A stretch of DNA of 64,000 bases from an uncultured Eubacteriales bacterium (lineage in GTDB: Bacteria > Bacillota > Clostridia > Lachnospirales > Lachnospiraceae), in NCBI GenBank assembly GCA_900319795.1, contig ONPU01000001.1, positions 288,941-352,940 on the forward strand, given 5' to 3'. Below, in pieces: positions 1 through 64,000 of this stretch; the first letter of the stretch is position 1; each line of letters starts with the position of its first letter. The notes under the pieces were generated by a model. The model did no database searches. It worked only from the letters and a program-made list of their open reading frames with translations, and was not told the origin of the DNA. Both the position numbers and the translations under genes were made by a program.

Positions 1-2432
1 ACGATGGAATTGTCGACAAGCATTCCGATTCCGAGGGAAATGCCGCCCAGCGTCATAATATTCAGGGAAAGGTTCGTAAAATACATGAGAACCAGTGTAA
101 ACAGAACGGACAGCGGAATGCTGATGCCGACCATGATCGTCGGCCTTACGTCCCTTAAGAACAGCGCGAGGACTATGATCGCAAGCAACGCGCCAAGCGC
201 CATACTCATCAGGATATCCCGTACAATTTCGGAAATATATTCGCCCTGATCCATCAAAGTCACGAACCGGGTCCCGGGGTAATCCTCTTCCAGTTCGGAA
301 ATGGCCTGTACGCAGTTTCTGGAGACTTCATTTGTACCGGCAGTGGAATTTTTAAATACCGCAAGAACGACGGCATCTGTACCGTTGACCCTGGTATAGG
401 ACGTACCGGAGTTGTCGATCACCGTGATATCGGCTACGTCTGCCAGGCGGATAACACCGATTCCGTCCAGATCGGCCAGAAGCGTTTCCGCGATGTCCTC
501 GGAACGCTCGTACTCCTCGCCGATCTTCAGAAGCCAGGAATTTCCCGATTCATCATTGATATAGCCGGCAGGCATCTCAAAGTTCTGGGCATAGATCAGC
601 TGGGAAAGCGTCGACGCGCTTACGAGACTTCCCAGATCCGCCTTTTCATATGCGTCCTCTTTTGCCTGTCTGAAACTGTCTTCCGCGGTATCCAGCTGCT
701 GCTGTGCCGTATTCAGCTGTCTCTGAGCTTCCGAAAAACCGATGGCGGCATCCAGCTGTCCCTGGAACAGCTGACCGGCTGCGCCTTCCAGACCTTTCAC
801 CATTTCGGGAAGCGATCCGGCGGTTTCATTGAGCGAGTTCAGAGCAGTTTCCACATTTGCGACAGCTGTTTCCAGCTGATCGGCGGCATTTTCAAGAGAG
901 ATCTGGGCAATCGTTCCCCGGATCACTCCCATAATCGTAGTCAGATGGGACATTGCGTCGACAAGGGCGTCCGAAGATCCGCCTTCCAGCAGTTCATAGG
1001 TATCGTACAGATCATCTATGGAACCGTTTAATGCTTCCCTGGCGTTTTCGGAATTGAGCGCCTCACTGACAGAGTTTCCTGCATGAATCAGATCCTCGGC
1101 GATATTCGCGGTATCCAGCGCCTGGTTCAGAAGTGCCTGCGCTTCTTCCGCGGCACGTTCGGCCTCTTCGTAGAGCTGCTGCACCTCATTGCGATCGTCC
1201 ATCAAAGACGCGGTCATTTCCGCGCTGATGCGGGACGCCTCTTCCGAAGGAAGTACTTCGCCGTAAATCTGCTCATAGAGCTGACTGTACGTCTCAACCG
1301 CCTGAAAGACGCCATCCGCGATCTCCTCGTCGCTCAGCAGCTGAACCGTGTCCTGGGCGGACGAAAGAATCCCGTTCAGCGTATCCGCAGTTACAAGACG
1401 GGCATTTGTAATCTCGTCGTCGTTGTCTTCCAAAGACCCGATTGCCCTCGCGACGGCATTATCCGCTATTCCGGTAAAATTATAGCCGGCTTCGGTTGCT
1501 TCCTGAGAGAGCTCCTGAGCCAGATCTTCAGCGTCGTTGTAGGCCTGATTAAAATCAGCGGCAGCCTTTTCGGCTTCCCCGCGGACAAACTGCATCTCCG
1601 GATTTTCTTCATAATCCGTATTCTGCAGTTCCTCGATGCGTGAAATGAGGTCGTTGATTCCGTCCTGCAGCTGCGCGGAAAGCTGTGCCGTATCGATCGA
1701 ACCGAAAATTCCTCCGGCCAGCATGCTGCCGAAGCTCTCCTGCTGCCTTTTCAGTTCCTCCTGGCCTTTCTTTACCTCTTCCCTGGCGTCGTCCAGTTTC
1801 TTTTTGGCCTTCTCGAGTTCCTCGTCGGTCTTCTCCAGAATCCGTTCATTGACCTCATCGATCTTTTTCTGATTCAGTTCCACCTGGACCTGTTTTTCGA
1901 TAAGTCCGATCGTACTGACAGAAGCCACGCCGTCCTGACGCGCCAGATAGGGCTGCAGCACCTGATCCGCGAAATCGGACAGCTGATACCGGTCATATCC
2001 TTCACGCGTGACGGCGGTGTACATATTGGCCACCATATCCATACTGATTTCCAGTATGGAAGACGTTCCGCACCCTTCCGGGAGCGAATTCTTCACCTGC
2101 TGTACCGCTCCGGAGACTTTAACCATGGAGCTGTCCATATCCGTTCCGTCTTCAAATTCCAGCTGGAGCATGGAGAAGTTTTCGGAACTCGTGGAGAATA
2201 CATTTTGCACATGGGAAATGGTAGCGAGGGCATTTTCCATCGGCTGTGTGACGGTTTTTTCCACACGCTCCGGACTTGCCCCCGGATAAGGAGTGACGAT
2301 GATCATGTAGGGAAGAGACATCGCCGGCAAAAGATCGGTCTGCATCCTTGTAAGAGACACAAAACCAAGAACGATCACCGTAATGACCGCAACCAGAACC
2401 GTAAATGGTTTTAAAACACTTACTTTTTCCAA
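1..2432 (-). CDS. RND-family efflux permease (5' part, cut by window edge)
   Basis: Inner-membrane proton-driven exporter of the RND (AcrB/MmpL-like) superfamily. About 810 codons are visible. The N-terminus has TM1 followed by the TRMQTDLLPAMSLPYM and PYPGASPE motifs of RND porters, and the last visible residues are the TM4 motif GMLVDNSI, whose Asp corresponds to the proton-relay Asp of AcrB. In AcrB that Asp is near residue 407; here it is near 805, because about 400 residues rich in Glu/Lys/Gln heptad-like sequence (from about residue 185) are inserted in the first porter domain. The only in-frame start is TTG at 2432, preceded by AGGTGA and directly after an in-frame stop. It lies 10 bp downstream of the transporter gene that ends at 2443. 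Substrate unknown. Confidence 0.88.
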   Translation of the reverse strand, partial: MEKVSVLKPFTVLVAVITVIVLGFVSLTRMQTDLLPAMSLPYMIIVTPYPGASPERVEKTVTQPMENALATISHVQNVFSTSSENFSMLQLEFEDGTDMDSSMVKVSGAVQQVKNSLPEGCGTSSILEISMDMVANMYTAVTREGYDRYQLSDFADQVLQPYLARQDGVASVSTIGLIEKQVQVELNQKKIDEVNERILEKTDEELEKAKKKLDDAREEVKKGQEELKRQQESFGSMLAGGIFGSIDTAQLSAQLQDGINDLISRIEELQNTDYEENPEMQFVRGEAEKAAADFNQAYNDAEDLAQELSQEATEAGYNFTGIADNAVARAIGSLEDNDDEITNARLVTADTLNGILSSAQDTVQLLSDEEIADGVFQAVETYSQLYEQIYGEVLPSEEASRISAEMTASLMDDRNEVQQLYEEAERAAEEAQALLNQALDTANIAEDLIHAGNSVSEALNSENAREALNGSIDDLYDTYELLEGGSSDALVDAMSHLTTIMGVIRGTIAQISLENAADQLETAVANVETALNSLNETAGSLPEMVKGLEGAAGQLFQGQLDAAIGFSEAQRQLNTAQQQLDTAEDSFRQAKEDAYEKADLGSLVSASTLSQLIYAQNFEMPAGYINDESGNSWLLKIGEEYERSEDIAETLLADLDGIGVIRLADVADITVIDNSGTSYTRVNGTDAVVLAVFKNSTAGTNEVSRNCVQAISELEEDYPGTRFVTLMDQGEYISEIVRDILMSMALGALLAIIVLALFLRDVRPTIMVGISIPLSVLFTLVLMYFTNLSLNIMTLGGISLGIGMLVDNSI

Positions 2433-2442
2433 AAATCACCTG

Positions 2443-3711
2443 TTAATGCCAGAAAATCCACAGGAACAAGTAGCCGACCGTAACGGCCGTCAGAGTAAAC
2501 GGTACTGAGATTCTCATGAAATCCTTGTTGGAAACCTCATAACCGTTTTTACGTAAAATGCCGCATCCGGTAATATTTGCCGAAGCCCCTACCGGAGTGA
2601 TATTGCCTCCGAGAGTGGATCCTGTCAAAAGTCCGAAAAAGAGCAGATTGGGATCGATCCCCATCATACGCGAAATTCCCGCTATAACCGGGAGCATCGC
2701 CGTAACATAGGGGATATTGTCCACAAACGCGGACACCGCGACGGATCCCCATACGATTAGTGTGTAAAGAAGGAAATAGTTCTTTCCTCCGAATTTTACA
2801 AACAAAGAGGCAATATCATCAATAATGCCGACTTCGCTGACGCCTGCCACTACCACGAACAAAGACGCCAGAAGCAAAAGCGTCTGATAATCGACTTCCT
2901 TTACAGCCTTCTTCACCGAATCAAGACCATGCTTTGTAAGTGCCGAGTGCACGATGCAGGCCAGCCCGAATGTGATACACACGATTCCGTTGGTCATTTC
3001 AGGTCTGTTCTTGAAAAATGAAGCGATAATCAGAACGATAATTGTCAGAAGAAGCGCCGCAGACGGGAAATAGTTTTCCACCTTTGTATTTCCTTCCGAC
3101 TTCACAGGCTGCTTCATGTCCCTGAAGAGGAACATCATGATCGGAATCGTTGCCGCGGCACCCAGTTCCACAGCCCAGAAAATACCCGGCTTACCGTTCA
3201 TAAAGAAGAAATCGGTAAAGGTCATATGGGCGTATGAGCCGAGAAGAATGGACGTGGTATCACCGACTAAAGTCGCCGCGCCCTGAAGATTCGAGGATAC
3301 GGCTATGGAAATGATCATCGGCACAGGGGAGACCTTCAGTTTTTTCGCGATGGCCAGCCCAACCGGAGCGATCATAAGGACCGTGGCGACATTGTCAATA
3401 AATGCCGAAATGATTCCGGCAAAGAGAGACAGGTAGATTGTCACGGCGCAGACATTGGCGGAATGATCGAGCAGAATGTCCGCGATCTTCATGGGCATTC
3501 CGGATTCGATAAAGAACCACACCGTCAGCATCATACCCGTCAGCATCAGAAGAACATTGAAATTCAGTATTCCGACAAGACCGGATACGGGGACGATTCC
3601 GAGAATGACAAAGAGGACTGCAGCCGCGCCTGCGGCATACAGTCTGAACTTCGGAAATCCGATCATCACAATATAAACAAGTATAAAAATAATAAGCGCT
3701 ATTGTTTTCAT
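2443..3711 (-). CDS. Ion-transporter-superfamily permease (SLC13/NhaD/ArsB-like)
   Basis: A 422-residue polytopic membrane protein of the IT superfamily, which includes ArsB, NhaD, CitMHS and SLC13 carriers. Two inverted-repeat halves are visible: ISAFIDNVATVLMIAP in the first half and SAFVDNIPYVTAMLP in the second, the latter followed by GGNITPVGASANI, a signature of the NhaD/ArsB branch. Transport of an anion or Na+/H+ exchange are both possible and the substrate cannot be read from sequence. The start codon overlaps the stop of the upstream thrH-like gene by 4 bp (ATGA), so the two are probably translationally coupled. The RND gene follows 10 bp after it. Confidence 0.85.
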   Translation of the reverse strand: MKTIALIIFILVYIVMIGFPKFRLYAAGAAAVLFVILGIVPVSGLVGILNFNVLLMLTGMMLTVWFFIESGMPMKIADILLDHSANVCAVTIYLSLFAGIISAFIDNVATVLMIAPVGLAIAKKLKVSPVPMIISIAVSSNLQGAATLVGDTTSILLGSYAHMTFTDFFFMNGKPGIFWAVELGAAATIPIMMFLFRDMKQPVKSEGNTKVENYFPSAALLLTIIVLIIASFFKNRPEMTNGIVCITFGLACIVHSALTKHGLDSVKKAVKEVDYQTLLLLASLFVVVAGVSEVGIIDDIASLFVKFGGKNYFLLYTLIVWGSVAVSAFVDNIPYVTAMLPVIAGISRMMGIDPNLLFFGLLTGSTLGGNITPVGASANITGCGILRKNGYEVSNKDFMRISVPFTLTAVTVGYLFLWIFWH

Positions 3712-4316
3712 TTGATCCCCATTACATTTTTGAAAGCACCAAGCAAGTCACTGTATTCTTCGAACGCGGGAAGTTCCGGATGATCTTTCCGGATCTGGTC
3801 CGTGCTTCTGAAGAGGAATCCCGCCTTACTCGCCTCAATCATCGCGAGATCATTGAAGCTGTCTCCGGCCGCAATCGTCTCAAATCCCATCGACTGAAGG
3901 GCCCTCACTGTAGTCAGCTTCGATTTCTCGCAGCGCATACGATAGTCTTCGATCATGCCGTCGCTGCCGACAACCAGTTCATTGCAGAACAGGGTCGGAT
4001 TGCCGAGTTTTTTCATCAGCGGAGACGCGAACTGTGTAAATGTATCACTGATCAAGATGACCTGAGCGATATCCCGGAGTTCATCCAGAAATTCCTTTGC
4101 GCCCGGAAGCGGATCGATCGTGGCAATGACGTCCTGAATCTCCTTCAGCCCAAGACCATGTTCCTTCAGGATCCCCAGCCGAAAATTCATGAGACGTGCG
4201 TAATCCGGTTCATCTCTTGTCGTTCTCCTCAGTTCCGGAATGCCGCTCGCTTCGGAAAAAGCAATCCAGATTTCCGGAAGCAGTACACCTTCCACATCCA
4301 GGCAGCAAATATACAT
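3708..4316 (-). CDS. thrH: ThrH-like phosphoserine phosphatase / homoserine phosphotransferase
   Basis: A 202-residue HAD-superfamily protein whose sequence runs closely parallel to Pseudomonas ThrH, an enzyme with phosphoserine phosphatase and phosphoserine:homoserine phosphotransferase activity. Motif I is DVEGVL with Asp7 and Glu9 (ThrH has DLEGVL, an unusual second residue for HAD enzymes), followed by PEIWIAF and the TTRD.PDY segment. Motif II is SDT at 90-92, and motif IV is GDSFND at 151-156. The 3' end overlaps the transporter gene by 4 bp, suggesting a linked function such as amino-acid or phosphate metabolism. Family assignment is strong; in vivo activity is inferred. Confidence 0.85.
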   Translation of the reverse strand: MYICCLDVEGVLLPEIWIAFSEASGIPELRRTTRDEPDYARLMNFRLGILKEHGLGLKEIQDVIATIDPLPGAKEFLDELRDIAQVILISDTFTQFASPLMKKLGNPTLFCNELVVGSDGMIEDYRMRCEKSKLTTVRALQSMGFETIAAGDSFNDLAMIEASKAGFLFRSTDQIRKDHPELPAFEEYSDLLGAFKNVMGIK

Positions 4317-4340
4317 ATCTCAATCCATCCTTTCATTTTA

Positions 4341-4358
4341 GAACTTACGCGTAAGTTC
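4341..4358. repeat. Perfect 18-bp palindrome between putP and thrH
   Basis: GAACTTACG followed directly by CGTAAGTTC forms a perfect inverted repeat with no spacer in the 47-bp putP-thrH gap. It lacks a T-tract on the minus strand, so it is not a typical terminator for putP. A dimeric repressor site or an mRNA processing hairpin are alternatives. Confidence 0.6.
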
Positions 4359-4363
4359 CGGTT

Positions 4364-5887
4364 TTATTTTACAGAATCGAACAGATCCGTTACTCTCCCG
4401 TCCGGGGCTTTTGTCACAAGGCTTACGACGATATTGACGACAATCGCGATAATAAACGCCGGAAGCAGTTCATAGATGTTGACAATGCCTCCCATCGGGC
4501 GGACAAGGAATTTCCATACAAAGATCATGATTCCGCCTGTCAGCATGCCAGCCACTGCTCCGTAGAAATTGGACCGTCTCCAGAACAGAGCCAGAAGCAT
4601 GACCGGACCGAAGGCAGCGCCGAATCCCGCCCATGCGAAAGATACGATTCCAAACACGGAGCTGGACGGATTCCATGCGATAAAAACACCCAATACGGCA
4701 ATGAGAATCAGCGAGATTCTGGAGATCAGAAGCAGCTTCGTATTGTCGATCTTCACATGGAAGAATTTTACCAGAATATCATTCGATACGGAAGAGGATG
4801 CTGCAAGAAGCTGGCTGTCCGAAGTGGACATGGTCGAAGCCAGGATTCCGGAAAGTACGACACCGGCTACAAGAGCTGCGGGAATGCCGTATGTGGACAG
4901 CAGATTCGCGATTTCAACGATAATGGTTTCGGAAGCCGTTCCTTCGAGAACCGGAACCACGCCCGCTTTCGACATGCCGAGACCGACCATACCGATCAGA
5001 ATCGCGATGCCCATCGCGAATACAACCCATATGGACGCGACACGTCTTGACAGTGCCACTTTCCTGTCATCTTCAATGGCCATGAAACGAAGAAGGATAT
5101 GCGGCATGCCGAAATATCCGAGGCCCCATGCCAGTGTCGAGCAGATTGTCAGCAGCGTATACGGAGAAGCCGTTCCGTCCACGGGATTATGAGTCTGTGT
5201 AAAACTCAGATAGCCCGCAAGGGAACGCGCGTTGTCCATCACAGCTCCCATTCCGCCCGCTTTATTAATTCCGAAAAACAGGACGACAAGGAGAGCGATA
5301 CTCATAATAATACTCTGGATAAAGTCCGTAAGGCTCGCTGCGAGGAATCCGCCCATGGACGTATAGAACATGATGATAATCGCGCTGATCACCATCGCGG
5401 CATGATAATCCGCGCCGAACAGAGAATTGAACAGTTTTCCGCAGGCCGCGAACCCTGACGCGGTGTAAGGGATAAAGAAGATAATAATCCACAGCGCCGC
5501 AATGAACGTCAGAATGTACTTCTTATCCTGATAACGGTCGGAAAAGAACTCAGGAAGGGTAATCGAACCGGTTCTCTCGGAGTACCGGCGCAGCCGTTTC
5601 GCTACGATCAGCCAGTTCAGATAAGTACCGATCGAAAGACCGATCGCCGTCCAGCCGACATCCGCCATTCCCGAAAGATAGGCAAGGCCCGGAAGACCCA
5701 TCAGAAGATAACTGCTCATATCAGAGGCTTCCGCACTCATGGCAGTCACAAAAGGACCGAGCTTTCTGCCGCCCAGATAGAAATCTCCGACTGTCTCATT
5801 TTTCTCGGACAGCTTAATTCCGATGCCGATCATGCCGAACAGATAGACAGCCATCGCAATCAACATTGCAATCTGTGAACCACTCAT
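4364..5887 (-). CDS. putP: Sodium/proline symporter PutP
   Basis: A 507-residue SSS-family (sodium:solute symporter) membrane protein that imports L-proline with Na+. The TM2 motif MSAEASDMSSYLLMGLPG carries Asp56 and Ser58, equivalent to E. coli PutP Asp55 and Ser57 which bind Na+ and proline. Length and the arrangement of about 13 TM segments match PutP. The start has a good Shine-Dalgarno (GGAGGAAAC) directly upstream. Its own promoter probably lies in the roughly 100 bp between it and the HAD gene. Another SSS substrate is possible but the PutP-specific TM2 sequence favours proline. Confidence 0.9.
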   Translation of the reverse strand: MSGSQIAMLIAMAVYLFGMIGIGIKLSEKNETVGDFYLGGRKLGPFVTAMSAEASDMSSYLLMGLPGLAYLSGMADVGWTAIGLSIGTYLNWLIVAKRLRRYSERTGSITLPEFFSDRYQDKKYILTFIAALWIIIFFIPYTASGFAACGKLFNSLFGADYHAAMVISAIIIMFYTSMGGFLAASLTDFIQSIIMSIALLVVLFFGINKAGGMGAVMDNARSLAGYLSFTQTHNPVDGTASPYTLLTICSTLAWGLGYFGMPHILLRFMAIEDDRKVALSRRVASIWVVFAMGIAILIGMVGLGMSKAGVVPVLEGTASETIIVEIANLLSTYGIPAALVAGVVLSGILASTMSTSDSQLLAASSSVSNDILVKFFHVKIDNTKLLLISRISLILIAVLGVFIAWNPSSSVFGIVSFAWAGFGAAFGPVMLLALFWRRSNFYGAVAGMLTGGIMIFVWKFLVRPMGGIVNIYELLPAFIIAIVVNIVVSLVTKAPDGRVTDLFDSVK

Positions 5888-5928
5888 AGTTTCCTCCTTT
5901 AACGCTTTAATACCCTAAAACGCCAACT

Positions 5929-5937
5929 ATCATATCA
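5929..5937 (-). promoter_or_regulatory. Candidate extended -10 promoter for putP
   Basis: Minus strand reads TG-A-TATGAT about 42 bp upstream of the putP start, an extended -10 element. No good -35 hexamer is seen at 16-18 bp, so this is tentative. Confidence 0.3.
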
Positions 5938-5990
5938 CAGATTGCAATGAAATGCACTTATTTTATTCAAAATGATATAAGGGGCATACC

Positions 5991-6761
5991 TTATTCGTCC
6001 ATGGAATCCCTGAGCGCGTCCACGATTGTCTCAACCACTTTTGTCGCGTGCTCCTGCACCACTTCCGGCGCGTACGGGAATGTATAGGATACATCGGAAG
6101 CGTCGAGAAGAGGAAGATCGTTGATGGAGTCGCCGATTCCGTAGAGGCGGATGTCGCCATAGGTCTTCCGCATGAATTCCTTCAGGAACAGAACGCCCTC
6201 TCCCTTCGAGCAGCCCTTGGGAGCAATGTCGATTTCAACCACGTTCTGGAAGGCATTGACCGAATCGCCGAATTCTTCGTTGATCTCCGCGCTCATGCGT
6301 GCCGCTTCCTCCAGACTCTCCGTATGGATACTGACCTGGTGAATGAGGCCGGGAGGCAGATCGTCGACTCCGGTGACGACGTAATATTTGCCGGGATAAT
6401 CCATTTCCTTAAAGACACAGATCTCTCCCTCCACATCCAACGTAAAGCGGTAATTCTCGACACCGTATTTTTTCAGGATGGCATCCGCGACGAAAGGATC
6501 CACGCCCTTTTTCCGTATTTCTTTCAGTTCCCGGTCGACGATATTCGCGCCGCTTGAAGTAATATAGAAATCCGGGAAGACCTTCCCGCCGATAAACGGT
6601 GTCAGTCCTCCAACCTGCCGGCCCGTGCACAGGCCGAAAAGATTGCCCGCCTCCTGATATTCGCGGATCATCTCCACATTTTCCGGCGGCAGCTTTCTCT
6701 CCTCTTCGGCAAGATAAAAATACATGGTCCCGTCAAAATCACTTGCAAATACTTTTTTCAT
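5991..6761 (-). CDS. Cof-type HAD-IIB hydrolase
   Basis: A 256-residue haloacid-dehalogenase-fold phosphatase of the Cof/IIB type with a C2 cap. Motif I is FASDFDGTMY with nucleophile Asp8 and acid Asp10, followed by TGRQ, and motif IV GIGDSINDLPLL is near residue 205. Such enzymes dephosphorylate sugar phosphates or cofactors. It begins 27 bp after the GH32 gene and is probably the last gene of the sucrose-type cassette, where clearing accumulated sugar phosphate is a plausible but unproven role. Confidence 0.82.
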   Translation of the reverse strand: MKKVFASDFDGTMYFYLAEEERKLPPENVEMIREYQEAGNLFGLCTGRQVGGLTPFIGGKVFPDFYITSSGANIVDRELKEIRKKGVDPFVADAILKKYGVENYRFTLDVEGEICVFKEMDYPGKYYVVTGVDDLPPGLIHQVSIHTESLEEAARMSAEINEEFGDSVNAFQNVVEIDIAPKGCSKGEGVLFLKEFMRKTYGDIRLYGIGDSINDLPLLDASDVSYTFPYAPEVVQEHATKVVETIVDALRDSMDE

Positions 6762-6788
6762 AAAGCTTCCTTTCTTACACCGGTCATT

Positions 6789-8246
6789 TCAGACAACAAA
6801 GCGGTCTTCTACTGACGGACGCAGTTTCCAGATCCTCATTTCGGCATTTTCAGATACGCTCATGTGGAACTCGTCTCTTTCCGGATACACATGGGACGTA
6901 AAAGTGGCTTCTCCATCATTTACAAAAAATTCAACAGAAGAGTGATCGACAAAAACGCGGATCTTCTGAAGCGGTTTTTCCAGAGGCATCGGAAGAACTT
7001 CTCCGACATTTTCATTAAACCTTTTTGTCATGCCGCTTTTATCGAAAACAGCTGTTTTCTGCGACGCGTCATATTTCATGGTAAATCCGCCGCTTCCGTC
7101 AGGTTTTGTAAAGAGCGCAAGCTCAAAATCACGGCCGTCCGTTTCGATCTCGATCTCGCACGCGGACGGAAATGTTCCGTCAGCGGGATATTCTTCCACG
7201 CGCAGTGACTCAATACCGGAAATCGGCGTCTGGACCAGCTTCTCATCGACGATTCTCAGCTCTCTCGGAAGCGTCATGCTGCCCTCCCACTCTTCCGGCT
7301 CGGTCGGATAGTGATTATCCGGAAGCCCGATCCAGGAAATGAGAATGGCCTTGTCCGGATCCCCCACATTGGCCGCGCCCTGGGCCGCATAGAAATCAAA
7401 GCCGAAATCCAGATAGCGGTAATCGGAAATCGGTGTAAACGTCAGGGAATCATAGTCCATATGGCCGATCAGATAGACATTGTGATTCGTGCTCTCAGCT
7501 CTTCCCGGAAGCTTCGTATACTGCGGAGAGAATATCAGCAGGTCATAGCCGCTGATATTGACGATATACGGGCATTCCCACATGCCTCCGAAGTCCTCAT
7601 ATCCGGGAACATGGAGCTGTCCTTTGAAAGACCAGCCCTCCAGAAGCTTTTCGGATTCGTAGATCAGAATCGTGCCCTTTTGATCCAGTGTCTGGGCGCC
7701 GATCAGAATATAGTACTTTCCCTTTTCTTCATTGAAAATGATCTTCGGATCGCGCTGATGTTCGCTGTAATCGTCTCTCGGGCCGAAAAGGGGTTTTCCG
7801 AGCTTTACGGGCTTCCCGTCCTTTCCGAGATAAGCCGCGCAGGTATAAGGCGTGCGGACCCAATTTTCATCACGGTGATTTCCCGTATAGAAGAAATAGA
7901 GCTCCTCTCCGTCCGAAATGCCGGATCCGGAATGATTGCCCTTGTTGTCGTAGAACGAATCCGGTTTCAGACCGACTCCCGCGTTCTCCCAGCTGATCAG
8001 ATCTTTCGACGTAACATGGTACCAGTATTTCAGTCCATGAACAGCTCCCCACGGACACCACTGGAAAAAGAGATGCCAGAGGCCTTTGTGATAGACAAAT
8101 CCGTTCGGATCACTTGAAAGTCCCGTCACCGGCTGTACATGATAGGTCTGACGGTAAACAGACCGTGAAATGCGTTCGTGCAGCTCACGGATTTCTTCGG
8201 GACTCTTCAAAACACGATAACGTTCTTCCAGCGTCCACTGTTTCAT
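6789..8246 (-). CDS. sacA: Glycoside hydrolase family 32 (sucrose / sucrose-6-phosphate hydrolase)
   Basis: A 485-residue GH32 enzyme that hydrolyses the fructosyl bond of sucrose, sucrose-6-phosphate or fructans. Family motifs are in order: the nucleophile segment SDPNG with Asp46, RDP with transition-state Asp166, and the acid/base motif WECP with Glu224. A C-terminal beta-sandwich ends with FVDHSSVEFFVND near 430. The nucleophile motif is usually NDPNG; here Asn is replaced by Ser. No signal peptide, so it acts in the cytoplasm. An SLC45/SUT-like carrier and an XRE regulator lie upstream on the same strand, so free sucrose may be the substrate rather than a PTS product. Confidence 0.88.
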   Translation of the reverse strand: MKQWTLEERYRVLKSPEEIRELHERISRSVYRQTYHVQPVTGLSSDPNGFVYHKGLWHLFFQWCPWGAVHGLKYWYHVTSKDLISWENAGVGLKPDSFYDNKGNHSGSGISDGEELYFFYTGNHRDENWVRTPYTCAAYLGKDGKPVKLGKPLFGPRDDYSEHQRDPKIIFNEEKGKYYILIGAQTLDQKGTILIYESEKLLEGWSFKGQLHVPGYEDFGGMWECPYIVNISGYDLLIFSPQYTKLPGRAESTNHNVYLIGHMDYDSLTFTPISDYRYLDFGFDFYAAQGAANVGDPDKAILISWIGLPDNHYPTEPEEWEGSMTLPRELRIVDEKLVQTPISGIESLRVEEYPADGTFPSACEIEIETDGRDFELALFTKPDGSGGFTMKYDASQKTAVFDKSGMTKRFNENVGEVLPMPLEKPLQKIRVFVDHSSVEFFVNDGEATFTSHVYPERDEFHMSVSENAEMRIWKLRPSVEDRFVV

Positions 8247-8288
8247 GGCAGTTCCTCCTAATCCTTTTTTGAGATTCTTTTTTATGTT

Positions 8289-8834
8289 TCACGATTGTTT
8301 GTATTCCGTAATTGTGACTTCGCCATCCTCCGAAGTTCCTTCCATGCCTTCCGTCAATTCTCTCTTTCCGAAAAAGCCCAGCGCGCTCTCCAACATGGAA
8401 CTGATCGACGAAGATGAAAGAAGTCCGCTGTCTGAAACTGTCGACGCGGCGTCTCCTCCGAGAAACATCATAGCCATTGCCCGCTTGCTTTTGTCGGCGG
8501 CACGATACAGTTTCAGCAGTTTCTTCTCTTCGGAACTCAACTTCACTTCTCCGGAAGCGGTCTTGGAAGCCGTTTTGGATCCGGTCTTCGACGCCGTCTT
8601 GGAAGCCGTCTTTTTAGCTGCCGTGCCTGAAGCGGCATTCAGCAATGAAGCCTGAGTCACGCCGAGGACTTTCGCGATTTCTTTCAATTGCGTCTGACCG
8701 GGCTCTTCGATCCCCCGTTCAGCCTTGCTGATGTCGGCGGCTTCGAGTCCCTTTACCTTTGCGGCAAGCTCTGCCTGCGTAAGTCCCGCGGCACTCCTTG
8801 CCTCTTTAATCAGTGTTCCGAGTTTCTTTGACAT
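8289..8834 (-). CDS. XRE-family transcriptional regulator with KTAS-repeat linker
   Basis: A 181-residue DNA-binding protein. An N-terminal Cro/CI-type helix-turn-helix spans about residues 4-60 (core GLTQAELAAKVKGLEAADISKAERG). A 20-residue linker of five Lys-Thr-Ala/Gly-Ser units (75-94) follows, then a C-terminal segment of unknown fold starting with a short helical stretch LSSEEKKLLKLYR. The start at 8834 is chosen over an ATG 18 bp upstream because AAGGAGGG lies 7 bp before it. It sits between the sugar carrier and GH32 genes and is probably their local regulator; the ligand is unknown. Confidence 0.8.
   Translation of the reverse strand: MSKKLGTLIKEARSAAGLTQAELAAKVKGLEAADISKAERGIEEPGQTQLKEIAKVLGVTQASLLNAASGTAAKKTASKTASKTGSKTASKTASGEVKLSSEEKKLLKLYRAADKSKRAMAMMFLGGDAASTVSDSGLLSSSSISSMLESALGFFGKRELTEGMEGTSEDGEVTITEYKQS
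8553..8612 (-). repeat. Five tandem 12-bp repeats encoding KTAS/KTGS
   Basis: Imperfect 12-bp direct repeats inside the XRE gene encode KTAS, KTAS, KTGS, KTAS, KTAS. The basic, small-residue linker joins the HTH to the C-terminal segment; repeat number could vary by slippage. Confidence 0.8.
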
Positions 8835-8888
8835 GCGCGCTCCCTCCTTCATTCCGAAAACGATCTTAACGGGTAACCGGTGTTTTTC

Positions 8889-10232
8889 TCAAAGATCCAT
8901 CTCGTCAAACGCTTCAATTCCGCCCGACGGTCTTAAAGGCCGGCTGTCGCCGTGTCTGACAAAGTACATGGCGGCAAATGCCAGAATCATAAAGAAAGCC
9001 GAATACGGAAACAGTGTCGTGTATCCGAAGTGATTCATCAGGAAGCCGGCAACGATCGGTGTAACCGTCTGGGCGGCCATACTGAACGTATAGTAATAGC
9101 CGGTAAATTTTCCGATATCACTTCCCCTGCACATTTCCACGACCATGGGCATGGAGTTCACGTTGATCATCGCCCAGGCAACGCCTACAAGGGCAAAGAC
9201 GATATTTAAGGCCGGATAAAACTGTTTTGAGATCAGCGTAAACACGAACAGGAAGACCATGCACGATCCCAGCAAAACAACCCCTATGAGAATCGTTTTC
9301 TTTCTGCCGATCTTCTCTGCCAGAATACCGCATGGAATATATGTGACGATTGCGCCTACAGTCGCGATGGTAAGCGACAGCGACGCGCTTCCGAGCGCCA
9401 TATTCCAGATGTTGGCGGCATAAGTCGTAAACCAGGTTTCAATCGCGTTGTAGGCAATGAACCAGAACGCGACCGCGCAAAGAAGGAAGATCAGGGACTT
9501 TTTCACTTCCGGAGGAAGCTTCCCGCTTCCGCTTTCATCCGTACCGGCAAGATTGTCTTCCGGATGTTCCTCCTCATATCGAACGTTTTTCTCGCGGAGA
9601 GCCGGTTCGTCGACCATTGTCATCACGACGAAGAGCGCTATCAGCATGATTCCGGCTACGACGGCAAAAAGAAGCAGATAACTGACGTGTTCCTTTCCCG
9701 CGGTCCGTGCCTCCGAATAGAGAAGCGTGGCAATGATCAGGTACAGGATGCCTCCGATGGCTCCCATCAGGTTAATAATCGCGTTGGCCCCGCTTCTGAG
9801 CGGTTTCGGGGTCACATCCGGCATCAGGGCGACTGCAGGGCTTCTGTAGGTTCCCATGGCTATAAGCAGGAGTCCCAGCACAAGGATAAACAGAACCAGC
9901 TTTCCGGTGTTCTGACTGTTAAAATAACTGTCGTCAAGAAGCGGGAGCATCATCATGAGTACAACCGCTGCAATGGTACCGAAGAAAATAAACGGCCGCC
10001 TTCTCCCCCATCTGGAGACACAGCGGTCACTGATGCCGCCGAACAGCGGAAGGAGAAAAAGACCGAGTACATTATCGGCCGCCATGATCAGGCCTGACAG
10101 GGTCTCATTTAAATGAAATGTATTTGTCAGGATGAGGGGAATGACATTGTTGTACATCTGCCAGAAAGCGCAGATGGAAAGAAAAGCCATACCAATGAGA
10201 ACAGTATTTCGCTTATCGAGCTTTACGTCCAT
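8889..10232 (-). CDS. MFS sugar carrier, SLC45/plant-SUT-like
   Basis: A 447-residue major facilitator with about 12 TM segments. After TM2 it carries DRCVSRWGRRRPFIFFG, closely matching the RxGRRRPFI loop of plant sucrose transporters and SLC45 proteins, and the second half has the related AEKIGRKKT loop. A charged central loop (about 205-240) separates the halves. Family knowledge and the adjacent GH32 gene suggest proton-coupled uptake of sucrose or a related disaccharide. It heads the run carrier, XRE regulator, GH32, HAD on the minus strand. The GPH and SLC45 families are related, so the exact substrate is inferred. Confidence 0.8.
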   Translation of the reverse strand: MDVKLDKRNTVLIGMAFLSICAFWQMYNNVIPLILTNTFHLNETLSGLIMAADNVLGLFLLPLFGGISDRCVSRWGRRRPFIFFGTIAAVVLMMMLPLLDDSYFNSQNTGKLVLFILVLGLLLIAMGTYRSPAVALMPDVTPKPLRSGANAIINLMGAIGGILYLIIATLLYSEARTAGKEHVSYLLLFAVVAGIMLIALFVVMTMVDEPALREKNVRYEEEHPEDNLAGTDESGSGKLPPEVKKSLIFLLCAVAFWFIAYNAIETWFTTYAANIWNMALGSASLSLTIATVGAIVTYIPCGILAEKIGRKKTILIGVVLLGSCMVFLFVFTLISKQFYPALNIVFALVGVAWAMINVNSMPMVVEMCRGSDIGKFTGYYYTFSMAAQTVTPIVAGFLMNHFGYTTLFPYSAFFMILAFAAMYFVRHGDSRPLRPSGGIEAFDEMDL

Positions 10233-10307
10233 GGCAGATCACTCCGAATTTTGAAGCAGAATGAGATCGTTTTCATGACTATTCTAACATATCTCTTCCC
10301 CGTTCGC

Positions 10308-10319
10308 GATACCGGTATC
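10308..10319. promoter_or_regulatory. 12-bp palindrome upstream of the MFS carrier
   Basis: GATACCGGTATC is a perfect palindrome about 75 bp upstream of the carrier start, next to a TTAGAAT -10-like hexamer. It is a candidate operator for the cassette's XRE regulator, but no second copy was seen. Confidence 0.3.
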
Positions 10320-10411
10320 CTTAAAAACAGATATTTTGTGGGAAATATTCACAAAGAATCCGTATAAGTCTTCAGAATAAAAACCGCTTTGCACAAAATT
10401 CAAAACATCCC

Positions 10412-10440
10412 TTGACACTTAAGTACAAAGTCTATATAAT
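10412..10440 (+). promoter_or_regulatory. Consensus sigma-A promoter of tRNA-Gly
   Basis: TTGACA (10412-10417), a 17-bp spacer and TATAAT (10435-10440) match the housekeeping consensus at all twelve positions. Transcription should begin near 10447, 18 bases before the mature tRNA. Confidence 0.9.
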
Positions 10441-10464
10441 TCATTTTGTTCTTGAAGAACACAT

Positions 10465-10536
10465 GCGCGAGTGGCTCAGCGGTGGAGCACCACCTTGCCA
10501 AGGTGGGGGTCGCGGGTTCGATCCCCGTCTCGCGCT
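10465..10536 (+). tRNA. tRNA-Gly (anticodon GCC)
   Basis: A 72-nt cloverleaf. The acceptor stem GCGCGAG/CTCGCGC is fully paired, the anticodon stem CCACC/GGTGG encloses loop TTGCCAA with anticodon GCC, and the T arm has loop TTCGATC. The discriminator base is T and CCA is not encoded. It is a stand-alone gene. Confidence 0.97.
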
Positions 10537-10613
10537 CGAGGGAGGGTTCCGGATTTGCTTATATCGAGCGGGTTCGGGGCTTTCTTTTTTTCATAAATTA
10601 ACAAACACAATAT

Positions 10614-10641
10614 ATGAGCGGCAGAGGTATCTGCCGCTCAT
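10614..10641. terminator. Bidirectional terminator between tRNA-Gly and ilvE
   Basis: A perfect 12-bp stem (ATGAGCGGCAGA / TCTGCCGCTCAT) with a 4-nt loop lies between the convergent tRNA and ilvE genes. It is followed by TTTGTT on the plus strand. Confidence 0.75.
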
Positions 10642-10662
10642 TTTGTTCTCCTTATATACTTC

Positions 10663-11685
10663 TTATTCTACCGGTACAATCCATCCTTCCGGAGCTTCAA
10701 TTCTGCCCATCTGGATTCCTGTCAGTGTATCGTAGAGTTTCTTCGTAACCGGGCCCATTTCCTCCATGCCGCTCGGGAAGCAGATCTCCTCATTCCCGTT
10801 GACAATCTTGCCGACCGGAGAAATCACAGCCGCTGTTCCGCACAGACCGGCCTCATCGAAGTCGGTGAGTTCCGTAAGCGGGATCTCTCTTTCTTCGACT
10901 TCCATGCCGAGATAGTGCTCCGCGACATATTCGAGCGAGCGTCTTGTGATGGACGGAAGAATCGAAGGTGAGTCCACGGTGATGAATTTATTTCCCTTAA
11001 TGAAAATGATATTCGCGCCGCCTGTCTCCTCGACCTTTGTACGTGTGGCCGCATCCGGATACAGATTTTCTGCATAACCCTGTGCATGCGCTTCCACGAT
11101 CGCGTGAAGGCTCATCGCGTAATTCAGACCCGCCTTGATATGGCCTGTTCCGCGGGGCGCGGCACGGTCATAATCTGCGATCTTCAGTGTAAGGGGCTTT
11201 GCTCCTCCCTTGAAGTACGGACCGACAGGAGTCGCCAGAATACGGAACTGATATTCTTTTGCGGGTGAAACGCCAATCACCGGGCCGGAACCGTAGATAT
11301 ACGGACGCAGATAAAGTGTTGCTCCGGAGCCGTAAGGCGGTACCCAGTCCGCATTGGCGCGAACCACTTCTTTTACGGCTTCCACAAAACGATCCTTGTC
11401 AAAAGGAGGAATCTCGAGGCGAAGCGCGGAATTGTAAAGTCTTTCCGCGTTCATGTCCGGACGGAATGTCACGATCCTGCCGTCTACGGTTTCATAGGCC
11501 TTCAGCCCTTCGAATACGCTCTGGGAATACTGGAGAACACCGGCACATTCCGACATCGTCACAGTATGGTCCGCCGTAAGGCCGCCTTCGTCCCACTTGC
11601 CGTCCTTGTAATTCGATACATAGCTGGCAGCCGTCTCAATGTATCCGAATCCGAGGTTTCCCCAATCAATGTTCTGTTTTGCCAT
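10663..11685 (-). CDS. ilvE: Branched-chain amino acid aminotransferase
   Basis: A 340-residue PLP enzyme of fold type IV that performs the last step of Leu, Ile and Val synthesis and the first step of their breakdown. SVFEGLKAY near residue 59, LYLRPYIYGSG, the KAGLNYAMSL segment with the PLP Lys near 182, and EETGGANI are characteristic of BCAT of the IlvE/BCAT2 branch. Monocistronic: it has its own promoter at 11746-11774 and a terminator at 10614-10641. A strong GGGAGG Shine-Dalgarno precedes the start. CodY control would be usual for this gene but no convincing CodY box was found. Confidence 0.93.
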   Translation of the reverse strand: MAKQNIDWGNLGFGYIETAASYVSNYKDGKWDEGGLTADHTVTMSECAGVLQYSQSVFEGLKAYETVDGRIVTFRPDMNAERLYNSALRLEIPPFDKDRFVEAVKEVVRANADWVPPYGSGATLYLRPYIYGSGPVIGVSPAKEYQFRILATPVGPYFKGGAKPLTLKIADYDRAAPRGTGHIKAGLNYAMSLHAIVEAHAQGYAENLYPDAATRTKVEETGGANIIFIKGNKFITVDSPSILPSITRRSLEYVAEHYLGMEVEEREIPLTELTDFDEAGLCGTAAVISPVGKIVNGNEEICFPSGMEEMGPVTKKLYDTLTGIQMGRIEAPEGWIVPVE

Positions 11686-11745
11686 AATAATACACCTCCC
11701 TTTTTGCCGCGAAGATCCGGAACCTTCGGGCTTTCAATTGTTACT

Positions 11746-11774
11746 ATTATAGGATTGCGATCTTAATTCTGCAA
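11746..11774 (-). promoter_or_regulatory. Probable sigma-A promoter of ilvE
   Basis: Minus strand reads TTGCAG, 17 bp, TATAAT, about 60-90 bp upstream of the ilvE start. The -10 is perfect; the -35 keeps only the TTG. Confidence 0.6.
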
Positions 11775-11792
11775 CATTTGAATTTTACAGTT

Positions 11793-11819
11793 AAAAAAAG
11801 AGGCGCCATTTCGCGCCTC
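11793..11819 (-). terminator. Rho-independent terminator of the guaB-purO-AICAR transformylase operon
   Basis: On the minus strand GAGGCGC, a 6-nt loop and GCGCCTC are followed by seven T. It lies 23 bp after the transformylase stop. Confidence 0.9.
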
Positions 11820-11841
11820 TTCAGGAAATATACAATTGAAA

Positions 11842-13020
11842 TCAATGATGGAACAGACGGATGCCGGTAAATGCCATCGTCATATTATACATGTCGCAGG
11901 CCGCGATGACATCGTCGTCCCTTACGGATCCGCCGGGCTCGGCAATATATTTTACACCCGACTTCGCCGCTCTTTCGATATTATCGGAGAACGGGAAGAA
12001 CGCGTCGGATCCCAGAGAAACGCCGTCGGCCTGATCGAGCCAGGCTCTCTTCTCTTCCTTTGTAAAGACTTCCGGTTTTTCCGCGAAGATCCTCTGCCAG
12101 ACACCGTCTCTTAAAACGTCTTCATACTCATCACCGATATAGACGTCGATGGCGTTGTCCCTGTCCGGTCTTCTGATGTTGTCGACGAATTTCAGGCCGA
12201 GAACCTGAGGACTCTGACGCAGGAGCCAGTTGTCGGCTTTGTTTCCGGCAAGACGTACGCAATGTACACGGGACTGCTGTCCGGCGCCGACGCCGATCGC
12301 CTGTCCGTCTTTCGCGTAGCATACGGAATTGGACTGCGTGTATTTCAATGTAATGAGAGAAACGATCAGATCTCTCTTCGCCTCTTCCGGGAATTCCTTA
12401 TTCTTTGTGACGATATTCTGAAGCAGCTCTTCGTTGATCAGCAGATCATTTCTTCCCTGCTCGAAGCAGATTCCGAATACTTCTTTATGCTCCGCGGATG
12501 CCGGAACATAATCCGGATCGATTTCGATGACGGTATAGCCGCCCTTCTTCTTCTCTTTCAGAATTTCAAGAGCTTCCGGCGTATATCCCGGCGCAATGAT
12601 TCCGTCCGATACTTCTCTGCGGACTGCTTTCGCTGTGGATTCATCGCAGATATCGCTTAAGGAAATGAAATCTCCGAAAGAGCTCATCCGATCGGCTCCG
12701 CGCGCGCGGACATACGCTGAGGCCAGCGGAGACAGTTCTCCGAGATCATCAGCGAAATAGATCTTTTTCAGCGTATCGTTCAGCGGAAGTCCTACAGCCG
12801 CTCCCGCAGGGGAAACATGCTTAAAGCTCGCCGCGGACGGAAGGCCTGTCGCTTTCTTCAGGTCTGTTACCAGCTGCCATCCGTTCAGCGCGTCCATAAA
12901 GTTGATATAGCCCGGTCTGCCGTTCAGGACCCGCAGAGGAAGATCCCTTCCGTCAGCAACATAGATCTTCGACGGTTTCTGATTGGGGTTGCATCCGTAT
13001 TTCAGTTCCAGTTCTTTCAT
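11842..13020 (-). CDS. Stand-alone AICAR formyltransferase (PurH C-domain type)
   Basis: A 392-residue enzyme for the penultimate step of IMP synthesis, formylation of AICAR by 10-formyl-THF. It starts LKYGCNPNQKPS and contains SFKHVSPAGAAV and YTQSNSVCYAKDGQAIGVGAGQQSR, the transformylase active-site segments of PurH. The N-terminal IMP cyclohydrolase domain of classical PurH is absent and is supplied by the PurO-type gene immediately upstream. Start 13020 is preferred because AAAGGA lies 9 bp before it; an ATG at 13038 overlapping the purO stop (TAATG) would add six residues. Confidence 0.88.
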   Translation of the reverse strand: MKELELKYGCNPNQKPSKIYVADGRDLPLRVLNGRPGYINFMDALNGWQLVTDLKKATGLPSAASFKHVSPAGAAVGLPLNDTLKKIYFADDLGELSPLASAYVRARGADRMSSFGDFISLSDICDESTAKAVRREVSDGIIAPGYTPEALEILKEKKKGGYTVIEIDPDYVPASAEHKEVFGICFEQGRNDLLINEELLQNIVTKNKEFPEEAKRDLIVSLITLKYTQSNSVCYAKDGQAIGVGAGQQSRVHCVRLAGNKADNWLLRQSPQVLGLKFVDNIRRPDRDNAIDVYIGDEYEDVLRDGVWQRIFAEKPEVFTKEEKRAWLDQADGVSLGSDAFFPFSDNIERAAKSGVKYIAEPGGSVRDDDVIAACDMYNMTMAFTGIRLFHH

Positions 13021-13037
13021 TATAAAGGGTCCTTTCA

Positions 13038-13754
13038 TTATATATTCGCGTTTATGATACGGCTTTCATAAGTCCCTGTCTGTAGATCGATCACCCGTGT
13101 AAAGAGCGAGACTTTATTGTCCTTATTCAGCGCTTCCCATATATTGTTCGTAAATTGATCGATATCCGCGTCTCCCATTTCAATACGGACCGGTTCTCCG
13201 GCAAAGCTCGGCAGCGGATTCCCGTCGTCCATGTAGGTGCTGATAAAACGTCCCTCTCCCGCTATTGCCGGGGAATAGGAAAATGTATAGCGCTGGTCTC
13301 CGTCCGGATTGCCGTCCGCGCTTTTCAGAATGGAAATCTCATACTCCGCGCAGCCGTCTTTTACCGTTACAATGGCCGAAATTCTCGGCGTGTAATTCGG
13401 GCCGTCCGGCTCGTAGCGGCGGCTTTTCAGTGCCTCAGTGAACGTAATTCCCGAAGCAAGTCCTTCATATACCGTATCGGTCTGGTTTCCGTTTGTGACG
13501 ATCGTGCTGTTTCCGAATACTCTGACCGGAGCATAGATGATGAGACTCGGGTCTTCCATTTTGGACTCATCGAATGCCTGTGTCCGGATTCCCTCTCCGT
13601 CCTCCACGAAGATTCTGTTGCGGGAATTCACGCTTCTTCCCATAATGAAGTAGGCAATTCTTGCATATCGTCCGTCCGCGCTTAAGCCAACGGCGATTCC
13701 TCTTCCGGGATAGCTTTTTCTCTTGAGAATTTCAGTCAGTTTCTGCTTGTCCAT
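13038..13754 (-). CDS. purO: IMP cyclohydrolase, PurO type
   Basis: A 238-residue protein resembling the archaeal-type IMP cyclohydrolase (PurO family), which closes FAICAR to IMP. Visible features are the N-terminal PGRGIAVGLSADGRYARIAYFIMGRS segment, a central VFGNSTIVTNGNQTDTVYEGL segment and PNYTPRISA. It sits between guaB (40 bp upstream) and the AICAR formyltransferase, so together they perform the last two steps to IMP plus the first step to GMP. Clostridia often use this non-fused pair in place of bifunctional PurH. Confidence 0.85.
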   Translation of the reverse strand: MDKQKLTEILKRKSYPGRGIAVGLSADGRYARIAYFIMGRSVNSRNRIFVEDGEGIRTQAFDESKMEDPSLIIYAPVRVFGNSTIVTNGNQTDTVYEGLASGITFTEALKSRRYEPDGPNYTPRISAIVTVKDGCAEYEISILKSADGNPDGDQRYTFSYSPAIAGEGRFISTYMDDGNPLPSFAGEPVRIEMGDADIDQFTNNIWEALNKDNKVSLFTRVIDLQTGTYESRIINANI

Positions 13755-13794
13755 GGCGATCCTTTCTTAATTTGACTAAGACACATCTTAAAAA

Positions 13795-15329
<1,535 letters not shown>

Positions 15330-15336
15330 CTTTTTC

Positions 15337-15831
15337 TTAATATTCAAACACTTTTCTCGGAATTCTGTATTTCAGATCCTTCAGAATCTCCTCGTCAATA
15401 TTCAGACGATATTTCGTTTTGTCCTGTCCGCCCGTTACAATGACGTATACTTTATCTTCCGCGTTGCCGGAAGTATAGTCTTTCACGGCATAGCTCTGAC
15501 CGTAACTGTCAAGTTCATGTGAGCCTTCAGGAGCAACGCACTCGATGTCCGCGAACGCGATACTCACAAGTGACTTTCTGCTCTGTTTGGAGTAGATTAC
15601 GGCAATATCCAGATCTCCGTTGACATAGCTGTATTCGTATTCCTTATTGAATCTCGGAAACAGAAAAAAGCACGCAATACCGGCCACAACAAACAGACCG
15701 AGGAGAATCGGGTTTCCGAAAAGGCCCAGGATGAGGAGCAGGACTGTCAAAAGGATCAATCCCACCTTCGCGAGTCCGTCGAACGGACCGGGCTTTCTGG
15801 AAATAAACTGCTCATAAAACTTATCGCCCAT
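15337..15831 (-). CDS. Conserved small membrane protein, probably DUF6106
   Basis: A 164-residue protein with two adjacent TM segments at about 20-60 (VGLILLTVLLLILGLFGN, then LLGLFVVAGIACFFLF) and a soluble C-terminal domain of alternating strands ending PRKVFEY. The pattern FNKEYEYSYVNGDLDIAVIYSKQSRK and the HELDSYGQ segment match what I recall of DUF6106 proteins of Lachnospiraceae. It starts 3 bp after groEL, so it is co-transcribed with the chaperonin genes and probably heat-inducible. Function unknown. Confidence 0.65.
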   Translation of the reverse strand: MGDKFYEQFISRKPGPFDGLAKVGLILLTVLLLILGLFGNPILLGLFVVAGIACFFLFPRFNKEYEYSYVNGDLDIAVIYSKQSRKSLVSIAFADIECVAPEGSHELDSYGQSYAVKDYTSGNAEDKVYVIVTGGQDKTKYRLNIDEEILKDLKYRIPRKVFEY

Positions 15832-15834
15832 AGA

Positions 15835-17472
<1,638 letters not shown>

Positions 17473-17475
17473 TTA

Positions 17476-17763
17476 TTATTCTTCGACGACCGCGAGAATA
17501 TCATTCTGCTTTACGACGATATATTTATCTTCACCGAGCTTGACTTCCGTGCCGGCATATTTGGAATAGATGACCTTCTGTCCGACTTTGACAGTCATCA
17601 CGATTTCCTTGCCGTCCACAACTCCGCCGGGTCCTACGGCGACAACTTCCGCCTGCTGCGGCTTTTCCTTAGCCTGTCCCGGAAGTACAATTCCGGACGC
17701 GGTAGTCTCTTCCGCCTCGATCTCCCTTAATACGACTCTGTCGCTAAGCGGTACTAACTTCAT
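17476..17763 (-). CDS. groES: Co-chaperonin GroES (Hsp10)
   Basis: A 95-residue co-chaperonin that caps GroEL. It begins MKLVPLSDRVVLREIEAEE, contains the mobile loop TTASGIVLPGQAKEKPQ that contacts GroEL, and has GGVVDGKEI. It is the first gene of the operon, preceded by AAAGGAGG, a CIRCE operator at 17801-17827 and a sigma-A promoter at 17840-17868. HrcA, encoded at 38476-39579, is the expected repressor. Confidence 0.97.
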   Translation of the reverse strand: MKLVPLSDRVVLREIEAEETTASGIVLPGQAKEKPQQAEVVAVGPGGVVDGKEIVMTVKVGQKVIYSKYAGTEVKLGEDKYIVVKQNDILAVVEE

Positions 17764-17800
17764 AAATCAACGCCTCCTTTAGCATTTCTTTTTCATATTG

Positions 17801-17827
17801 GTAGCACTCATCTTATTAGAGTGCTAA
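17801..17827 (-). promoter_or_regulatory. CIRCE operator of groESL
   Basis: Minus strand reads TTAGCACTC, 9 bp, GAGTGCTAC. This matches the HrcA operator consensus TTAGCACTC-N9-GAGTGCTAA except at the last base. It lies in the transcribed leader just downstream of the promoter. Confidence 0.95.
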
Positions 17828-17839
17828 CGTCTAAACGGT

Positions 17840-17868
17840 AATATACGCTTATAAGTGTTTCCTGTCAA
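17840..17868 (-). promoter_or_regulatory. Sigma-A promoter of groESL
   Basis: TTGACA, 17-bp spacer, TATATT on the minus strand. The spacer ends AAGCG, nearly the same as in the hrcA promoter. Confidence 0.88.
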
Positions 17869-17883
17869 GAGATATTTCAAAAA

Positions 17884-17908
17884 AGACGGCCGCTTCACGC
17901 GGCCGTCT
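17884..17908 (-). terminator. Terminator of codY
   Basis: Minus strand: AGACGGCCGC, 5-nt loop, GCGGCCGTCT, then a run of six T. It lies 18 bp after the codY stop. Confidence 0.92.
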
Positions 17909-17926
17909 GGTAAACTCAGTTCATGA

Positions 17927-18712
17927 TTATTTTTTACTTCGTGTGGATTTGATTTCGTCGAGTTCCTCAAAGATATAGTCGTTCAGGACTTTGATATAGG
18001 TTCCCTTCATTCCCGAACTTCTCGACTCGATGACGCCGGCGCTTTCGAACTTGCGCAGGGCGTTGACAATCACGCTCCTCGTGATACCGACGCGGTCGGC
18101 CACTTTGCTTGCTACAAGGATGCCTTCGCTTCCGTCCAGTTCTTCAAAAATATGAATGATCGCTTCCAGTTCGGAAAACGAAAGTGTGGAAAACGCGGAT
18201 TTGACCACCGCTCTTTTTCTGGTTTCTTCGGCATTTTCCTCGTCGACAGAGCGCATCATCTCAAGTCCGACAACCGTTGTGCCGTATTCGCTTACGATAA
18301 TGTCTTCTATGTCGTAAGGCCTGTCGGAACGATAGCAGAATACCGTGCCGTACCGTTCACCCGCTATATCAATCGGATTGATCACAGCCGTATAGCTGTC
18401 GATTCCTTCGGACTCAAATCCGAGTGTCCTCAGGTTCACATTCTCTTTTGTGGAAAGAACACCGAGGAAGCGGTCGTTCAGAAGCCCGTCTATAAAGCTT
18501 CCGATCTCGTTATTGATCATCTCGTCAATGACAGGGACTCCTTCGCAAAGGCCTACTCCGAGCACCTTGCCCTTCTTGCTGATCACAAGGATATTGGAAG
18601 ACAGCGTTTCCACCAAAACACTGCATATATCGTTGAACACCACCTTGGTAGTGCTGGTATTGTGAAGAAGTTTGCTGATCTTTCTGGTCTTATCCAGAAG
18701 CTGAACGCTCAT
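17927..18712 (-). CDS. codY: GTP- and branched-chain-amino-acid-sensing regulator CodY
   Basis: A 261-residue global regulator that represses or activates stationary-phase and nitrogen genes when bound to Ile/Leu/Val and GTP. It begins MSVQLLDKTRKISKLL, carries an N-terminal GAF effector domain (about 1-155) and a C-terminal winged helix at about 200-250 with the characteristic recognition segment VADRVGITRSVIVNALRKFESAGVIESRS. It is monocistronic with its own promoter (18852-18880) and terminator. CodY-like boxes upstream suggest autoregulation. topA lies just upstream, an order common in Clostridia. Confidence 0.96.
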   Translation of the reverse strand: MSVQLLDKTRKISKLLHNTSTTKVVFNDICSVLVETLSSNILVISKKGKVLGVGLCEGVPVIDEMINNEIGSFIDGLLNDRFLGVLSTKENVNLRTLGFESEGIDSYTAVINPIDIAGERYGTVFCYRSDRPYDIEDIIVSEYGTTVVGLEMMRSVDEENAEETRKRAVVKSAFSTLSFSELEAIIHIFEELDGSEGILVASKVADRVGITRSVIVNALRKFESAGVIESRSSGMKGTYIKVLNDYIFEELDEIKSTRSKK

Positions 18713-18851
18713 TGAGGCCTCCTTTCGTCATGCTGTATAATCTGTTCCGTAGTGTTTTCCGCCTGCTTTCCGACAGATATGATGCTCATTCGCAATAAAA
18801 TAAAATGCTTCTGAATACAAACCTTAAATCCATTCATTCTTATGCAACTAT

Positions 18852-18880
18852 ATTATAACATATATAATTGTCTTTCACAA
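18852..18880 (-). promoter_or_regulatory. Sigma-A promoter of codY
   Basis: Minus strand reads TTGTGA, 17 bp, TATAAT, giving a leader of about 135 nt before the codY start. Confidence 0.75.
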
Positions 18881-18894
18881 GAAAGACTTTGCAG

Positions 18895-18919
18895 AATTTT
18901 CTTGAAATATCAGAAAATA
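18895..18919. promoter_or_regulatory. Two overlapping CodY-box-like sequences upstream of codY
   Basis: Plus strand 18905-18919 reads AAATATCAGAAAATA and the adjoining site at 18895-18909 reads AATTTTCTTGAAATA. Each differs from the CodY consensus AATTTTCWGAAAATT at three positions. They lie 15-40 bp upstream of the -35 of codY and just after topA. Confidence 0.5.
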
Positions 18920-18929
18920 TCGGAAAACA

Positions 18930-21017
18930 TCACGACACTTCCTGATTTCCCTCCTCTTTTCCGATCTTCTCACTGTATCCGCATGACTGATCGGAGCAGA
19001 CCAGGTTCGAGCCCCTGATCACCATATAACTTCCGCACTCGGGGCATTTTTTCCCGGACGGTCTTGTCCAGGACATAAACGAGCACTCGGGTGAATTGGA
19101 ACATCCATAGTACTTCCGGCCTTTGCGCGTTCTCCGGATGACCACATCTCCTCCGCACAGCGGACAGCTGATGCCTGCTTTTTCAAAGTACGGTTTGGTA
19201 TTTCTGCACTCCGGAAAACCGGGGCAGGCCAGGAACTTTCCGTGAGGGCCGTATTTGATGACCATCATCCTTCCGCATTCCTCACACGGAATATCACTGA
19301 CTTCGTCCGCGACTTTTACCTTTTCCAGTTCCGCGTCGGCCTTATCCACCTCGTTCTTCAGATCGGGATAGAAATTCCGGACAATCGTCTTCCAGTTGAC
19401 GGTCCCTTCGGCAACGCCGTCAAGGAGCGTCTCCATATTGGCAGTAAAGTCCGCATTGACAATCTGCGGGAAGGAACGGCTCATCAGTTCGTCGACGACT
19501 TCTCCGAGCTCCGTCATGAAGAGATTCTTCTGTTCTTTCGTTATATAGTGTCTCGCCAGGATCGTAGAGATCGTAGGCGCGTAGGTACTCGGCCGTCCGA
19601 TTCCCCGTTCCTCAAGCGTCCTTACGAGGGAACTTTCCGTAAAATGTGACGGCGGCTGCGTGAAATGCTGTGCTTTCGAAGCATTTTCAAAATGAAGTTC
19701 CGAAAGTTCTTCCGGTTCCGGAATACTGCGTCCCGTCTCCGAAGGATCCTCTCCGCTCTCCTTATACACATCCCTGAAACCGGCGAAGATCTGTTTGGAA
19801 GCGGCGTAGGAAAATGTAAATGTTCCCGCTTTCAGTTTCAAAGAGATTGTCTTCAATACCGCAGGGGCCATACAGCTTGCCGCAAAGCGGTTCCAGATGA
19901 GCTGGTACAGCCTGAACTGATCCCTGCTGAGGGACTCTTTGACACGGACCGGCGTCCTTGAAATCTGAGTCGGCCTGATTGCCTCATGGGCATCCTGCGC
20001 TCCGCGGGCAATCGCGTCCTTCCGGACACTGCCCTTGTAGTTCTCCCCGTACTGCTCCTCGATATAGCGCATGGCATCGGCCGCGGCTTCATCCGAAACT
20101 CTGGTGGAGTCCGTTCTCAGGTAAGTGATGAGACCGACGGTGCCTTCCCCTTTAACATCCACGCCTTCATAGAGCTGCTGCGCGATCCGCATGGTTTTTG
20201 AAGTGGAGAAGCCGAGCGCGTTGCCGGCTTCCTGCTGCAGCGTACTGGTTGTAAAAGGAAGGGGCGGCTTCTTTTTTCTCTCTCCGCTTTTGATATCCTC
20301 CGTAATCAGCTCTTCGGTCTCAAGCGCTTTCGTGGCAGCGTCCACGGTCTTCTCATCGAAGAACTCCCTGCTGTTTCCGTCTCCGATCAGCTTCGCTGTC
20401 AGTTTCTTGCCGCTCTTTTTTGCTGTAAACTCCGCTTCCAGCGTCCAGTATTCCTTCGGAACAAAATCGTTAATCTCGTGTTCCCTTTCGCTGATCAGAT
20501 GCAGCGCGGCGGACTGAACACGTCCGGCCGAAAGGCCTCTTTTCACCTTTTTCCAGAGAACGGGGCTGATCTCGTAACCGACCAGCCGGTCTACAACGCG
20601 TCTGGCCTGCTGGGCGTCAACCAGCTTCATATCGATATCGCGGGGATGCTTCAGGGAATCCCTCACGGCGGTTTTCGTTATTTCGTTAAATGTAATTCTT
20701 TTGATCTTCCCGGGGTCGAGGTTCAGCGCACTGATCAAATGCCATGAAATCGCCTCGCCCTCACGGTCAGGGTCCGTTGCCAGATAAATCTTATCGGCTC
20801 CCTTCGCTGCTTTTCTCAAAGAGGCAAGCAGTTCTCCTTTTCCTCTGATCGTGATGTATTTCGGTTCAAAATCATGTTCCACATCGATTCCGATCTGACT
20901 TTTGGGAAGATCCCTTACGTGACCCATGGATGCCTGTACATCATATGTTTTTCCCAAAAATTTACCGATCGTCTTCACCTTCGCGGGCGACTCGACAATC
21001 ACCAGATTTTTAGCCAT
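18930..21017 (-). CDS. topA: DNA topoisomerase I
   Basis: A 695-residue type IA topoisomerase that relaxes negative supercoils. The Toprim domain is N-terminal (NLVIVESPAKVKTIGKFLG, later LATDPDREGEAISWHL), and the catalytic tyrosine is in GLITYLRTDSTRVSDEA. Three C-terminal four-Cys zinc ribbons follow (CEEC...CPGFPEC, CPLC...CSNSPEC, CPEC...CSDQSC). Start 21017 is chosen because GGAGGATAATC immediately precedes it; an upstream ATG at 21101 would add 28 non-conserved residues. Divergent from yifB. Confidence 0.96.
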   Translation of the reverse strand: MAKNLVIVESPAKVKTIGKFLGKTYDVQASMGHVRDLPKSQIGIDVEHDFEPKYITIRGKGELLASLRKAAKGADKIYLATDPDREGEAISWHLISALNLDPGKIKRITFNEITKTAVRDSLKHPRDIDMKLVDAQQARRVVDRLVGYEISPVLWKKVKRGLSAGRVQSAALHLISEREHEINDFVPKEYWTLEAEFTAKKSGKKLTAKLIGDGNSREFFDEKTVDAATKALETEELITEDIKSGERKKKPPLPFTTSTLQQEAGNALGFSTSKTMRIAQQLYEGVDVKGEGTVGLITYLRTDSTRVSDEAAADAMRYIEEQYGENYKGSVRKDAIARGAQDAHEAIRPTQISRTPVRVKESLSRDQFRLYQLIWNRFAASCMAPAVLKTISLKLKAGTFTFSYAASKQIFAGFRDVYKESGEDPSETGRSIPEPEELSELHFENASKAQHFTQPPSHFTESSLVRTLEERGIGRPSTYAPTISTILARHYITKEQKNLFMTELGEVVDELMSRSFPQIVNADFTANMETLLDGVAEGTVNWKTIVRNFYPDLKNEVDKADAELEKVKVADEVSDIPCEECGRMMVIKYGPHGKFLACPGFPECRNTKPYFEKAGISCPLCGGDVVIRRTRKGRKYYGCSNSPECSFMSWTRPSGKKCPECGSYMVIRGSNLVCSDQSCGYSEKIGKEEGNQEVS

Positions 21018-21154
21018 GATTATCCTCCGCATAACGGTTCCCGAAAATGCACACAGTTGAGCATCTGTTTTCAGACAACAGACAAAGAACCGTCTGATCA
21101 TTTAAATAGCTTTCTGTCTGAACAGTTACCCATCATACATGAATTATTTATCTC

Positions 21155-21183
21155 TTGCAAGAAATAATTCCTCATATTATAAT
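21155..21183 (+). promoter_or_regulatory. Sigma-A promoter of yifB-dprA
   Basis: TTGCAA, 17 bp, TATAAT on the plus strand. Transcription would start near 21190, leaving a leader of about 140 nt. The rest of the 314-bp topA-yifB gap holds the topA upstream sequence and this leader. Confidence 0.72.
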
Positions 21184-21208
21184 AAAAGGCACCTTTTATC
21201 ATTTCAGT

Positions 21209-21235
21209 AAAAAGATCCCGTTCCGGGGTCTTTTT
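21209..21235 (+). terminator. Terminator-like hairpin in the yifB leader
   Basis: GATCCCG, loop TTC, CGGGGTC (one G-T pair) is followed by five T about 20 nt after the predicted transcription start and 97 bp before yifB. An alternative helix between 21218-21227 and 21279-21288 would disrupt it, so it may be an attenuator. Confidence 0.5.
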
Positions 21236-21331
21236 GCGTTCAGGGCTGTTTTTTATAAAACGCTCCTTCCTTATCAGGTCCCGAACGGATCATCTCAATG
21301 AACCTCATCGGACAATGAAAGGAGTGTTTTC

Positions 21332-22861
21332 ATGTTCAGCAGCATCTTATCCGCATCCGTAAACGGACTGGAAATCCATCCCGTCCGTGTTGAAACGGAT
21401 ATCAGCGACGGTCTTCCCCAGTTTACGATGGTCGGTTATCTCACTGCCCAGGTAAAGGAGGCCGGAGACCGTGTCCGTTCCGCGTTTCGCAACAGCGGAT
21501 TCTTCCTGCCTTCAAAAAGAATCACCGTCAATCTGTCGCCCGCGGATGTCCCGAAAAACGGTTCCCGTTTTGATCTGCCGGTGGCAGTCTCCGTCCTCGC
21601 CGCTTCCAACATCCTCCCTCCGTCTTCCCTTACCGGAGTGATGGCCGCGGGCGAACTGTCTTTAAACGGAGATCTGAATCCTGTAAGCGGCATTCTTCCG
21701 ATCGCGATCAAGGCTAAGGAAGAGCATCTTCGATGCCTTCTCGTTCCGGCCGAAAACTTTAACGAGGCCTCTGCCGTCGACGGAATCGCTGTCATCCCTT
21801 TGAGAAACCTCCTGGAGGCGGTGGAGTTTCTGAAAAACGGAGTCCTGCCGAACATCCCCAAACGCAAACAGGAAGATTTTACTCTCAATGAGTACGGGAT
21901 CGACTTCCGTGATATTCAAGAACAGCTGACCGCCAAACGGGCAGCCGCGATCGCCGTGGCCGGTTTCCACAATCTGCTCCTCATCGGTTCCCCCGGATCC
22001 GGCAAAACGATGATCGCGAGGAGAATGCCGACAATCATGCCCCCTTTGGGGACATCGGAGTGTCTGGAAATATCGAAGATCTACAGCATCTCAGGGCTCT
22101 TAAGCAGTGACCGTCCTCTTATCGGGACCCGGCCCTTCAGGCATCCGCATCATACGGTTTCCCCTCAGGCGCTTGCCGGAGGCGGACGGTTTCCTGCGCC
22201 CGGAGAAGTGACACTGGCCCACCGGGGGATTCTCTTTCTCGATGAATTTCCCGAATTCTCCCCCTCCGCCATAGAAATACTGAGACAGCCCCTCGAAGAC
22301 CGTTCCATCACAATCTCACGCCAGGCCGGGAGCGTCACGTTTCCTGCGGGTTTTCTCCTTCTGGCCGCAATGAATCCCTGTAAGTGCGGATACTACCCCG
22401 ACAGAAATCTGTGTACCTGCAGTCCCAGGGATATCAACGCCTATATCAGCAGAATATCCAGGCCGCTTCTTGACAGGATCGATCTTTGCGTCAGCTGTTC
22501 GCCGGTCAGTTATAAGGACCTCATTTCCGGGGAAAGTTCCCAGCCTGGTTCGGCAGAAATCCGCGAAAAAGTTCTCGCCGCGCGGCAGATCCAGCTTCAG
22601 CGTTTTTCTTCCTCGCCGATCCGCTTCAACTCGGAAATACCTCCTTCCAAACTTCCGCTATACTGTCCGCTTGAACCCATGGCCGAAAGCATTCTGAAGG
22701 ACGCCTTTGAGCAGCATTCGTTCAGTGCCAGAGGCTATCACCGCATACTAAAAGTGGCCCGGACAATCGCCGATCTCGACGGATCGGACATCATCTGCGC
22801 ACGGCACATTGATGAAGCGCTGTTCTTCCGGACTGTGGACGAAACCTATTGGAAACAGTAA
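21332..22861 (+). CDS. yifB: YifB/ComM-family Mg-chelatase-like AAA+ ATPase
   Basis: A 509-residue AAA+ protein. The N-terminal ChlI-like domain (LSASVNGLEIHPVRVETDISDGLPQF...) resembles a Lon-type fold. The central ATPase has Walker A GSPGSGKTM near residue 219 and Walker B ILFLDEFPEF near 306. The C-terminal Mg_chelatase_C segment ends with FSARGYHRILKVARTIADLDG. In Gram-negatives ComM is a helicase that promotes branch migration during natural transformation. Here it precedes dprA by 30 bp, which fits a DNA-uptake or recombination role. Confidence 0.93.
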   Translation: MFSSILSASVNGLEIHPVRVETDISDGLPQFTMVGYLTAQVKEAGDRVRSAFRNSGFFLPSKRITVNLSPADVPKNGSRFDLPVAVSVLAASNILPPSSLTGVMAAGELSLNGDLNPVSGILPIAIKAKEEHLRCLLVPAENFNEASAVDGIAVIPLRNLLEAVEFLKNGVLPNIPKRKQEDFTLNEYGIDFRDIQEQLTAKRAAAIAVAGFHNLLLIGSPGSGKTMIARRMPTIMPPLGTSECLEISKIYSISGLLSSDRPLIGTRPFRHPHHTVSPQALAGGGRFPAPGEVTLAHRGILFLDEFPEFSPSAIEILRQPLEDRSITISRQAGSVTFPAGFLLLAAMNPCKCGYYPDRNLCTCSPRDINAYISRISRPLLDRIDLCVSCSPVSYKDLISGESSQPGSAEIREKVLAARQIQLQRFSSSPIRFNSEIPPSKLPLYCPLEPMAESILKDAFEQHSFSARGYHRILKVARTIADLDGSDIICARHIDEALFFRTVDETYWKQ

Positions 22862-22891
22862 ACGACTTTTTCAATGAAAAGGAGAGCCATC

Positions 22892-23812
22892 ATGAGTAAT
22901 AGAATAATGGAAATAGAAAGAGACCACTCCCTCTATCCGGAACGAATGAAGGCTTTGCCCGGCATGCCCCAAAAGCTCTATGTCCTGGGCTCGCTTCCCC
23001 GGGACGACATCCCCACCGTCGGCATCGTCGGCGCAAGGCTCTGCAGCCCTTACGGTCACAGAACCGCCTATCATCTGGCCCGCGAACTGGCTTTAAGAGG
23101 CGTTCAGATTATCAGCGGCATGGCGGCCGGCATTGACGGATATGCTGCCGAAGGAGCACTGGACGCAGGTGCCCCGTCATTCGCTGTGCTCGGAAACGGA
23201 GTGGATATCTGCTATCCGCCCGGCAACCGGAGTCTCTATGACAGAATGATCGCGGCCGGAGGATTAATATCGGAATATTCTCCCGGCGAGGAACCCCTGC
23301 CGTTTCATTTTCCGGCACGCAACAGGATCATCAGCGCCCTGTCGGACTTGATCGTCGTCGTGGAGGCCAGAAAGAAATCCGGCTCTTTAATCACCGCCGA
23401 TTTCGCCCTGTCCCAGGGAAAATCTGTTTTCGCGGTTCCCGGAAGGGTCGATGACCGGCTTTCGGAGGGAACCAATTATCTGATCGCGCAGGGAGCGGGA
23501 ATTGCCTTTTCTCATGAAGCGATTCTCGAGGAGCTGGACGGGCAGGCACTGATTCTTAAGGGTGAAAGTACCAGAAAACAGCGCGAAAGGAGCGCGCGTC
23601 TTCAGGCCGAACTAAAGAAAAAAGCCTCTGCTTTAAGCGCAGAAGCTTTACTTGTCCTTGAACTTCTCCCGGCGGAAGAGACAGCTTCAGCCGAAGAGCT
23701 GTCAGAAAAACTCCGTCTTCCGATCCCGTCCATCCTCTCATCCCTCAACGAGCTCGTACGATGCGGTTTCGCGGATGAGCCGGTCAGAAGCCGTTTTATA
23801 CTGAAACGCTGA
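22892..23812 (+). CDS. dprA: DNA processing protein DprA
   Basis: A 306-residue Rossmann-fold protein that binds incoming single-stranded DNA and loads RecA during transformation. Conserved segments are VGIVGARLCSPYGHRTAYHLA, IISGMAAGIDGYAAEGAL, FPARNRIISALSD and VFAVPGRVDDRLSEGTNYLIAQGA. A C-terminal winged-helix-like region (about 240-300) follows. Start 22892 is preferred over the ATG at 22874 because AAAAGGAG lies 8 bp before it. It follows yifB and converges with the U32 peptidase gene, whose stop is 1 bp away. Confidence 0.94.
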   Translation: MSNRIMEIERDHSLYPERMKALPGMPQKLYVLGSLPRDDIPTVGIVGARLCSPYGHRTAYHLARELALRGVQIISGMAAGIDGYAAEGALDAGAPSFAVLGNGVDICYPPGNRSLYDRMIAAGGLISEYSPGEEPLPFHFPARNRIISALSDLIVVVEARKKSGSLITADFALSQGKSVFAVPGRVDDRLSEGTNYLIAQGAGIAFSHEAILEELDGQALILKGESTRKQRERSARLQAELKKKASALSAEALLVLELLPAEETASAEELSEKLRLPIPSILSSLNELVRCGFADEPVRSRFILKR

Positions 23813-23813
23813 A

Positions 23814-25058
23814 TTAATATTCGCGCCTCCTTAAGACATCCCCCTCTTCCGCTTCGCCATCGAGGAAGACACGCAGTAATTCCCGGGGATGCGGCGCTGA
23901 GGGGACGTCCTCGCCGTCTTCACCCCTGATTCCGGTTACTTCGGCCTTAATGTCCGTTCCGTCCGGCTTCATGATTTCCAGAATTTCTCCTGCGGAGAAT
24001 TTATTTTTCTGATGGAAAATGAGACTGCCGTCTTCTTCTATATGTTCGACCGTCCCGATATAGGTGTCATTTCGTATATAAGTATTGCTGTCGTAAATCT
24101 GCTCTTCTCTTCCCGGTTTTCCGTAGAAGAAGCCGGTCGTAAACTCCCGGTAGGTGCACTCGGAAATTCTGCGCATATACTCGTCGATCTTTTCCGAATA
24201 GACGCTGGGATCTCTTTCGTAGTCATCCATAGCCATTCTGTATGTTCTGGCACAGGACGCCACGTAGAGCGCCGTCTTCATTCTGCCTTCGATTTTGAAA
24301 GAGTCAATTCCCGCTTCATAGAGATCCGGAAGGTGATTGACCATGCACAGATCTTTGGAATTCATGATGTAGGTGCCGCGCTCATTTTCAAAAACAGGCA
24401 TATACTCTCCGGGTCTCGTCTCCTCCATGAGGGTATATTTCCAGCGGCAGGGATGGGTACACAGTCCGCGGTTCGAATCCCGCCCGTTCAGATAGTTGCT
24501 CAAAAGGCAGCGTCCCGAGTAGGAAATGCACATCGCTCCGTGGACAAATGACTCAATTTCAAGCTCCGCGGGGATTTTTTCCTTCAGTTCCCGGATTTCG
24601 GAAATGCTCAGTTCTCTGGCCGTCACAATTCTGGACGCGCCCAGCTCGTACCAGAACCGACAGCTTTCATAGTTTGTCGTATTGGCCTGCGTGCTGATAT
24701 GGATCGGAATCTCGGGACAGTTCTCTTTCGCTGTAAGAAACATGCCCGGGTCGGCAATCAGGACGGCGTCGGGGCGGAGTTCCGAAAGCTCCCGGAAGTA
24801 GCGCGCAGCGTCCTGAAGATCACCGTTATGCGCGAAAATATTCGCCGTAACATATACCTTCGCGCCATGCTTCCGGGCATATTCGATTCCTTCCTTCATT
24901 TCGTCAGGAGTGAAATTCTTCGCTTTCGCTCTGAGGCCAAAAGCGTTTCCTCCGATATAAACCGCGTCAGCGCCATAGCGAACCGCCGTCTTTAAAACCG
25001 GCAGGCTGCCGGCCGGAAGAAGCAGTTCCGGTTTTCTTTTGATGCGTCCGTCCGTCAT
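23814..25058 (-). CDS. Peptidase U32 family protein
   Basis: A 414-residue protein of the U32 (collagenase-like) family. It begins ELLLPAGSLPVLKTAVRYGADAVYIGG, and the U32 signature ESFVHGAMCISYSGRCLLSNYL is followed by the Cys-rich SNRGLCTHPCRW. Members in E. coli (RlhA, TrhP) modify RNA by hydroxylation, so the peptidase label may be historical; B. subtilis YrrN/YrrO are the nearest context match. It is the last gene of the rnj-ylbF-MltG-like run, starting directly after the preceding stop. Confidence 0.88.
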   Translation of the reverse strand: MTDGRIKRKPELLLPAGSLPVLKTAVRYGADAVYIGGNAFGLRAKAKNFTPDEMKEGIEYARKHGAKVYVTANIFAHNGDLQDAARYFRELSELRPDAVLIADPGMFLTAKENCPEIPIHISTQANTTNYESCRFWYELGASRIVTARELSISEIRELKEKIPAELEIESFVHGAMCISYSGRCLLSNYLNGRDSNRGLCTHPCRWKYTLMEETRPGEYMPVFENERGTYIMNSKDLCMVNHLPDLYEAGIDSFKIEGRMKTALYVASCARTYRMAMDDYERDPSVYSEKIDEYMRRISECTYREFTTGFFYGKPGREEQIYDSNTYIRNDTYIGTVEHIEEDGSLIFHQKNKFSAGEILEIMKPDGTDIKAEVTGIRGEDGEDVPSAPHPRELLRVFLDGEAEEGDVLRRREY

Positions 25059-25451
25059 TTAAGATTTGTAAACTCCTTCCCGGATTTTTTCGAGTATCTC
25101 AGTACCTGTCATGGATGTATTTAAAATGTAGCTGCCCGGGACCGGATCGGCATGACTGTCTGAAATCCGCTCCCTTATGACGAACAGCTTCGCGTCGTCG
25201 ATGAGGCCTTCCGCTTCCAGAATGCGGGCGATCATCGAGATATCCGCGTCTTCGGGGATGACGACCGCGATATCCCGGCCGGGCGGAAGCTCCTTTGCCT
25301 CTTCCCTGAACAGTTCATAGCCAAACACATAGGCCCTCTTTGCCGCATAATACAAAGCAAGAACGATGAGCACATAGATAAGGATCCGTATGATGATCGA
25401 CATCCGGGACACCCATTTTTTATATGCTCTTTCTTTTAACACATCCGACAT
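25059..25451 (-). CDS. Single-pass membrane protein with MltG/YceG-like N-terminal region, no catalytic domain
   Basis: A 130-residue protein with one TM segment at about 20-42 and an extracytoplasmic remainder. The segment IPEDADISMIARILEAEGLIDDAKLFVIRERIS...PGSYILNTSMTGTEILEKI resembles the LysM-like subdomain that precedes the lytic transglycosylase domain of MltG (YceG). The catalytic half, with its essential Glu, is missing, and no continuation is seen downstream because the U32 gene starts immediately. In B. subtilis mltG (yrrL) lies near yrrN/yrrO, which supports the assignment. Function unknown, possibly a peptidoglycan-binding regulator. Confidence 0.65.
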   Translation of the reverse strand: MSDVLKERAYKKWVSRMSIIIRILIYVLIVLALYYAAKRAYVFGYELFREEAKELPPGRDIAVVIPEDADISMIARILEAEGLIDDAKLFVIRERISDSHADPVPGSYILNTSMTGTEILEKIREGVYKS

Positions 25452-25464
25452 ACCGGTTCTTCCT

Positions 25465-25812
25465 TTAGATCTGCTGGCTCGGAAGCCGCATATTCATGGA
25501 TTGCAGCACCCGTTCCGACACGGTTCTTAAAAGTCCTGCCAGTTCCTCTTCCGTCTCCAGAAACTCATTGACTTCGGGAATTTTCTGAAGTTCCTCATAA
25601 TCCGAAGACAGTTTGTCACTTTCTTCATAGAGTTCCTCTTCGGGTGCTTCTTCATAGAGTCTGATCGTCTTCATCCGAAGATCCATCAGTCTCTCGAAGA
25701 TTTCGGGAAAAGCTTCAAGCGCGGCCGCGCTTTTCTGATAGCGCTCATAGAGGTCGCTTTCTCTGATTACCGAAATCAGATGTTCCGTTGCTGCCTGTAC
25801 TGTTTTTTCCAT
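25465..25812 (-). CDS. YlbF/YmcA family protein
   Basis: A 115-residue helical, acidic protein resembling the YlbF/YmcA (Com_YlbF) family. In B. subtilis YlbF, YmcA and YaaT form the Y-complex, which controls RNase Y specificity, competence and biofilm. The central FPEIFERLMDLRMKTIRLYEE and the helix DYEELQKIPEVNEFLETEEELAGLL fit the family. It lies directly after an RNase J gene, consistent with an RNA-decay role. Assignment rests on pattern and context. Confidence 0.75.
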   Translation of the reverse strand: MEKTVQAATEHLISVIRESDLYERYQKSAAALEAFPEIFERLMDLRMKTIRLYEEAPEEELYEESDKLSSDYEELQKIPEVNEFLETEEELAGLLRTVSERVLQSMNMRLPSQQI

Positions 25813-25853
25813 TGGTCTGCTCTTTTCTGATAGTTTATGAATCGGAGAAATGT

Positions 25854-27530
25854 TTACAGGTTCACGTCCATAATGATAGGCAGAATCATCGGCCTCCTCT
25901 GGGTCCTTTTCCAGACAAATTCGCTCAGCGTATCCTTCACGGCCGTCTTGATCGCCGTCCAGTCTCTGACTTTGCCTTCAATGCAGGCTTCCACCGCTTC
26001 CGAGGCTACCTGTCTGGCCTCCTCAAGGAGATCTTCCGATTCCCTGACATAGACAAATCCCCTGCTGACCAGGTCCGGTCCCGCAAGAAGACTGCCGCTT
26101 CCCGACTCCAGCGTCATTACGACGATGATGATTCCGTCTTCAGCCAGCCGCTGCCTGTCCCGAATCACGATATTTCCGACATCTCCGACGCCAAGGCCGT
26201 CGACCAGAATTCCTCCGGTCTGCACCTTTCCGATAATACGGGCTCTCTCATCGGAAAGCTCCAGAACGTCACCGGTATGCAGGAGCCAGATATGATCCTT
26301 CGGAATACCCAGAGATTCGGCAATCTTTGCCTGTGCCAGAAGGTGTCTTCTCTCTCCGTGAACCGGAACCGCGTACTTCGGATGCAGAAGAGCGTACATC
26401 AGCTTGATATCTTCCTGACATGCGTGTCCGGACACATGAGCGTCTTCAAAGACCACTTCCGCGCCGATATCTGCCAGTTCGTTGATGACATTGGATACCG
26501 CTTTTTCATTTCCCGGGATCGGATGCGAAGAAAAGACGATCACGTCGCCGGGGATAATCTTGATTTTCTTATGAATATTGGCAGCCATTCTCGAAAGAGC
26601 CGCCATCGATTCGCCCTGACTGCCTGTCGTAATCAGCACGGTGTTCTCGGGAGGATAATTGTTCAGTTCATCCAGTCCCACAAGAGAATTGGCGGAGTCA
26701 TCAATATAGCCGAGTTCGATCGCCGTTCCGATGACATTGACCATCGAACGGCCTTCCAGACATACCTTTCTTCCGTGTTTCGCGGCCGTATTGAGAATCT
26801 GCTGGACGCGGTCGACATTTGACGCGAATGTGGCAATAATGAGCCTCTGGTTTTCATGATCCGAGAAAATCCGTTCGAGCGCGGCGCCGACTGTCTTTTC
26901 GGACATGGTGAATCCGGGTCTTTCCGCGTTGGTGCTGTCGCATAACAGCGCAAGTACGCCCTTTTTCCCGATTTCCGCGAAGCGCTGCAGATCGATCATA
27001 TCGCCGCATACAGGCGTATAATCCACCTTAAAATCTCCCGTATGGACAACAATCCCCGCAGGTGAGTACAAAGCCAGGGCAGCCGCGTCCTGAATACTGT
27101 GATTCGTCTTGATGAATTCAATTCTGAACTCTCCGAGGTTAATGGACTGTCCGAACGAAATCACCTTTCGTTTGACGCTGTTCTCCAGGCTGTGCTCTTC
27201 CAGCTTCTTTTCGATCAGCTTCATCGTCAGTCTGGTCGCGTAAATCGGCACATTCAGCTTCTGAAGGACATAGGGAATGGCCCCGATGTGGTCTTCATGT
27301 CCGTGAGTAATGATGAAGCCTTTCACTTTGCTGTAATTTTCAATCAGATAAGAAACATCCGGAATGACAAAATCAATTCCGAGCATATCATCCTCGGGAA
27401 AGGCCAGTCCGCAGTCCACGACCACGATACTGTCCCCGTATTCGAAAGCAGTAATATTCATACCGATCCGGTCCAGTCCGCCGATCGGAATGATCTTCAG
27501 TCCTTCCTTATTCGTTTGTGAGCTTTCCAA
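25854..27530 (-). CDS. rnj: Ribonuclease J
   Basis: A 558-residue metallo-beta-lactamase/beta-CASP nuclease with 5'-3' exo- and endoribonuclease activity, central to mRNA decay and rRNA maturation in Gram-positives. The zinc motif ITHGHEDHIGAIPYV is near residue 75, the beta-CASP region has SHPIPGNE, and HVSGHACQEDIKLM and PVHGERRHL follow. The start is taken as TTG at 27530 with AAAGGAG 5 bp upstream, giving the usual RNase J length. ATG codons at 27596 and 27590 would add residues encoded by a terminator-like hairpin and are unlikely. Confidence 0.92.
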   Translation of the reverse strand: MESSQTNKEGLKIIPIGGLDRIGMNITAFEYGDSIVVVDCGLAFPEDDMLGIDFVIPDVSYLIENYSKVKGFIITHGHEDHIGAIPYVLQKLNVPIYATRLTMKLIEKKLEEHSLENSVKRKVISFGQSINLGEFRIEFIKTNHSIQDAAALALYSPAGIVVHTGDFKVDYTPVCGDMIDLQRFAEIGKKGVLALLCDSTNAERPGFTMSEKTVGAALERIFSDHENQRLIIATFASNVDRVQQILNTAAKHGRKVCLEGRSMVNVIGTAIELGYIDDSANSLVGLDELNNYPPENTVLITTGSQGESMAALSRMAANIHKKIKIIPGDVIVFSSHPIPGNEKAVSNVINELADIGAEVVFEDAHVSGHACQEDIKLMYALLHPKYAVPVHGERRHLLAQAKIAESLGIPKDHIWLLHTGDVLELSDERARIIGKVQTGGILVDGLGVGDVGNIVIRDRQRLAEDGIIIVVMTLESGSGSLLAGPDLVSRGFVYVRESEDLLEEARQVASEAVEACIEGKVRDWTAIKTAVKDTLSEFVWKRTQRRPMILPIIMDVNL

Positions 27531-27549
27531 TTTTTCTCCTTTCTCAAAA

Positions 27550-27574
27550 GGGCAGGAGGGAAAGCCTCCTGCCC
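27550..27574 (-). terminator. Terminator-like hairpin between DUF1292 gene and rnj
   Basis: Minus strand: GGGCAGGAGG, loop CTTTC, CCTCCTGCCC, then TTTT. It sits 20 bp before the proposed rnj start and could separate or attenuate rnj expression. Confidence 0.65.
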
Positions 27575-27621
27575 ACAGCTTATCGTTCATTGTCATACAC
27601 TCATCCGCTCTTTTCGTTCAT

Positions 27622-27888
27622 TCAGGACAAATGTATGTCTGTGTCTTCGGCCTGTTCCTGAAAGATCTTCATCAAAGCTTCCAGCTCCTTCTCGTCTTCA
27701 ACGGGGACATAAGAAGCCTCTGGTGAATCCTCCCCGGACAGATCCTTAAAAATCCAGGCATTCGCGTCGTCCTCCTCAGAGTCGGTAAGGAGCAGATAAT
27801 CACACCCGTTGACGCGTGCCGCATCTTCCACATAAAATTCTAAAACCGTGCCGTCATCCGTCTCAAAGCGGATTGTTCTTTGTTCCAT
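27622..27888 (-). CDS. DUF1292 family protein (YrzB-like)
   Basis: An 88-residue very acidic protein fitting DUF1292: a beta-rich start (TIRFETDDGTVLEFYVED), YLLLTDSEED in the middle, and VPVEDEKELEALMKIFQE at the end. In B. subtilis the equivalent yrzB follows yrrK (ruvX) and yrzL (ireB), the same order as here. Its start lies inside the 3' end of ruvX (26-bp overlap), suggesting translational coupling. Function unknown. Confidence 0.82.
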   Translation of the reverse strand: MEQRTIRFETDDGTVLEFYVEDAARVNGCDYLLLTDSEEDDANAWIFKDLSGEDSPEASYVPVEDEKELEALMKIFQEQAEDTDIHLS

Positions 27889-28300
27889 GTAAATTCATCC
27901 ATTCTTCCAGTATGATCTGGGCAGCGATTCTGTCGACGTGTTTTTTAAATTCGGAAGGCTTAATGCCGGCCTCCCTCATCTCTTCTTCAGCCTCAAATGA
28001 GCTCAGTCTTTCATCAGTCATATATACGGGAAGCCGAAAACGCTTTTCCAGCGTATCCCGGAACTTCTCGGTTTTCAAAGCACGCGGCCCCTTGCTTCCA
28101 TCCATATTGAGGGGCAGTCCGAGTACAATCGCTTCCACATGATATTCGTCGATCAGTTCGCCGATCCTCCGAAGTGTCGGACGCAGGTGTGTTTCTTTTT
28201 CCCTTCGGATGATCTCGATTCCCTGAGCAGTCAGAAACAGAGGGTCACTGACGGCTACGCCTACAGTCGCGTCGCCGTAATCCAAAGCCATGACTCTCAT
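27863..28300 (-). CDS. ruvX: RuvX/YqgF family RNase H-fold nuclease
   Basis: A 145-residue protein of the YqgF family, described as a putative Holliday junction resolvase and implicated in pre-16S rRNA 5' maturation. Motifs: MALDYGDATVGVAVSDP with catalytic Asp near residue 5, AIVLGLPLNMDGSKGPRA, and VYMTDERLSS with DRIAAQIILEEWM at the C-terminus. It is the middle gene of ireB-ruvX-DUF1292; its start touches the ireB stop. Confidence 0.92.
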   Translation of the reverse strand: MRVMALDYGDATVGVAVSDPLFLTAQGIEIIRREKETHLRPTLRRIGELIDEYHVEAIVLGLPLNMDGSKGPRALKTEKFRDTLEKRFRLPVYMTDERLSSFEAEEEMREAGIKPSEFKKHVDRIAAQIILEEWMNLHGTKNNPL

Positions 28301-28569
28301 CAGCTGTTCCAGGAGCTGTCGGCAATATACTTCTTCAGGAGTTCTTCGACCAGCTCATCCCGTTCTACTTTGATAATCATGCTGCGGGCATTTTTGTAGT
28401 TCGTGATGTAGGTAGGATCGCCGGACATGATATAACCGACAATCTGATTCACCGGATTATATCCCTTCTCCTCCATTGCCTCATAGACAATCCGAATAAC
28501 GTCCTTTACTTCAATTTCCGTATCCTGGTGTACACTGAAAAACTGTGTACTGTCTTTTTTTTCGGTCAT
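28300..28569 (-). CDS. ireB: IreB family regulatory phosphoprotein
   Basis: An 89-residue protein matching the IreB (DUF965) family. In Enterococcus faecalis IreB is phosphorylated by the Ser/Thr kinase IreK and affects cephalosporin resistance. Conserved segments: VKDVIRIVYEAMEEKGYNPVNQIVGYIMSGDPTYITNYKNAR. The N-terminal TEKKDSTQFF region carries Thr/Ser residues that could be the phosphosites. It is the first gene of the ireB-ruvX-DUF1292 set. Confidence 0.93.
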   Translation of the reverse strand: MTEKKDSTQFFSVHQDTEIEVKDVIRIVYEAMEEKGYNPVNQIVGYIMSGDPTYITNYKNARSMIIKVERDELVEELLKKYIADSSWNS

Positions 28570-28690
28570 AACACATCCACCTTCATGTCAAGCTGCGTTC
28601 TTCATTCTTCCCGAAAAGCTTCGTATTTCGAAGCGCATCAATATGAAAGACTTACTCGATATGATACCTTAAACCGGCAGATTAGTAAAG

Positions 28691-30043
28691 TCATTCCACA
28701 TAAAGGGCTCCATTTTTGAGGAGCTTCGCACCATGAAATGCCTCAATACGTCCGTGAAGACCCTGATCGGCAAATGCATAGCATTCGATCCCTTCCCTGC
28801 TGTGGCCTTTCATCAAAAAGCGGCTGTCGGAATCGTTCCGGGAAAGACCGATTGCCGCAAGTTCCTCCTGATCCGGTTCGTCCTCAAAGAGAATTTCCAG
28901 CTTCTTTCCGATCCTCCGCCCGGCATACTCGCGTTTCATTTTCAAAGCCAGTTCCATAAGGGATGCACTTCGCTCGGTCTTTACACGATTCGGAACCTGG
29001 TCCGGCATGGCCGCGGCTTTTGTTCCCTGCCTCCGTGAATACTTAAAAACATGTATTCCCGAAAAATGAATTTCCTCGGCAAATGAAAGCGTTTCGTCAA
29101 ATTCGCCCTTACTTTCCCCGGGAAACCCGCAGATGATATCGGTTGTCAGAGCCGGATCCTCAAAAGATCCGCGGATCCGCCCGCAGATCTCCCTGTAAAG
29201 AGCCGTATCATAGGTTCTGTTCATCCTCTTCAGCACTGTATCGCTGCCGCTCTGAAGCGAAAGATGAAACGTCGGACAAAAGCTGCGAAGCTGCGCAAGC
29301 CCTTCCGTGAATTCTTCGGTCATCACACCGGGTTCCAGGGAACCGAGGCGTATCCGTTCGATGCCTTCCGTCTCGTCCGCCTTTTGAATGAGGGAAAGAA
29401 GGGCCCGGTTCGTGACGCCCGGACGATAGTGCGCACTCCCGTAAGAACTGATGTGGATACCGCTCAGGATCACTTCTTTTATTCCGTTTAGAGCCAGCCT
29501 GCGGATTTCAGCCAGAATTGAGTCTTCGTCGCGGGACCGCACACGGCCGCGGACATAGGGAATCATGCAGTAGGAGCAGAACTGATTGCACCCGTCTTCG
29601 ATCTTGATAAAGGCCCTGGCTCTTTCGCCCGCCGAAGTAATCCCGGCTCCCTCGGGGTATTCTGCCGGGGGTTCTGTCTTTTGAAGCGGGTTTCGGTCCC
29701 GGTCAAGAAACCAGCGTTCGAGTATCAGCGCAATCTCTTCCTTTTCCCCGTTGCCGACAAGAAGATCCACTTTGCTGTCATCAAGAAGCTGATCCCTGCC
29801 GTCTTCCACATAACATCCGCAGGCTACGACAACCGCGTCCGGATTCAGTTCCTTCGCCCTGTGGAGCATCTGCCTGGACTTCCTGTCAGCGATCGCCGTG
29901 ACTGTACATGTATTCACTATATATACGTCGGCATGTTCTTCAAAGGGGACAATCTCATATCCTGCCCCTTTCAGCCGTTCCGTCATCATTTCGCATTCGT
30001 ACGCGTTTACCCTGCATCCCAGATTGTGCAGTGCTGCTTTCAT
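28691..30043 (-). CDS. mtaB: tRNA t6A37 methylthiotransferase MtaB
   Basis: A 450-residue radical-SAM methylthiotransferase that converts t6A37 to ms2t6A37 in tRNAs reading ANN codons. The N-terminal UPF0004 domain has the three cluster Cys in LGCRVNAYE, NTCTVT and ACGCYVE. The radical SAM domain has CNQFCSYC near residue 148, followed by IPYVRGRVRSR. A short TRAM-like region ends the protein. MtaB rather than MiaB or RimO is favoured by LGCRVN and overall length. It is divergent from the HPr-like gene. Confidence 0.92.
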   Translation of the reverse strand: MKAALHNLGCRVNAYECEMMTERLKGAGYEIVPFEEHADVYIVNTCTVTAIADRKSRQMLHRAKELNPDAVVVACGCYVEDGRDQLLDDSKVDLLVGNGEKEEIALILERWFLDRDRNPLQKTEPPAEYPEGAGITSAGERARAFIKIEDGCNQFCSYCMIPYVRGRVRSRDEDSILAEIRRLALNGIKEVILSGIHISSYGSAHYRPGVTNRALLSLIQKADETEGIERIRLGSLEPGVMTEEFTEGLAQLRSFCPTFHLSLQSGSDTVLKRMNRTYDTALYREICGRIRGSFEDPALTTDIICGFPGESKGEFDETLSFAEEIHFSGIHVFKYSRRQGTKAAAMPDQVPNRVKTERSASLMELALKMKREYAGRRIGKKLEILFEDEPDQEELAAIGLSRNDSDSRFLMKGHSREGIECYAFADQGLHGRIEAFHGAKLLKNGALYVE

Positions 30044-30075
30044 AGATTAACCGCCTTTCCAAGGGCTTTATTCGC

Positions 30076-30104
30076 TTGACTGTTTTCATGTTTCAGTTTA
30101 TGAT
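30076..30104 (+). promoter_or_regulatory. Sigma-A promoter of the HPr-like gene
   Basis: TTGACT, 17 bp, TATGAT, about 43 bp before the HPr-like start codon. Confidence 0.75.
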
Positions 30105-30146
30105 GTTCTAGACAGGTAAGGTATATAAATAACGGAGGTTGCTTAC

Positions 30147-30383
30147 ATGAAAACTGTTAAGGTTTCTCTGAACTCTATCGATAAAGTAAAGTCATTTGTC
30201 AATGATATCAACCGTTTCGACTATGATTTCGATCTGACATCCGGCAGATATGTCATCGATGCCAAATCCATCATGGGCATCTTCAGTCTGGATCTCTCAA
30301 AGGCCATCGATCTCAACATTCATGCCGATTCGGACCAGATTGACGAAGTACTGAAAGTCATCAAACCCTATATCGTAGAATAA
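30147..30383 (+). CDS. HPr-like protein lacking the PEP-dependent phosphorylation site (Crh-like)
   Basis: A 78-residue HPr-fold protein. In HPr the active loop is NGLHARPA; here the same place reads NSIDKVKS, so catalytic His15 is replaced by Asp12 and the following Arg by Val. The regulatory-serine region is kept: KSIMGIFSLDL with Ser41, matching KSIMGVMSLGI around Ser46 of HPr. This pattern resembles Crh of Bacillus, which keeps Ser46 but lacks His15 and acts only with CcpA. It cannot be a PTS phosphocarrier. It is a single gene with its own promoter and terminator. Confidence 0.82.
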   Translation: MKTVKVSLNSIDKVKSFVNDINRFDYDFDLTSGRYVIDAKSIMGIFSLDLSKAIDLNIHADSDQIDEVLKVIKPYIVE

Positions 30384-30409
30384 TATTTATCAGATTAACG
30401 AAAAGTAAT

Positions 30410-30431
30410 TGCGCCGCCTTAAAGCGGCGCA
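30410..30431. terminator. Bidirectional terminator between the HPr-like gene and thiI
   Basis: TGCGCCGC, 6-nt loop, GCGGCGCA followed by TTTTATTA on the plus strand. It lies between convergent genes. Confidence 0.88.
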
Positions 30432-30436
30432 TTTTA

Positions 30437-31621
30437 TTATGCATTGACGCGTATGATCTCCGTTGTCCGAAGTGCCCGGTCCATCAATTCCTCAATGATC
30501 CCGTTCAGCTTCTGTTCGGAGCGTTCGATTACGCCAAGGTCCGGTTTTGTAACAGGATGCTTTGCAACAAAGATCGTGCAGCAGTCCTCATAGGGAAGAA
30601 TCGACGTTTCATAGCTTCCGATTTTTTCCGCCAGTTCGACGATTTCGCTTTTATCCATTCCGATCAACGGCCTGTAAACCGGAAGGGTCTTCACCGCCGA
30701 ATCCGTCACCAGAAGGGACTGCATGGTCTGGCTCGCGACCTGGCCTATACTCTCGCCCGTAATAATTCCGAGATCTCCGCGTTCATGAGCGAAGTGTTCG
30801 GCGATTCTCATCATGTATCTCCGCATAATGATCGTCAGTTCCTCATGCGGGCAGTTGTCGTAGATCGCAAGCTGGATATCCGTAAAATTCACGATATGGA
30901 GCCTCACGGTTCCGGCGTAGGCGGCAATGCATTTCGCAAGATCGACCACCTTCTCTTTCGCGCGTTCGGACGTATACGGCGGCGCATGGAAATAAACTGC
31001 GTCAATTCCGACACCCCTCTTTGCGATCATCCAGCCCGCGACCGGAGAGTCGATACCGCCCGAAAGGCAGAGCATCGCGTTTCCGTTCGTGCCGACAGGC
31101 ATGCCTCCCGGGCCCGGAATCACCTTGGAGTAAATATAGACCCGATCCCTGATTTCAATATCAAAGAGCACATCCGGATTGTGGACGTCCACATGCATGG
31201 AAGGCTGATGCTGAAGAATCGCCTCACCCAGTTTTGCCGCTATTTCCATCGATGTAAGAGGGAAATTCTTATTGACCCTTCTCACCTTCACCTTGAAGGT
31301 TTCCGAGGAAGATGCATATTCTTCATCGATATACTTGAGCATATCCCTCTCAAGAGCTTCATAGTCCGTCGTTTCAAAGGTATATACCGGGCAAATCCCT
31401 ACTATGCCGAATACATGCTGAAGGGCCTCCACGGTTTCCTCTTCATTCCATTCTCCGCTGCATTCCACGTATACGCGCCCGCGTTCTTTTCGTATTGAAA
31501 ATGAACCGTCCTTCTTCGCGAGCGCCAGGCGGATCTGCTTTGCGAGGGCATCTTCAAAAACATGCCTGTTTTTGCCCTTGATGCCGATTTCACCGTATTT
31601 GATTAAAAATGTATGGTACAT
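30437..31621 (-). CDS. thiI: tRNA 4-thiouridine synthase ThiI
   Basis: A 394-residue enzyme that inserts sulfur at U8 of tRNA and, in some bacteria, supplies sulfur for the thiamine thiazole. The N-terminal ferredoxin-like and THUMP domains (about 1-165) are followed by the PP-loop LCLSGGIDSPVAGWM near residue 185. The C-terminal rhodanese domain of E. coli ThiI is absent, as in Bacillus. nifS lies immediately upstream on the same strand and probably provides persulfide sulfur. Confidence 0.94.
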   Translation of the reverse strand: MYHTFLIKYGEIGIKGKNRHVFEDALAKQIRLALAKKDGSFSIRKERGRVYVECSGEWNEEETVEALQHVFGIVGICPVYTFETTDYEALERDMLKYIDEEYASSSETFKVKVRRVNKNFPLTSMEIAAKLGEAILQHQPSMHVDVHNPDVLFDIEIRDRVYIYSKVIPGPGGMPVGTNGNAMLCLSGGIDSPVAGWMIAKRGVGIDAVYFHAPPYTSERAKEKVVDLAKCIAAYAGTVRLHIVNFTDIQLAIYDNCPHEELTIIMRRYMMRIAEHFAHERGDLGIITGESIGQVASQTMQSLLVTDSAVKTLPVYRPLIGMDKSEIVELAEKIGSYETSILPYEDCCTIFVAKHPVTKPDLGVIERSEQKLNGIIEELMDRALRTTEIIRVNA

Positions 31622-31682
31622 GACTATTCCCTTCTGCGATTGATTCAGGCAGATGCCCGGTTTAAATAACTGTGACGGTTTT

Positions 31683-32843
31683 TCAGGACGGCCGGTATCT
31701 CCGAAGGAGCGGTACCACCTCTCTTAAAGCCGCAAGCGTTTCGTCGATTTCCTCCTCCGTATTGTTCTCGCATACACTGAAGCGCACGGAAGAAGTCAGT
31801 TCTTCTTTCGGAACGCCGATCGCGGTAAGCGTCGGTGATGAGGTGCGCTTGTGCGATGAACAGGCGGATCCGGCGGAGATATAGATGCCGCGGTCTTCCA
31901 GCGCGTGCAGCAGCACCTCGCTGCGAACACCTTCAAATGCGGCATTGACAATATGGGGCGCCGACTCGTCTCCGCCTTTTCCGTGGACGGCTACGCCGTC
32001 TATTTCCATAAGGCCCTGACGCAGCTGATCCCTGAGAGCCCGCATATGTGCCGTTTTCCGGTCGAAATCCGTATAGGCCTCTTTTGCGGCAACGCCGATT
32101 CCCGCGATACCGGGAACATTTTCCGTACCGCTCCGAAGGCCGTTCATCTGACCGCCTCCGTAGAGAATGGGAACGATGTGGGAGCTGCCGTTTACATAGA
32201 GGAATCCGCTTCCCTTCGGTCCGTGAAATTTGTGGCCGCTGACCGTAAGGAGATCGATTCCGAGCTGCTTCGGATAGATCCTGAATTTTCCGAATGCCTG
32301 AACCGCGTCCGTGTGGTATAAAGCCAGAGGCGCTCTTTTGTGAACCTCTTCGGCGATCTCTTTCACCGGAACGACGGACCCGATCTCATTGTTGACATAC
32401 ATGGTGGATACAAGGACCGTTTCTTCATCAAGGAGCTCTTTCAGTTCGGAAAGAACCGGTATTCCATATTGGTCTACGGGGATCTTCTCAATGACAAAAC
32501 CTTCTTTTTCGAGGAATTTTAAAGGCTCCGACACAGCCGGATGTTCCATCATCGTGGTCAGGATCTTTTTCCCTCTCCGCCGCATGGCTAAAGCCGTACC
32601 GATGATCGCGAGGTTATTTCCTTCCGTTCCGCCGGAAGTGAAGCAGATCTCCGAAGGACGAACCTTCAGAATGCGCGCAATCTCTTCGGCGGAATCGCGG
32701 AGATAGTGCTCCGCGTCGACGCCTTTCCGGTGCATCGAAGACGGATTCCCGTAGTCTTCACGCATAAGGCGCATCACTATATCGCAAACAGCCTCGGAAG
32801 GCTTCGTTGTGGCAGAATTATCCAGATATATTTCCCTGATCAA
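31683..32843 (-). CDS. nifS: Cysteine desulfurase (NifS/IscS-like)
   Basis: A 386-residue PLP enzyme that removes sulfur from cysteine as a persulfide. It begins REIYLDNSATTKPSEAV; the PLP lysine is in TVSGHKFHGPKGSGFLY near residue 202, and the catalytic Cys is in ISAGSACSSHKRTSSPTL near 325. It overlaps truA by 4 bp and precedes thiI by 61 bp. This pairing is typical of Bacillota in which the desulfurase (NifZ) is dedicated to ThiI. Confidence 0.92.
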   Translation of the reverse strand: MIREIYLDNSATTKPSEAVCDIVMRLMREDYGNPSSMHRKGVDAEHYLRDSAEEIARILKVRPSEICFTSGGTEGNNLAIIGTALAMRRRGKKILTTMMEHPAVSEPLKFLEKEGFVIEKIPVDQYGIPVLSELKELLDEETVLVSTMYVNNEIGSVVPVKEIAEEVHKRAPLALYHTDAVQAFGKFRIYPKQLGIDLLTVSGHKFHGPKGSGFLYVNGSSHIVPILYGGGQMNGLRSGTENVPGIAGIGVAAKEAYTDFDRKTAHMRALRDQLRQGLMEIDGVAVHGKGGDESAPHIVNAAFEGVRSEVLLHALEDRGIYISAGSACSSHKRTSSPTLTAIGVPKEELTSSVRFSVCENNTEEEIDETLAALREVVPLLRRYRPS

Positions 32844-33589
32844 CTGTATCGGACCTCCATCAGTGTCAGACCCTGGGCAGGAGCCGTCGGGCCGGCCATT
32901 CTTCTGGAACGCGCTTCAAAGAGCGCGTTCATCGACTGCGCGTCTCGTTTTCCCTCACCGACCTCGATCAATGTGCCGACCAGAATTCTCACCATGTACT
33001 GGAGAAAGCCGTCGCCCACAAATCCGATGTCGATCTCATCCTCCGTCTCGTCAATACGGATGGTATAGATCGTCCTCACAGTCGATTTATTCATCTTGGG
33101 ATTACCGCAGAAGCTCCTGAAATCATGGGTACCGATCAGCTGCAGCGTCGCGAGCTTCATGGCATCGGTATCCAGTTTTCCGCCTCTGTACTCGTAGATA
33201 TATTTTCTGTCAAAGACATGCCGGGCTTTGTTTTTCCCGATTCTGTAGAGATAGTATTTATTGGAAGCATTGTACCGGCTGTGAAAACGGGGTGCCGCGT
33301 AATCGACGGAAAGGACGCCGATGTCATCAGGAAGATAGGCATTCAAATAGTCCCGAATCTCATCCGGGTCCATCTCATCCTTCAGTCTGAACTGGGCGAC
33401 CTGCCCTTTCGCGTGTACACCGGCATCGGTTCTTCCGGCTCCATGTACATCAACCGGATAGCCGCACATCCTGGAAAGCACGCTCTCCAGTTTGCTCTGG
33501 ATCGTATGATCCGTGTCTCCCTGTTTCTGCCAGCCGTTATACCGTGTACCGTCATACTGCACGGTCATTCTGTAGTTCTGCATGCTCAC
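32840..33589 (-). CDS. truA: tRNA pseudouridine synthase A
   Basis: A 249-residue enzyme that makes pseudouridine at positions 38-40 of tRNAs. It begins YRMTVQYDGTRYNGWQKQ, and the catalytic Asp is in GAGRTDAGVHAKGQVAQF near residue 56. FVGDGFLQYMVRILVGTLIEVGEG is the C-terminal signature. It overlaps prmA and nifS by 4 bp each, so the three are translationally coupled. Confidence 0.96.
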   Translation of the reverse strand: MSMQNYRMTVQYDGTRYNGWQKQGDTDHTIQSKLESVLSRMCGYPVDVHGAGRTDAGVHAKGQVAQFRLKDEMDPDEIRDYLNAYLPDDIGVLSVDYAAPRFHSRYNASNKYYLYRIGKNKARHVFDRKYIYEYRGGKLDTDAMKLATLQLIGTHDFRSFCGNPKMNKSTVRTIYTIRIDETEDEIDIGFVGDGFLQYMVRILVGTLIEVGEGKRDAQSMNALFEARSRRMAGPTAPAQGLTLMEVRYS

Positions 33590-34542
33590 CTCTTAAATAC
33601 GATGCCGGACCATTCTCCTTCATGTAGAATCTCCACAACGCTCATTCCGGACGCAAGGGCCGATTGAATCACCAGGTCCTCTTTTTCCGTAAGGATTCCG
33701 GACGTGACGTAGATGCCGCCTTTTTTCAGATGAGCCGGCACCTGGGGAGTAATATCGCAGAGAATCTCCGCGATGATATTGGCGCAGCAAAGGTCATAGG
33801 CGTCATAGCCGGCCTTTTCCTGAACCATTTCACTTTTGGCGATGTCCCCGAGAATCATTTCAAATGATCCGTCCGGGATTTCATTTTTCATAAGATTTTC
33901 CTCGATGGCCGGAAGCGTGTTCTCATCCAGATCCGTACCGAACACGGAGGATGCGCCGCTCTTTAACGCGACAATTCCCAGAATGCCGCTCCCTGTTCCG
34001 ATGTCGAGAACCCGGTCCCCTTTTTTCAGGTATTTCCGGATCGCTCTGATCGCAAGCCGTGTGGACTCATGAGCACCTGTGCCGAAAGCTGTACCCGGAT
34101 CAATATGGAGAACAAGCGATGTTCCCTCTTTCGGAACCGTTTCCTCCTCTTCCCATCCGGGGACAATCAGAATATCGTCTATATAGAACGAATGAAAATG
34201 TTCCTTCCACCTGTCGATCCAGTCTTCTTCCCGGGTAGTGTCCTTCACGATCTCAGCCGTGCCGATATCGAGATATTGGCCAAGTGCAGACAGCTTCTCC
34301 CTGATTTCCTTAAGAAGCTCTTCATCATTGCCTTCTCCGTCCGTATAGAAAGAGATGACGGCATGGTTATCGCTTGCATCCCAGTCCGGCACTACATCAC
34401 CGAAAAGACCGCCGCTCATTTCCGGCGAAGGAAGTTTTCTGTCCTCGATCTCGATACTGCTGATGCCAAGATCAAGCAAAAGCCCGTTCACGGCTTCTTC
34501 CGCCCCGTAAGTCGTATGAATTGTGTATTTATTCCACTGCAT
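33586..34542 (-). CDS. prmA: Ribosomal protein L11 methyltransferase
   Basis: A 318-residue SAM-dependent methyltransferase for ribosomal protein L11. The N-terminal L11-binding domain is followed by DPGTAFGTGAHESTRLAIRA and the SAM motif VLDIGTGSGILGIVALKSGA near residue 178. Then come GTDLDENTLPAIEENL and the NPPF-like CCANIIAEIL. It lies 20 bp after dnaJ in the extended heat-shock operon. Confidence 0.94.
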   Translation of the reverse strand: MQWNKYTIHTTYGAEEAVNGLLLDLGISSIEIEDRKLPSPEMSGGLFGDVVPDWDASDNHAVISFYTDGEGNDEELLKEIREKLSALGQYLDIGTAEIVKDTTREEDWIDRWKEHFHSFYIDDILIVPGWEEEETVPKEGTSLVLHIDPGTAFGTGAHESTRLAIRAIRKYLKKGDRVLDIGTGSGILGIVALKSGASSVFGTDLDENTLPAIEENLMKNEIPDGSFEMILGDIAKSEMVQEKAGYDAYDLCCANIIAEILCDITPQVPAHLKKGGIYVTSGILTEKEDLVIQSALASGMSVVEILHEGEWSGIVFKR

Positions 34543-34562
34543 GCTCTGCTCCGCGTTTTATG

Positions 34563-35648
34563 TTATACGTTTTCGCCCATCGTCTTCGCGTATTCCTGAA
34601 GGGCTTTCTTCTGGTGCCTGTTCAGCTTCGTCGGGACCTGTACGACAAAGGTGACGTAATGATCGCCCCGCTTGCCGGCATTTCCGATCAGTGGAACACC
34701 TTTTCCGCGCAGACGGATTCTCGTATCTGTCTGCGTACCCGGCTTTACTTCGTATTCCACTTCGCCGTCTACGGTTTTGATCCTGATGGCGCCGCCGAGC
34801 GCAGCCTTTGAAAATGAAATCGGTACGGTGGAATAGATATTCACGTCATCCCTGACGAAGTCGGAACTCCGCGCGATACGGACTTCCACAAGCAGGTCTC
34901 CTCTCGGACCTCCGTTGGTACCCGGTTCACCCTTGTCACGGATTCGGACGGACATGCCGTTGTCAATACCGGCCGGAATATCCACACTGAGTTTTACACG
35001 CCTGCTGATATAGCCGCTTCCCCGGCATTCACGGCATTTCTCGCGGATAACCTTCCCGCTTCCGCGGCATTCGGGACAGACCGTCTCTGTCTGCATCATG
35101 CCGAAGATCGACTGCTGAGTCGTGATTACCCTTCCGGTACCGCGGCAGCGCGAGCAGGTCTCCGGATTGGTTCCGGGTTTCGCGCCCGTTCCTTTACAGG
35201 TCGGACACTCCTCGCGAAGCGTGACATTGATTTCCTTGGTGCATCCGAAGATCGCCTCATCAAAACTGATGGAGACGGACGTTCTCACGTTCGCTCCCCT
35301 CATAGGGGCGTTCGGCTGTGAACGGCTTCTCCGTCCTCCTCCGAAAAAGTCTCCGAAAATATCACCGAAAATATCGCTGAAATCCTGTCCGTTAAAATCG
35401 AAGCCTCCGGCACCGCCTCCTTCAAAGGCGGCATGTCCGAACTGGTCATAGCGCTTCCGCTTTTCGGCATCACTTAAAACCGAATAGGCCTCGGAAGCCT
35501 CCTTGAATTTTTCGGCAGCGCTTTCGTCACCCGGATTCGCGTCCGGATGATATTTCTTGGCCAGTTTTCTGTATGCTTTCTTCAGTTCGTCATCGGTGGC
35601 ATTTTTCGATACGCCCAGCACTTCATAATAATCTCTTTTTTCCGCCAT
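34563..35648 (-). CDS. dnaJ: Chaperone DnaJ (Hsp40)
   Basis: A 361-residue type I J-protein that delivers clients to DnaK and stimulates its ATPase. J-domain with HPD in [11 protein letters not shown] near residue 33, Gly/Phe-rich linker (about 75-115), four CxxCxGxG zinc repeats ([32 protein letters not shown]) at about 142-210, then the beta-rich client-binding domain. It lies 122 bp after dnaK, with a hairpin in between. Confidence 0.97.
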
Positions 35649-35709
35649 ATGTCCTTTCGCCCGTTTTCGCCCTGAAAGCGAAAACCGATCCTTTCATAAC
35701 GCAAGTTGA

Positions 35710-35739
35710 CAGCTCCTTCGGCTTATTCCGCAGGAGCTG
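35710..35739. repeat. Hairpin in the dnaK-dnaJ intergenic region
   Basis: CAGCTCCT and AGGAGCTG pair across a 14-nt loop. On the mRNA strand it is not followed by a T-tract, so it may be an mRNA stability or processing element rather than a full terminator. Confidence 0.55.
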
Positions 35740-35770
35740 CCCTTTTGGGAAATTCAGCTTTCCCGTATGA

Positions 35771-37675
35771 TCATACTTCCTTATAATCCGCGTCGACGAC
35801 ATCGTCATCATTGCCGCCTGCGCCGTATCCGCCCTGGCCTCCGTTAAAGCCCTGGCCCTGAGTGAAACCGCTCATATCCGGTCCGCCCTGAGGACCGGCC
35901 TGGCCCTGAGCCTGTTCATACATCTTGGCAAAAAGCTTCTGTGCGGATTCAAGCAGTTTCTCACGTGCCGCCTTGATCTCACTGACATCCGCGTCAGTAA
36001 GCGGCTGTGAAGCATCTTTATGACGGTCCAGAATGTCTTTCAGAGCCTGAAGATCGCCTTCAACCTGCGCTTTGTCGGAAGCATCCAGCTTATCGCCGGC
36101 TGTCTTCAAAGCATCCTCAACCTGGAATACGATGCTGTCCGCTTCGTTCCTGGTTTCCACGGCTTCCTTGCGCTTTCTGTCTTCCGCTTCATACTGCTGC
36201 GCTTCCTTGACGGCGCGGTCGATATCGGCGTCGGACATATTGGAGCTGGCTGTAATCGTAATATGCTGCTCCTTGCCTGTTCCGAGGTCCTTCGCGGAAA
36301 CATTGACGATACCGTTCGCGTCGATATCGAATGTCACTTCGATCTGCGGAACGCCTCTTCTTGCGGGCGGGATGCCGTCCAGACGGAACTGTCCTAAGGA
36401 TTTGTTGTCTCTCGCGAACTGACGCTCACCCTGAAGGACATTGATGTCCACAGCGGTCTGGTTGTCAGCGGCTGTAGAGAAAACCTGGCTCTTCTTGGTC
36501 GGGATCGTCGTATTTCTCTCGATCAGCTTTGTAGCCACTCCGCCGAGAGTTTCAATGGAAAGTGAAAGCGGTGTGACGTCCAGAAGAAGGACATCGCCGG
36601 CACCGGCATCGCCTGCCAGCTTGCCGCCCTGTACGGAAGCTCCGAGGGCTACGCATTCATCCGGATTCAGGTTCTTGCTCGGCTCCTTGCCTGTCAGCGT
36701 CTTCACGCGTTCCTGAACTGCCGGGATTCTGGTGGATCCGCCTACAAGCAGGACCTTTGTCAGATCGCTGGCTGAAAGGCCGGCGTCCGCGAGAGCCTTC
36801 TGAACCGGTTCAACCGTTCTTTCCACAAGGCTTCTGGTCAGCTCGTCAAATTTCGCGCGGCTCAAATCCATGTCGAAATGCTTCGGGCCTTCAGCTGTAG
36901 CCGTAATAAACGGCAGGTTGATATTGGTTGTTGTAGCGCTGGAAAGTTCCTTCTTGGCTTTTTCAGCGGCTTCGCGGATTCTCTGAAGCGCCATGCTGTC
37001 ACGGCTTAAATCCACGCCTTCCTTCTTTCTGAATTCCTCGATCATATAGTCCGCAACGGCTTTGTCGAAATCGTCGCCGCCGAGGAAGCTGTCGCCGTTC
37101 ACCGCGAGAACCTCGATGACGCCGTCGCCGATCTCGATAATGGAGACATCGAATGTGCCGCCGCCGAGGTCGTAAACCATGATCTTCTGTTCGCTTTCAT
37201 TGTCAAGGCCGTAAGCCAGAGCAGCCGCTGTCGGCTCATTGATGATTCTCTTGACATCAAGACCCGCGATCTTGCCCGCGTCTTTTGTAGCCTGTCTCTG
37301 GGCGTCATTGAAATAGGCCGGAACGGTAATGACGGCTTCCGTCACCTTTTCACCCAGATAGCTTTCCGCGTCAGCCTTCAGCTTCTGAAGGATCATAGCG
37401 GAGATCTCCTGCGGCGTATAGGTCTTTCCGCCAGCAGTGACCTTTTCATTTGTGCCCATCTTTCTCTTAATAGAGGAAATGGTATTGTCGGCATTTGTCA
37501 CAGCCTGTCTTTTGGCCGGTTCACCGACAAGTCTTTCTCCGTTTTTTGTAAATGCGACGACGGAAGGCGTTGTACGAATACCTTCGGCGTTGGCGATCAC
37601 GGTCGGCTGACCGCCTTCCATTACTGCCACGCAGCTGTTGGTTGTACCCAGATCGATACCTATAATCTTACTCAT
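35771..37675 (-). CDS. dnaK: Chaperone DnaK (Hsp70)
   Basis: A 634-residue ATP-dependent chaperone. It begins [23 protein letters not shown], has the connect motif [15 protein letters not shown] and the substrate-domain [17 protein letters not shown]. It ends with a Gly/Gln-rich tail and [12 protein letters not shown]. It is third in hrcA-grpE-dnaK-dnaJ and is controlled by the CIRCE element upstream of hrcA. Confidence 0.98.
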
Positions 37676-37755
37676 GATGCTTCCTCCTTATCTATTTCCA
37701 TTCTTCTTATTGTTGTATTTATTCATCATCTGTGCTTTTAAAACAGGCCTTATTT

Positions 37756-38460
37756 TCAGTTGGCCACTTTAACCATCGCACAGCGAATGACCGTATCCTT
37801 ATACATGTAGCCCTTCATGAACTCCTCGACTACGACGTTCTCACCGGCTTCTTCATCCTCCACATGCATGACCGCGTTGTGATAGACCGGATCAAACGGC
37901 TGTCCCAAAGACTCAATCGGCTTCACTCCGATGTCTTCCAGCGTCTTCTGGAACTGCTTCAGAATTTTCTCCATTCCCTCGGCAAGAGGATCCTTGCGCT
38001 GTTCCTCAGGAACCGCCGCGACTCCGCGCTCCAGATTGTCCACAACCGGAAGAATTTTGGTCATCACATCCCTGACGGCATACGCGTAAAGATCGGATTT
38101 TTCCTTATCCGTACGCTTGCGGAAATTGTCATACTCCGCAAGAATCCGCTTAAAACGGTCGTTCAGATCCTGAATCTCCTGATCCTTTTTAAGCAGTGCT
38201 TTTTTTGCTTTTCTGCCGAATAAATCCATATCCTCTGATTCCGCCGTGTCTTCCGTTTCGTCTTTGTCTTCCGCAGCAGCTTCCTCAGCTTCGGAAGTCT
38301 CCTCTGCTTTCGGCTCTATTTCTTCCCCGGGGTCCTCTGCGGATTCCGTATGTTCTTCAGCAGCCGGGATGTCCGCTTCTGCAGTTTCGGCGGATTCCCC
38401 CGATGAACCGTCTTTCATCTCAGTATTCATTTCTTCTGTTTTCAGTTCTTCCTGGCTCAA
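37756..38460 (-). CDS. grpE: Nucleotide exchange factor GrpE
   Basis: A 234-residue DnaK cochaperone that releases ADP. The first 90 residues are a Glu-rich, low-complexity extension. The coiled coil and beta-domain follow, with FRKRTDKEKSDLYAYA, ILPVVDNLERGV, and PFDPVYHNAVMHVEDEE...GYMYKDTVIRCAMVKVAN at the C-terminus. It lies 15 bp after hrcA. The long acidic N-terminus is typical of Clostridia. Confidence 0.96.
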   Translation of the reverse strand: MSQEELKTEEMNTEMKDGSSGESAETAEADIPAAEEHTESAEDPGEEIEPKAEETSEAEEAAAEDKDETEDTAESEDMDLFGRKAKKALLKKDQEIQDLNDRFKRILAEYDNFRKRTDKEKSDLYAYAVRDVMTKILPVVDNLERGVAAVPEEQRKDPLAEGMEKILKQFQKTLEDIGVKPIESLGQPFDPVYHNAVMHVEDEEAGENVVVEEFMKGYMYKDTVIRCAMVKVAN

Positions 38461-38475
38461 TTTTCAGTTTCCTTT

Positions 38476-39579
38476 CTATTCTTCAGTACCGGAATCCCCG
38501 GAGTCATTTTCATGAATTTCATGTTCCGGATCACCCGGACCGTTTCCGAATACGACATTCAATGTCGCTTTTACGGTTTTCAGAGAATCCATGACCTTTT
38601 CATAATCCATACGTTTGGGTCCGATGATACCGATTGTACCCTGCAGACCGTCTCCCAGATCGTAGCTGGCCGTTACGACACTGCAGTCCTTCATCTGTTC
38701 CATCCGGTTTTCTTCGCCGATGTAAACCTGAATCTCGGATTCGTCGCCGACCTGTTCCTGGGCTTTCACAAAATCCTGCAGCTCTGATTTTTCCTCAAGC
38801 GTCGAGATCAGGCGGCTTGCTTTATCATGATCCGCCAGCTCCGGATACCGGAAGATGTTATTCGCGCCGCTGGTATAAATCTGCATATTCTCGTCTGTCT
38901 CCGCGCGAATCACTTCAGCGATCGTATCCAGCACTTCACTGACGATCTGGCTGTGAATACCGGCTTCCTCCTTCACGTTGGAAATGAGACCGAGATTGAT
39001 GTCCCCGAGTGTCAGTCCGTTAAAGCGCGTATTCAGAAGGAGGTTCAGCTTCAGCACCTGTTCTTCGGTAATATCTTCGTTCAAATCAATAATATGGTTC
39101 TTTACGATATTTCCGTCGATCACGACCACATTGAGAAGCTGCCGCGGTGTCAGGCGGGAAAGCTGGATGAACTTGACCTTGTTGCCCTTATACGTCGGAG
39201 CCGAAAGCATCGCCGTATAGTTCGTATTGCTGGCCAGAAGCTTCACCACTCTTTTCAGAATCTCCTCCAGACGTCCGGTCCTGGCGATCATCAGAGAATT
39301 CATCGCCGTCACCTGTTCGGTCTTTTCCTGTACCAGCCGGTCTACATAGAAGCGATAGGCCTTGTCCGTAGGAATACGCCCCGCGGAAGTGTGCGGCTGC
39401 GTAATATAACCCATCTCCTCCAGGTCTGACATCTCATTGCGGATGGTCGCGGAACTTAAGTTCAGATCCGTATACCGGGAAATGGTCCGGGATCCGACCG
39501 GTTCACCTGTATCCAGATAGGTCCGGATAATGGCATTCAATATAATTGTTTTTCTAGAATCCAATTCCAAATCGCTCAT
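38476..39579 (-). CDS. hrcA: Heat-inducible transcription repressor HrcA
   Basis: A 367-residue repressor of class I heat-shock genes that needs GroEL for activity. The N-terminal winged helix has GEPVGSRTISRYTDLNLSSATIRNEMSDLEEMGYITQPHTSAGRIPTDKAYRFYVD (about 27-82). The remainder is the GAF-like dimerisation domain. It is first in its operon. The CIRCE element 11 bp upstream of the start means it represses itself and groESL. Confidence 0.97.
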   Translation of the reverse strand: MSDLELDSRKTIILNAIIRTYLDTGEPVGSRTISRYTDLNLSSATIRNEMSDLEEMGYITQPHTSAGRIPTDKAYRFYVDRLVQEKTEQVTAMNSLMIARTGRLEEILKRVVKLLASNTNYTAMLSAPTYKGNKVKFIQLSRLTPRQLLNVVVIDGNIVKNHIIDLNEDITEEQVLKLNLLLNTRFNGLTLGDINLGLISNVKEEAGIHSQIVSEVLDTIAEVIRAETDENMQIYTSGANNIFRYPELADHDKASRLISTLEEKSELQDFVKAQEQVGDESEIQVYIGEENRMEQMKDCSVVTASYDLGDGLQGTIGIIGPKRMDYEKVMDSLKTVKATLNVVFGNGPGDPEHEIHENDSGDSGTEE

Positions 39580-39589
39580 CCTCTTTTTA

Positions 39590-39616
39590 TTAGCACTCAG
39601 TCTTTTGGAGTGCTAA
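39590..39616. promoter_or_regulatory. CIRCE operator of hrcA-grpE-dnaK-dnaJ
   Basis: TTAGCACTC, 9 bp, GAGTGCTAA, a perfect match to the HrcA operator. Confidence 0.98.
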
Positions 39617-39630
39617 CATCTTCTTATGAG

Positions 39631-39659
39631 AATATACGCCTTGCATTTTCTGTTGTCAA
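39631..39659 (-). promoter_or_regulatory. Sigma-A promoter of hrcA operon
   Basis: TTGACA, 17 bp, TATATT on the minus strand, directly upstream of CIRCE and 43 bp after the uvrB stop. The same hexamers and the same GCG before the -10 occur at groES. Confidence 0.88.
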
Positions 39660-39702
39660 TACTTTTTCAAAATCTTTTAAAAAACTTAAAAATGCCTTAT
39701 TT

Positions 39703-41802
39703 TTAAACCTTGCCTCCCCTGTTATATCTTCTTTTCTTCCTGTAACCGGGCTTACCGCTGTTTTTTCCGCTCGTTTTACCCGCTTTTTTTCTGTACAGGG
39801 ATCGAATCACCTGATCGGCGTCTTCCGCCTCTCCGAGATGAACCTTGAGTTCCGTAATCCGGTCTCTTAAATCCGCTGCCGTTTCAAAATCCAGTTCCGC
39901 AGCCGCGAGGCGCATCTGCTTGTCCAGTTTTTCGATCAGCTCACCGATTTCGGCGGCGTTCATATCCTCCGCGTCCTTACCGAGGCGGTCTTCCGTCTCC
40001 GCCACTTCCTTAGCGGTCGAGATCAGATCGCGAACGGCTTTCCGGATCGTTGTCGGCGTAATTCCGTGTTCTTCATTATAGGCGATCTGCAGCTCTCTCC
40101 TTCTTGCGGTTTCGTCGATCGCCCTTCGCATGGAATCCGTAATCGTATCGGCATACATAATCACGCGCCCGTCCGCGTTTCTGGCAGCTCTTCCGATCGT
40201 CTGGATCAGGGATGTCTCGGATCGAAGGAAGCCTTCTTTATCCGCGTCCAGAATCACGACCAGAGCAATTTCGGGAATATCCAGACCTTCCCTTAACAGA
40301 TTGATGCCTACGAGGACGTCAAAGACATCGAGGCGCATATCCCTGATAATCTCAGTACGTTCAAGTGTATCGATATCCGAATGCAGATAGCGCACGCGGA
40401 TTCCCAGTTCTTTCATGTAGTCTGTCAGTTCTTCGGCCATTCGTTTCGTCAGCGTCGTCACAAGCACTTTGTGATGCTGTTCTGTCTCTTTGCGGATCTC
40501 GGCTACAAGATCGTCCGCCTGACCGTTCACGGGCCGGATCTCCACTGTCGGGTCCAGAAGGCCGGTCGGCCGGATCACCTGCTCTGCCCTTAAGAGTTCA
40601 TGTTCTTCCTCATAAGTGCCCGGGGTTGCGGATACAAAGAGAATCTGGTCAATCCGCTCCTCAAATTCCGTAAAATTCAGAGGCCTGTTATCCAGAGCGC
40701 TCGGCAGGCGGAATCCGAAATCCACGAGCGTCCCCTTTCTGCTTTTATCCCCGTTGTACATGGATCCGATCTGGGGGATCGTTTTATGGGATTCATCGAT
40801 AATGATCAGGAAATCATCTTTAAAATAGTCGATCAGCGTATAAGGCGGCTGTCCCTCTTTCCTTCCGGTCAGATGGCGGGAATAATTCTCAATTCCCGAG
40901 CAGATGCCCGTCTCAAGCATCATCTCGACATCAAAATCGGTTCGTTCTTCAATGCGCTGGGCTTCGATCAGTTTCTCCCGCGACTTGAAATATTTGACCC
41001 GTTCAATTTTCTCCTCTTCGATTGCCCGGCAGGCCTCCTTCATCCGGTCTTCGGGAACGACATAGAAGGAAGCCGGATAAATCGGCGCGTAGGTGAGATC
41101 CGTTATGGTGTCTCCGGTCAGAAGGTCGACCTTGGAGACTCTGTCGATTTCATCTCCGAAGAATTCAATTCTCAGGGCATAGTCATTGACATCCGCGGGA
41201 ATGACTTCGACCGTGTCTCCTTTTACTCTGAAACATCCTCTGTGGAAGTCGATCTCGTTGCGCTCATACTGCATATCGATCAGTTCACGGAGCAGAGTGT
41301 CTCTGTCCTTCATAAGCCCCGGCCTTACGGAAACCATCATATTCATATAGTCATCGGGCGCGCCGATACCGTAAATGCACGAAACGGAAGAAACGATGAT
41401 GACATCCCTGCGTTCACTTAAGGAAGCCAGCGCGGAGAGCCTCAGTTTGTCAATCTCGTCATTTACCGAAGAATCTTTGGCGATATAGGTATCCGACTGG
41501 GGAACATATGCTTCAGGCTGATAGTAATCATAGTAGGATACGAAATATTCGACGGCATTCTCAGGAAAGAACTCAAGGAACTCGCTGTACAGCTGAGCCG
41601 CGAGCGTCTTGTTATGCGCGATGATCAAAGTGGGTTTCTGCAACTCCTGAATAATATTGGCCATCGTAAAGGTCTTTCCCGATCCGGTTACGCCCAGAAG
41701 AGTCTCTGCCTGATTTCCGTTTCTGAAACCTTCCGCAAGAGCGCGGATTGCCTCCGGCTGATCCCCGGTCGGCTTATACTCGGAATGTAGACGAAATTCC
41801 AT
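39703..41802 (-). CDS. uvrB: Excinuclease ABC subunit B
   Basis: A 699-residue DNA-damage recognition helicase of nucleotide excision repair. It begins [19 protein letters not shown], Walker [13 protein letters not shown] is near residue 40, the beta-hairpin region has [16 protein letters not shown], and the DEAD-like [20 protein letters not shown] follows. The C-terminal UvrC-binding UVR motif is [20 protein letters not shown]. The start at 41802 (ATG with GGGAGA upstream) is chosen over GTG at 41817. No uvrA follows; hrcA is downstream. Confidence 0.96.
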
Positions 41803-41850
41803 AATCTGTTCTCCCACTTATTTTTATGTGAATTCATTCTTTATACAACG

Positions 41851-41878
41851 AAAGAATCGTTCATCCGAACGATTCTTT
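41851..41878 (-). terminator. Terminator of ftsEX
   Basis: A perfect 12-bp stem (AAAGAATCGTTC / GAACGATTCTTT) with a 4-nt loop lies 28 bp after the ftsX stop; the minus strand continues CGTTGTAT, so the U-tract is part of the stem end. Confidence 0.7.
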
Positions 41879-41906
41879 GATATCAGTTACTGTCTTTCCG
41901 GACTCT

Positions 41907-42815
41907 TTACACATCCAGATGCCGCTTCACCGTGATACGGGCTCCGGCCACGCCGATTCCGATTCCGAGAAGGACTCCCAGAGGCAGAAGGATGGCAAAA
42001 ACCTGATTGACATTGAGCAGGACGCCTCCCATTGCGTTCAGGAATCCGAAGCGGGCAAGGAGCCTCGAAATCAGCAGATTGTAAACCGCGTAGAGTATTC
42101 CGAGAGGAATCGCGGATCCGATCAGCCCCAGCAGAAGTCCTTCTATAATAAACGGTCCCCTTACAAATGAATCCGTAGCTCCGATCAGCTTCATCAGAAC
42201 AATCTCTTCTTTTCTGACCGTGATTCCTACAGTGATCGTATTCATAATGAGGATAATCGAAACGATCAGAAGGACCGCGATGACACCTGCGGAAATATAG
42301 GAGAAGATCTTGTTAAAGCCTTTCAGGTTTTTCGCGGCCGCGGAACTCTGGTTGATCTGCCGCACGCCTTCGATTTTTCCGATCTCGTCCACCACCTGCT
42401 GCTGGTTTTCGATTTTATCCACGAAGATTGTAAAACTGGCCGAATTCGCGAGAGGATTCTCCTTGAAACCCTCCGCAAGCTGCGGATTGGAGCCAAAACG
42501 CTCTTCCTTATATTTTTCCCAGGCCTCTTCGGCAGATGTATAGTGAATCTCGGTCACATGTTCGATCTTCGTAATCTGTTCACCGATTTTCTGAATTTCG
42601 TCCTCCGTGATTCCTTCCGTGAAGAAAACGGTGACGCCCACCTGCTCTTCCAGTTCCGTTCTCAGCGCGTTCACATTGAGAAGGATCGACATAAATGCCC
42701 CGAAGAGAAAAATGCATGCTGTCATTGTTGCGATCGAGGCTACGGAAAACATCTTGTTGCGGTCAATATTCGAGATTCCCTGCCTGATCATATATCCGAT
42801 CGATCTAAGCTTCAA
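41907..42815 (-). CDS. ftsX: Cell-division ABC transporter permease FtsX
   Basis: A 302-residue membrane protein of the FtsEX complex that activates peptidoglycan hydrolases at division or along the wall. An N-terminal TM (MFSVASIATMTACIFLFGAF) is followed by a large extracellular loop (about 55-170) and three C-terminal TMs. The start is taken as TTG at 42815 with AAGGTGG 5 bp upstream, giving [13 protein letters not shown], which fits family N-termini; it overlaps ftsE by 11 bp. No hydrolase gene such as an EnvC-like peptidase follows; uvrB is next. Confidence 0.92.
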   Translation of the reverse strand: MKLRSIGYMIRQGISNIDRNKMFSVASIATMTACIFLFGAFMSILLNVNALRTELEEQVGVTVFFTEGITEDEIQKIGEQITKIEHVTEIHYTSAEEAWEKYKEERFGSNPQLAEGFKENPLANSASFTIFVDKIENQQQVVDEIGKIEGVRQINQSSAAAKNLKGFNKIFSYISAGVIAVLLIVSIILIMNTITVGITVRKEEIVLMKLIGATDSFVRGPFIIEGLLLGLIGSAIPLGILYAVYNLLISRLLARFGFLNAMGGVLLNVNQVFAILLPLGVLLGIGIGVAGARITVKRHLDV

Positions 42816-43488
42816 TATAACCACCTTCCTCAACATCTCTTGCGATGGATCCGTTTCTCATGGCAATCACTCGTTTCTGGAACTGATCCACGAGTCCCTT
42901 GTCATGAGTCACCATCAGAACCGTCGTTCCCTGCTCGTTAATTCCCTCTATCAGCTTCATGATCTCATAAGAATTTCTGGGATCCAGGTTGCCGGTAGGT
43001 TCGTCCGCCAGAAGAATCTGGGGTTTGTTGACGACGGCACGTGCAATAGCCACTCTCTGCTGTTCTCCGCCTGAAAGCTGCCGCGGAAGACTCTTATATT
43101 TCCCGGCAAGCCCGACTTCCTTAAGCACTTCCGGAACACGCCGCTTGATCTCCCTCGGAGAAGCCTCTACGGCCCGCATGGCAAGCGCGACATTTTCATA
43201 GACATCCAGTTCTTCCAGCAGGCGGAAATCCTGGAACACCATTCCGATATTTCTCCGGTAGAAGGGAATCTTCGATCTCTTCATCGTATTCAGAACCTTA
43301 CCGTTTACAGTGATGATTCCTTCCGTCGGCTCGAGTTCCTTTAAGAGAAGCCTGATCAGCGTGGATTTCCCGGATCCGCTGTCGCCGACCAGAAATACGA
43401 ATTCACCCTTGTCCACATGGAGCGATATTTCATCGACGGCAAGCTGGCCGTTTTCATATTGCTTGCTGACCCTGTCCAGATCAATCAT
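42805..43488 (-). CDS. ftsE: Cell-division ABC transporter ATPase FtsE
   Basis: A 227-residue ABC ATPase that couples to FtsX. Walker A is GDSGSGKST near residue 35, the signature [16 protein letters not shown] near 139, Walker [14 protein letters not shown] near 160, and the switch His is in [11 protein letters not shown]. It lies 115 bp after the PucR-type regulator gene and overlaps ftsX. Confidence 0.95.
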
Positions 43489-43603
43489 AGAAACATCCTT
43501 TCCTTAAAAATGCTGCAGCGTCCGTCTCCGGATGCCACAGCCTCCTCTGTCAGTTCATACCTTTTGCATTTTAAGCTGCGGCTTTATCCCGCCGGCGCTG
43601 TCA

Positions 43604-44689
43604 TCAATAGTCAAGAGTTTCCATGTACTTCATATATTTCACAACCATGAGAGCAATCTTGAACGTGATCGCGTCGTCAAATACTCTCAGATCCAGTCCG
43701 GTACTCTTCTGCAGCTTATCGAGCCGGTAAACAAGAGTGTTGCGGTGGATATACAGCTGTCTCGAAGTCTCCGACACATTGAGGGAATTCTCGAAAAACT
43801 TATTGATGGTTGTAAGAGTCTCTTCATCAAAGTCATCCGGAGACTTGCTGGTGAAGATCTCCTTGATGAACATCTTGCACAACGGGATCGGCAGCTGATA
43901 GATCAGTCTTCCGATTCCAAGCTGGCTGAACGCGATGACGTTGAGATCCTCGAAGAAGATCTTGCCGACATCGAGCGCCATGCGGGCTTCCTTATAGGAT
44001 CTCGACACCTCTCTGATCTCGGATACGGAGTTGCCGTAAGAGATGCGCACATTGCCCTTCAGGCCCTGGCCCAGAGCGTCGATGATGGAAGACGCGATCG
44101 CTCTCATCTCCTCCGGTCCGTCGCTCTCATCCAGCTCCTTGATGATGATAATGCTCTTTTCATCAACCGCGGTGATAAAATCATTCTTTGATTTTGCGAA
44201 ATAGCTCTTGACCGATTCCAGAGTACTGTAGTCTTTATTCTGGTCCGATTCCATGATAAAGACCGTTCTCTTCGCGTCGGTATCGATATGGAGCTTCTTC
44301 GCACGATTATATACATCAACGAGGAGCAGGTTGTCAAGTATGAGGTTCTTGATGAAATTGTCCTTGTCGAAGTGTTCTTTATAAGCGACCAGAAGATTGC
44401 GGATCTGGAAAGCGGCGAGTTTCCCGACCATAACGGGATCATCCGCCCCCTGCGCAATGATGATGTATTCAAGCTGATAGTCATCATAGACCTTGAAATA
44501 GAGCATGTCGCGGATTTCCTGGTAATCAGCCTGTGATTCCGCAAAACTCACAATATCATGTCTCGAAACAGCAATATCTTCCTTAGTTGAAGCAATTACT
44601 TTTCCGTCAAGATTGACAATGGTCAGTTCACATTTTGTTATACCCTTGATGCCGTTAATCGTGTCCTGGAGAACAATATTCGAAAGCAT
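43604..44689 (-). CDS. PucR/CdaR-family transcriptional regulator
   Basis: A 361-residue regulator. The N-terminal part resembles a sugar-diacid-recognition-like sensory domain (LQDTINGIKGITKCELTIVNLDGKVIAST), followed by a degenerate GGDEF-like region (about 190-250). The C-terminal PucR-type helix-turn-helix is NKFFENSLNVSETSRQLYIHRNTLVYRLDKLQKSTGLDLR at about 300-340. It lies between glnN and ftsEX, an order I associate with Lachnospiraceae, but its ligand and targets are unknown. A 178-bp upstream gap contains two TATAAT hexamers without a clear -35. Confidence 0.85.
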   Translation of the reverse strand: MLSNIVLQDTINGIKGITKCELTIVNLDGKVIASTKEDIAVSRHDIVSFAESQADYQEIRDMLYFKVYDDYQLEYIIIAQGADDPVMVGKLAAFQIRNLLVAYKEHFDKDNFIKNLILDNLLLVDVYNRAKKLHIDTDAKRTVFIMESDQNKDYSTLESVKSYFAKSKNDFITAVDEKSIIIIKELDESDGPEEMRAIASSIIDALGQGLKGNVRISYGNSVSEIREVSRSYKEARMALDVGKIFFEDLNVIAFSQLGIGRLIYQLPIPLCKMFIKEIFTSKSPDDFDEETLTTINKFFENSLNVSETSRQLYIHRNTLVYRLDKLQKSTGLDLRVFDDAITFKIALMVVKYMKYMETLDY

Positions 44690-44867
44690 ATTCGCAAACC
44701 CCTTTTCTTACGAAGTGCAGCATTTTTGGTTATTTTCCAAAAAAACCATTTATTATTATACTACATATTGCATAAAAGCGAAAGATGCTTTCCGTAATAT
44801 TATACAAAAATTGATTCCGTTTTTTGACAAAACTTCCAAATCCGCTATTCGACAATTTTGAGGAGCA

Positions 44868-47000
44868 TCAGATTTCAAACATCAGGTCCGCATAGGTCGG
44901 AACCGGCCAGAGCTCTTTATCGATCAGCATCTCGGCGCGGTCTACCGGTTTCCTCAGCTTCTCCATGGCAGGAACGACATTGTCACGGTAGGAAGCCGCC
45001 TGCGCGCGTCCTCCGATGCAGTTCTCCGCATTTTTCATGGCTGAAAGGAGTTCTTTCCTGGCCGAAGAAGCTTCCCGGATCAGCTCTCCCAGCTCTTCGA
45101 GGATCTCAAGCTGAACGGATGTGTCGATTCCCGCCTGTTTCAGGGAATTCACGCAGTCTGAAAGCTGACGCGCCCCTTTGAACATGGCCGGCTGCAGAAG
45201 CTTCGTAAACATCTCCAGCATGGTTCTCGCTTCGATATTGATATCCTTGGAATAGGTCTCGTATTTGATCTCCATGCGGCTTGTCAGTTCCTTCGGCGTA
45301 AATACACCGAAGTCCCCGAAAAGCCTGACGGCTCTTTCCGAAGTAAGCGCCGGAATCGCGTCGACCATGGAAGGCAGATTCGGAAGACCTCTGCGCTTCG
45401 CTTCGGTTACCCAGCTTTCCGAGTATCCGTTTCCGTTAAATACAATTCTCTGGTGCTCCGCGGCATAGCGCTTGATCAGGTCGTGCACACAGTTGTCAAA
45501 GCCCTCCGGTCCTGCCGCTTCCAGCTCGTCGCAGGCATCCCGGAACGCTTCCGCCACGATCGTATTCAGCACGACATTCGGCGCGGCGACGGAATCTCTC
45601 GATCCCACCATTCGGAATTCGAATTTATTTCCCGTAAACGCAAAGGGCGACGTTCTGTTTCTGTCGGTCGCGTCTCTGCTGATATCCGACAAAGTGGAAA
45701 CGCCCGTATAGAGGGTCCCGCTCTTTTTCACGCCTTCCGCATGTCCTGTGGAAACAAGCTGCTCAAGGACATCTTCCAGCTGCTCTCCCAGAAAGACGGA
45801 TATAATCGCCGGAGGAGCCTCGTTACCGCCAAGTCTCCGGTCGTTTCCGACGTCGGCGGCAGACTCCCGAAGAAGATCGGCGTGGCGGTCCACTGCTCTT
45901 AAGATACATGTCATCACCAGCAGAAACTGAATATTCTCATGCGGTGTTTTGCCGGGGTCGAGCAGATTGACGCCTTCGTCCGTGACGAGGGACCAGTTGT
46001 TGTGTTTACCGGATCCGTTTACTCCTTCAAACGGTTTTTCATGCAGCAGGCAGCGAAGAGAATGTCTCGTCGCGGTGCGCTTCAGTGTCTGCATGATGAT
46101 CTGGTTGTGGTCCACGGCCACATTGGCCATTTCATGAATGGGCGCCAGTTCGTGCTGAGCGGGCGCAGCCTCATTGTGCTGCGTTTTGGCCGGCACACCG
46201 AGCCGCCATAGTTCTTCATTGACATCATGCATGAAGCCGGCAATTCTCGGTCTTAAAGTCCCGAAGTAATGATCGTCCAGTTCCTGGCCTTTCGGCGGCG
46301 CGGCGCCGAACAGAGTCCGCCCCGTAAAGACCATGTCCATCCGTTTCAGGTACTTCTCGCGGTCGATAATGAAGTATTCCTGCTCTGCCCCCACATACGG
46401 AATCACCTTTTTCGCCGTCCGGTTTCCGAACAGCCGGACAAGCCTCAGTGCTTCCCGGTTCACGGCTTCCATCGAACGAAGAAGCGGTGTTTTCTGGTCC
46501 AGAGCTTCACCTGTATAGGAACAGAAAGCGGTCGGGATGCAAAGAAGAGCCCCTCCTTCGTCCCTTCTGATGAACGCGGGAGAAGTTGAGTCCCAGATTG
46601 TATATCCGCGGGCTTCAAATGTGGCCCGAAGGCCTCCCGAAGGGAATGAGGACGCGTCCGGTTCACCTTTAATCAGTTCTTTTCCGGAAAGGCTCATCAG
46701 CACACGGCCATCCGCCATGGGCGCGGAAATAAAGGCATCATGCTTCTCGGCCGTCACGCCGGTAAGCGGCTGAAACCAGTGTGTAAAATGAGTCGCTCCC
46801 CGTTCCATCGCCCACTCTTTCATCTCATGGGCAATCGTATCCGCCACCTCGGGCGAAAGTTCGCTTCCCTCGTCAATCGCTCTTTTCAGCTTCTCGTATA
46901 CTTTCTTCGGAAGGCGCTTCATCATGACGCTTTCATTGAAAACGTCTTCCCCGAAAATATCCTGAACATGATTTCCTTTTTCATCCGCAATTCTGTTCAT
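44868..47000 (-). CDS. glnN: Glutamine synthetase type III (GlnN)
   Basis: A 710-residue ATP-dependent enzyme that makes glutamine from glutamate and ammonia. Type III enzymes are much longer than type I GlnA. Seen here are THFTHWFQPLTG, PSGGLRATFEARGYTIWDSTSPAF, GAEQEYFIIDR, KTQHNEAAPAQHELAPI, GVNGSGKHNNWSL and RTSPFAFTGNKFEFRMVGS, all landmarks of this type. The start at 47000 (ATG after GGGAGG) is chosen over GTG at 47012. The lipid-kinase gene lies 42 bp upstream. Confidence 0.96.
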   Translation of the reverse strand: MNRIADEKGNHVQDIFGEDVFNESVMMKRLPKKVYEKLKRAIDEGSELSPEVADTIAHEMKEWAMERGATHFTHWFQPLTGVTAEKHDAFISAPMADGRVLMSLSGKELIKGEPDASSFPSGGLRATFEARGYTIWDSTSPAFIRRDEGGALLCIPTAFCSYTGEALDQKTPLLRSMEAVNREALRLVRLFGNRTAKKVIPYVGAEQEYFIIDREKYLKRMDMVFTGRTLFGAAPPKGQELDDHYFGTLRPRIAGFMHDVNEELWRLGVPAKTQHNEAAPAQHELAPIHEMANVAVDHNQIIMQTLKRTATRHSLRCLLHEKPFEGVNGSGKHNNWSLVTDEGVNLLDPGKTPHENIQFLLVMTCILRAVDRHADLLRESAADVGNDRRLGGNEAPPAIISVFLGEQLEDVLEQLVSTGHAEGVKKSGTLYTGVSTLSDISRDATDRNRTSPFAFTGNKFEFRMVGSRDSVAAPNVVLNTIVAEAFRDACDELEAAGPEGFDNCVHDLIKRYAAEHQRIVFNGNGYSESWVTEAKRRGLPNLPSMVDAIPALTSERAVRLFGDFGVFTPKELTSRMEIKYETYSKDINIEARTMLEMFTKLLQPAMFKGARQLSDCVNSLKQAGIDTSVQLEILEELGELIREASSARKELLSAMKNAENCIGGRAQAASYRDNVVPAMEKLRKPVDRAEMLIDKELWPVPTYADLMFEI

Positions 47001-47042
47001 AAAACCTCCCACCTTTTTTGAGGCGGTATATCTGTATCTGGA

Positions 47043-47972
47043 TCAGTCGATAGGAACAAGGACGGATCTGATCTTGGAAGGATCCGTAAAGATCCGGATT
47101 CTCTGCCGTTCGTTGACGATCGTCGTCTCTTTATAGGCGCCGCCAAACTCTCCGTCCAGAGTCCACGGCATTTCTTCCTCACAGCTCAATTCAATTCTGT
47201 CGGTTTTAAAATAGTCGATCATCTGTGTCTTATAGTTCTGTGTCAGAAGCGACGTCACGATTTCATTGAGTTCTATAAGATTAGTAGGTCTTCTGATGAG
47301 GGTCACTTCAAAAACCCCGTCATCCAGCTCCACTCCCTTTCCGGTGATATTCCGGAAGCCTCCGACCGAAATGGAATTCGTCACCATCCCGAACAGATAG
47401 TCTCCTTCACGTGTAAGACTGTCGCTGTGAACCTTGAGATGATACGGCTTCAGGTCGGTTATTCGTTTGGTCGCTTCGATCAGATACGCGACGTGGCCCA
47501 GAATATTCTTCATATCCTGATTGGTCTCATAGGCCACATCCGTAAACGCGCCGAACGCCGCTACATATATAAACACATGCTGATCATTCAGGCGTCCCGC
47601 GTCTACCTTTTTCGGAATACCGTCAAGGATATCGCCGACTGCCTGTACTACATTGGAACTCAGTCCCAGGCTGGTCGCGTAATCATTTGTCGAACCTACG
47701 GGAATATAGCCAATCGGAATGTCTAGTCCGTGATTCAGCATTCCCGTCACTACTTCATCCAAAGTACCGTCGCCGCCGGCGGTGACAATCATTGAAAACT
47801 CCTTCTCTTCCACCGTGGAGAGTTTTTTGACCGCGTCTCCGTTGGCCTGAGTCGGATAAACTTCAATTCGAAAACCGGCTTTCACAAACAGGTCTATCAC
47901 AGTTGACAGATGGTTCAGAAACAGACCCTTTCCGGCCTTTGGATTGTAGATCAGTAAAATCTGTTCCCTCAT
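47043..47972 (-). CDS. Diacylglycerol kinase-family lipid kinase (DgkB/YegS-like)
   Basis: A 309-residue cytosolic lipid kinase. The nucleotide motif is VTAGGDGTLDEVVTGM near residue 66, followed by IPVGSTNDYATSLGL, the family signature. The C-terminal beta-sandwich contains DGEFGG, a conserved turn. Gram-positive DgkB recycles diacylglycerol to phosphatidate for lipoteichoic acid and phospholipid turnover; other lipid substrates are possible. It has its own promoter and may be co-transcribed with glnN. Confidence 0.88.
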   Translation of the reverse strand: MREQILLIYNPKAGKGLFLNHLSTVIDLFVKAGFRIEVYPTQANGDAVKKLSTVEEKEFSMIVTAGGDGTLDEVVTGMLNHGLDIPIGYIPVGSTNDYATSLGLSSNVVQAVGDILDGIPKKVDAGRLNDQHVFIYVAAFGAFTDVAYETNQDMKNILGHVAYLIEATKRITDLKPYHLKVHSDSLTREGDYLFGMVTNSISVGGFRNITGKGVELDDGVFEVTLIRRPTNLIELNEIVTSLLTQNYKTQMIDYFKTDRIELSCEEEMPWTLDGEFGGAYKETTIVNERQRIRIFTDPSKIRSVLVPID

Positions 47973-48007
47973 AGAGATCTCACCTCTTCCTGCCTATAAT
48001 CTGTACT

Positions 48008-48036
48008 ATCATACACCCATTAAATATTCCGGGCAA
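48008..48036 (-). promoter_or_regulatory. Probable sigma-A promoter of the lipid-kinase gene
   Basis: Minus strand: TTGCCC, 17 bp, TATGAT, about 40-60 bp upstream of the start. The rest of the 241-bp gap to htrA is AT-rich with an imperfect stem-loop at about 48161-48197 before the htrA Shine-Dalgarno. Confidence 0.5.
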
Positions 48037-48213
48037 TGAATTTGTTTTTCAAAGCATTTCACGACTTTCACGTAAATGTGTCACCAAAGCATCATTTTAT
48101 CGTCACAATTCCACCACATTTCGATACAAAAATGGAATACATAAAAAACAAATTCAAAAAAACGCTGATTTCCCACATAAAAGTCAGACGTTTTATAAAG
48201 GAGGGAATATATT

Positions 48214-49446
48214 ATGAGAAAATGGACAAATTACGCATTATGCACAGCGCTCTCATTGGGACTTGGTTTCTCAGGTGCTGCCGGAATGGCTCTGACAAAC
48301 GTGTCAGCTGCCGCAGATACAAATGTCACTGCCGACAAATCCATTCAGGAAATCGCAGCCGAAACCATGCCGTCCATGGTCGCCATTACCAATACGTCCG
48401 TTCAGGAACTGAACGATTATTACGGCGGCATGTTCGGTTTCGGTGGCTTTGGCGATTTCGGAAACGGACGGACCGTCGAATCGGTCAGTAAGGGTACCGG
48501 CGTCATCATGTCGGAAACGGATGACTACATTCTGATCGCGACGAACGCGCATGTTATCGAAGGAGCAAACGATCTGTCAGTGGCGTTCTCGGATGAAACA
48601 GCTGCGGAAGCCACGATTATCGGAAGCGACAGCACAAACGATCTGGGTGTGATCCGGGTCGCAAAAAAAGATCTGAGCAAAGAAACCCTCGATACGATCA
48701 AAGTCATCCCGGTCGGCTCCTCCGGAGATCTTCAGGTCGGTGAATCGGTTGTCGCAATCGGAAATGCCCTCGGATACGGCCAGTCCGTCTCCACAGGAAT
48801 CGTCAGCGCGTTGAACAGAAGTATATTCAGTCAGGAGGAAATGAGTGTTCAGGATTCATCCAAGTCCATTGGAATGATCCAGACGGACGCCTCCATCAAT
48901 CCCGGAAACTCCGGAGGTGCTCTCCTCAACATGAAAGGGGAACTCATCGGAATCAACTCCATCAAATTCGCGGATGAAATGGTAGAGGGCATGGGCTACG
49001 CAATTCCGATCGACTATGCCTCTCCGATTCTGGAAAAACTCGCGAACAACACGGACAGCGCAGATGCTTCCGACAGCTCTTCCGCCGGAAATACCGAAAA
49101 CAATACGGTCCGTCTCGGAATCAACTGCCAGACAGTGACCGAGGAATATGCCAGTTATTATAATATCCCGACAGGTGTGTATGTAAACAGTGTCGATCCC
49201 GGCTCCGCGGCAGAAAAAGCAGGAATCAGTGAAGGGGACATCATAACGCAGATCAATGATACAAAGATCTCTTCAGCGGATGATCTGAAAAATGCGCTCT
49301 CCGCTTTCAGTAACGGAGACACCGCGGAAGTCACCGTAGCCCGTAAAATCAATTTCTTCGGAGAAGACAACATGGAATACGGAACGCTGACGGTCACGTT
49401 CGGATCGGGCACAGAGGATGCCGAATCTATGAGTGAAGCAGCGTGA
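48214..49446 (+). CDS. htrA: HtrA/DegP-like serine protease with one PDZ domain
   Basis: A 410-residue extracytoplasmic quality-control protease. An N-terminal signal sequence or anchor (YALCTALSLGLGFSGAAGMAL) is followed by a trypsin-like domain with the triad in TNAHVIEG (His near 110), STNDLGVIRV (Asp near 142) and NPGNSGGALL (Ser near 231). A Ser/Asp-rich linker leads to one PDZ domain (about 295-390). Unlike many Gram-positive HtrAs it has no long cytoplasmic N-terminus. It shares a bidirectional terminator with the convergent DUF3298 gene. Confidence 0.93.
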   Translation: MRKWTNYALCTALSLGLGFSGAAGMALTNVSAAADTNVTADKSIQEIAAETMPSMVAITNTSVQELNDYYGGMFGFGGFGDFGNGRTVESVSKGTGVIMSETDDYILIATNAHVIEGANDLSVAFSDETAAEATIIGSDSTNDLGVIRVAKKDLSKETLDTIKVIPVGSSGDLQVGESVVAIGNALGYGQSVSTGIVSALNRSIFSQEEMSVQDSSKSIGMIQTDASINPGNSGGALLNMKGELIGINSIKFADEMVEGMGYAIPIDYASPILEKLANNTDSADASDSSSAGNTENNTVRLGINCQTVTEEYASYYNIPTGVYVNSVDPGSAAEKAGISEGDIITQINDTKISSADDLKNALSAFSNGDTAEVTVARKINFFGEDNMEYGTLTVTFGSGTEDAESMSEAA

Positions 49447-49490
49447 TCACCTTCAGCCTCCTCCATACATGTACCTTTCATATAACAAAA

Positions 49491-49517
49491 GAGAAAGCGG
49501 GCAGCCCCCGCTTTCTC
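49491..49517. terminator. Bidirectional terminator of htrA and the DUF3298 gene
   Basis: GAGAAAGCGGG, 5-nt loop, CCCGCTTTCTC with TTTTT shortly after on the plus strand and TTTTGTT on the minus strand. Confidence 0.93.
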
Positions 49518-49526
49518 GCCTTTTTA

Positions 49527-51044
49527 TCATCCTGCGTACATCATGCCGTCAAAGATCTCATTGACATCGGTACCCTCTATTTTCATGGGCCATGACGTGA
49601 GGTCGATCTTGATTCGTGCGATCCTTCCGTCTGAAGTGCGGACATCGATTTTCTCCTGATCATCGGTCCTGAAAGTCGTCACTTTCTCACCTGGCGCGAT
49701 TGTCACGCCTTCTTCCAGAACATTGCCGTCTTCATCGATGATATCCACGGAAAACTCTTTCAGCACCGTCAGCTCTCTGCCCGTTTTGATCGTCCACATC
49801 TCTTCGTCCGGAACCGGTATACCGCCCTCTCCTATATGATACTTTCTGGAAATGGAAGACGTACTGAGGGCATCTGTCCTGCTCTCCAGCTGAAAGCTGT
49901 CAGGATCTGTAATCATTTCCCTGCAGGAATACCCGTCGGACACACCGATCACGCTCATAAAACCGCATTCCAGGTCCGTTATCTCTTCTACACCGTCGGC
50001 GCCGATCGAGTAGAGGTACAGTTTTCTGTAATCATTTTCCAGCGTCTGTTCCACGTACAGATAATTGCCGTCTCTTCCATGCACGAAAAGAGGGGTAATC
50101 CCAAAGCAATAGCACTCCACCGGATAATCCTGTTCATCTATGTACACATGGATCTGACGATAATTGTAATATTCGTCCTGCTCCGGATAGATATTCACCG
50201 TCTCCATATCTCCGTCGTTATCGAGATCCAGAAGGACATTCTCGTTCAGCGGCAGAGCCTGTGTATAGCATTCCGGCGCGATGGTATATTTCTCATTAAA
50301 AAGGTCTTCATTTCCCTTGTAAGGAACAAAAACGTTCTGTGCGCCCTCCGCGTAGGAAGCCAGCATATACGGACCTATATAGAAATCCAGTCCCTCATTG
50401 GTGAGTACATACGAATAATCCGCCTCATGCTCGACCGTAAAGAAATTGTCGTCCATAAATGAAAGATCGGGATATTTTTCCTTCACCAGATCCCGTACCC
50501 GCTTGAGGAGCTTCGCCGGATCCGGACTGATATCCGAAAGCGTCAGAAGTTTTCCGGAAGCGGTATCATAATTCCATCCTTCCCGGCCGTAGCTGCCGTG
50601 GGCACCGCCCGTATACATACTTACGGGCTCAAAGAAGCTCAGCACACGCGAATCCGCTCTGGCAAGAAGCAGGTCGTATTTTTCAAAAAAGCCGTTGAAA
50701 TATTCCGGCATATCTTCATACATGACGAGCGCTTCCGGTCTCCACGCCTCAAAATCAGACATGATCTTGTCCTTGCGCATCGAATTGTATTCCTCAAGGC
50801 TTTTCGAAAGATCCGGATATTTTGCGGCCTCTTCATCCGTAAGGAAGGCCGCGGCATACTCAAAGTCGAGCAAGGTGGTGTAGTCTTCTTCGGTATATTC
50901 GTTTTCATAGGCTTTACCCGTAATGACCCGGAGATTTTCAACATCACTTCCGGATGCTTCAGCCGCGAAAACTGCCGTTTGAAATATCAGAACTCCAAAA
51001 AGAAAAAGGATCAGACTGCTGACGGAAAAAGCTGATCTTCTCAT
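49527..51044 (-). CDS. Secreted protein with DUF3298-type domain
   Basis: A 505-residue exported protein. The signal peptide is at about 1-28 (SLILFLFGVLIFQTAVFAAEA). The middle region, with VSMYTGGAHGSYGREGWNYDTASGKLLTLSDI near residue 140 and EGLDFYIGPYMLASYAEGAQNVFVPY, matches the DUF3298 (RsiV-like) fold. The C-terminal part contains an LDLDNDGDMETVNIYP motif reminiscent of an FG-GAP or EF-hand-like calcium loop. Function unknown; a wall-associated sensor or lysozyme-type binding protein is possible, but no sigma factor gene is adjacent. Confidence 0.72.
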   Translation of the reverse strand: MRRSAFSVSSLILFLFGVLIFQTAVFAAEASGSDVENLRVITGKAYENEYTEEDYTTLLDFEYAAAFLTDEEAAKYPDLSKSLEEYNSMRKDKIMSDFEAWRPEALVMYEDMPEYFNGFFEKYDLLLARADSRVLSFFEPVSMYTGGAHGSYGREGWNYDTASGKLLTLSDISPDPAKLLKRVRDLVKEKYPDLSFMDDNFFTVEHEADYSYVLTNEGLDFYIGPYMLASYAEGAQNVFVPYKGNEDLFNEKYTIAPECYTQALPLNENVLLDLDNDGDMETVNIYPEQDEYYNYRQIHVYIDEQDYPVECYCFGITPLFVHGRDGNYLYVEQTLENDYRKLYLYSIGADGVEEITDLECGFMSVIGVSDGYSCREMITDPDSFQLESRTDALSTSSISRKYHIGEGGIPVPDEEMWTIKTGRELTVLKEFSVDIIDEDGNVLEEGVTIAPGEKVTTFRTDDQEKIDVRTSDGRIARIKIDLTSWPMKIEGTDVNEIFDGMMYAG

Positions 51045-51191
51045 AGAATCTCCTCCTTTTAAGATCTTGTCATCACGAAAGATGTATTTATTTTAACACA
51101 GAGGAAGCATCCTATGCGAGTATTTACAGATCATCGCTTGATAATCGAGTCTGAAAAGAGTAATATAGAGATGCAGATTTCCTTTTATTCC

Positions 51192-51217
51192 AAAAATCCC
51201 ATTATGGGATTTTTTTG
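51192..51217 (+). terminator. Terminator-like hairpin just upstream of the HRDC gene
   Basis: AAAAATCCC, loop ATTAT, GGGATTTTT continuing to seven T, ending about 20 bp before the HRDC start. It is oriented to act on plus-strand transcripts and may attenuate the gene. Confidence 0.6.
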
Positions 51218-51236
51218 TTTTGAAAGGAGGTCCGAT

Positions 51237-51671
51237 ATGACTTATCACGAATTTTGCGGCGGCTTCTGTCAGTTCATCATGCGCCGTTTTTCCGAACTCA
51301 CCTGCTTTATGCCGGAATTATATGAAATGTTCAGCAAAGAGGACATGCCTCCGGAGGAATTTGCCCTGCGTTCTTTCTGCGGCCCGTTTTATGAAGAGCC
51401 GAAAAAGAAGCAGCTTCGCGCGTCTGACTTCAGGGAAATGCTCCCGGATGACAGAAAACTCCTTTTCGACCGTCTCTGCGATATCCGCTATGAATCTTCC
51501 AAAGAAGAAAATGTTCCGGCTTATATCATCTTTCACAACAGGGCAATCTATGAGATCTGCATGGCTTTGCCCGAAAGTATGGAAGAACTTGAGGCCGTGC
51601 CGCATGTGGGAAAAAAGAAGGCGGAAAAATACGGAACGGAAATCCTTGAGGCCGTGCGAAGCTATGGCTGA
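51237..51671 (+). CDS. HRDC domain-containing protein
   Basis: A 144-residue protein. Residues about 65-143 form an HRDC domain (LLFDRLCDIRYESSKEENVPAYIIFHNRAIYEICMALPESMEELEAVPHVGKKKAEKYG), the nucleic-acid-binding module found at the C-terminus of RecQ and RNase D. No helicase or nuclease domain accompanies it. The N-terminal half is Cys/Phe/Met-rich and unrecognised. The start at 51237 has AAAGGAGG 6-13 bp upstream; an upstream in-frame ATG at 51114 lacks a ribosome-binding site and would run through the terminator-like hairpin. Single gene. Confidence 0.85.
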   Translation: MTYHEFCGGFCQFIMRRFSELTCFMPELYEMFSKEDMPPEEFALRSFCGPFYEEPKKKQLRASDFREMLPDDRKLLFDRLCDIRYESSKEENVPAYIIFHNRAIYEICMALPESMEELEAVPHVGKKKAEKYGTEILEAVRSYG

Positions 51672-51675
51672 AAAG

Positions 51676-51695
51676 ACCCGCGCATAAGCGCGGGT
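51676..51695 (+). terminator. Hairpin between the HRDC and P-type ATPase genes
   Basis: ACCCGCGC, loop ATAA, GCGCGGGT between the convergent genes, followed by TCTTAT. GC-rich stem with a weak T-tract. Confidence 0.65.
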
Positions 51696-51717
51696 TCTTA
51701 TGAAATATCAAAGCCAT

Positions 51718-53802
51718 TTATTCCTGCCCAAGAAGCGGCGTCAGGCAGTCCATACTGAGGAGAACAGTAGATCCGTTATGCAGTAAAGCTGATACTGCCG
51801 GAGGCAGAAGGCCAAATGCACCGAGAGCAATCAGAGCTCCGTTAAAGCCCATTACAAAGCGGTAATTGCGGCCGATTCGCCCCATCAGCTTTTGCGACAG
51901 CTTCCGAATAAGTACCAGTTCTCTCAAATCCTCCGCCGCGATGGTGATATCCGCAACCTCCCTGGCAACACCGGCGCCGCTTCCGATAGCGATTCCTACG
52001 TCTGCCAGAGACAGTGCCGGGGTGTCATTGATGCCGTCCCCGACCATGATCATACACCGTCCCTCGTCCTTCATTGCACGGACAAACGCGGCCTTTTCTT
52101 CAGGAAGAACTTCCGCGCGGTAATCGTCAACGCCCAGTTCCTCAGCGATCTGACGGGCTGTATTCTGATTGTCTCCGGTCAGCATCACAATGTGACGAAT
52201 CCCGGTCTCTTTAAGAAGCGCCTTCATTTCTCCCGCTTCAGGCCGCAGCGGATCACTGATTCCTATGGCTGCGGACAGCACCCCGCCAATGGCAAGATAA
52301 AGCCAGGAATAGTGCGCTGAAAGATTCTCAAAGGCTTCCCGATCATCGGGAAGTACATTGACGGCCTCATCCTCAAAGACAAAATGCCGACTGCCGATGA
52401 CCACTCTTTCTCCTCCGATTCTGGAGGCGATTCCATGGGCGACCACATATTCAACCTCGCTGTGCATTTCCTGATGGTCAAGTCCCTGTTCTTTTGCAGC
52501 CCTGACCACTGCGTTTGCGACAGAATGCGGAAAATGTTCCTCCAGACAGGCTGCGACCCGCAGCATTTCTTCCCGGTCCCGGCCATGGAAGGCTACCACT
52601 TCCGATACCGTTGGACAGGCATTGGTCAGTGTTCCGGTCTTATCAAAAACCACGGTATCTGCCCGGCTGAGGATTTCCATGAATTTTCCGCCTTTGACAG
52701 TAATCCTGTGCCGGCTCGCTTCCCGCATGGCAGAAAGGACGCTCAGAGGCATGGACAATTTCAACGCGCAGGAGAAATCCACCATCAGTACCGAAACAGC
52801 TCTGCTTGTGTTTCCCGTTAACAACCATGTCACAGCACTTCCGGCAAGGCACCAGGGAACCAGCTTGTCAGCCAGGTTGTATGCTCGTACTTCGCTGTTC
52901 GATTTCAGCCGTTCCGACTCTTCGATCATGCGAACGATTCGGTCATATCGGTTTTCTCCGGCAGTATGTGTAACGAGAACGACACAATTTCCTTCTTCTA
53001 TGACAGAGCCCGCATAAACCGCTGCCCCCGGACGCTTTGCGACCGGAACGGATTCTCCGGTAAGAGAAGCCTGATTGACCATCACATCTCCGTCATCGAT
53101 GATTCCGTCCAACGGCAGAACATGTCCGGTATGGACGATGATCCGGTCCCCTTCGCAAATCTGTGAAAGCGGCACCTCTTCCTGATGTCCGTCTTCCATA
53201 AGAAGCCAGACCCGGTCCACATTGAGAGACATGTTCTTCGCAAGATCGTCTACGGACTTCTTGTGAGTCCACTCATCCAGCGTATCGCCGAGCCTCAGGA
53301 GAAAACGGACTGATCCGGCAGTGGAAAAATCACCTGTAAGAAGAGAAACTCCGATGGCAATACCATCCAGAACTTCTACGTTTATTTTTCCCCGTGCCAG
53401 TGTTTTGGCCGCGAGCCATAAACGCGGAACCGCATTGACCGTATTTATCACCTGCTTAAGCGGCATTGGAAAAAACAGCCTTTTTGTATAGTGCCACAGC
53501 ACCTGAAAAACCATTTTTTCCTTATACTCCCGATTGATACGGCGGCTTAAAGAGCTGAATACATGGCACACCTCTTCCGCTTTCTCATAGGAAAAACGGG
53601 AAAGTTCGGCATAAAGGTCTTCCCTGCTTCCGTTAAAAAGAATCGTCAGGGTACAAAGCCGTTCATGCACTGTCACATGCTCAACAGAGGGAAACGCCAT
53701 GACCCAGGCTTCAAGAAGATCCGCCTGTTCCATGCTCATCGCGTATTGGACAGCTTTAAGGCGTACCCTTCCCGGACTTTCATGGAGAATCCGGAATCTC
53801 AT
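51718..53802 (-). CDS. P1B-type heavy-metal-transporting ATPase
   Basis: A 694-residue metal-translocating P-type ATPase. The actuator TGES is at 248-251, the phosphorylation site DKTGT is at Asp387, the P1B-specific His-Pro pair is in EEHFPHSVAN, and the hinge is VGDGINDTPAL. The TM metal site that is usually CPC, SPC or CPH reads DFSCALKLS (Ser344-Cys345-Ala346), and the N-terminal 75 residues form an HMA-like fold without CxxC. The transported metal is therefore uncertain. It ends the HMA, DUF6110-like, ATPase operon and overlaps the DUF6110-like gene by 4 bp. Confidence 0.92.
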   Translation of the reverse strand: MRFRILHESPGRVRLKAVQYAMSMEQADLLEAWVMAFPSVEHVTVHERLCTLTILFNGSREDLYAELSRFSYEKAEEVCHVFSSLSRRINREYKEKMVFQVLWHYTKRLFFPMPLKQVINTVNAVPRLWLAAKTLARGKINVEVLDGIAIGVSLLTGDFSTAGSVRFLLRLGDTLDEWTHKKSVDDLAKNMSLNVDRVWLLMEDGHQEEVPLSQICEGDRIIVHTGHVLPLDGIIDDGDVMVNQASLTGESVPVAKRPGAAVYAGSVIEEGNCVVLVTHTAGENRYDRIVRMIEESERLKSNSEVRAYNLADKLVPWCLAGSAVTWLLTGNTSRAVSVLMVDFSCALKLSMPLSVLSAMREASRHRITVKGGKFMEILSRADTVVFDKTGTLTNACPTVSEVVAFHGRDREEMLRVAACLEEHFPHSVANAVVRAAKEQGLDHQEMHSEVEYVVAHGIASRIGGERVVIGSRHFVFEDEAVNVLPDDREAFENLSAHYSWLYLAIGGVLSAAIGISDPLRPEAGEMKALLKETGIRHIVMLTGDNQNTARQIAEELGVDDYRAEVLPEEKAAFVRAMKDEGRCMIMVGDGINDTPALSLADVGIAIGSGAGVAREVADITIAAEDLRELVLIRKLSQKLMGRIGRNYRFVMGFNGALIALGAFGLLPPAVSALLHNGSTVLLSMDCLTPLLGQE

Positions 53803-54062
53803 GCCTTCGCACCGTCTTCGATATAAGCAGCCTCTTCTTTCACCGCTCTCGATTCATTGATTGCCTTTGCGTCAGCCAGAATATCCGCGCAGCTCTCCTG
53901 GACATTTTCCACATCGTTCATGACCTGGTCTTTGCAGCGCAGCGCAGCTGCCGTAACATTGGTATACACTTTACGCGCGTCTTTACTGGCAAGCAGTTTG
54001 AAACCTGCGGATCCGAATAATGTACCTCCTGCAAATAGTGCGATTTTTCCTGTCAAACTCAT
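53799..54062 (-). CDS. Small DUF6110-like protein
   Basis: An 87-residue protein with an N-terminal hydrophobic, Gly-rich segment (LTGKIALFAGGTLFGSAGFKLLAS) followed by KDARKVYTNVTAAALRCKDQVMNDVENVQESCADILADAKAIN, an amphipathic helical tail. This pattern fits DUF6110, small proteins that accompany heavy-metal ATPases. The start at 54062 is preferred to upstream ATGs because AAGGAGGAG is correctly spaced only for it. The stop overlaps the ATPase start. Role unknown, possibly an ATPase accessory subunit. Confidence 0.72.
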   Translation of the reverse strand: MSLTGKIALFAGGTLFGSAGFKLLASKDARKVYTNVTAAALRCKDQVMNDVENVQESCADILADAKAINESRAVKEEAAYIEDGAKA

Positions 54063-54159
54063 ATTCATCTCCTCCTTGTATTTGACCGGCATCTGCCGGA
54101 TCATTACTTTTACTGACGTGTAACATTTAACTTCTGCCCTTCCAAGTCAGAGGACCCGC

Positions 54160-54414
54160 TCATATCAGTCCGAATAGCCCTTTCTTTTCATAGGCAGCCG
54201 ATTCTATGCCAAGGCAGGTATATCCAGTGGCATCGACTGTTTTTTTCAGACTATCCGAATCCACGGGCTCCTCAGTCAGAAAGGATGCTTCCTTTTTGCT
54301 CCTTGAAGCCGAGACCTTCTTTGCTTTCGGAACAGCTTTACGAATGGCTTCGCACACGTGAGCCTCACACATGCTGCACATCATTCCGTCAATTTTCAGC
54401 GTTGTTTTAATCAT
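54160..54414 (-). CDS. HMA-domain metallochaperone-like protein
   Basis: An 84-residue protein with a heavy-metal-associated domain: TTLKIDGMMCSMCEAHVCEAIRKAV, metal-binding Cys13 and Cys16 in the MxCxxC motif. It resembles CopZ-type chaperones that load P1B ATPases. The start at 54414 has AAGGGGGA just upstream. The open frame extends 17 codons further upstream, but that part derives from a decayed methyltransferase gene (54442-54534) and is not expected to be part of this protein. First gene of the metal operon. Confidence 0.85.
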   Translation of the reverse strand: MIKTTLKIDGMMCSMCEAHVCEAIRKAVPKAKKVSASRSKKEASFLTEEPVDSDSLKKTVDATGYTCLGIESAAYEKKGLFGLI

Positions 54415-54441
54415 GGATTCCCCCTTGCTTACAAGTCCTTT

Positions 54442-54534
54442 AGGAAGCGTAGAATACGTCATCATCCCGTCATAGAAGCTTGCATTTCTTCAGGTCAGTT
54501 TATAGGCACTTTTAATCTGTTCTTTTCTGGTCAT
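54442..54534 (-). pseudogene. Remnant of a SAM methyltransferase gene 5' end
   Basis: The reading frame MTRKEQIKSAYKLT-stop-RNASFYDGMMTYSTLP is almost the same as the first 31 residues of the intact methyltransferase at 59886-60566 (MTRKEQIKSAYKLTGSNASFYDGMMTYSTFP). DNA identity is high, including the upstream GAAACGGAGA. A TGA replaces the Gly codon and similarity ends after Pro31, where the HMA gene's leader begins. A duplicated, truncated gene. Confidence 0.88.
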
Positions 54535-54548
54535 AACGTTTCTCCGTT

Positions 54549-54686
54549 TCAGGCTTGTCTCTTTCTCATAACCGCTACAGCTTTTCCTACAGCACCGGCA
54601 ACTTTATCCCAGAACATCCTGCTGCCTCCCGATGAACGTTTCTGTCTCTTTCGTATGCTCTTTCGGATGAGCTGCTCCATACTCAT
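54549..54686 (-). CDS. Short basic ORF downstream of promoter copy 1 (doubtful)
   Basis: A 45-codon frame starting MSMEQLIRKSIRK, which parallels the 9-codon leader MSIERIIRK at promoter copy 2. An internal ATG at 54617 has GGAGG 7 bp upstream and gives a 22-residue peptide starting MFWDKVAG. Both look like remnants of genes lost after duplication. Expression is uncertain. Confidence 0.3.
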   Translation of the reverse strand: MSMEQLIRKSIRKRQKRSSGGSRMFWDKVAGAVGKAVAVMRKRQA

Positions 54687-54709
54687 TTCGAACAATCGGT
54701 TATGTTATT

Positions 54710-54762
54710 GTTAGTAATGTCTAACCGTTATTTATTTTATTCCTTCCACTGACGAAAATCAA
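54710..54762 (-). promoter_or_regulatory. Promoter and GTTAG-N6-CTAAC operator, copy 1
   Basis: Minus strand: TTGATT (54757-54762), 17 bp, TAAAAT (54734-54739), then the inverted repeat GTTAG-N6-CTAAC (54710-54725) overlapping the expected start of transcription. This drives the HMA/DUF6110/ATPase genes. The whole arrangement recurs at 63566-63618. Position of the repeat suggests repression. Confidence 0.75.
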
Positions 54763-54851
54763 GTAGCCTAATATCTCCGAAGAAACGCTTCTCAAAAATG
54801 ATATTGTGCCTGTTTGTCGGTTGATGTGCCGGAGTTGCTCTTTTCATTGGA

Positions 54852-56594
54852 TCAGATGCTCCAGCCTGCGCTGGCATTCTGCAGCTGCGTCATGCGTCTG
54901 AAAAGGCTGTTTTCATTTGCAAAGAGTTCTGCCGGGCTTCCTTCTTCGGCCACCTTGCCATCCGAAAGAACAACGATCTTATCCGCCGCTTCCACAGTAC
55001 GCATACGGTGGGCGATGACCAGTACCGTTTTCCCTAAGAGCAGCCGTGACAGCGCGCCTTGCACCTTAGTCTCGTTCTCTACGTCAAGAGAAGCCGTCGC
55101 TTCATCCAGGAGCACGATCGGTGCATTCTTTAAAAGTGCACGGGCAATAGAGATCCGCTGGCGTTCTCCTCCGGAGAGCTTTGCTCCGTTTTCTCCGATG
55201 GGCGTGGCATAGCCCTGCGGAAGCTTCTCTACGAACTCGTCACAGTTGGCTGCTCTGGCGGCGGCCAGAACCTCTTCATCTGAAGCACCGTACTTGCCCA
55301 AGCGGATATTTTCCATTACGGTATCGTCAAACAATACCACATCCTGGAACACCATGGAGTAATCGGTCAGCAGCGTTTCCGGGTCGATATCTGCTATGTT
55401 CACACCACCGACACGGATGGTACCGCTGTCGATATCCCAAAGTCTTGCAGCAAGCCTGGCGCAGGTGCTCTTGCCGGAGCCGGAAGGGCCGACCAGTGCG
55501 GTCACTTCGCCCTCTTTCGCTGTAAAGCTTACACCACGCAGGACCTGTTCATTGTCGTAAGCAAAGCCCACGTTTTCAAAGACGATATCATGTCCATCCG
55601 GTGCAAAGCTGTCAGCCCCATCGGCGGTCTTCGCATCGTAGATCTCCATCAGACGGCTGGCGGAAACCTGGGACATGAACATCTCGGCAATCAGGGCCAG
55701 AGCCTGATCGAAAGGCGCATAGACACGGGTGATCACTAACAAGAACATAAACAGCAGCATGAAATCGATCTGGCCGGAAAGGATCATACTCGTACCTGTC
55801 AGTATTGTTGTCGCTACACCAAGGCGCATGATCACACTGGCCGCATTGACAAAAATACCGGTGGACAGCTCGCCGTGGATCATCGTTCTTTCGTGGCGGT
55901 CGATCTTTTCATTCAGCTCCTGCAGGAAGCGGCCTTCCTGATTCGTAGCACGGATCTCCCGGATGTTTTCCAGGGTTTCCTGAATGCCGTCAGACACCTG
56001 AATTCCCGCTGCTTTTGTGATCTCTGAATTTTTCTTTGCCAGCTTGCGGCTTCCGAAAAGGAGAGCAAAAGCCACCGGAACGCCCCACAGGCAGGCAATA
56101 GCAAGCTTCCAGTTATAAATAAAGAGTCCGACAGCAATAATCGCGGTAGAAATATACGATCCATACAAATATCCCAGGCAATGGGACCAGACGTGCTCCA
56201 GCCGGTTCACATCGCCCATGATGGTCTCTGTCAGGTCTGCAAGATCGCGCTTCCCGAAATAGCCAAGGGGCAGCTTTCTTAAGCGCTCGGCAATGCTGAT
56301 GCGGACCGCTTTGACTTCGCTGTATACCAGGCCATAGGTCGTGCGATACTGCTGCATATGTGTGATCAGGGAAAGGACCACGAAGGCAAGCACCAGCAGG
56401 ATAAAGGTAAGGGCATTCGGAAGCGGCGCACCGGTCGTTAATGTGTCCATGAACTTCGTCATGAGGAGATACAGGATGCCCATTCCGCCCATGACCACAA
56501 GGTTCACGATCACAGTGAAGACCGTCCCCTGTTTTGTGTTCTTTATGCCCTGGTCGGTAAGCGCGTATTTACGCTGAAAATCTTTTCCGAACAT
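54852..56594 (-). CDS. ABC exporter-fold half-transporter (TMD-NBD), IrtB/YbtP-Q-like
   Basis: A 580-residue half-transporter with six TM segments in the first 320 residues and a C-terminal ATPase: Walker A GPSGSGKST, signature LSGGERQRISIARALL, Walker B VLLDEATASLD. It forms an obvious heterodimer with the product of the upstream gene, whose stop overlaps its start. The start at 56594 has GGAGG 7 bp upstream; a further upstream start would lie inside the partner gene. Family: exporter-type ABC proteins including the Ybt and Irt siderophore systems. A 70-bp gap separates it from promoter copy 1. Confidence 0.9.
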   Translation of the reverse strand: MFGKDFQRKYALTDQGIKNTKQGTVFTVIVNLVVMGGMGILYLLMTKFMDTLTTGAPLPNALTFILLVLAFVVLSLITHMQQYRTTYGLVYSEVKAVRISIAERLRKLPLGYFGKRDLADLTETIMGDVNRLEHVWSHCLGYLYGSYISTAIIAVGLFIYNWKLAIACLWGVPVAFALLFGSRKLAKKNSEITKAAGIQVSDGIQETLENIREIRATNQEGRFLQELNEKIDRHERTMIHGELSTGIFVNAASVIMRLGVATTILTGTSMILSGQIDFMLLFMFLLVITRVYAPFDQALALIAEMFMSQVSASRLMEIYDAKTADGADSFAPDGHDIVFENVGFAYDNEQVLRGVSFTAKEGEVTALVGPSGSGKSTCARLAARLWDIDSGTIRVGGVNIADIDPETLLTDYSMVFQDVVLFDDTVMENIRLGKYGASDEEVLAAARAANCDEFVEKLPQGYATPIGENGAKLSGGERQRISIARALLKNAPIVLLDEATASLDVENETKVQGALSRLLLGKTVLVIAHRMRTVEAADKIVVLSDGKVAEEGSPAELFANENSLFRRMTQLQNASAGWSI

Positions 56595-58423
56595 TACTGC
56601 ACCTCCTTTTTGGCGGATACAGACACTGCGGGATCCACCTGCGAGATCCGCCATTTGACCGCCTGATTATATTCTTTCCACATCCGGGCATACAGGCCGT
56701 TTGCCTGTACCAGCTCTGCATGGGTTCCTTCCTCAGAGACCTTTCCGCCGTCCAGTACGATGATCTTGTCCGCGCTGACGACAGTGGACAGTCGATGGGC
56801 GATCATGATGACCGTGCGTCCTTTTGTAAGCGTCGCAAAGGCCTTCTGGATCATGGCTTCGTTTTCAGGGTCGGCAAAGGCGGTAGCCTCATCAAGAACA
56901 ACGATGGGGGCATCCTTCAAGATGGCTCTTGCCAGTGCCACACGCTGCTGCTCTCCGCCGGAAAGATAAGTTCCTTCCGTCCCGATGACAGTATCCATAC
57001 CGTCCGGCAGTTTTTCCAGGATGTCATCGCATTGTGCTGCAGTAAGCGCTGCCTGCACCTCTTCACGGCTCGCTTCCGGGCGGGATGCTCTGACGTTCTC
57101 CAAAATACTGGTCTTGAACAGACGGTTATTCTGGAAGACAAACGCTACCTGATCCATCAGCACATGAGGATCGGCATCTCTGACATCAACACCACCCACA
57201 AGGACACTTCCGGAGCTGACATCCCAGAAACGGGGAATCAGGCTCGCAGCCGTTGTTTTGCCGCCGCCGGAAGGCCCGACCAAGGCTGCCGTCTGTCCGG
57301 GCTCCACCTTGAAGGACACACGATCAAGGGCAGGGATCTCTGCTCCGGCGTAAGTGAAGCTGACATTCTTAAATTCCACACTGTTGTCTTTCGGAACCTG
57401 GGGATTGTCTGTGATCTTAAGGACTGGCGCACTCATGACCTCGCTGATCCTTCCAAGTGCCGTGCTGGCCAGCATCATGCCGCTGGCGGCAAACATGATC
57501 TTTGCCAGCGCTGTGGAGATGATGGCAGAAAACACCGCATAGAAAGCAAAGTTGGTAACAAACCCGGCAAAGCTGCCGGAGTTAAGCGCTGCCGGTGCCA
57601 GAAGGAGTGCCACAGGAACCAGAAAGACAAAGGCTCCTTCGGTAAAGGTCAGGTTCACGGACTGGGGCACCTTGCAGACATCAGCCTGATAATGCTCTGC
57701 CTTTGCGCTGTAATCTTCGATCGCCTGCTTAAATGCCTTAAAGGAATATACGGTCTGCTGGAACACCTTGACCACGGGGATCCCGCGGACATATTCCGTA
57801 CCCGCTTTACTCATTACATCCTGGGCTGCCTGGTATTCCGCCATGAGCCCGGCATTTTTTCCGCCCATCATCGTGGCCATGGCCGCGACAGATACCACCG
57901 CTGCCAGCAGGCAGGAGGCCCCCATACGCCAGTCAAAAACAAACATCAGGACCAGCATGGCAATAAACATGGCCACCGTTCCGACGATGTCTGCCAGGTT
58001 GTGGGCAAGCAAGGTTTCCGTTTCGGAGGCTGCTCCGTCCAGACGGTTTCGAAGAAGCCCGGAAGCATTGGAATCGAAGAAGCCCAAAGGCGTCTTCATG
58101 AGATGCTTCATTCCGGCCTTACGGATATTGGAAGCCGTCCGGAAGGCCGCCAGATGCGTACACATGAGTGCCGCGAAATAAACAACGATCCCTGCTACGG
58201 CTAATCCAAAGGCCATCCAGCCATATTTCGCAATACCCGCAGCTTCTGTCCAGTTCGGTGCGACGGCGATCAGATCCCGTGCAACAAGCCAGATGCAGAT
58301 GTACGGGAGCATCCCGAGCACCATGGCAACTGCGGAGAGTCCAAGGCCCAGGAATGTCAGGCCTTTAAAGCTGCCAGTATATCCAAGCAGCACGGCCAGG
58401 TCGCTTTTTTTCTTTTCTTTCAT
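56594..58423 (-). CDS. ABC exporter-fold half-transporter (TMD-NBD), IrtA/YbtP-Q-like
   Basis: A 609-residue half-transporter: six TM segments, Walker A GPSGGGKTT, signature [17 protein letters not shown], and Walker B plus D-loop IVVLDEATAFADPENEA. The AFADPEN D-loop in place of the common ASLD is shared with YbtP/YbtQ and IrtA/IrtB, exporter-fold transporters that import metal-siderophore complexes. First gene of a two-gene operon, with operator copy 3 about 50 bp upstream of its start. Substrate unknown; metallophore transport is an inference from family resemblance and neighbouring metal genes. Confidence 0.9.
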   Translation of the reverse strand: MKEKKKSDLAVLLGYTGSFKGLTFLGLGLSAVAMVLGMLPYICIWLVARDLIAVAPNWTEAAGIAKYGWMAFGLAVAGIVVYFAALMCTHLAAFRTASNIRKAGMKHLMKTPLGFFDSNASGLLRNRLDGAASETETLLAHNLADIVGTVAMFIAMLVLMFVFDWRMGASCLLAAVVSVAAMATMMGGKNAGLMAEYQAAQDVMSKAGTEYVRGIPVVKVFQQTVYSFKAFKQAIEDYSAKAEHYQADVCKVPQSVNLTFTEGAFVFLVPVALLLAPAALNSGSFAGFVTNFAFYAVFSAIISTALAKIMFAASGMMLASTALGRISEVMSAPVLKITDNPQVPKDNSVEFKNVSFTYAGAEIPALDRVSFKVEPGQTAALVGPSGGGKTTAASLIPRFWDVSSGSVLVGGVDVRDADPHVLMDQVAFVFQNNRLFKTSILENVRASRPEASREEVQAALTAAQCDDILEKLPDGMDTVIGTEGTYLSGGEQQRVALARAILKDAPIVVLDEATAFADPENEAMIQKAFATLTKGRTVIMIAHRLSTVVSADKIIVLDGGKVSEEGTHAELVQANGLYARMWKEYNQAVKWRISQVDPAVSVSAKKEVQ

Positions 58424-58470
58424 AAACTGCCTTCCTTTTCTTTGATTTTAAATGAATATATCCCGGGACG

Positions 58471-58486
58471 ATTAGTTTTAGCTAAC
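58471..58486. promoter_or_regulatory. Operator copy 3 (ATTAG-N6-CTAAC) upstream of the ABC pair
   Basis: ATTAG, 6 bp, CTAAC, matching the operators at 54710 and 63566 except for one half-site base. It is centred about 55 bp before the ABC start codon, upstream of AT-rich -10-like hexamers (TATATT, TAAAAT), so it could be an activator site here. Confidence 0.55.
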
Positions 58487-58497
58487 TATCGGCCGGT

Positions 58498-58535
58498 AAA
58501 AAACGCTTTCTCATTCTGCAGACCTGGAAAGCGTT
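58498..58535 (-). terminator. Terminator of the MBL-peptide operon
   Basis: Minus strand: AACGCTTTC, 16-nt loop, GAAAGCGTT running into TTTT. It ends 9 bp after the 35-residue peptide gene and separates that operon from the ABC pair. Confidence 0.85.
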
Positions 58536-58543
58536 ATTATTGT

Positions 58544-58651
58544 CTATTTCTTTCCTACAAGCAGCATAAACGCCAGAAAAGCAATCACAGTTCCTCCTGC
58601 CAGCCCGTACACCATGCTCTTCGGTACCCAGTTTTTATAATCCGGTTTCAT
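58544..58651 (-). CDS. 35-residue single-span membrane peptide
   Basis: A short gene whose ATG overlaps the stop of the MBL hydrolase gene (ATGA) and has AAAGGTGG 7 bp upstream. The product starts MKPDYKNWVPKSM, followed by one hydrophobic, Gly-containing helix VYGLAGGTVIAFLAFMLLV and ends GKK, giving a positive cytoplasmic or membrane-surface end. A terminator follows directly. I do not recognise the family; length, coupling and terminator support a real gene. Confidence 0.7.
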   Translation of the reverse strand: MKPDYKNWVPKSMVYGLAGGTVIAFLAFMLLVGKK

Positions 58652-59514
58652 CTGACTGCCACCTTTCTGAGAAGAACACTTCTTGCGCTCTCTTCCGTAT
58701 CATCGTCCTCGATATATCCGTCATACGGAGCTGACGGATCCGTATATTTCTTGGTGAACGGTTTGCAGATCTCTTTTCTGTGCCGGAAGGCAAAGTCCAG
58801 ATCATCTGTCCATCCGGTATGTCCGGTAATGATCTTGATCGGCTGGCGCCTTGAGCGGAGGTTCTTCTCCAGCTTCTCAAGAGACTGTACCGCCAGCTTG
58901 TTGTCCTCCGCCAGCGTACTGATGAAGCTGTAGCCGCCGTCCGCACCGAACCAGATCGTATCTCCGGTGAAAAGATACTCGTCATCGATCAGGTAGACCA
59001 GGTGGCCCCAGGTATGCCCGGGGACCAGGATACACTCAATTTTGATATCCCCGATATGTAACACTTCACCGTCTTTCAATAGCGTCCTTCGGTTATCCGT
59101 TTTGACCATCGGCAGCTTATATGCCCCATGGAACACCTTCCTTCTGACCTCGCCGGTCAGGTACCGGTTTTCTATCTCCCCGATATACACCATTGCGTCT
59201 TTGAACAGAAGCTTGCTGTCCCGCTCCAGGGCACCGACATGATCTGTATCCTGGTGAGTAATCAGGATATGCCGGATCGCCGCCGGATCCAGGTCCAGCC
59301 AGCCCATTTTTTCCTGCAGACGTGCATAGTTGTAGCCTGCATCGATCATGATGGTGGTGCCGTTCTTCGTATAGAAGAAGATGTTGGCGATCCACTCCCG
59401 GACGCAGCTGACGTGCTCATCGATCCTGCCCGTGTTCAGCGGTTTGAAGATCGCCTTTCCGCGGAACAGCATACTCATCGATTTCTTTTGATGTTCCGAA
59501 TCTTTTCGTGCCAT
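58648..59514 (-). CDS. MBL-fold metallo-hydrolase
   Basis: A 288-residue metallo-beta-lactamase-fold protein. Metal ligands: HQDTDH at 87-92 (variant of HxHxDH in which the first His is kept), HTWGH with His167, and FTGDT with Asp185, followed by a His near 235 in ITGHTGW. Such proteins hydrolyse diverse esters, lactones or thioesters. The start has AGGAGG upstream. It is part of an operon of small membrane proteins and hydrolases; no substrate can be assigned. Confidence 0.88.
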   Translation of the reverse strand: MARKDSEHQKKSMSMLFRGKAIFKPLNTGRIDEHVSCVREWIANIFFYTKNGTTIMIDAGYNYARLQEKMGWLDLDPAAIRHILITHQDTDHVGALERDSKLLFKDAMVYIGEIENRYLTGEVRRKVFHGAYKLPMVKTDNRRTLLKDGEVLHIGDIKIECILVPGHTWGHLVYLIDDEYLFTGDTIWFGADGGYSFISTLAEDNKLAVQSLEKLEKNLRSRRQPIKIITGHTGWTDDLDFAFRHRKEICKPFTKKYTDPSAPYDGYIEDDDTEESARSVLLRKVAVR

Positions 59515-59526
59515 ATCTGATTCCTC

Positions 59527-59871
59527 CTAAAAAAGCAATACGATGATTTCGGCAACAATGGCCGCCCCGGCGATCCAGATCAGCGTCAGGATTCCGCGTT
59601 TCTTCAGGACCTGAGGCCAGGGTTGTACGAATGGGATCTCTTCTGTGCCGGGTATGATCCAGAACCGGCTGTGGCCGACCCACAGACGGTCGATCACGAT
59701 CCCGTCGTACCAGTTCATAACCTCAAGGAAGAGAAGCGCCTGCAGGTATGCCGGAAGGAAGTCATGCACCCCATTCCAGACGCGGATGATCAGAATCAGA
59801 GCTGCCGCCATGACTGCGAAAAAGGCTGTCATAAAGCGTTTCCGGTCGATCGGCAGGTCTTTTTCTTTCAT
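59527..59871 (-). CDS. Small membrane protein with WxGHxxxWIIPGTE motif (paralogue 1)
   Basis: A 114-residue protein with TM segments at about 14-32, 42-58 and 93-113. The loop MNWYDGIVIDRLWVGHSRFWIIPGTEE (53-79) is shared with the 164-residue protein at 62059-62553 (MNLIDRFLIDEYWIGHTKAWIIPGTED). The conserved Asp, His, Arg/Lys and Glu suggest a functional site. I do not know the family name. The gene lies between the methyltransferase and the MBL hydrolase, with 10-15 bp gaps on each side. Confidence 0.75.
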   Translation of the reverse strand: MKEKDLPIDRKRFMTAFFAVMAAALILIIRVWNGVHDFLPAYLQALLFLEVMNWYDGIVIDRLWVGHSRFWIIPGTEEIPFVQPWPQVLKKRGILTLIWIAGAAIVAEIIVLLF

Positions 59872-59885
59872 GTCCCGAAACTCCT

Positions 59886-60566
59886 TTACTTCTTGCAGCA
59901 GAAGCAGCCGATTCCTTCCACCGCCGTGACCTCGGCCTCCTGATAAAGGCCGGAAAGCCTGGTGCGGAGGCTTTGCTCCGTCTCAAAGGGAGGCGAGAAA
60001 AAGCCCTTTGGGACGTAAAGATGCCTTATGAACCAATCCGTTCGCTTATGGCCGCCCTGCACATAGAAGCAGCCGCAGAAGGTTCCGCCCGGTTTCAGGA
60101 CACGGTAGGTTTCGCGGTAAGCGGCCTCCTTGTCCGGGAAGGCGTGAAAGCCGTTCAGGGACAGCACAATATCGAAGCTTTCGTCTTCAAAGGGCAAGGC
60201 GCTGACGTCGCCTTGCAGGAAGGTGATATTTTTGAGCCCGAGAGCCCCGGCTTTGTCCTGCGCCGAGGCCATCATGTTCTCCGAATAATCCAGGCAGGTG
60301 ATGTCCGCGTCCGGAAGCTCCCGGTAGACCGGCATGGTCAGCACGCCCGTCCCCACGGGGACTTCTAAAAGCCTTCCGGTGAAATCCTCCGGAATACCCG
60401 ACAGCGCCTTTTCCAGATACCGGAGGTTCTTTTCGCCGTCCATGTTCCAGACGATCCGGCAGATCGCCTTCCCGGGGAACGTGGAATACGTCATCATCCC
60501 GTCATAAAAGCTCGCATTGCTGCCGGTCAGCTTGTAGGCACTTTTGATCTGTTCTTTTCTGGTCAT
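59886..60566 (-). CDS. Class I SAM-dependent methyltransferase
   Basis: A 226-residue methyltransferase of the Methyltransf_11 (UbiE-like) type. The SAM motif I reads LLEVPVGTGVLTM near residue 66, with Pro-Val in place of the usual Gly-Cys/Ser; then LDYSENMMASAQ (motif Post I), GDVSALPFEDESFDIVLSLNGFHAF and RVLKPGGTFCGCFYV. The start at 60566 is favoured by GGAGA 6 bp upstream over ATG at 60572. A truncated duplicate lies at 54442-54534. Substrate unknown; C-terminal CFCCKK is Cys-rich. Confidence 0.88.
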   Translation of the reverse strand: MTRKEQIKSAYKLTGSNASFYDGMMTYSTFPGKAICRIVWNMDGEKNLRYLEKALSGIPEDFTGRLLEVPVGTGVLTMPVYRELPDADITCLDYSENMMASAQDKAGALGLKNITFLQGDVSALPFEDESFDIVLSLNGFHAFPDKEAAYRETYRVLKPGGTFCGCFYVQGGHKRTDWFIRHLYVPKGFFSPPFETEQSLRTRLSGLYQEAEVTAVEGIGCFCCKK

Positions 60567-60579
60567 GACCATTCTCCGT

Positions 60580-61218
60580 TTATGTATGATTTAGCTTCTT
60601 GTATCCGCAATCACAGTACGTGCCGCCGGAAGCCAGGGTATATTCCCGTACGAACGCCGATGCGCCGCCTGCCTCGCTCATGGTGTAGTCCAGACGGCAC
60701 ATCGCGGGAACCAGTTTGAAAAGCCCTAACTCCTTCATCAATGTGCAGATACCGCAGGTCGTAAACCGCGCTTCATAGCCGCTCCCGTCTGGATAGGGAA
60801 GGTATTCCATGTTCCAGGAGTAAGGGTTCCGGTCCGCAGCTTTCAAAGCCGCAGTGGCCTTCATCCCCTGAAGATCCTTTTCGCTGAATTTCTTCTTTCC
60901 GCTCATCCGGCAGAACCACTTCATAGGGGCGGTCATCATGGATGCCCGATAGTACTCCGTTGTCTTTTCCACCGTCGGTCTTTCCGGCAGATTCAAAAGA
61001 AAAGAGGAAAGCATCGCGCAGTTGACAATATTCATTTTGAATCGGTCTGACTTCTCGAATTCCGGAAGGCGGCCGATGATCTCTTTATACTTCGGCTTTG
61101 CTTTTGCAGCGATCGCCCTGGCCGTTTCAGGATCATACCCGTAAACCGCCGACAGCTGTTTCCGAAACGATCCTCCAAACAGAAGCCACATGCCCATTGG
61201 CATTCCAACGTATTTCAT
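60580..61218 (-). CDS. L-2-amino-thiazoline-4-carboxylic acid hydrolase family protein
   Basis: A 212-residue protein resembling the ATC hydrolase family (PF14196), named for a Pseudomonas enzyme that opens the thiazoline ring on the way to L-cysteine. The fingerprint is in the C-terminal 60 residues: TTCGICTLMKELGLFKLVPAMCRLDYTMSEAGG, then YTLASGGTYCDCGY, with four conserved-looking Cys. Many members in gut Clostridia have no proven substrate, so catalysis is uncertain. The start at 61218 has GGAG 9 bp upstream; longer starts run into the preceding gene. Confidence 0.75.
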   Translation of the reverse strand: MKYVGMPMGMWLLFGGSFRKQLSAVYGYDPETARAIAAKAKPKYKEIIGRLPEFEKSDRFKMNIVNCAMLSSFLLNLPERPTVEKTTEYYRASMMTAPMKWFCRMSGKKKFSEKDLQGMKATAALKAADRNPYSWNMEYLPYPDGSGYEARFTTCGICTLMKELGLFKLVPAMCRLDYTMSEAGGASAFVREYTLASGGTYCDCGYKKLNHT

Positions 61219-61232
61219 CTCATTGGTCTCCG

Positions 61233-62000
61233 TTAACTGCGTGGGTCCATAAACTCGTCGATTGCCTGCAGCACCGGTGCGGTGTACTGCTCTCCGCCGA
61301 AAAGCCATTGCTCATGCTGCATATCGAATTCCCGGATCTCCGGGTCCCGGAAATACTTCTTATAACGATTCAGATACTTCTCGCCCATCTTGTTGGCATA
61401 AATGAAATGGACCTTGGTGCCCTCCACGTGGATATCGTCCTTCAGCCAGGTGAGCAAATCCGTGTAATACTCGTTTTTAATGGACTCCGGATTGAATTTG
61501 GAAAAGCAGCCCATGAACCGGTCCGCTGTCTCGTCGTCCATTTCAAAAAAGTTCTTGAGCTTTTCTCTGGTTTTTGCTTTCTTTTTCTCGCTCTTGGTAA
61601 AGCTGGTCAGAAGCGGTACAACCAGTTTTGACTGGAGCCAGGCGCTGAATTTCCCGCTCTGGTCCAGATCCGGGCTTCCGAAAATACCGTGATCGAGATG
61701 GACCTTTTCCCGCTGGATCAGCTGCCCCACAAAGGTGCTTCCTAAGGAGGAGCCGATCGCGCCGTTCAGGCGACCTCCGAAATGATTCTGAATATATGTT
61801 TCAATCTTCTCAGTAACCGTAATGATGTCCGGAAAGATCAAATCACTGCCGTCAAAACCATCGTAGTTCACGCAGATCAGGTGATATTTCTCGCCCAGCC
61901 GGTCCAGCACCGCAGCAAAGTTCGTCTGATAGTCACAGGCCGTCCCCGGCAGCAGCATAAGGGTCTTTCCGTCCTGTTTTCCCATTTCCACAAATTCCAT
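61233..62000 (-). CDS. Alpha/beta hydrolase
   Basis: A 255-residue alpha/beta-hydrolase-fold protein without signal peptide. LLPGTACDYQTNF (17-28) is the oxyanion-hole region, AIGSSLGSTFVG carries nucleophile Ser85 in GSSLG, and HEQWL near residue 231 supplies the likely catalytic His. A long cap insertion at about 105-170 is Lys/Glu-rich. It could be an esterase, lipase or thioesterase. It lies 14 bp upstream of the ATC-hydrolase-family gene in the same operon. Confidence 0.83.
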   Translation of the reverse strand: MEFVEMGKQDGKTLMLLPGTACDYQTNFAAVLDRLGEKYHLICVNYDGFDGSDLIFPDIITVTEKIETYIQNHFGGRLNGAIGSSLGSTFVGQLIQREKVHLDHGIFGSPDLDQSGKFSAWLQSKLVVPLLTSFTKSEKKKAKTREKLKNFFEMDDETADRFMGCFSKFNPESIKNEYYTDLLTWLKDDIHVEGTKVHFIYANKMGEKYLNRYKKYFRDPEIREFDMQHEQWLFGGEQYTAPVLQAIDEFMDPRS

Positions 62001-62058
62001 TTATCATATCTCCTCTGTTCTTCGTTTGTTATGACTCATACCATCTTCCGCTCCTTTC

Positions 62059-62553
62059 TCATTTCAGCATCAATGCCATGATCCCGGAGAGAATGGCGGC
62101 AAGAAGCGCCATCCCTGCGGTCCCCATGATCCATTTTTTCTTTTTGTCTTCCGCCGTGATATACGGCCTTAAGTCTTCCGTACCCGGGATGATCCAGGCT
62201 TTCGTATGACCGATCCAGTATTCGTCAATCAGAAAACGGTCGATCAGATTCATAATGAACAGGATCACAAAGCCCTGCCAAAACCCTGCGAAGAAACCTC
62301 TCGCGCCGTTGATCACGTACACACAGATCAGCACATAGATCAGATATCCCGGAAGACACAGGCTTCTGAAAAGCACACTCCGCTTCCGGACCTCCTCCGC
62401 GGTCGTCAGGCCGAGCTGAACAACGCGCTCCTGTACCTTTTGATCATACAGATGGACCATACCGATCGCGCCGTTTCGGATGCCGATCGCACAGATCAGA
62501 TACAGCAGAAAGCCCAGTCCGAGGCCTTCCAAAATGAGCTTTAGCGCAATCAC
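62059..62553 (-). CDS. Membrane protein with WxGHxxxWIIPGTE motif (paralogue 2)
   Basis: A 164-residue protein with about four TM segments (5-25, 66-84, 90-106, 142-162) and a cytosolic basic/acidic loop at 35-60. It carries MNLIDRFLIDEYWIGHTKAWIIPGTED (101-127), the same motif as the 114-residue protein at 59527-59871. It starts with GTG overlapping the stop of the upstream gene (GTGA) and has GGAGG 7 bp before it. Function unknown. Confidence 0.75.
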   Translation of the reverse strand: MIALKLILEGLGLGFLLYLICAIGIRNGAIGMVHLYDQKVQERVVQLGLTTAEEVRKRSVLFRSLCLPGYLIYVLICVYVINGARGFFAGFWQGFVILFIMNLIDRFLIDEYWIGHTKAWIIPGTEDLRPYITAEDKKKKWIMGTAGMALLAAILSGIMALMLK

Positions 62554-63269
62554 CTGTAAGCCTCCATTTCGTCATTTTTGATCGCCCGAATTCCCCCGAG
62601 GAACATCACGATCCAGCCAAGGCTTTCAAAGCCGGACGCAAAGCCGTTGAAGGGCAACGGAAGGATCATTTCCAACAGAAATCCGATTCCGGCAACGAGA
62701 AGCGGAGCCGCCAATACCCAGCTTTTTTTCAGCGGCAGAATTCCCTTTAGAACGAGAGCGATCCAGCCGCCGGTGGAGGCGATCCCCAGCACGACAAACG
62801 ATACCCAATAGGAAAAGGCCTGCACCGCGTAAGAACGGTTCCAGGCTGCCACAGCTCGCGCAGTATCGCCCTGTGCCGCTTCATAAATAACGTTGTAGTT
62901 GTGGATCAGCGTTCCGCAGGCCAGGTGGAAATATATGAAAACCATGCAGCCCCAGATCAGCCCTGCGATATAGAGCTTCAGGAATCGTCTGTCCCATTTG
63001 TCGCTGCACTGAGAAAGCCTGTATTTCAGATATTCTATGAAACTCAGAGCCGCAATCGCATAGAAAACCGTTCCGATCAGGCTGCCGATATTGGAAAGCG
63101 CAATGCGCCAGTCTGCAATTGTGAGCCAGCCGGAAGAAATCATAAAGGAAATGCTCGTGCTGCCTTTCGGCTCGATCCCCATACAGTAGTCGCCGATGAT
63201 GGCAAGAATCAGGCCGGGAATGATCCATAGCATCCGTTTACATATCTTCGTGCGTTGTTCTGCTGTCAT
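62550..63269 (-). CDS. Polytopic membrane protein, probably DUF6796
   Basis: A 239-residue protein with about seven TM segments. The segment IIPGLILAIIGDYCMGIEPKGSTSISFMISSGWLTIADWRIALSNIGSLIG near the N-terminus, with GD, a polar loop and WR.ALS, and the C-terminal PLPFNGFASGFESLGWIVMFLGG fit what I recall of DUF6796. The start at 63269 (GGAGG upstream) is chosen over a longer frame beginning at 63314 that overlaps the preceding remnant. Function unknown. Confidence 0.65.
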   Translation of the reverse strand: MTAEQRTKICKRMLWIIPGLILAIIGDYCMGIEPKGSTSISFMISSGWLTIADWRIALSNIGSLIGTVFYAIAALSFIEYLKYRLSQCSDKWDRRFLKLYIAGLIWGCMVFIYFHLACGTLIHNYNVIYEAAQGDTARAVAAWNRSYAVQAFSYWVSFVVLGIASTGGWIALVLKGILPLKKSWVLAAPLLVAGIGFLLEMILPLPFNGFASGFESLGWIVMFLGGIRAIKNDEMEAYR

Positions 63270-63310
63270 CCTCTTTCCTCCGTTTTTCCTTCGATTGCAG
63301 GTGTACAGCT

Positions 63311-63517
63311 TCAACCTCTTCGATAAAGCGTTCCGTACTTCTCAAGAGAGACGAACTCAGTGCCGAGCTCATCGTGCCCATCGGCAATGAAGAGATACAC
63401 ATGATAGTCCTTCGCCATTTCCTCTGCGGAAGCCTTGAACACCCACCAGGGCTCGACCGCACACTGAAACATGACAAAAGATTGCGTATGTCCTTTTCCA
63501 AACTCATATACCTTCAT
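63311..63517 (-). pseudogene. Truncated alpha/beta-hydrolase N-terminus
   Basis: A 68-codon frame beginning MKVYEFGKGHTQSFVMFQCAVE and containing the strand-turn pattern KDYHVYLFIADGHDELGTEFVSLEKY, which resembles the first 65 residues of alpha/beta hydrolases. It ends at a stop before any nucleophile elbow. The start overlaps the stop of the 9-codon leader (ATGA). Probably a gene remnant, though a short peptide is possible. Confidence 0.55.
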
Positions 63518-63543
63518 TTTCTAATGATCCGCTCAATACTCAT
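63514..63543 (-). CDS. 9-codon leader ORF at promoter copy 2
   Basis: MSIERIIRK then TGA, the stop overlapping the next ATG. It parallels the start of the frame at 54549-54686 (MSMEQLIRK) after the matching promoter, so it predates the duplication. No strong Shine-Dalgarno. Confidence 0.3.
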   Translation of the reverse strand: MSIERIIRK

Positions 63544-63565
63544 TTATAAAAATCTGATATGTTGC

Positions 63566-63618
63566 GTTAGCTGTATCTAACCGTTCTCCATTTTATTCCA
63601 TCAACAGACGAAAATCAA
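63566..63618 (-). promoter_or_regulatory. Promoter and GTTAG-N6-CTAAC operator, copy 2
   Basis: Minus strand: TTGATT (63613-63618), 17 bp, TAAAAT (63590-63595), then GTTAG-N6-CTAAC (63566-63581). The hexamers, spacing and flanking CTTGATTTTCGTC are the same as copy 1 while the spacer and the six bases between half-sites differ. It drives the eight-gene operon down to 58544. Confidence 0.78.
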
Positions 63619-63643
63619 GTGATCTAATGATTATCTGCGAAAC

Positions 63644-63705
63644 CCATAAACGAGCTCGAATCCGCTTCGCTTCTTCTCGCTCGTCTATGGATTCCTATGG
63701 AATCA
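63644..63705. repeat. Two adjacent inverted repeats downstream of the Crp-like gene
   Basis: CCATAAACGAGC (63644-63655) pairs with GCTCGTCTATGG (63679-63690), one G-T mismatch. Next to it GATTCC-TAT-GGAATC (63690-63704) is a perfect short palindrome. They lie between the 33-codon frame and promoter copy 2 and may end the regulator transcript, but there is no T-tract. Confidence 0.5.
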
Positions 63706-63804
63706 GACACAGAATAAAAGAGCCTTCTGCTTAAGATACAACTGATGGTTTTTCTCTACATACGAGAGCGAATCCCAATTCTGATTTTCTTTTGAGTAAT
63801 CCAT
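63703..63804 (-). CDS. 33-codon ORF after the Crp/Fnr gene
   Basis: MDYSKENQNWDSLSYVEKNHQLYLKQ... has AAAGGA 7 bp upstream of its ATG and begins 15 bp after the regulator stop, so it is probably co-transcribed. It may be the 5' part of a longer small gene that has been cut short; no recognised domain. Confidence 0.4.
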   Translation of the reverse strand: MDYSKENQNWDSLSYVEKNHQLYLKQKALLFCV

Positions 63805-63819
63805 ATGTGAATCCTTTCA

Positions 63820-64000
63820 TCAGAACAATCTGAAGCGGTTTTTCTCAAACTCCAGGAGCCCTTCGTCCCGCATCTTACAAAGCTCGTTTGACATGGCGCT
63901 TCTGTCAACAGAAAGGTAATCCGCCAACTGCTGCCTGTTAAATGGAAGGGTGATGCTGGCGCTGTTTTGCTTTTTGGCTTCCTCAGACAGATATGAAAGC
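63820..64000 (-). CDS. Crp/Fnr-family regulator (C-terminal part, cut by window edge)
   Basis: The last 59 residues of a transcription regulator. The winged helix is LPFNRQQLADYLSVDRSAMSNELCKMRDEGLLEFEKNRFRLF, a Crp-type HTH in which the recognition helix reads DRSAMSN in place of SRETVGR of E. coli CRP. The cyclic-nucleotide-like effector domain lies beyond the window. Next to operator copy 2, it is the natural candidate to bind the 5-N6-5 inverted repeats. Confidence 0.85.
   Translation of the reverse strand, partial: LSYLSEEAKKQNSASITLPFNRQQLADYLSVDRSAMSNELCKMRDEGLLEFEKNRFRLF

Follow-up and report, generated by a model that had tools for sequence, protein, structure and literature searches.

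A DtxR-family metal sensor is the most likely reader of three TTAG-N6-CTAA sites in a clostridial genome

Which protein reads three TTAG-N6-CTAA palindromes that accompany three gene units in an uncultured bacterium of the Lachnospiraceae? The question arises from a window of 64,000 nucleotides (the whole stretch of DNA that was analysed), for which a preliminary description reported three such sites and twin promoters, and assigned the sites to a Crp/Fnr protein encoded at the right edge, naming a DtxR/MntR-type protein as an alternative. All three sites and both identical promoters are present in the sequence (Table 1) and, as described, it is the half-sites and not the inner bases that are kept between copies 1 and 2 (10 of 10 half-site positions agree, against 2 of 6 inner positions). 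Our analysis points to a metal sensor of the DtxR family, and not the adjoining Crp/Fnr protein, as the most likely reader of the sites.

Table 1. Positions of the operators, promoters and genes within the window.
Feature	Position	Strand	Basis or remark
Heavy-metal P-type ATPase	51718..53802	-	PF00122, TIGR01525; SCA-K motif (DFSCALKLSMP)
DUF6110 small protein	53799..54104	-	PF19605
HMA (metal-binding) domain protein	54160..54414	-	PF00403; first full gene of P1 unit; start (MIKTTLK) picked by eye
Possible 45-aa leader ORF behind P1	54549..54686	-	ORF
Operator 1, GTTAG-N6-CTAAC, GTTAGTAATGTCTAAC	54710..54725	-	about +2 to +18 of P1; transcription start inferred from -10 box
Promoter P1, TTGATT-17-TAAAAT	54734..54762	-	consensus match, not evidence of function
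ABC2, second ABC permease/ATPase	54852..56654	-	PF00005/PF00664
ABC1, ABC permease/ATPase of the pair	56594..58423	-	PF00005/PF00664
Operator 3 (copy 3), ATTAGTTTTAGCTAAC	58471..58486	-	upstream of ABC pair
P2 unit	58648..63314	-	ORFs and family matches; single operon inferred
Operator 2, GTTAG-N6-CTAAC, GTTAGCTGTATCTAAC	63566..63581	-	about +2 to +18 of P2; transcription start inferred
Promoter P2, TTGATT-17-TAAAAT, duplicate of P1	63590..63618	-	consensus match
Crp/Fnr protein, C-terminal HTH, cut by contig end	63823..63999	-	PF13545

Within the window TTAG-N6-CTAA occurs 3 times against 0.32 expected (three or more in 1 of 100 shuffles), and each other spacing from 0 to 24 gives 0 or 1 occurrence. 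P1 and P2 together with their leaders are duplicates, with 77% identity across 112 nt, and the twin promoters are therefore not independent evidence; promoter-like consensus matches are about as common in this region as chance would give (9 vs 7.1 expected). A genome-wide search and phylogenetic footprinting had been proposed as checks, and both were run. Only 5 TTAG-N6-CTAA sites were found in the 2.0-Mb genome, where extrapolation of the window shuffles predicts about 10; the reversed control pattern, by comparison, is present at 41 places, and the genome count alone is thus not above chance. Three of the five sites fall inside 8.9 kb (P ~0.0006, simulation with uniform placement). The relaxed pattern GTTAR-N6-YTAAC adds one genome site (C10:49472). 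Sites at C10:65760, beside a gene judged LexA-like by eye, and at C11:16394, within an ORF, were taken as probable chance occurrences. The feoAB genes of this genome have no site, and its dtxR has only a poor upstream site, ATTAGTTGAATCAAAC, with 2 mismatches. A chance match combined with a duplicated promoter, with no regulator involved, would be in keeping with the genome count and with the duplication of P1 and P2, but this explanation is highly improbable given the spacing-specific conservation ahead of the ABC1 gene and upstream of dtxR genes, and the co-occurrence and linkage with DtxR across genomes, both described below. The motif's reality rests on its conservation in other genomes.

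Footprinting showed that the motif is conserved with its exact spacing in other clostridia. Ahead of the ABC1 gene at 80 clostridial loci, TTAG-N6-CTAA was found 57 times, the N0 version 13 times and each other spacing up to 13 between 0 and 3 times. The longer form [GA]TTAG-N6-CTAA[CT] is present at 47 of the 80 ABC1 genes, and the 33 upstream regions that lack the motif hold no excess of weaker versions. Butyrivibrio sp. AE2015 and Agathobacter ruminis, two culturable relatives, are among the bacteria with the motif at ABC1. The G before and the C after the repeats are also conserved. Close relatives retain the half-sites of operator 3 (L141, L142 and L144), with a spacing of 5 in a further one (L143). 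The site in relatives mostly lies ~30-130 bp ahead of the start of the ABC1 match, which does not by itself settle the mode of regulation. Copy 3 had been proposed as a possible activator site near -41, which is not supported, as the search for promoter-like sequences gave no match at that place. For copies 1 and 2, repression fits the evidence, as these sites cover the inferred transcription start, and so does the proposal of an operator with three target units. Furthermore, loci retrieved by the motif alone, with representatives named by Pfam, place it before feoA, feoB, DUF2325, DUF3793, mntP, enolase, DUF6110/P-type ATPase and dtxR genes (one set of FeoA counts for the targets is inflated by the way its loci were retrieved); in one such locus dtxR is divergent from feoA.

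These associations bear directly on the Crp/Fnr protein as reader. The 5-6-5 geometry of the palindrome and the position of the crp/fnr gene next to operator 2 both favor it, but elsewhere the sites go with iron genes and dtxR, and among 30 Crp homologue loci from a search across 41 genus genomes (L222, for instance, holds a full-length Crp/Fnr homologue) the single strict site was the window's own. Homologues of the HTH were matched in 22 of the 41 genomes, with no match at all in the other 19, and copies at 82-100% identity were confined to three (G000, G020 and G051). The initial attribution is thus not supported, and we consider reading by the Crp/Fnr protein very unlikely. Fur was also considered and rejected: none was found in this 82%-complete genome, and 30 Fur loci contained 0 strict sites. 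Because the assembly is 82% complete, the absence of Fur, or of a second DtxR, from this genome is not certain. In near relatives, just 3 of 29 DtxR loci and 4 of 30 FeoA loci carry a strict site, and for this reason the contrast of DtxR and FeoA with Crp (1/30) and Fur (0/30) is modest in this set.

Support for the DtxR/MntR-type alternative, on the other hand, comes from the sequence and spacing of the operator, its co-occurrence with DtxR, its presence upstream of dtxR genes, and gene linkage. A search of this genome gave one PF02742 (DtxR) gene, at locus L006 on contig C22. Across 43 non-redundant regions upstream of dtxR we found 11 exact N6 sites (8 genes) and 0 at other spacings from 0 to 12; with up to one mismatch allowed, the same regions gave 22 sites at N6 (14 genes) against a maximum of 2 at any other spacing. 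Over 148 genomes of the class, the mean number of sites was 2.98 in the 109 genomes with DtxR and 0.72 in the 39 without (P 6e-8), whereas the reversed control pattern did not differ between the two groups (P 0.23). The association is incomplete in both directions: 25 of the 109 genomes with DtxR have no strict site, and 11 of the 39 PF02742-negative genomes have at least one (G152 has 11). Among the sites listed, at least 12 of 33 DtxR genes lie within 1.5 kb of a site, against 0.2 expected, a count based on 16 DtxR-bearing genomes among the 19 with sites listed. In addition, two loci (L282 and L070) bring together dtxR, one or more operators, DUF6110 and the P-type ATPase. Taken together, these results make it likely that a short DtxR-family repressor controls an iron regulon through the three sites, which would be its operators.

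The ligands of the DtxR proteins bear on the choice between iron and manganese as the signal. In 41 of 42 proteins the iron-type position holds a Cys, which pairs with an MntR Glu in an alignment with the MntR structure; the first ligand position is Asp/Asn in 39 of 42 and Met in 3 of 42, a hybrid site when compared with IdeR Met10/Cys102. An MntR-type regulon, in which the same protein reads the sites and responds to manganese, is an unlikely reading, with several points in its favor: among solved structures an MntR (6kta, E 6e-16) comes closest, the best NCBIfam match is MntR (below cut-off), Asp/Asn and not Met stands at the first ligand position in those 39 proteins, and mntP is among the targets. 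It is opposed by the replacement of the MntR Glu by Cys in 41 of 42 proteins, by the many feoA/feoB genes among the targets (with the inflation of FeoA noted above), and by the search for Fur, the protein that usually regulates iron, which drew a blank in 12 of 25 genomes of the genus. The sulfur ligands of IdeR, moreover, increase Fe(II) selectivity according to the accessible text of a review (PMC10317159), which speaks against manganese. Compared with MntR of Bacillus and E. coli, the protein is alike in being a short two-domain DtxR-family member, nearest to it among solved structures, but differs in having Cys for the Glu ligand and many ferrous-iron genes among its targets. Typical MntR operators also have another sequence than TTAG-N6-CTAA.

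An iron regulon read by a DtxR-family protein is closest to the DtxR/IdeR regulons of Actinobacteria, with which it shares TTAG/CTAA repeats at the identical 6-bp spacing, a site over the inferred transcription start, and a DtxR-family protein with a Cys ligand and iron-uptake targets. It differs in the conserved G and C that flank the repeats, in the short protein with Asp/Asn replacing Met10, in its mid-GC Gram-positive host (window GC, 51%), and in having a single TTAG-N6-CTAA where the actinobacterial box has two, staggered. Specifically, the 19-bp IdeR/DtxR box TTAGGTTAGSCTAACCTAA, as given in the accessible part of PMC10317159, has two copies of TTAG-N6-CTAA, which span its positions 1-14 and 6-19 (our count). 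Since the motif occurs twice in that box, each site in the window looks like the share of one DtxR dimer. A second staggered copy accompanies only 4 of 426 oriented sites, and the full 19-bp box is therefore not the form seen here.

We infer that one dimer would bind each site, with Fe(II) as the probable metal and repression as the probable direction of regulation. Given enough Fe(II), the dimer would carry the metal and cover the P1 and P2 transcription starts, and would also be bound in front of the ABC pair, blocking transcription in each case. Low iron would release three units: the HMA-DUF6110-P-type ATPase operon, which may be ferrosome-like, the ABC pair and the P2 operon. The P2 unit includes a DUF6796 protein, an ATC-hydrolase family protein, a methyltransferase and a metallo-beta-lactamase-fold protein; its ORFs 62059-62553 and 59527-59871 have no Pfam match, nor does ORF 61233-62000, whose hydrolase likeness was judged by eye.

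The P1 unit, with its SCA-motif ATPase, DUF6110 and HMA proteins, may resemble in gene content the operons for ferrosomes, which are iron-storage organelles. We take the SCA motif to define FezB and, presumably, to place the ATPase in the P1B-6 class; the enzyme may thus be FezB-like, and a ferrosome function for the operon is predicted on this basis. The fez operon of Clostridioides difficile encodes the transporter FezB and the small membrane protein FezA and is repressed by Fur, according to the accessible text of PMC12574912; FezC is described as a DUF4405 cytochrome in that of PMC10979944. To the extent covered by these sources, the P1 unit is like the fez operons of C. difficile and Desulfovibrio magneticus in having a probable iron-linked transporter and a small protein under a presumed iron repressor, and differs from that of C. 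difficile in that the presumed repressor is DtxR-type instead of Fur.

A literature search found no paper that describes the motif or the control of ferrosome genes by DtxR, which is weak evidence of absence since most subscription papers fell outside its coverage. We lean slightly toward a broader reading, in which many gut and rumen clostridia, including the genus with no Fur found in 12 of 25 genomes, would run iron homeostasis through a short Asp/Cys-hybrid DtxR acting on the single-dimer half of the IdeR box, with a regulon that includes a ferrosome-like operon, encoded in two relatives together with its own DtxR repressor. In low-GC Gram-positives, the accessible text of PMC10317159 assigns iron to Fur and manganese to DtxR proteins; in contrast to this rule, the motif, its targets and the gene content suggest that many clostridia have a DtxR-type regulon for iron. 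The motif also singles out genes that are probably under iron control, including DUF2325, DUF3793, DUF6110, DUF6796 and the ABC pair, and the clusters that combine dtxR, DUF6110 and the P-type ATPase open the regulation of ferrosome-like operons in commensals to direct testing.

The three operators and two promoters claimed in the preliminary description are all present in the window (see table). The core TTAG-N6-CTAA occurs three times where 0.32 occurrences are expected, and every other spacing from 0 to 24 is found once or never. Genome-wide, the motif is not in excess by count: the 2.0-Mb assembly carries five copies, against 41 of a reversed control pattern, and three of the five fall within 8.9 kb (P-value 0.0006 under uniform placement). 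The match between promoters P1 and P2 is real, but it counts as one observation rather than two: over 112 nt, extending into the leader, the pair is 77% identical and represents a duplication. Between their operators the half-sites are indeed conserved (10/10 bases) and the inner bases mostly are not (2/6).

Table. Features of the putative regulon in the window
Feature	Position	Strand	Content
Operator 1	54710-54725	-	just downstream of P1
Operator 2	63566-63581	-	just downstream of P2
Operator 3	58471-58486	-	upstream of the ABC pair
Promoter P1	54734-54762	-	TTGATT-17-TAAAAT
Promoter P2	63590-63618	-	TTGATT-17-TAAAAT
P1 unit			HMA protein, DUF6110, heavy-metal P-type ATPase; downstream of P1
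Methyltransferase remnant	54415-54534	-	between P1 leader and HMA gene
Operator 3 unit			ABC pair (ABC1, ABC2); downstream of operator 3
ABC1	56594-58423		first gene of the pair
P2 unit	58648-63314		membrane, hydrolase-like, methyltransferase and metallo-beta-lactamase-fold genes; downstream of P2
Methyltransferase	59886-60572		
Short ORF	63311-63517	-	first ORF after P2, 68 aa
Crp/Fnr HTH gene	63823-63999		truncated by the contig end

Conservation of operator 3 was examined in 80 loci fetched with ABC1 as query (the best 80 of 382 relatives; judging by record titles mostly MAGs from rumen and gut, with Butyrivibrio, Agathobacter and Ruminococcus bromii also represented). Within the 300 bp before the ABC1 match (155, 82 and 248 bp in three shorter loci) we found 57 copies of TTAG-N6-CTAA; among spacings 0-13, N0 gave 13 matches, at least some of which sit within N6 sites (e.g. 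GTTAGCTAACGCTAAC), and the remaining spacings 0-3 each. The form [GA]TTAG-N6-CTAA[CT] precedes 47 of the 80 genes, and weaker versions are not in excess upstream of the other 33. Three close relatives (L141, L142, L144) retain the half-sites while the inner bases vary; a fourth, L143, has lost one inner base, and in L146-L148 no operator lies within 300 bp before the match.

In a survey of 41 genomes (the source genome, 24 of its genus and 16 of its order), 32 carried GTTAG-N6-CTAAC. Loci fetched by the motif alone have the site before feoA, feoB, DUF2325, DUF3793, enolase, mntP-like, DUF6110 and P-type ATPase genes, and before a dtxR gene divergent from feoA; Pfam names for representative targets are FeoB, FeoA, DUF2325, DUF3793, DtxR, DUF6110, enolase, MntP, methyltransferase, TetR and periplasmic binding protein. 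Of 264 distinct sites, a simple ORF test places 249 between genes and 15 inside ORFs of at least 120 aa; this set excludes ten source-genome loci, retains some others of that genome, and derives partly from FeoA, DtxR or ABC1 queries, which inflates the counts for those families. The target list is mostly one of iron homeostasis, with some manganese overlap. An unusual member for a metal regulon is a four-gene enolase cluster behind an operator (L198:14842-16140, L027, L073; representative confirmed by Pfam). In five loci (L206, L217, L136, L143, L146) operators are paired or tripled about 25-340 bp apart, hinting at cooperative or divergent control.

Candidate readers of the sites were set against one another. 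A Crp/Fnr regulator had been proposed, its HTH gene lying at the window's edge. Of 41 genomes of the genus, 22 gave a match to this HTH, and only one of 30 fetched homologue loci has a strict site, namely the window's own. Fur, present in 25 of the 41 genomes, was not found in the source genome (assembly 82% complete), and no strict site occurs across 30 Fur loci. DtxR was found in 37 of 41 genomes, as a single copy in that same 82%-complete assembly, and we consider a DtxR-family protein the probable reader with good confidence, held slightly lower because strict sites are also few at near relatives' DtxR (3/29) and FeoA (4/30) loci. This family-fetched comparison by itself discriminates only modestly among candidates; spacing-controlled tests give stronger support for DtxR. 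Across 43 non-redundant dtxR upstream regions (two other genes, starting too close to the locus end, were excluded) there are 11 exact N6 sites, spread over eight genes, whereas the other spacings from 0 to 12 gave no site; one of the eight (L042) was motif-fetched, and the identical gene was also family-fetched (L128). Four dtxR genes of the genus (L123, L124, L126, L135) are preceded, at a distance of 49-76 bp, by variants of the motif (GTTAG-N6-TTAAT or GTTAA-N6-TTAAC, for example) that may be weaker sites of autoregulation.

Furthermore, across 148 genomes of the class, those with DtxR (n = 109) average 2.98 sites and those without (n = 39) 0.72 (P-value 6e-8, optimistic because the genomes are related), whereas the reversed control does not differ (2.02 versus 1.72, P-value 0.23). 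Against this co-occurrence, one or more sites are present in 11 of the 39 genomes without DtxR, and 25 of 109 DtxR-bearing genomes have none. One of the 39, G152, has 11 GTTAG-N6-CTAAC sites although PF02742 found no match in it; its reader may be a diverged DtxR or a different protein. DtxR is also linked to the sites: in the 16 DtxR-bearing genomes with listed sites (for some genomes a subset of their sites), 12 of 33 DtxR genes have a listed site no more than 1.5 kb away, versus 0.2 expected. On one strand of L282 (G168, same family), two exact operators are followed by dtxR, DUF6110 and a P-type ATPase with an SCA motif. In L070 (G016, same genus) the order is dtxR, operator, DUF6110 and a P-type ATPase that runs off the end of the locus; this DtxR scores above the Pfam cut-off in its DNA-binding domain and, at 24.3 against 27 bits, below it in its C-terminal domain. 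Both loci unite regulator, operator and the target type of operator 1 at one place.

The P1 unit, whose ATPase has an SCA motif, resembles ferrosome operons; we take this motif to mark the P1B-6 class, that of the ferrosome protein FezB. In C. difficile, ferrosomes require FezA and FezB, which Fur represses (PMC12574912). No account of the motif, or of ferrosome genes under the control of DtxR, turned up in our literature search, which covered few subscription papers. Some P2-unit homologues in relatives likewise bear the motif. The stop-interrupted remnant before the HMA gene resembles the start of the P2-unit methyltransferase, suggesting that the duplicated P1 leader formerly preceded a methyltransferase gene. 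The short ORF after P2 has no Pfam match, looks by eye like the N-terminal portion of a protein of alpha/beta-hydrolase type, and has a 90% identical stretch in L144. In the source genome no site was found at feoAB and dtxR has only a two-mismatch site, so that the regulon there may be small or rely on weaker sites.

The operators can be compared with the IdeR box TTAGGTTAGSCTAACCTAA, whose four repeats, according to a review (PMC10317159), bind two dimers, one subunit per repeat. By our count the box contains TTAG 1-4 with CTAA 11-14 and TTAG 6-9 with CTAA 16-19, each pair six bases apart, and we infer that each pair is one dimer's share. The IdeR box thus has two staggered pairs, whereas the clostridial sites have one; of 426 oriented sites, just 4 include a second staggered copy. 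At repressed genes, the same review places the IdeR box over the transcription start or -10 region (PMC10317159), and the operators at P1 and P2 would similarly overlap the start. From sequence comparison and gene context, DtxR is predicted to bind these operators. Among 42 clostridial DtxR proteins, 41 carry Cys as the iron-type ligand and 39 carry Asp or Asn as the first ligand, with numbering based on a B. subtilis MntR sequence; the Cys also pairs with an MntR Glu in an alignment to 6kta. The metal site is a hybrid between iron and manganese types, and with Cys at the iron-type position Fe(II) would be the likelier signal.
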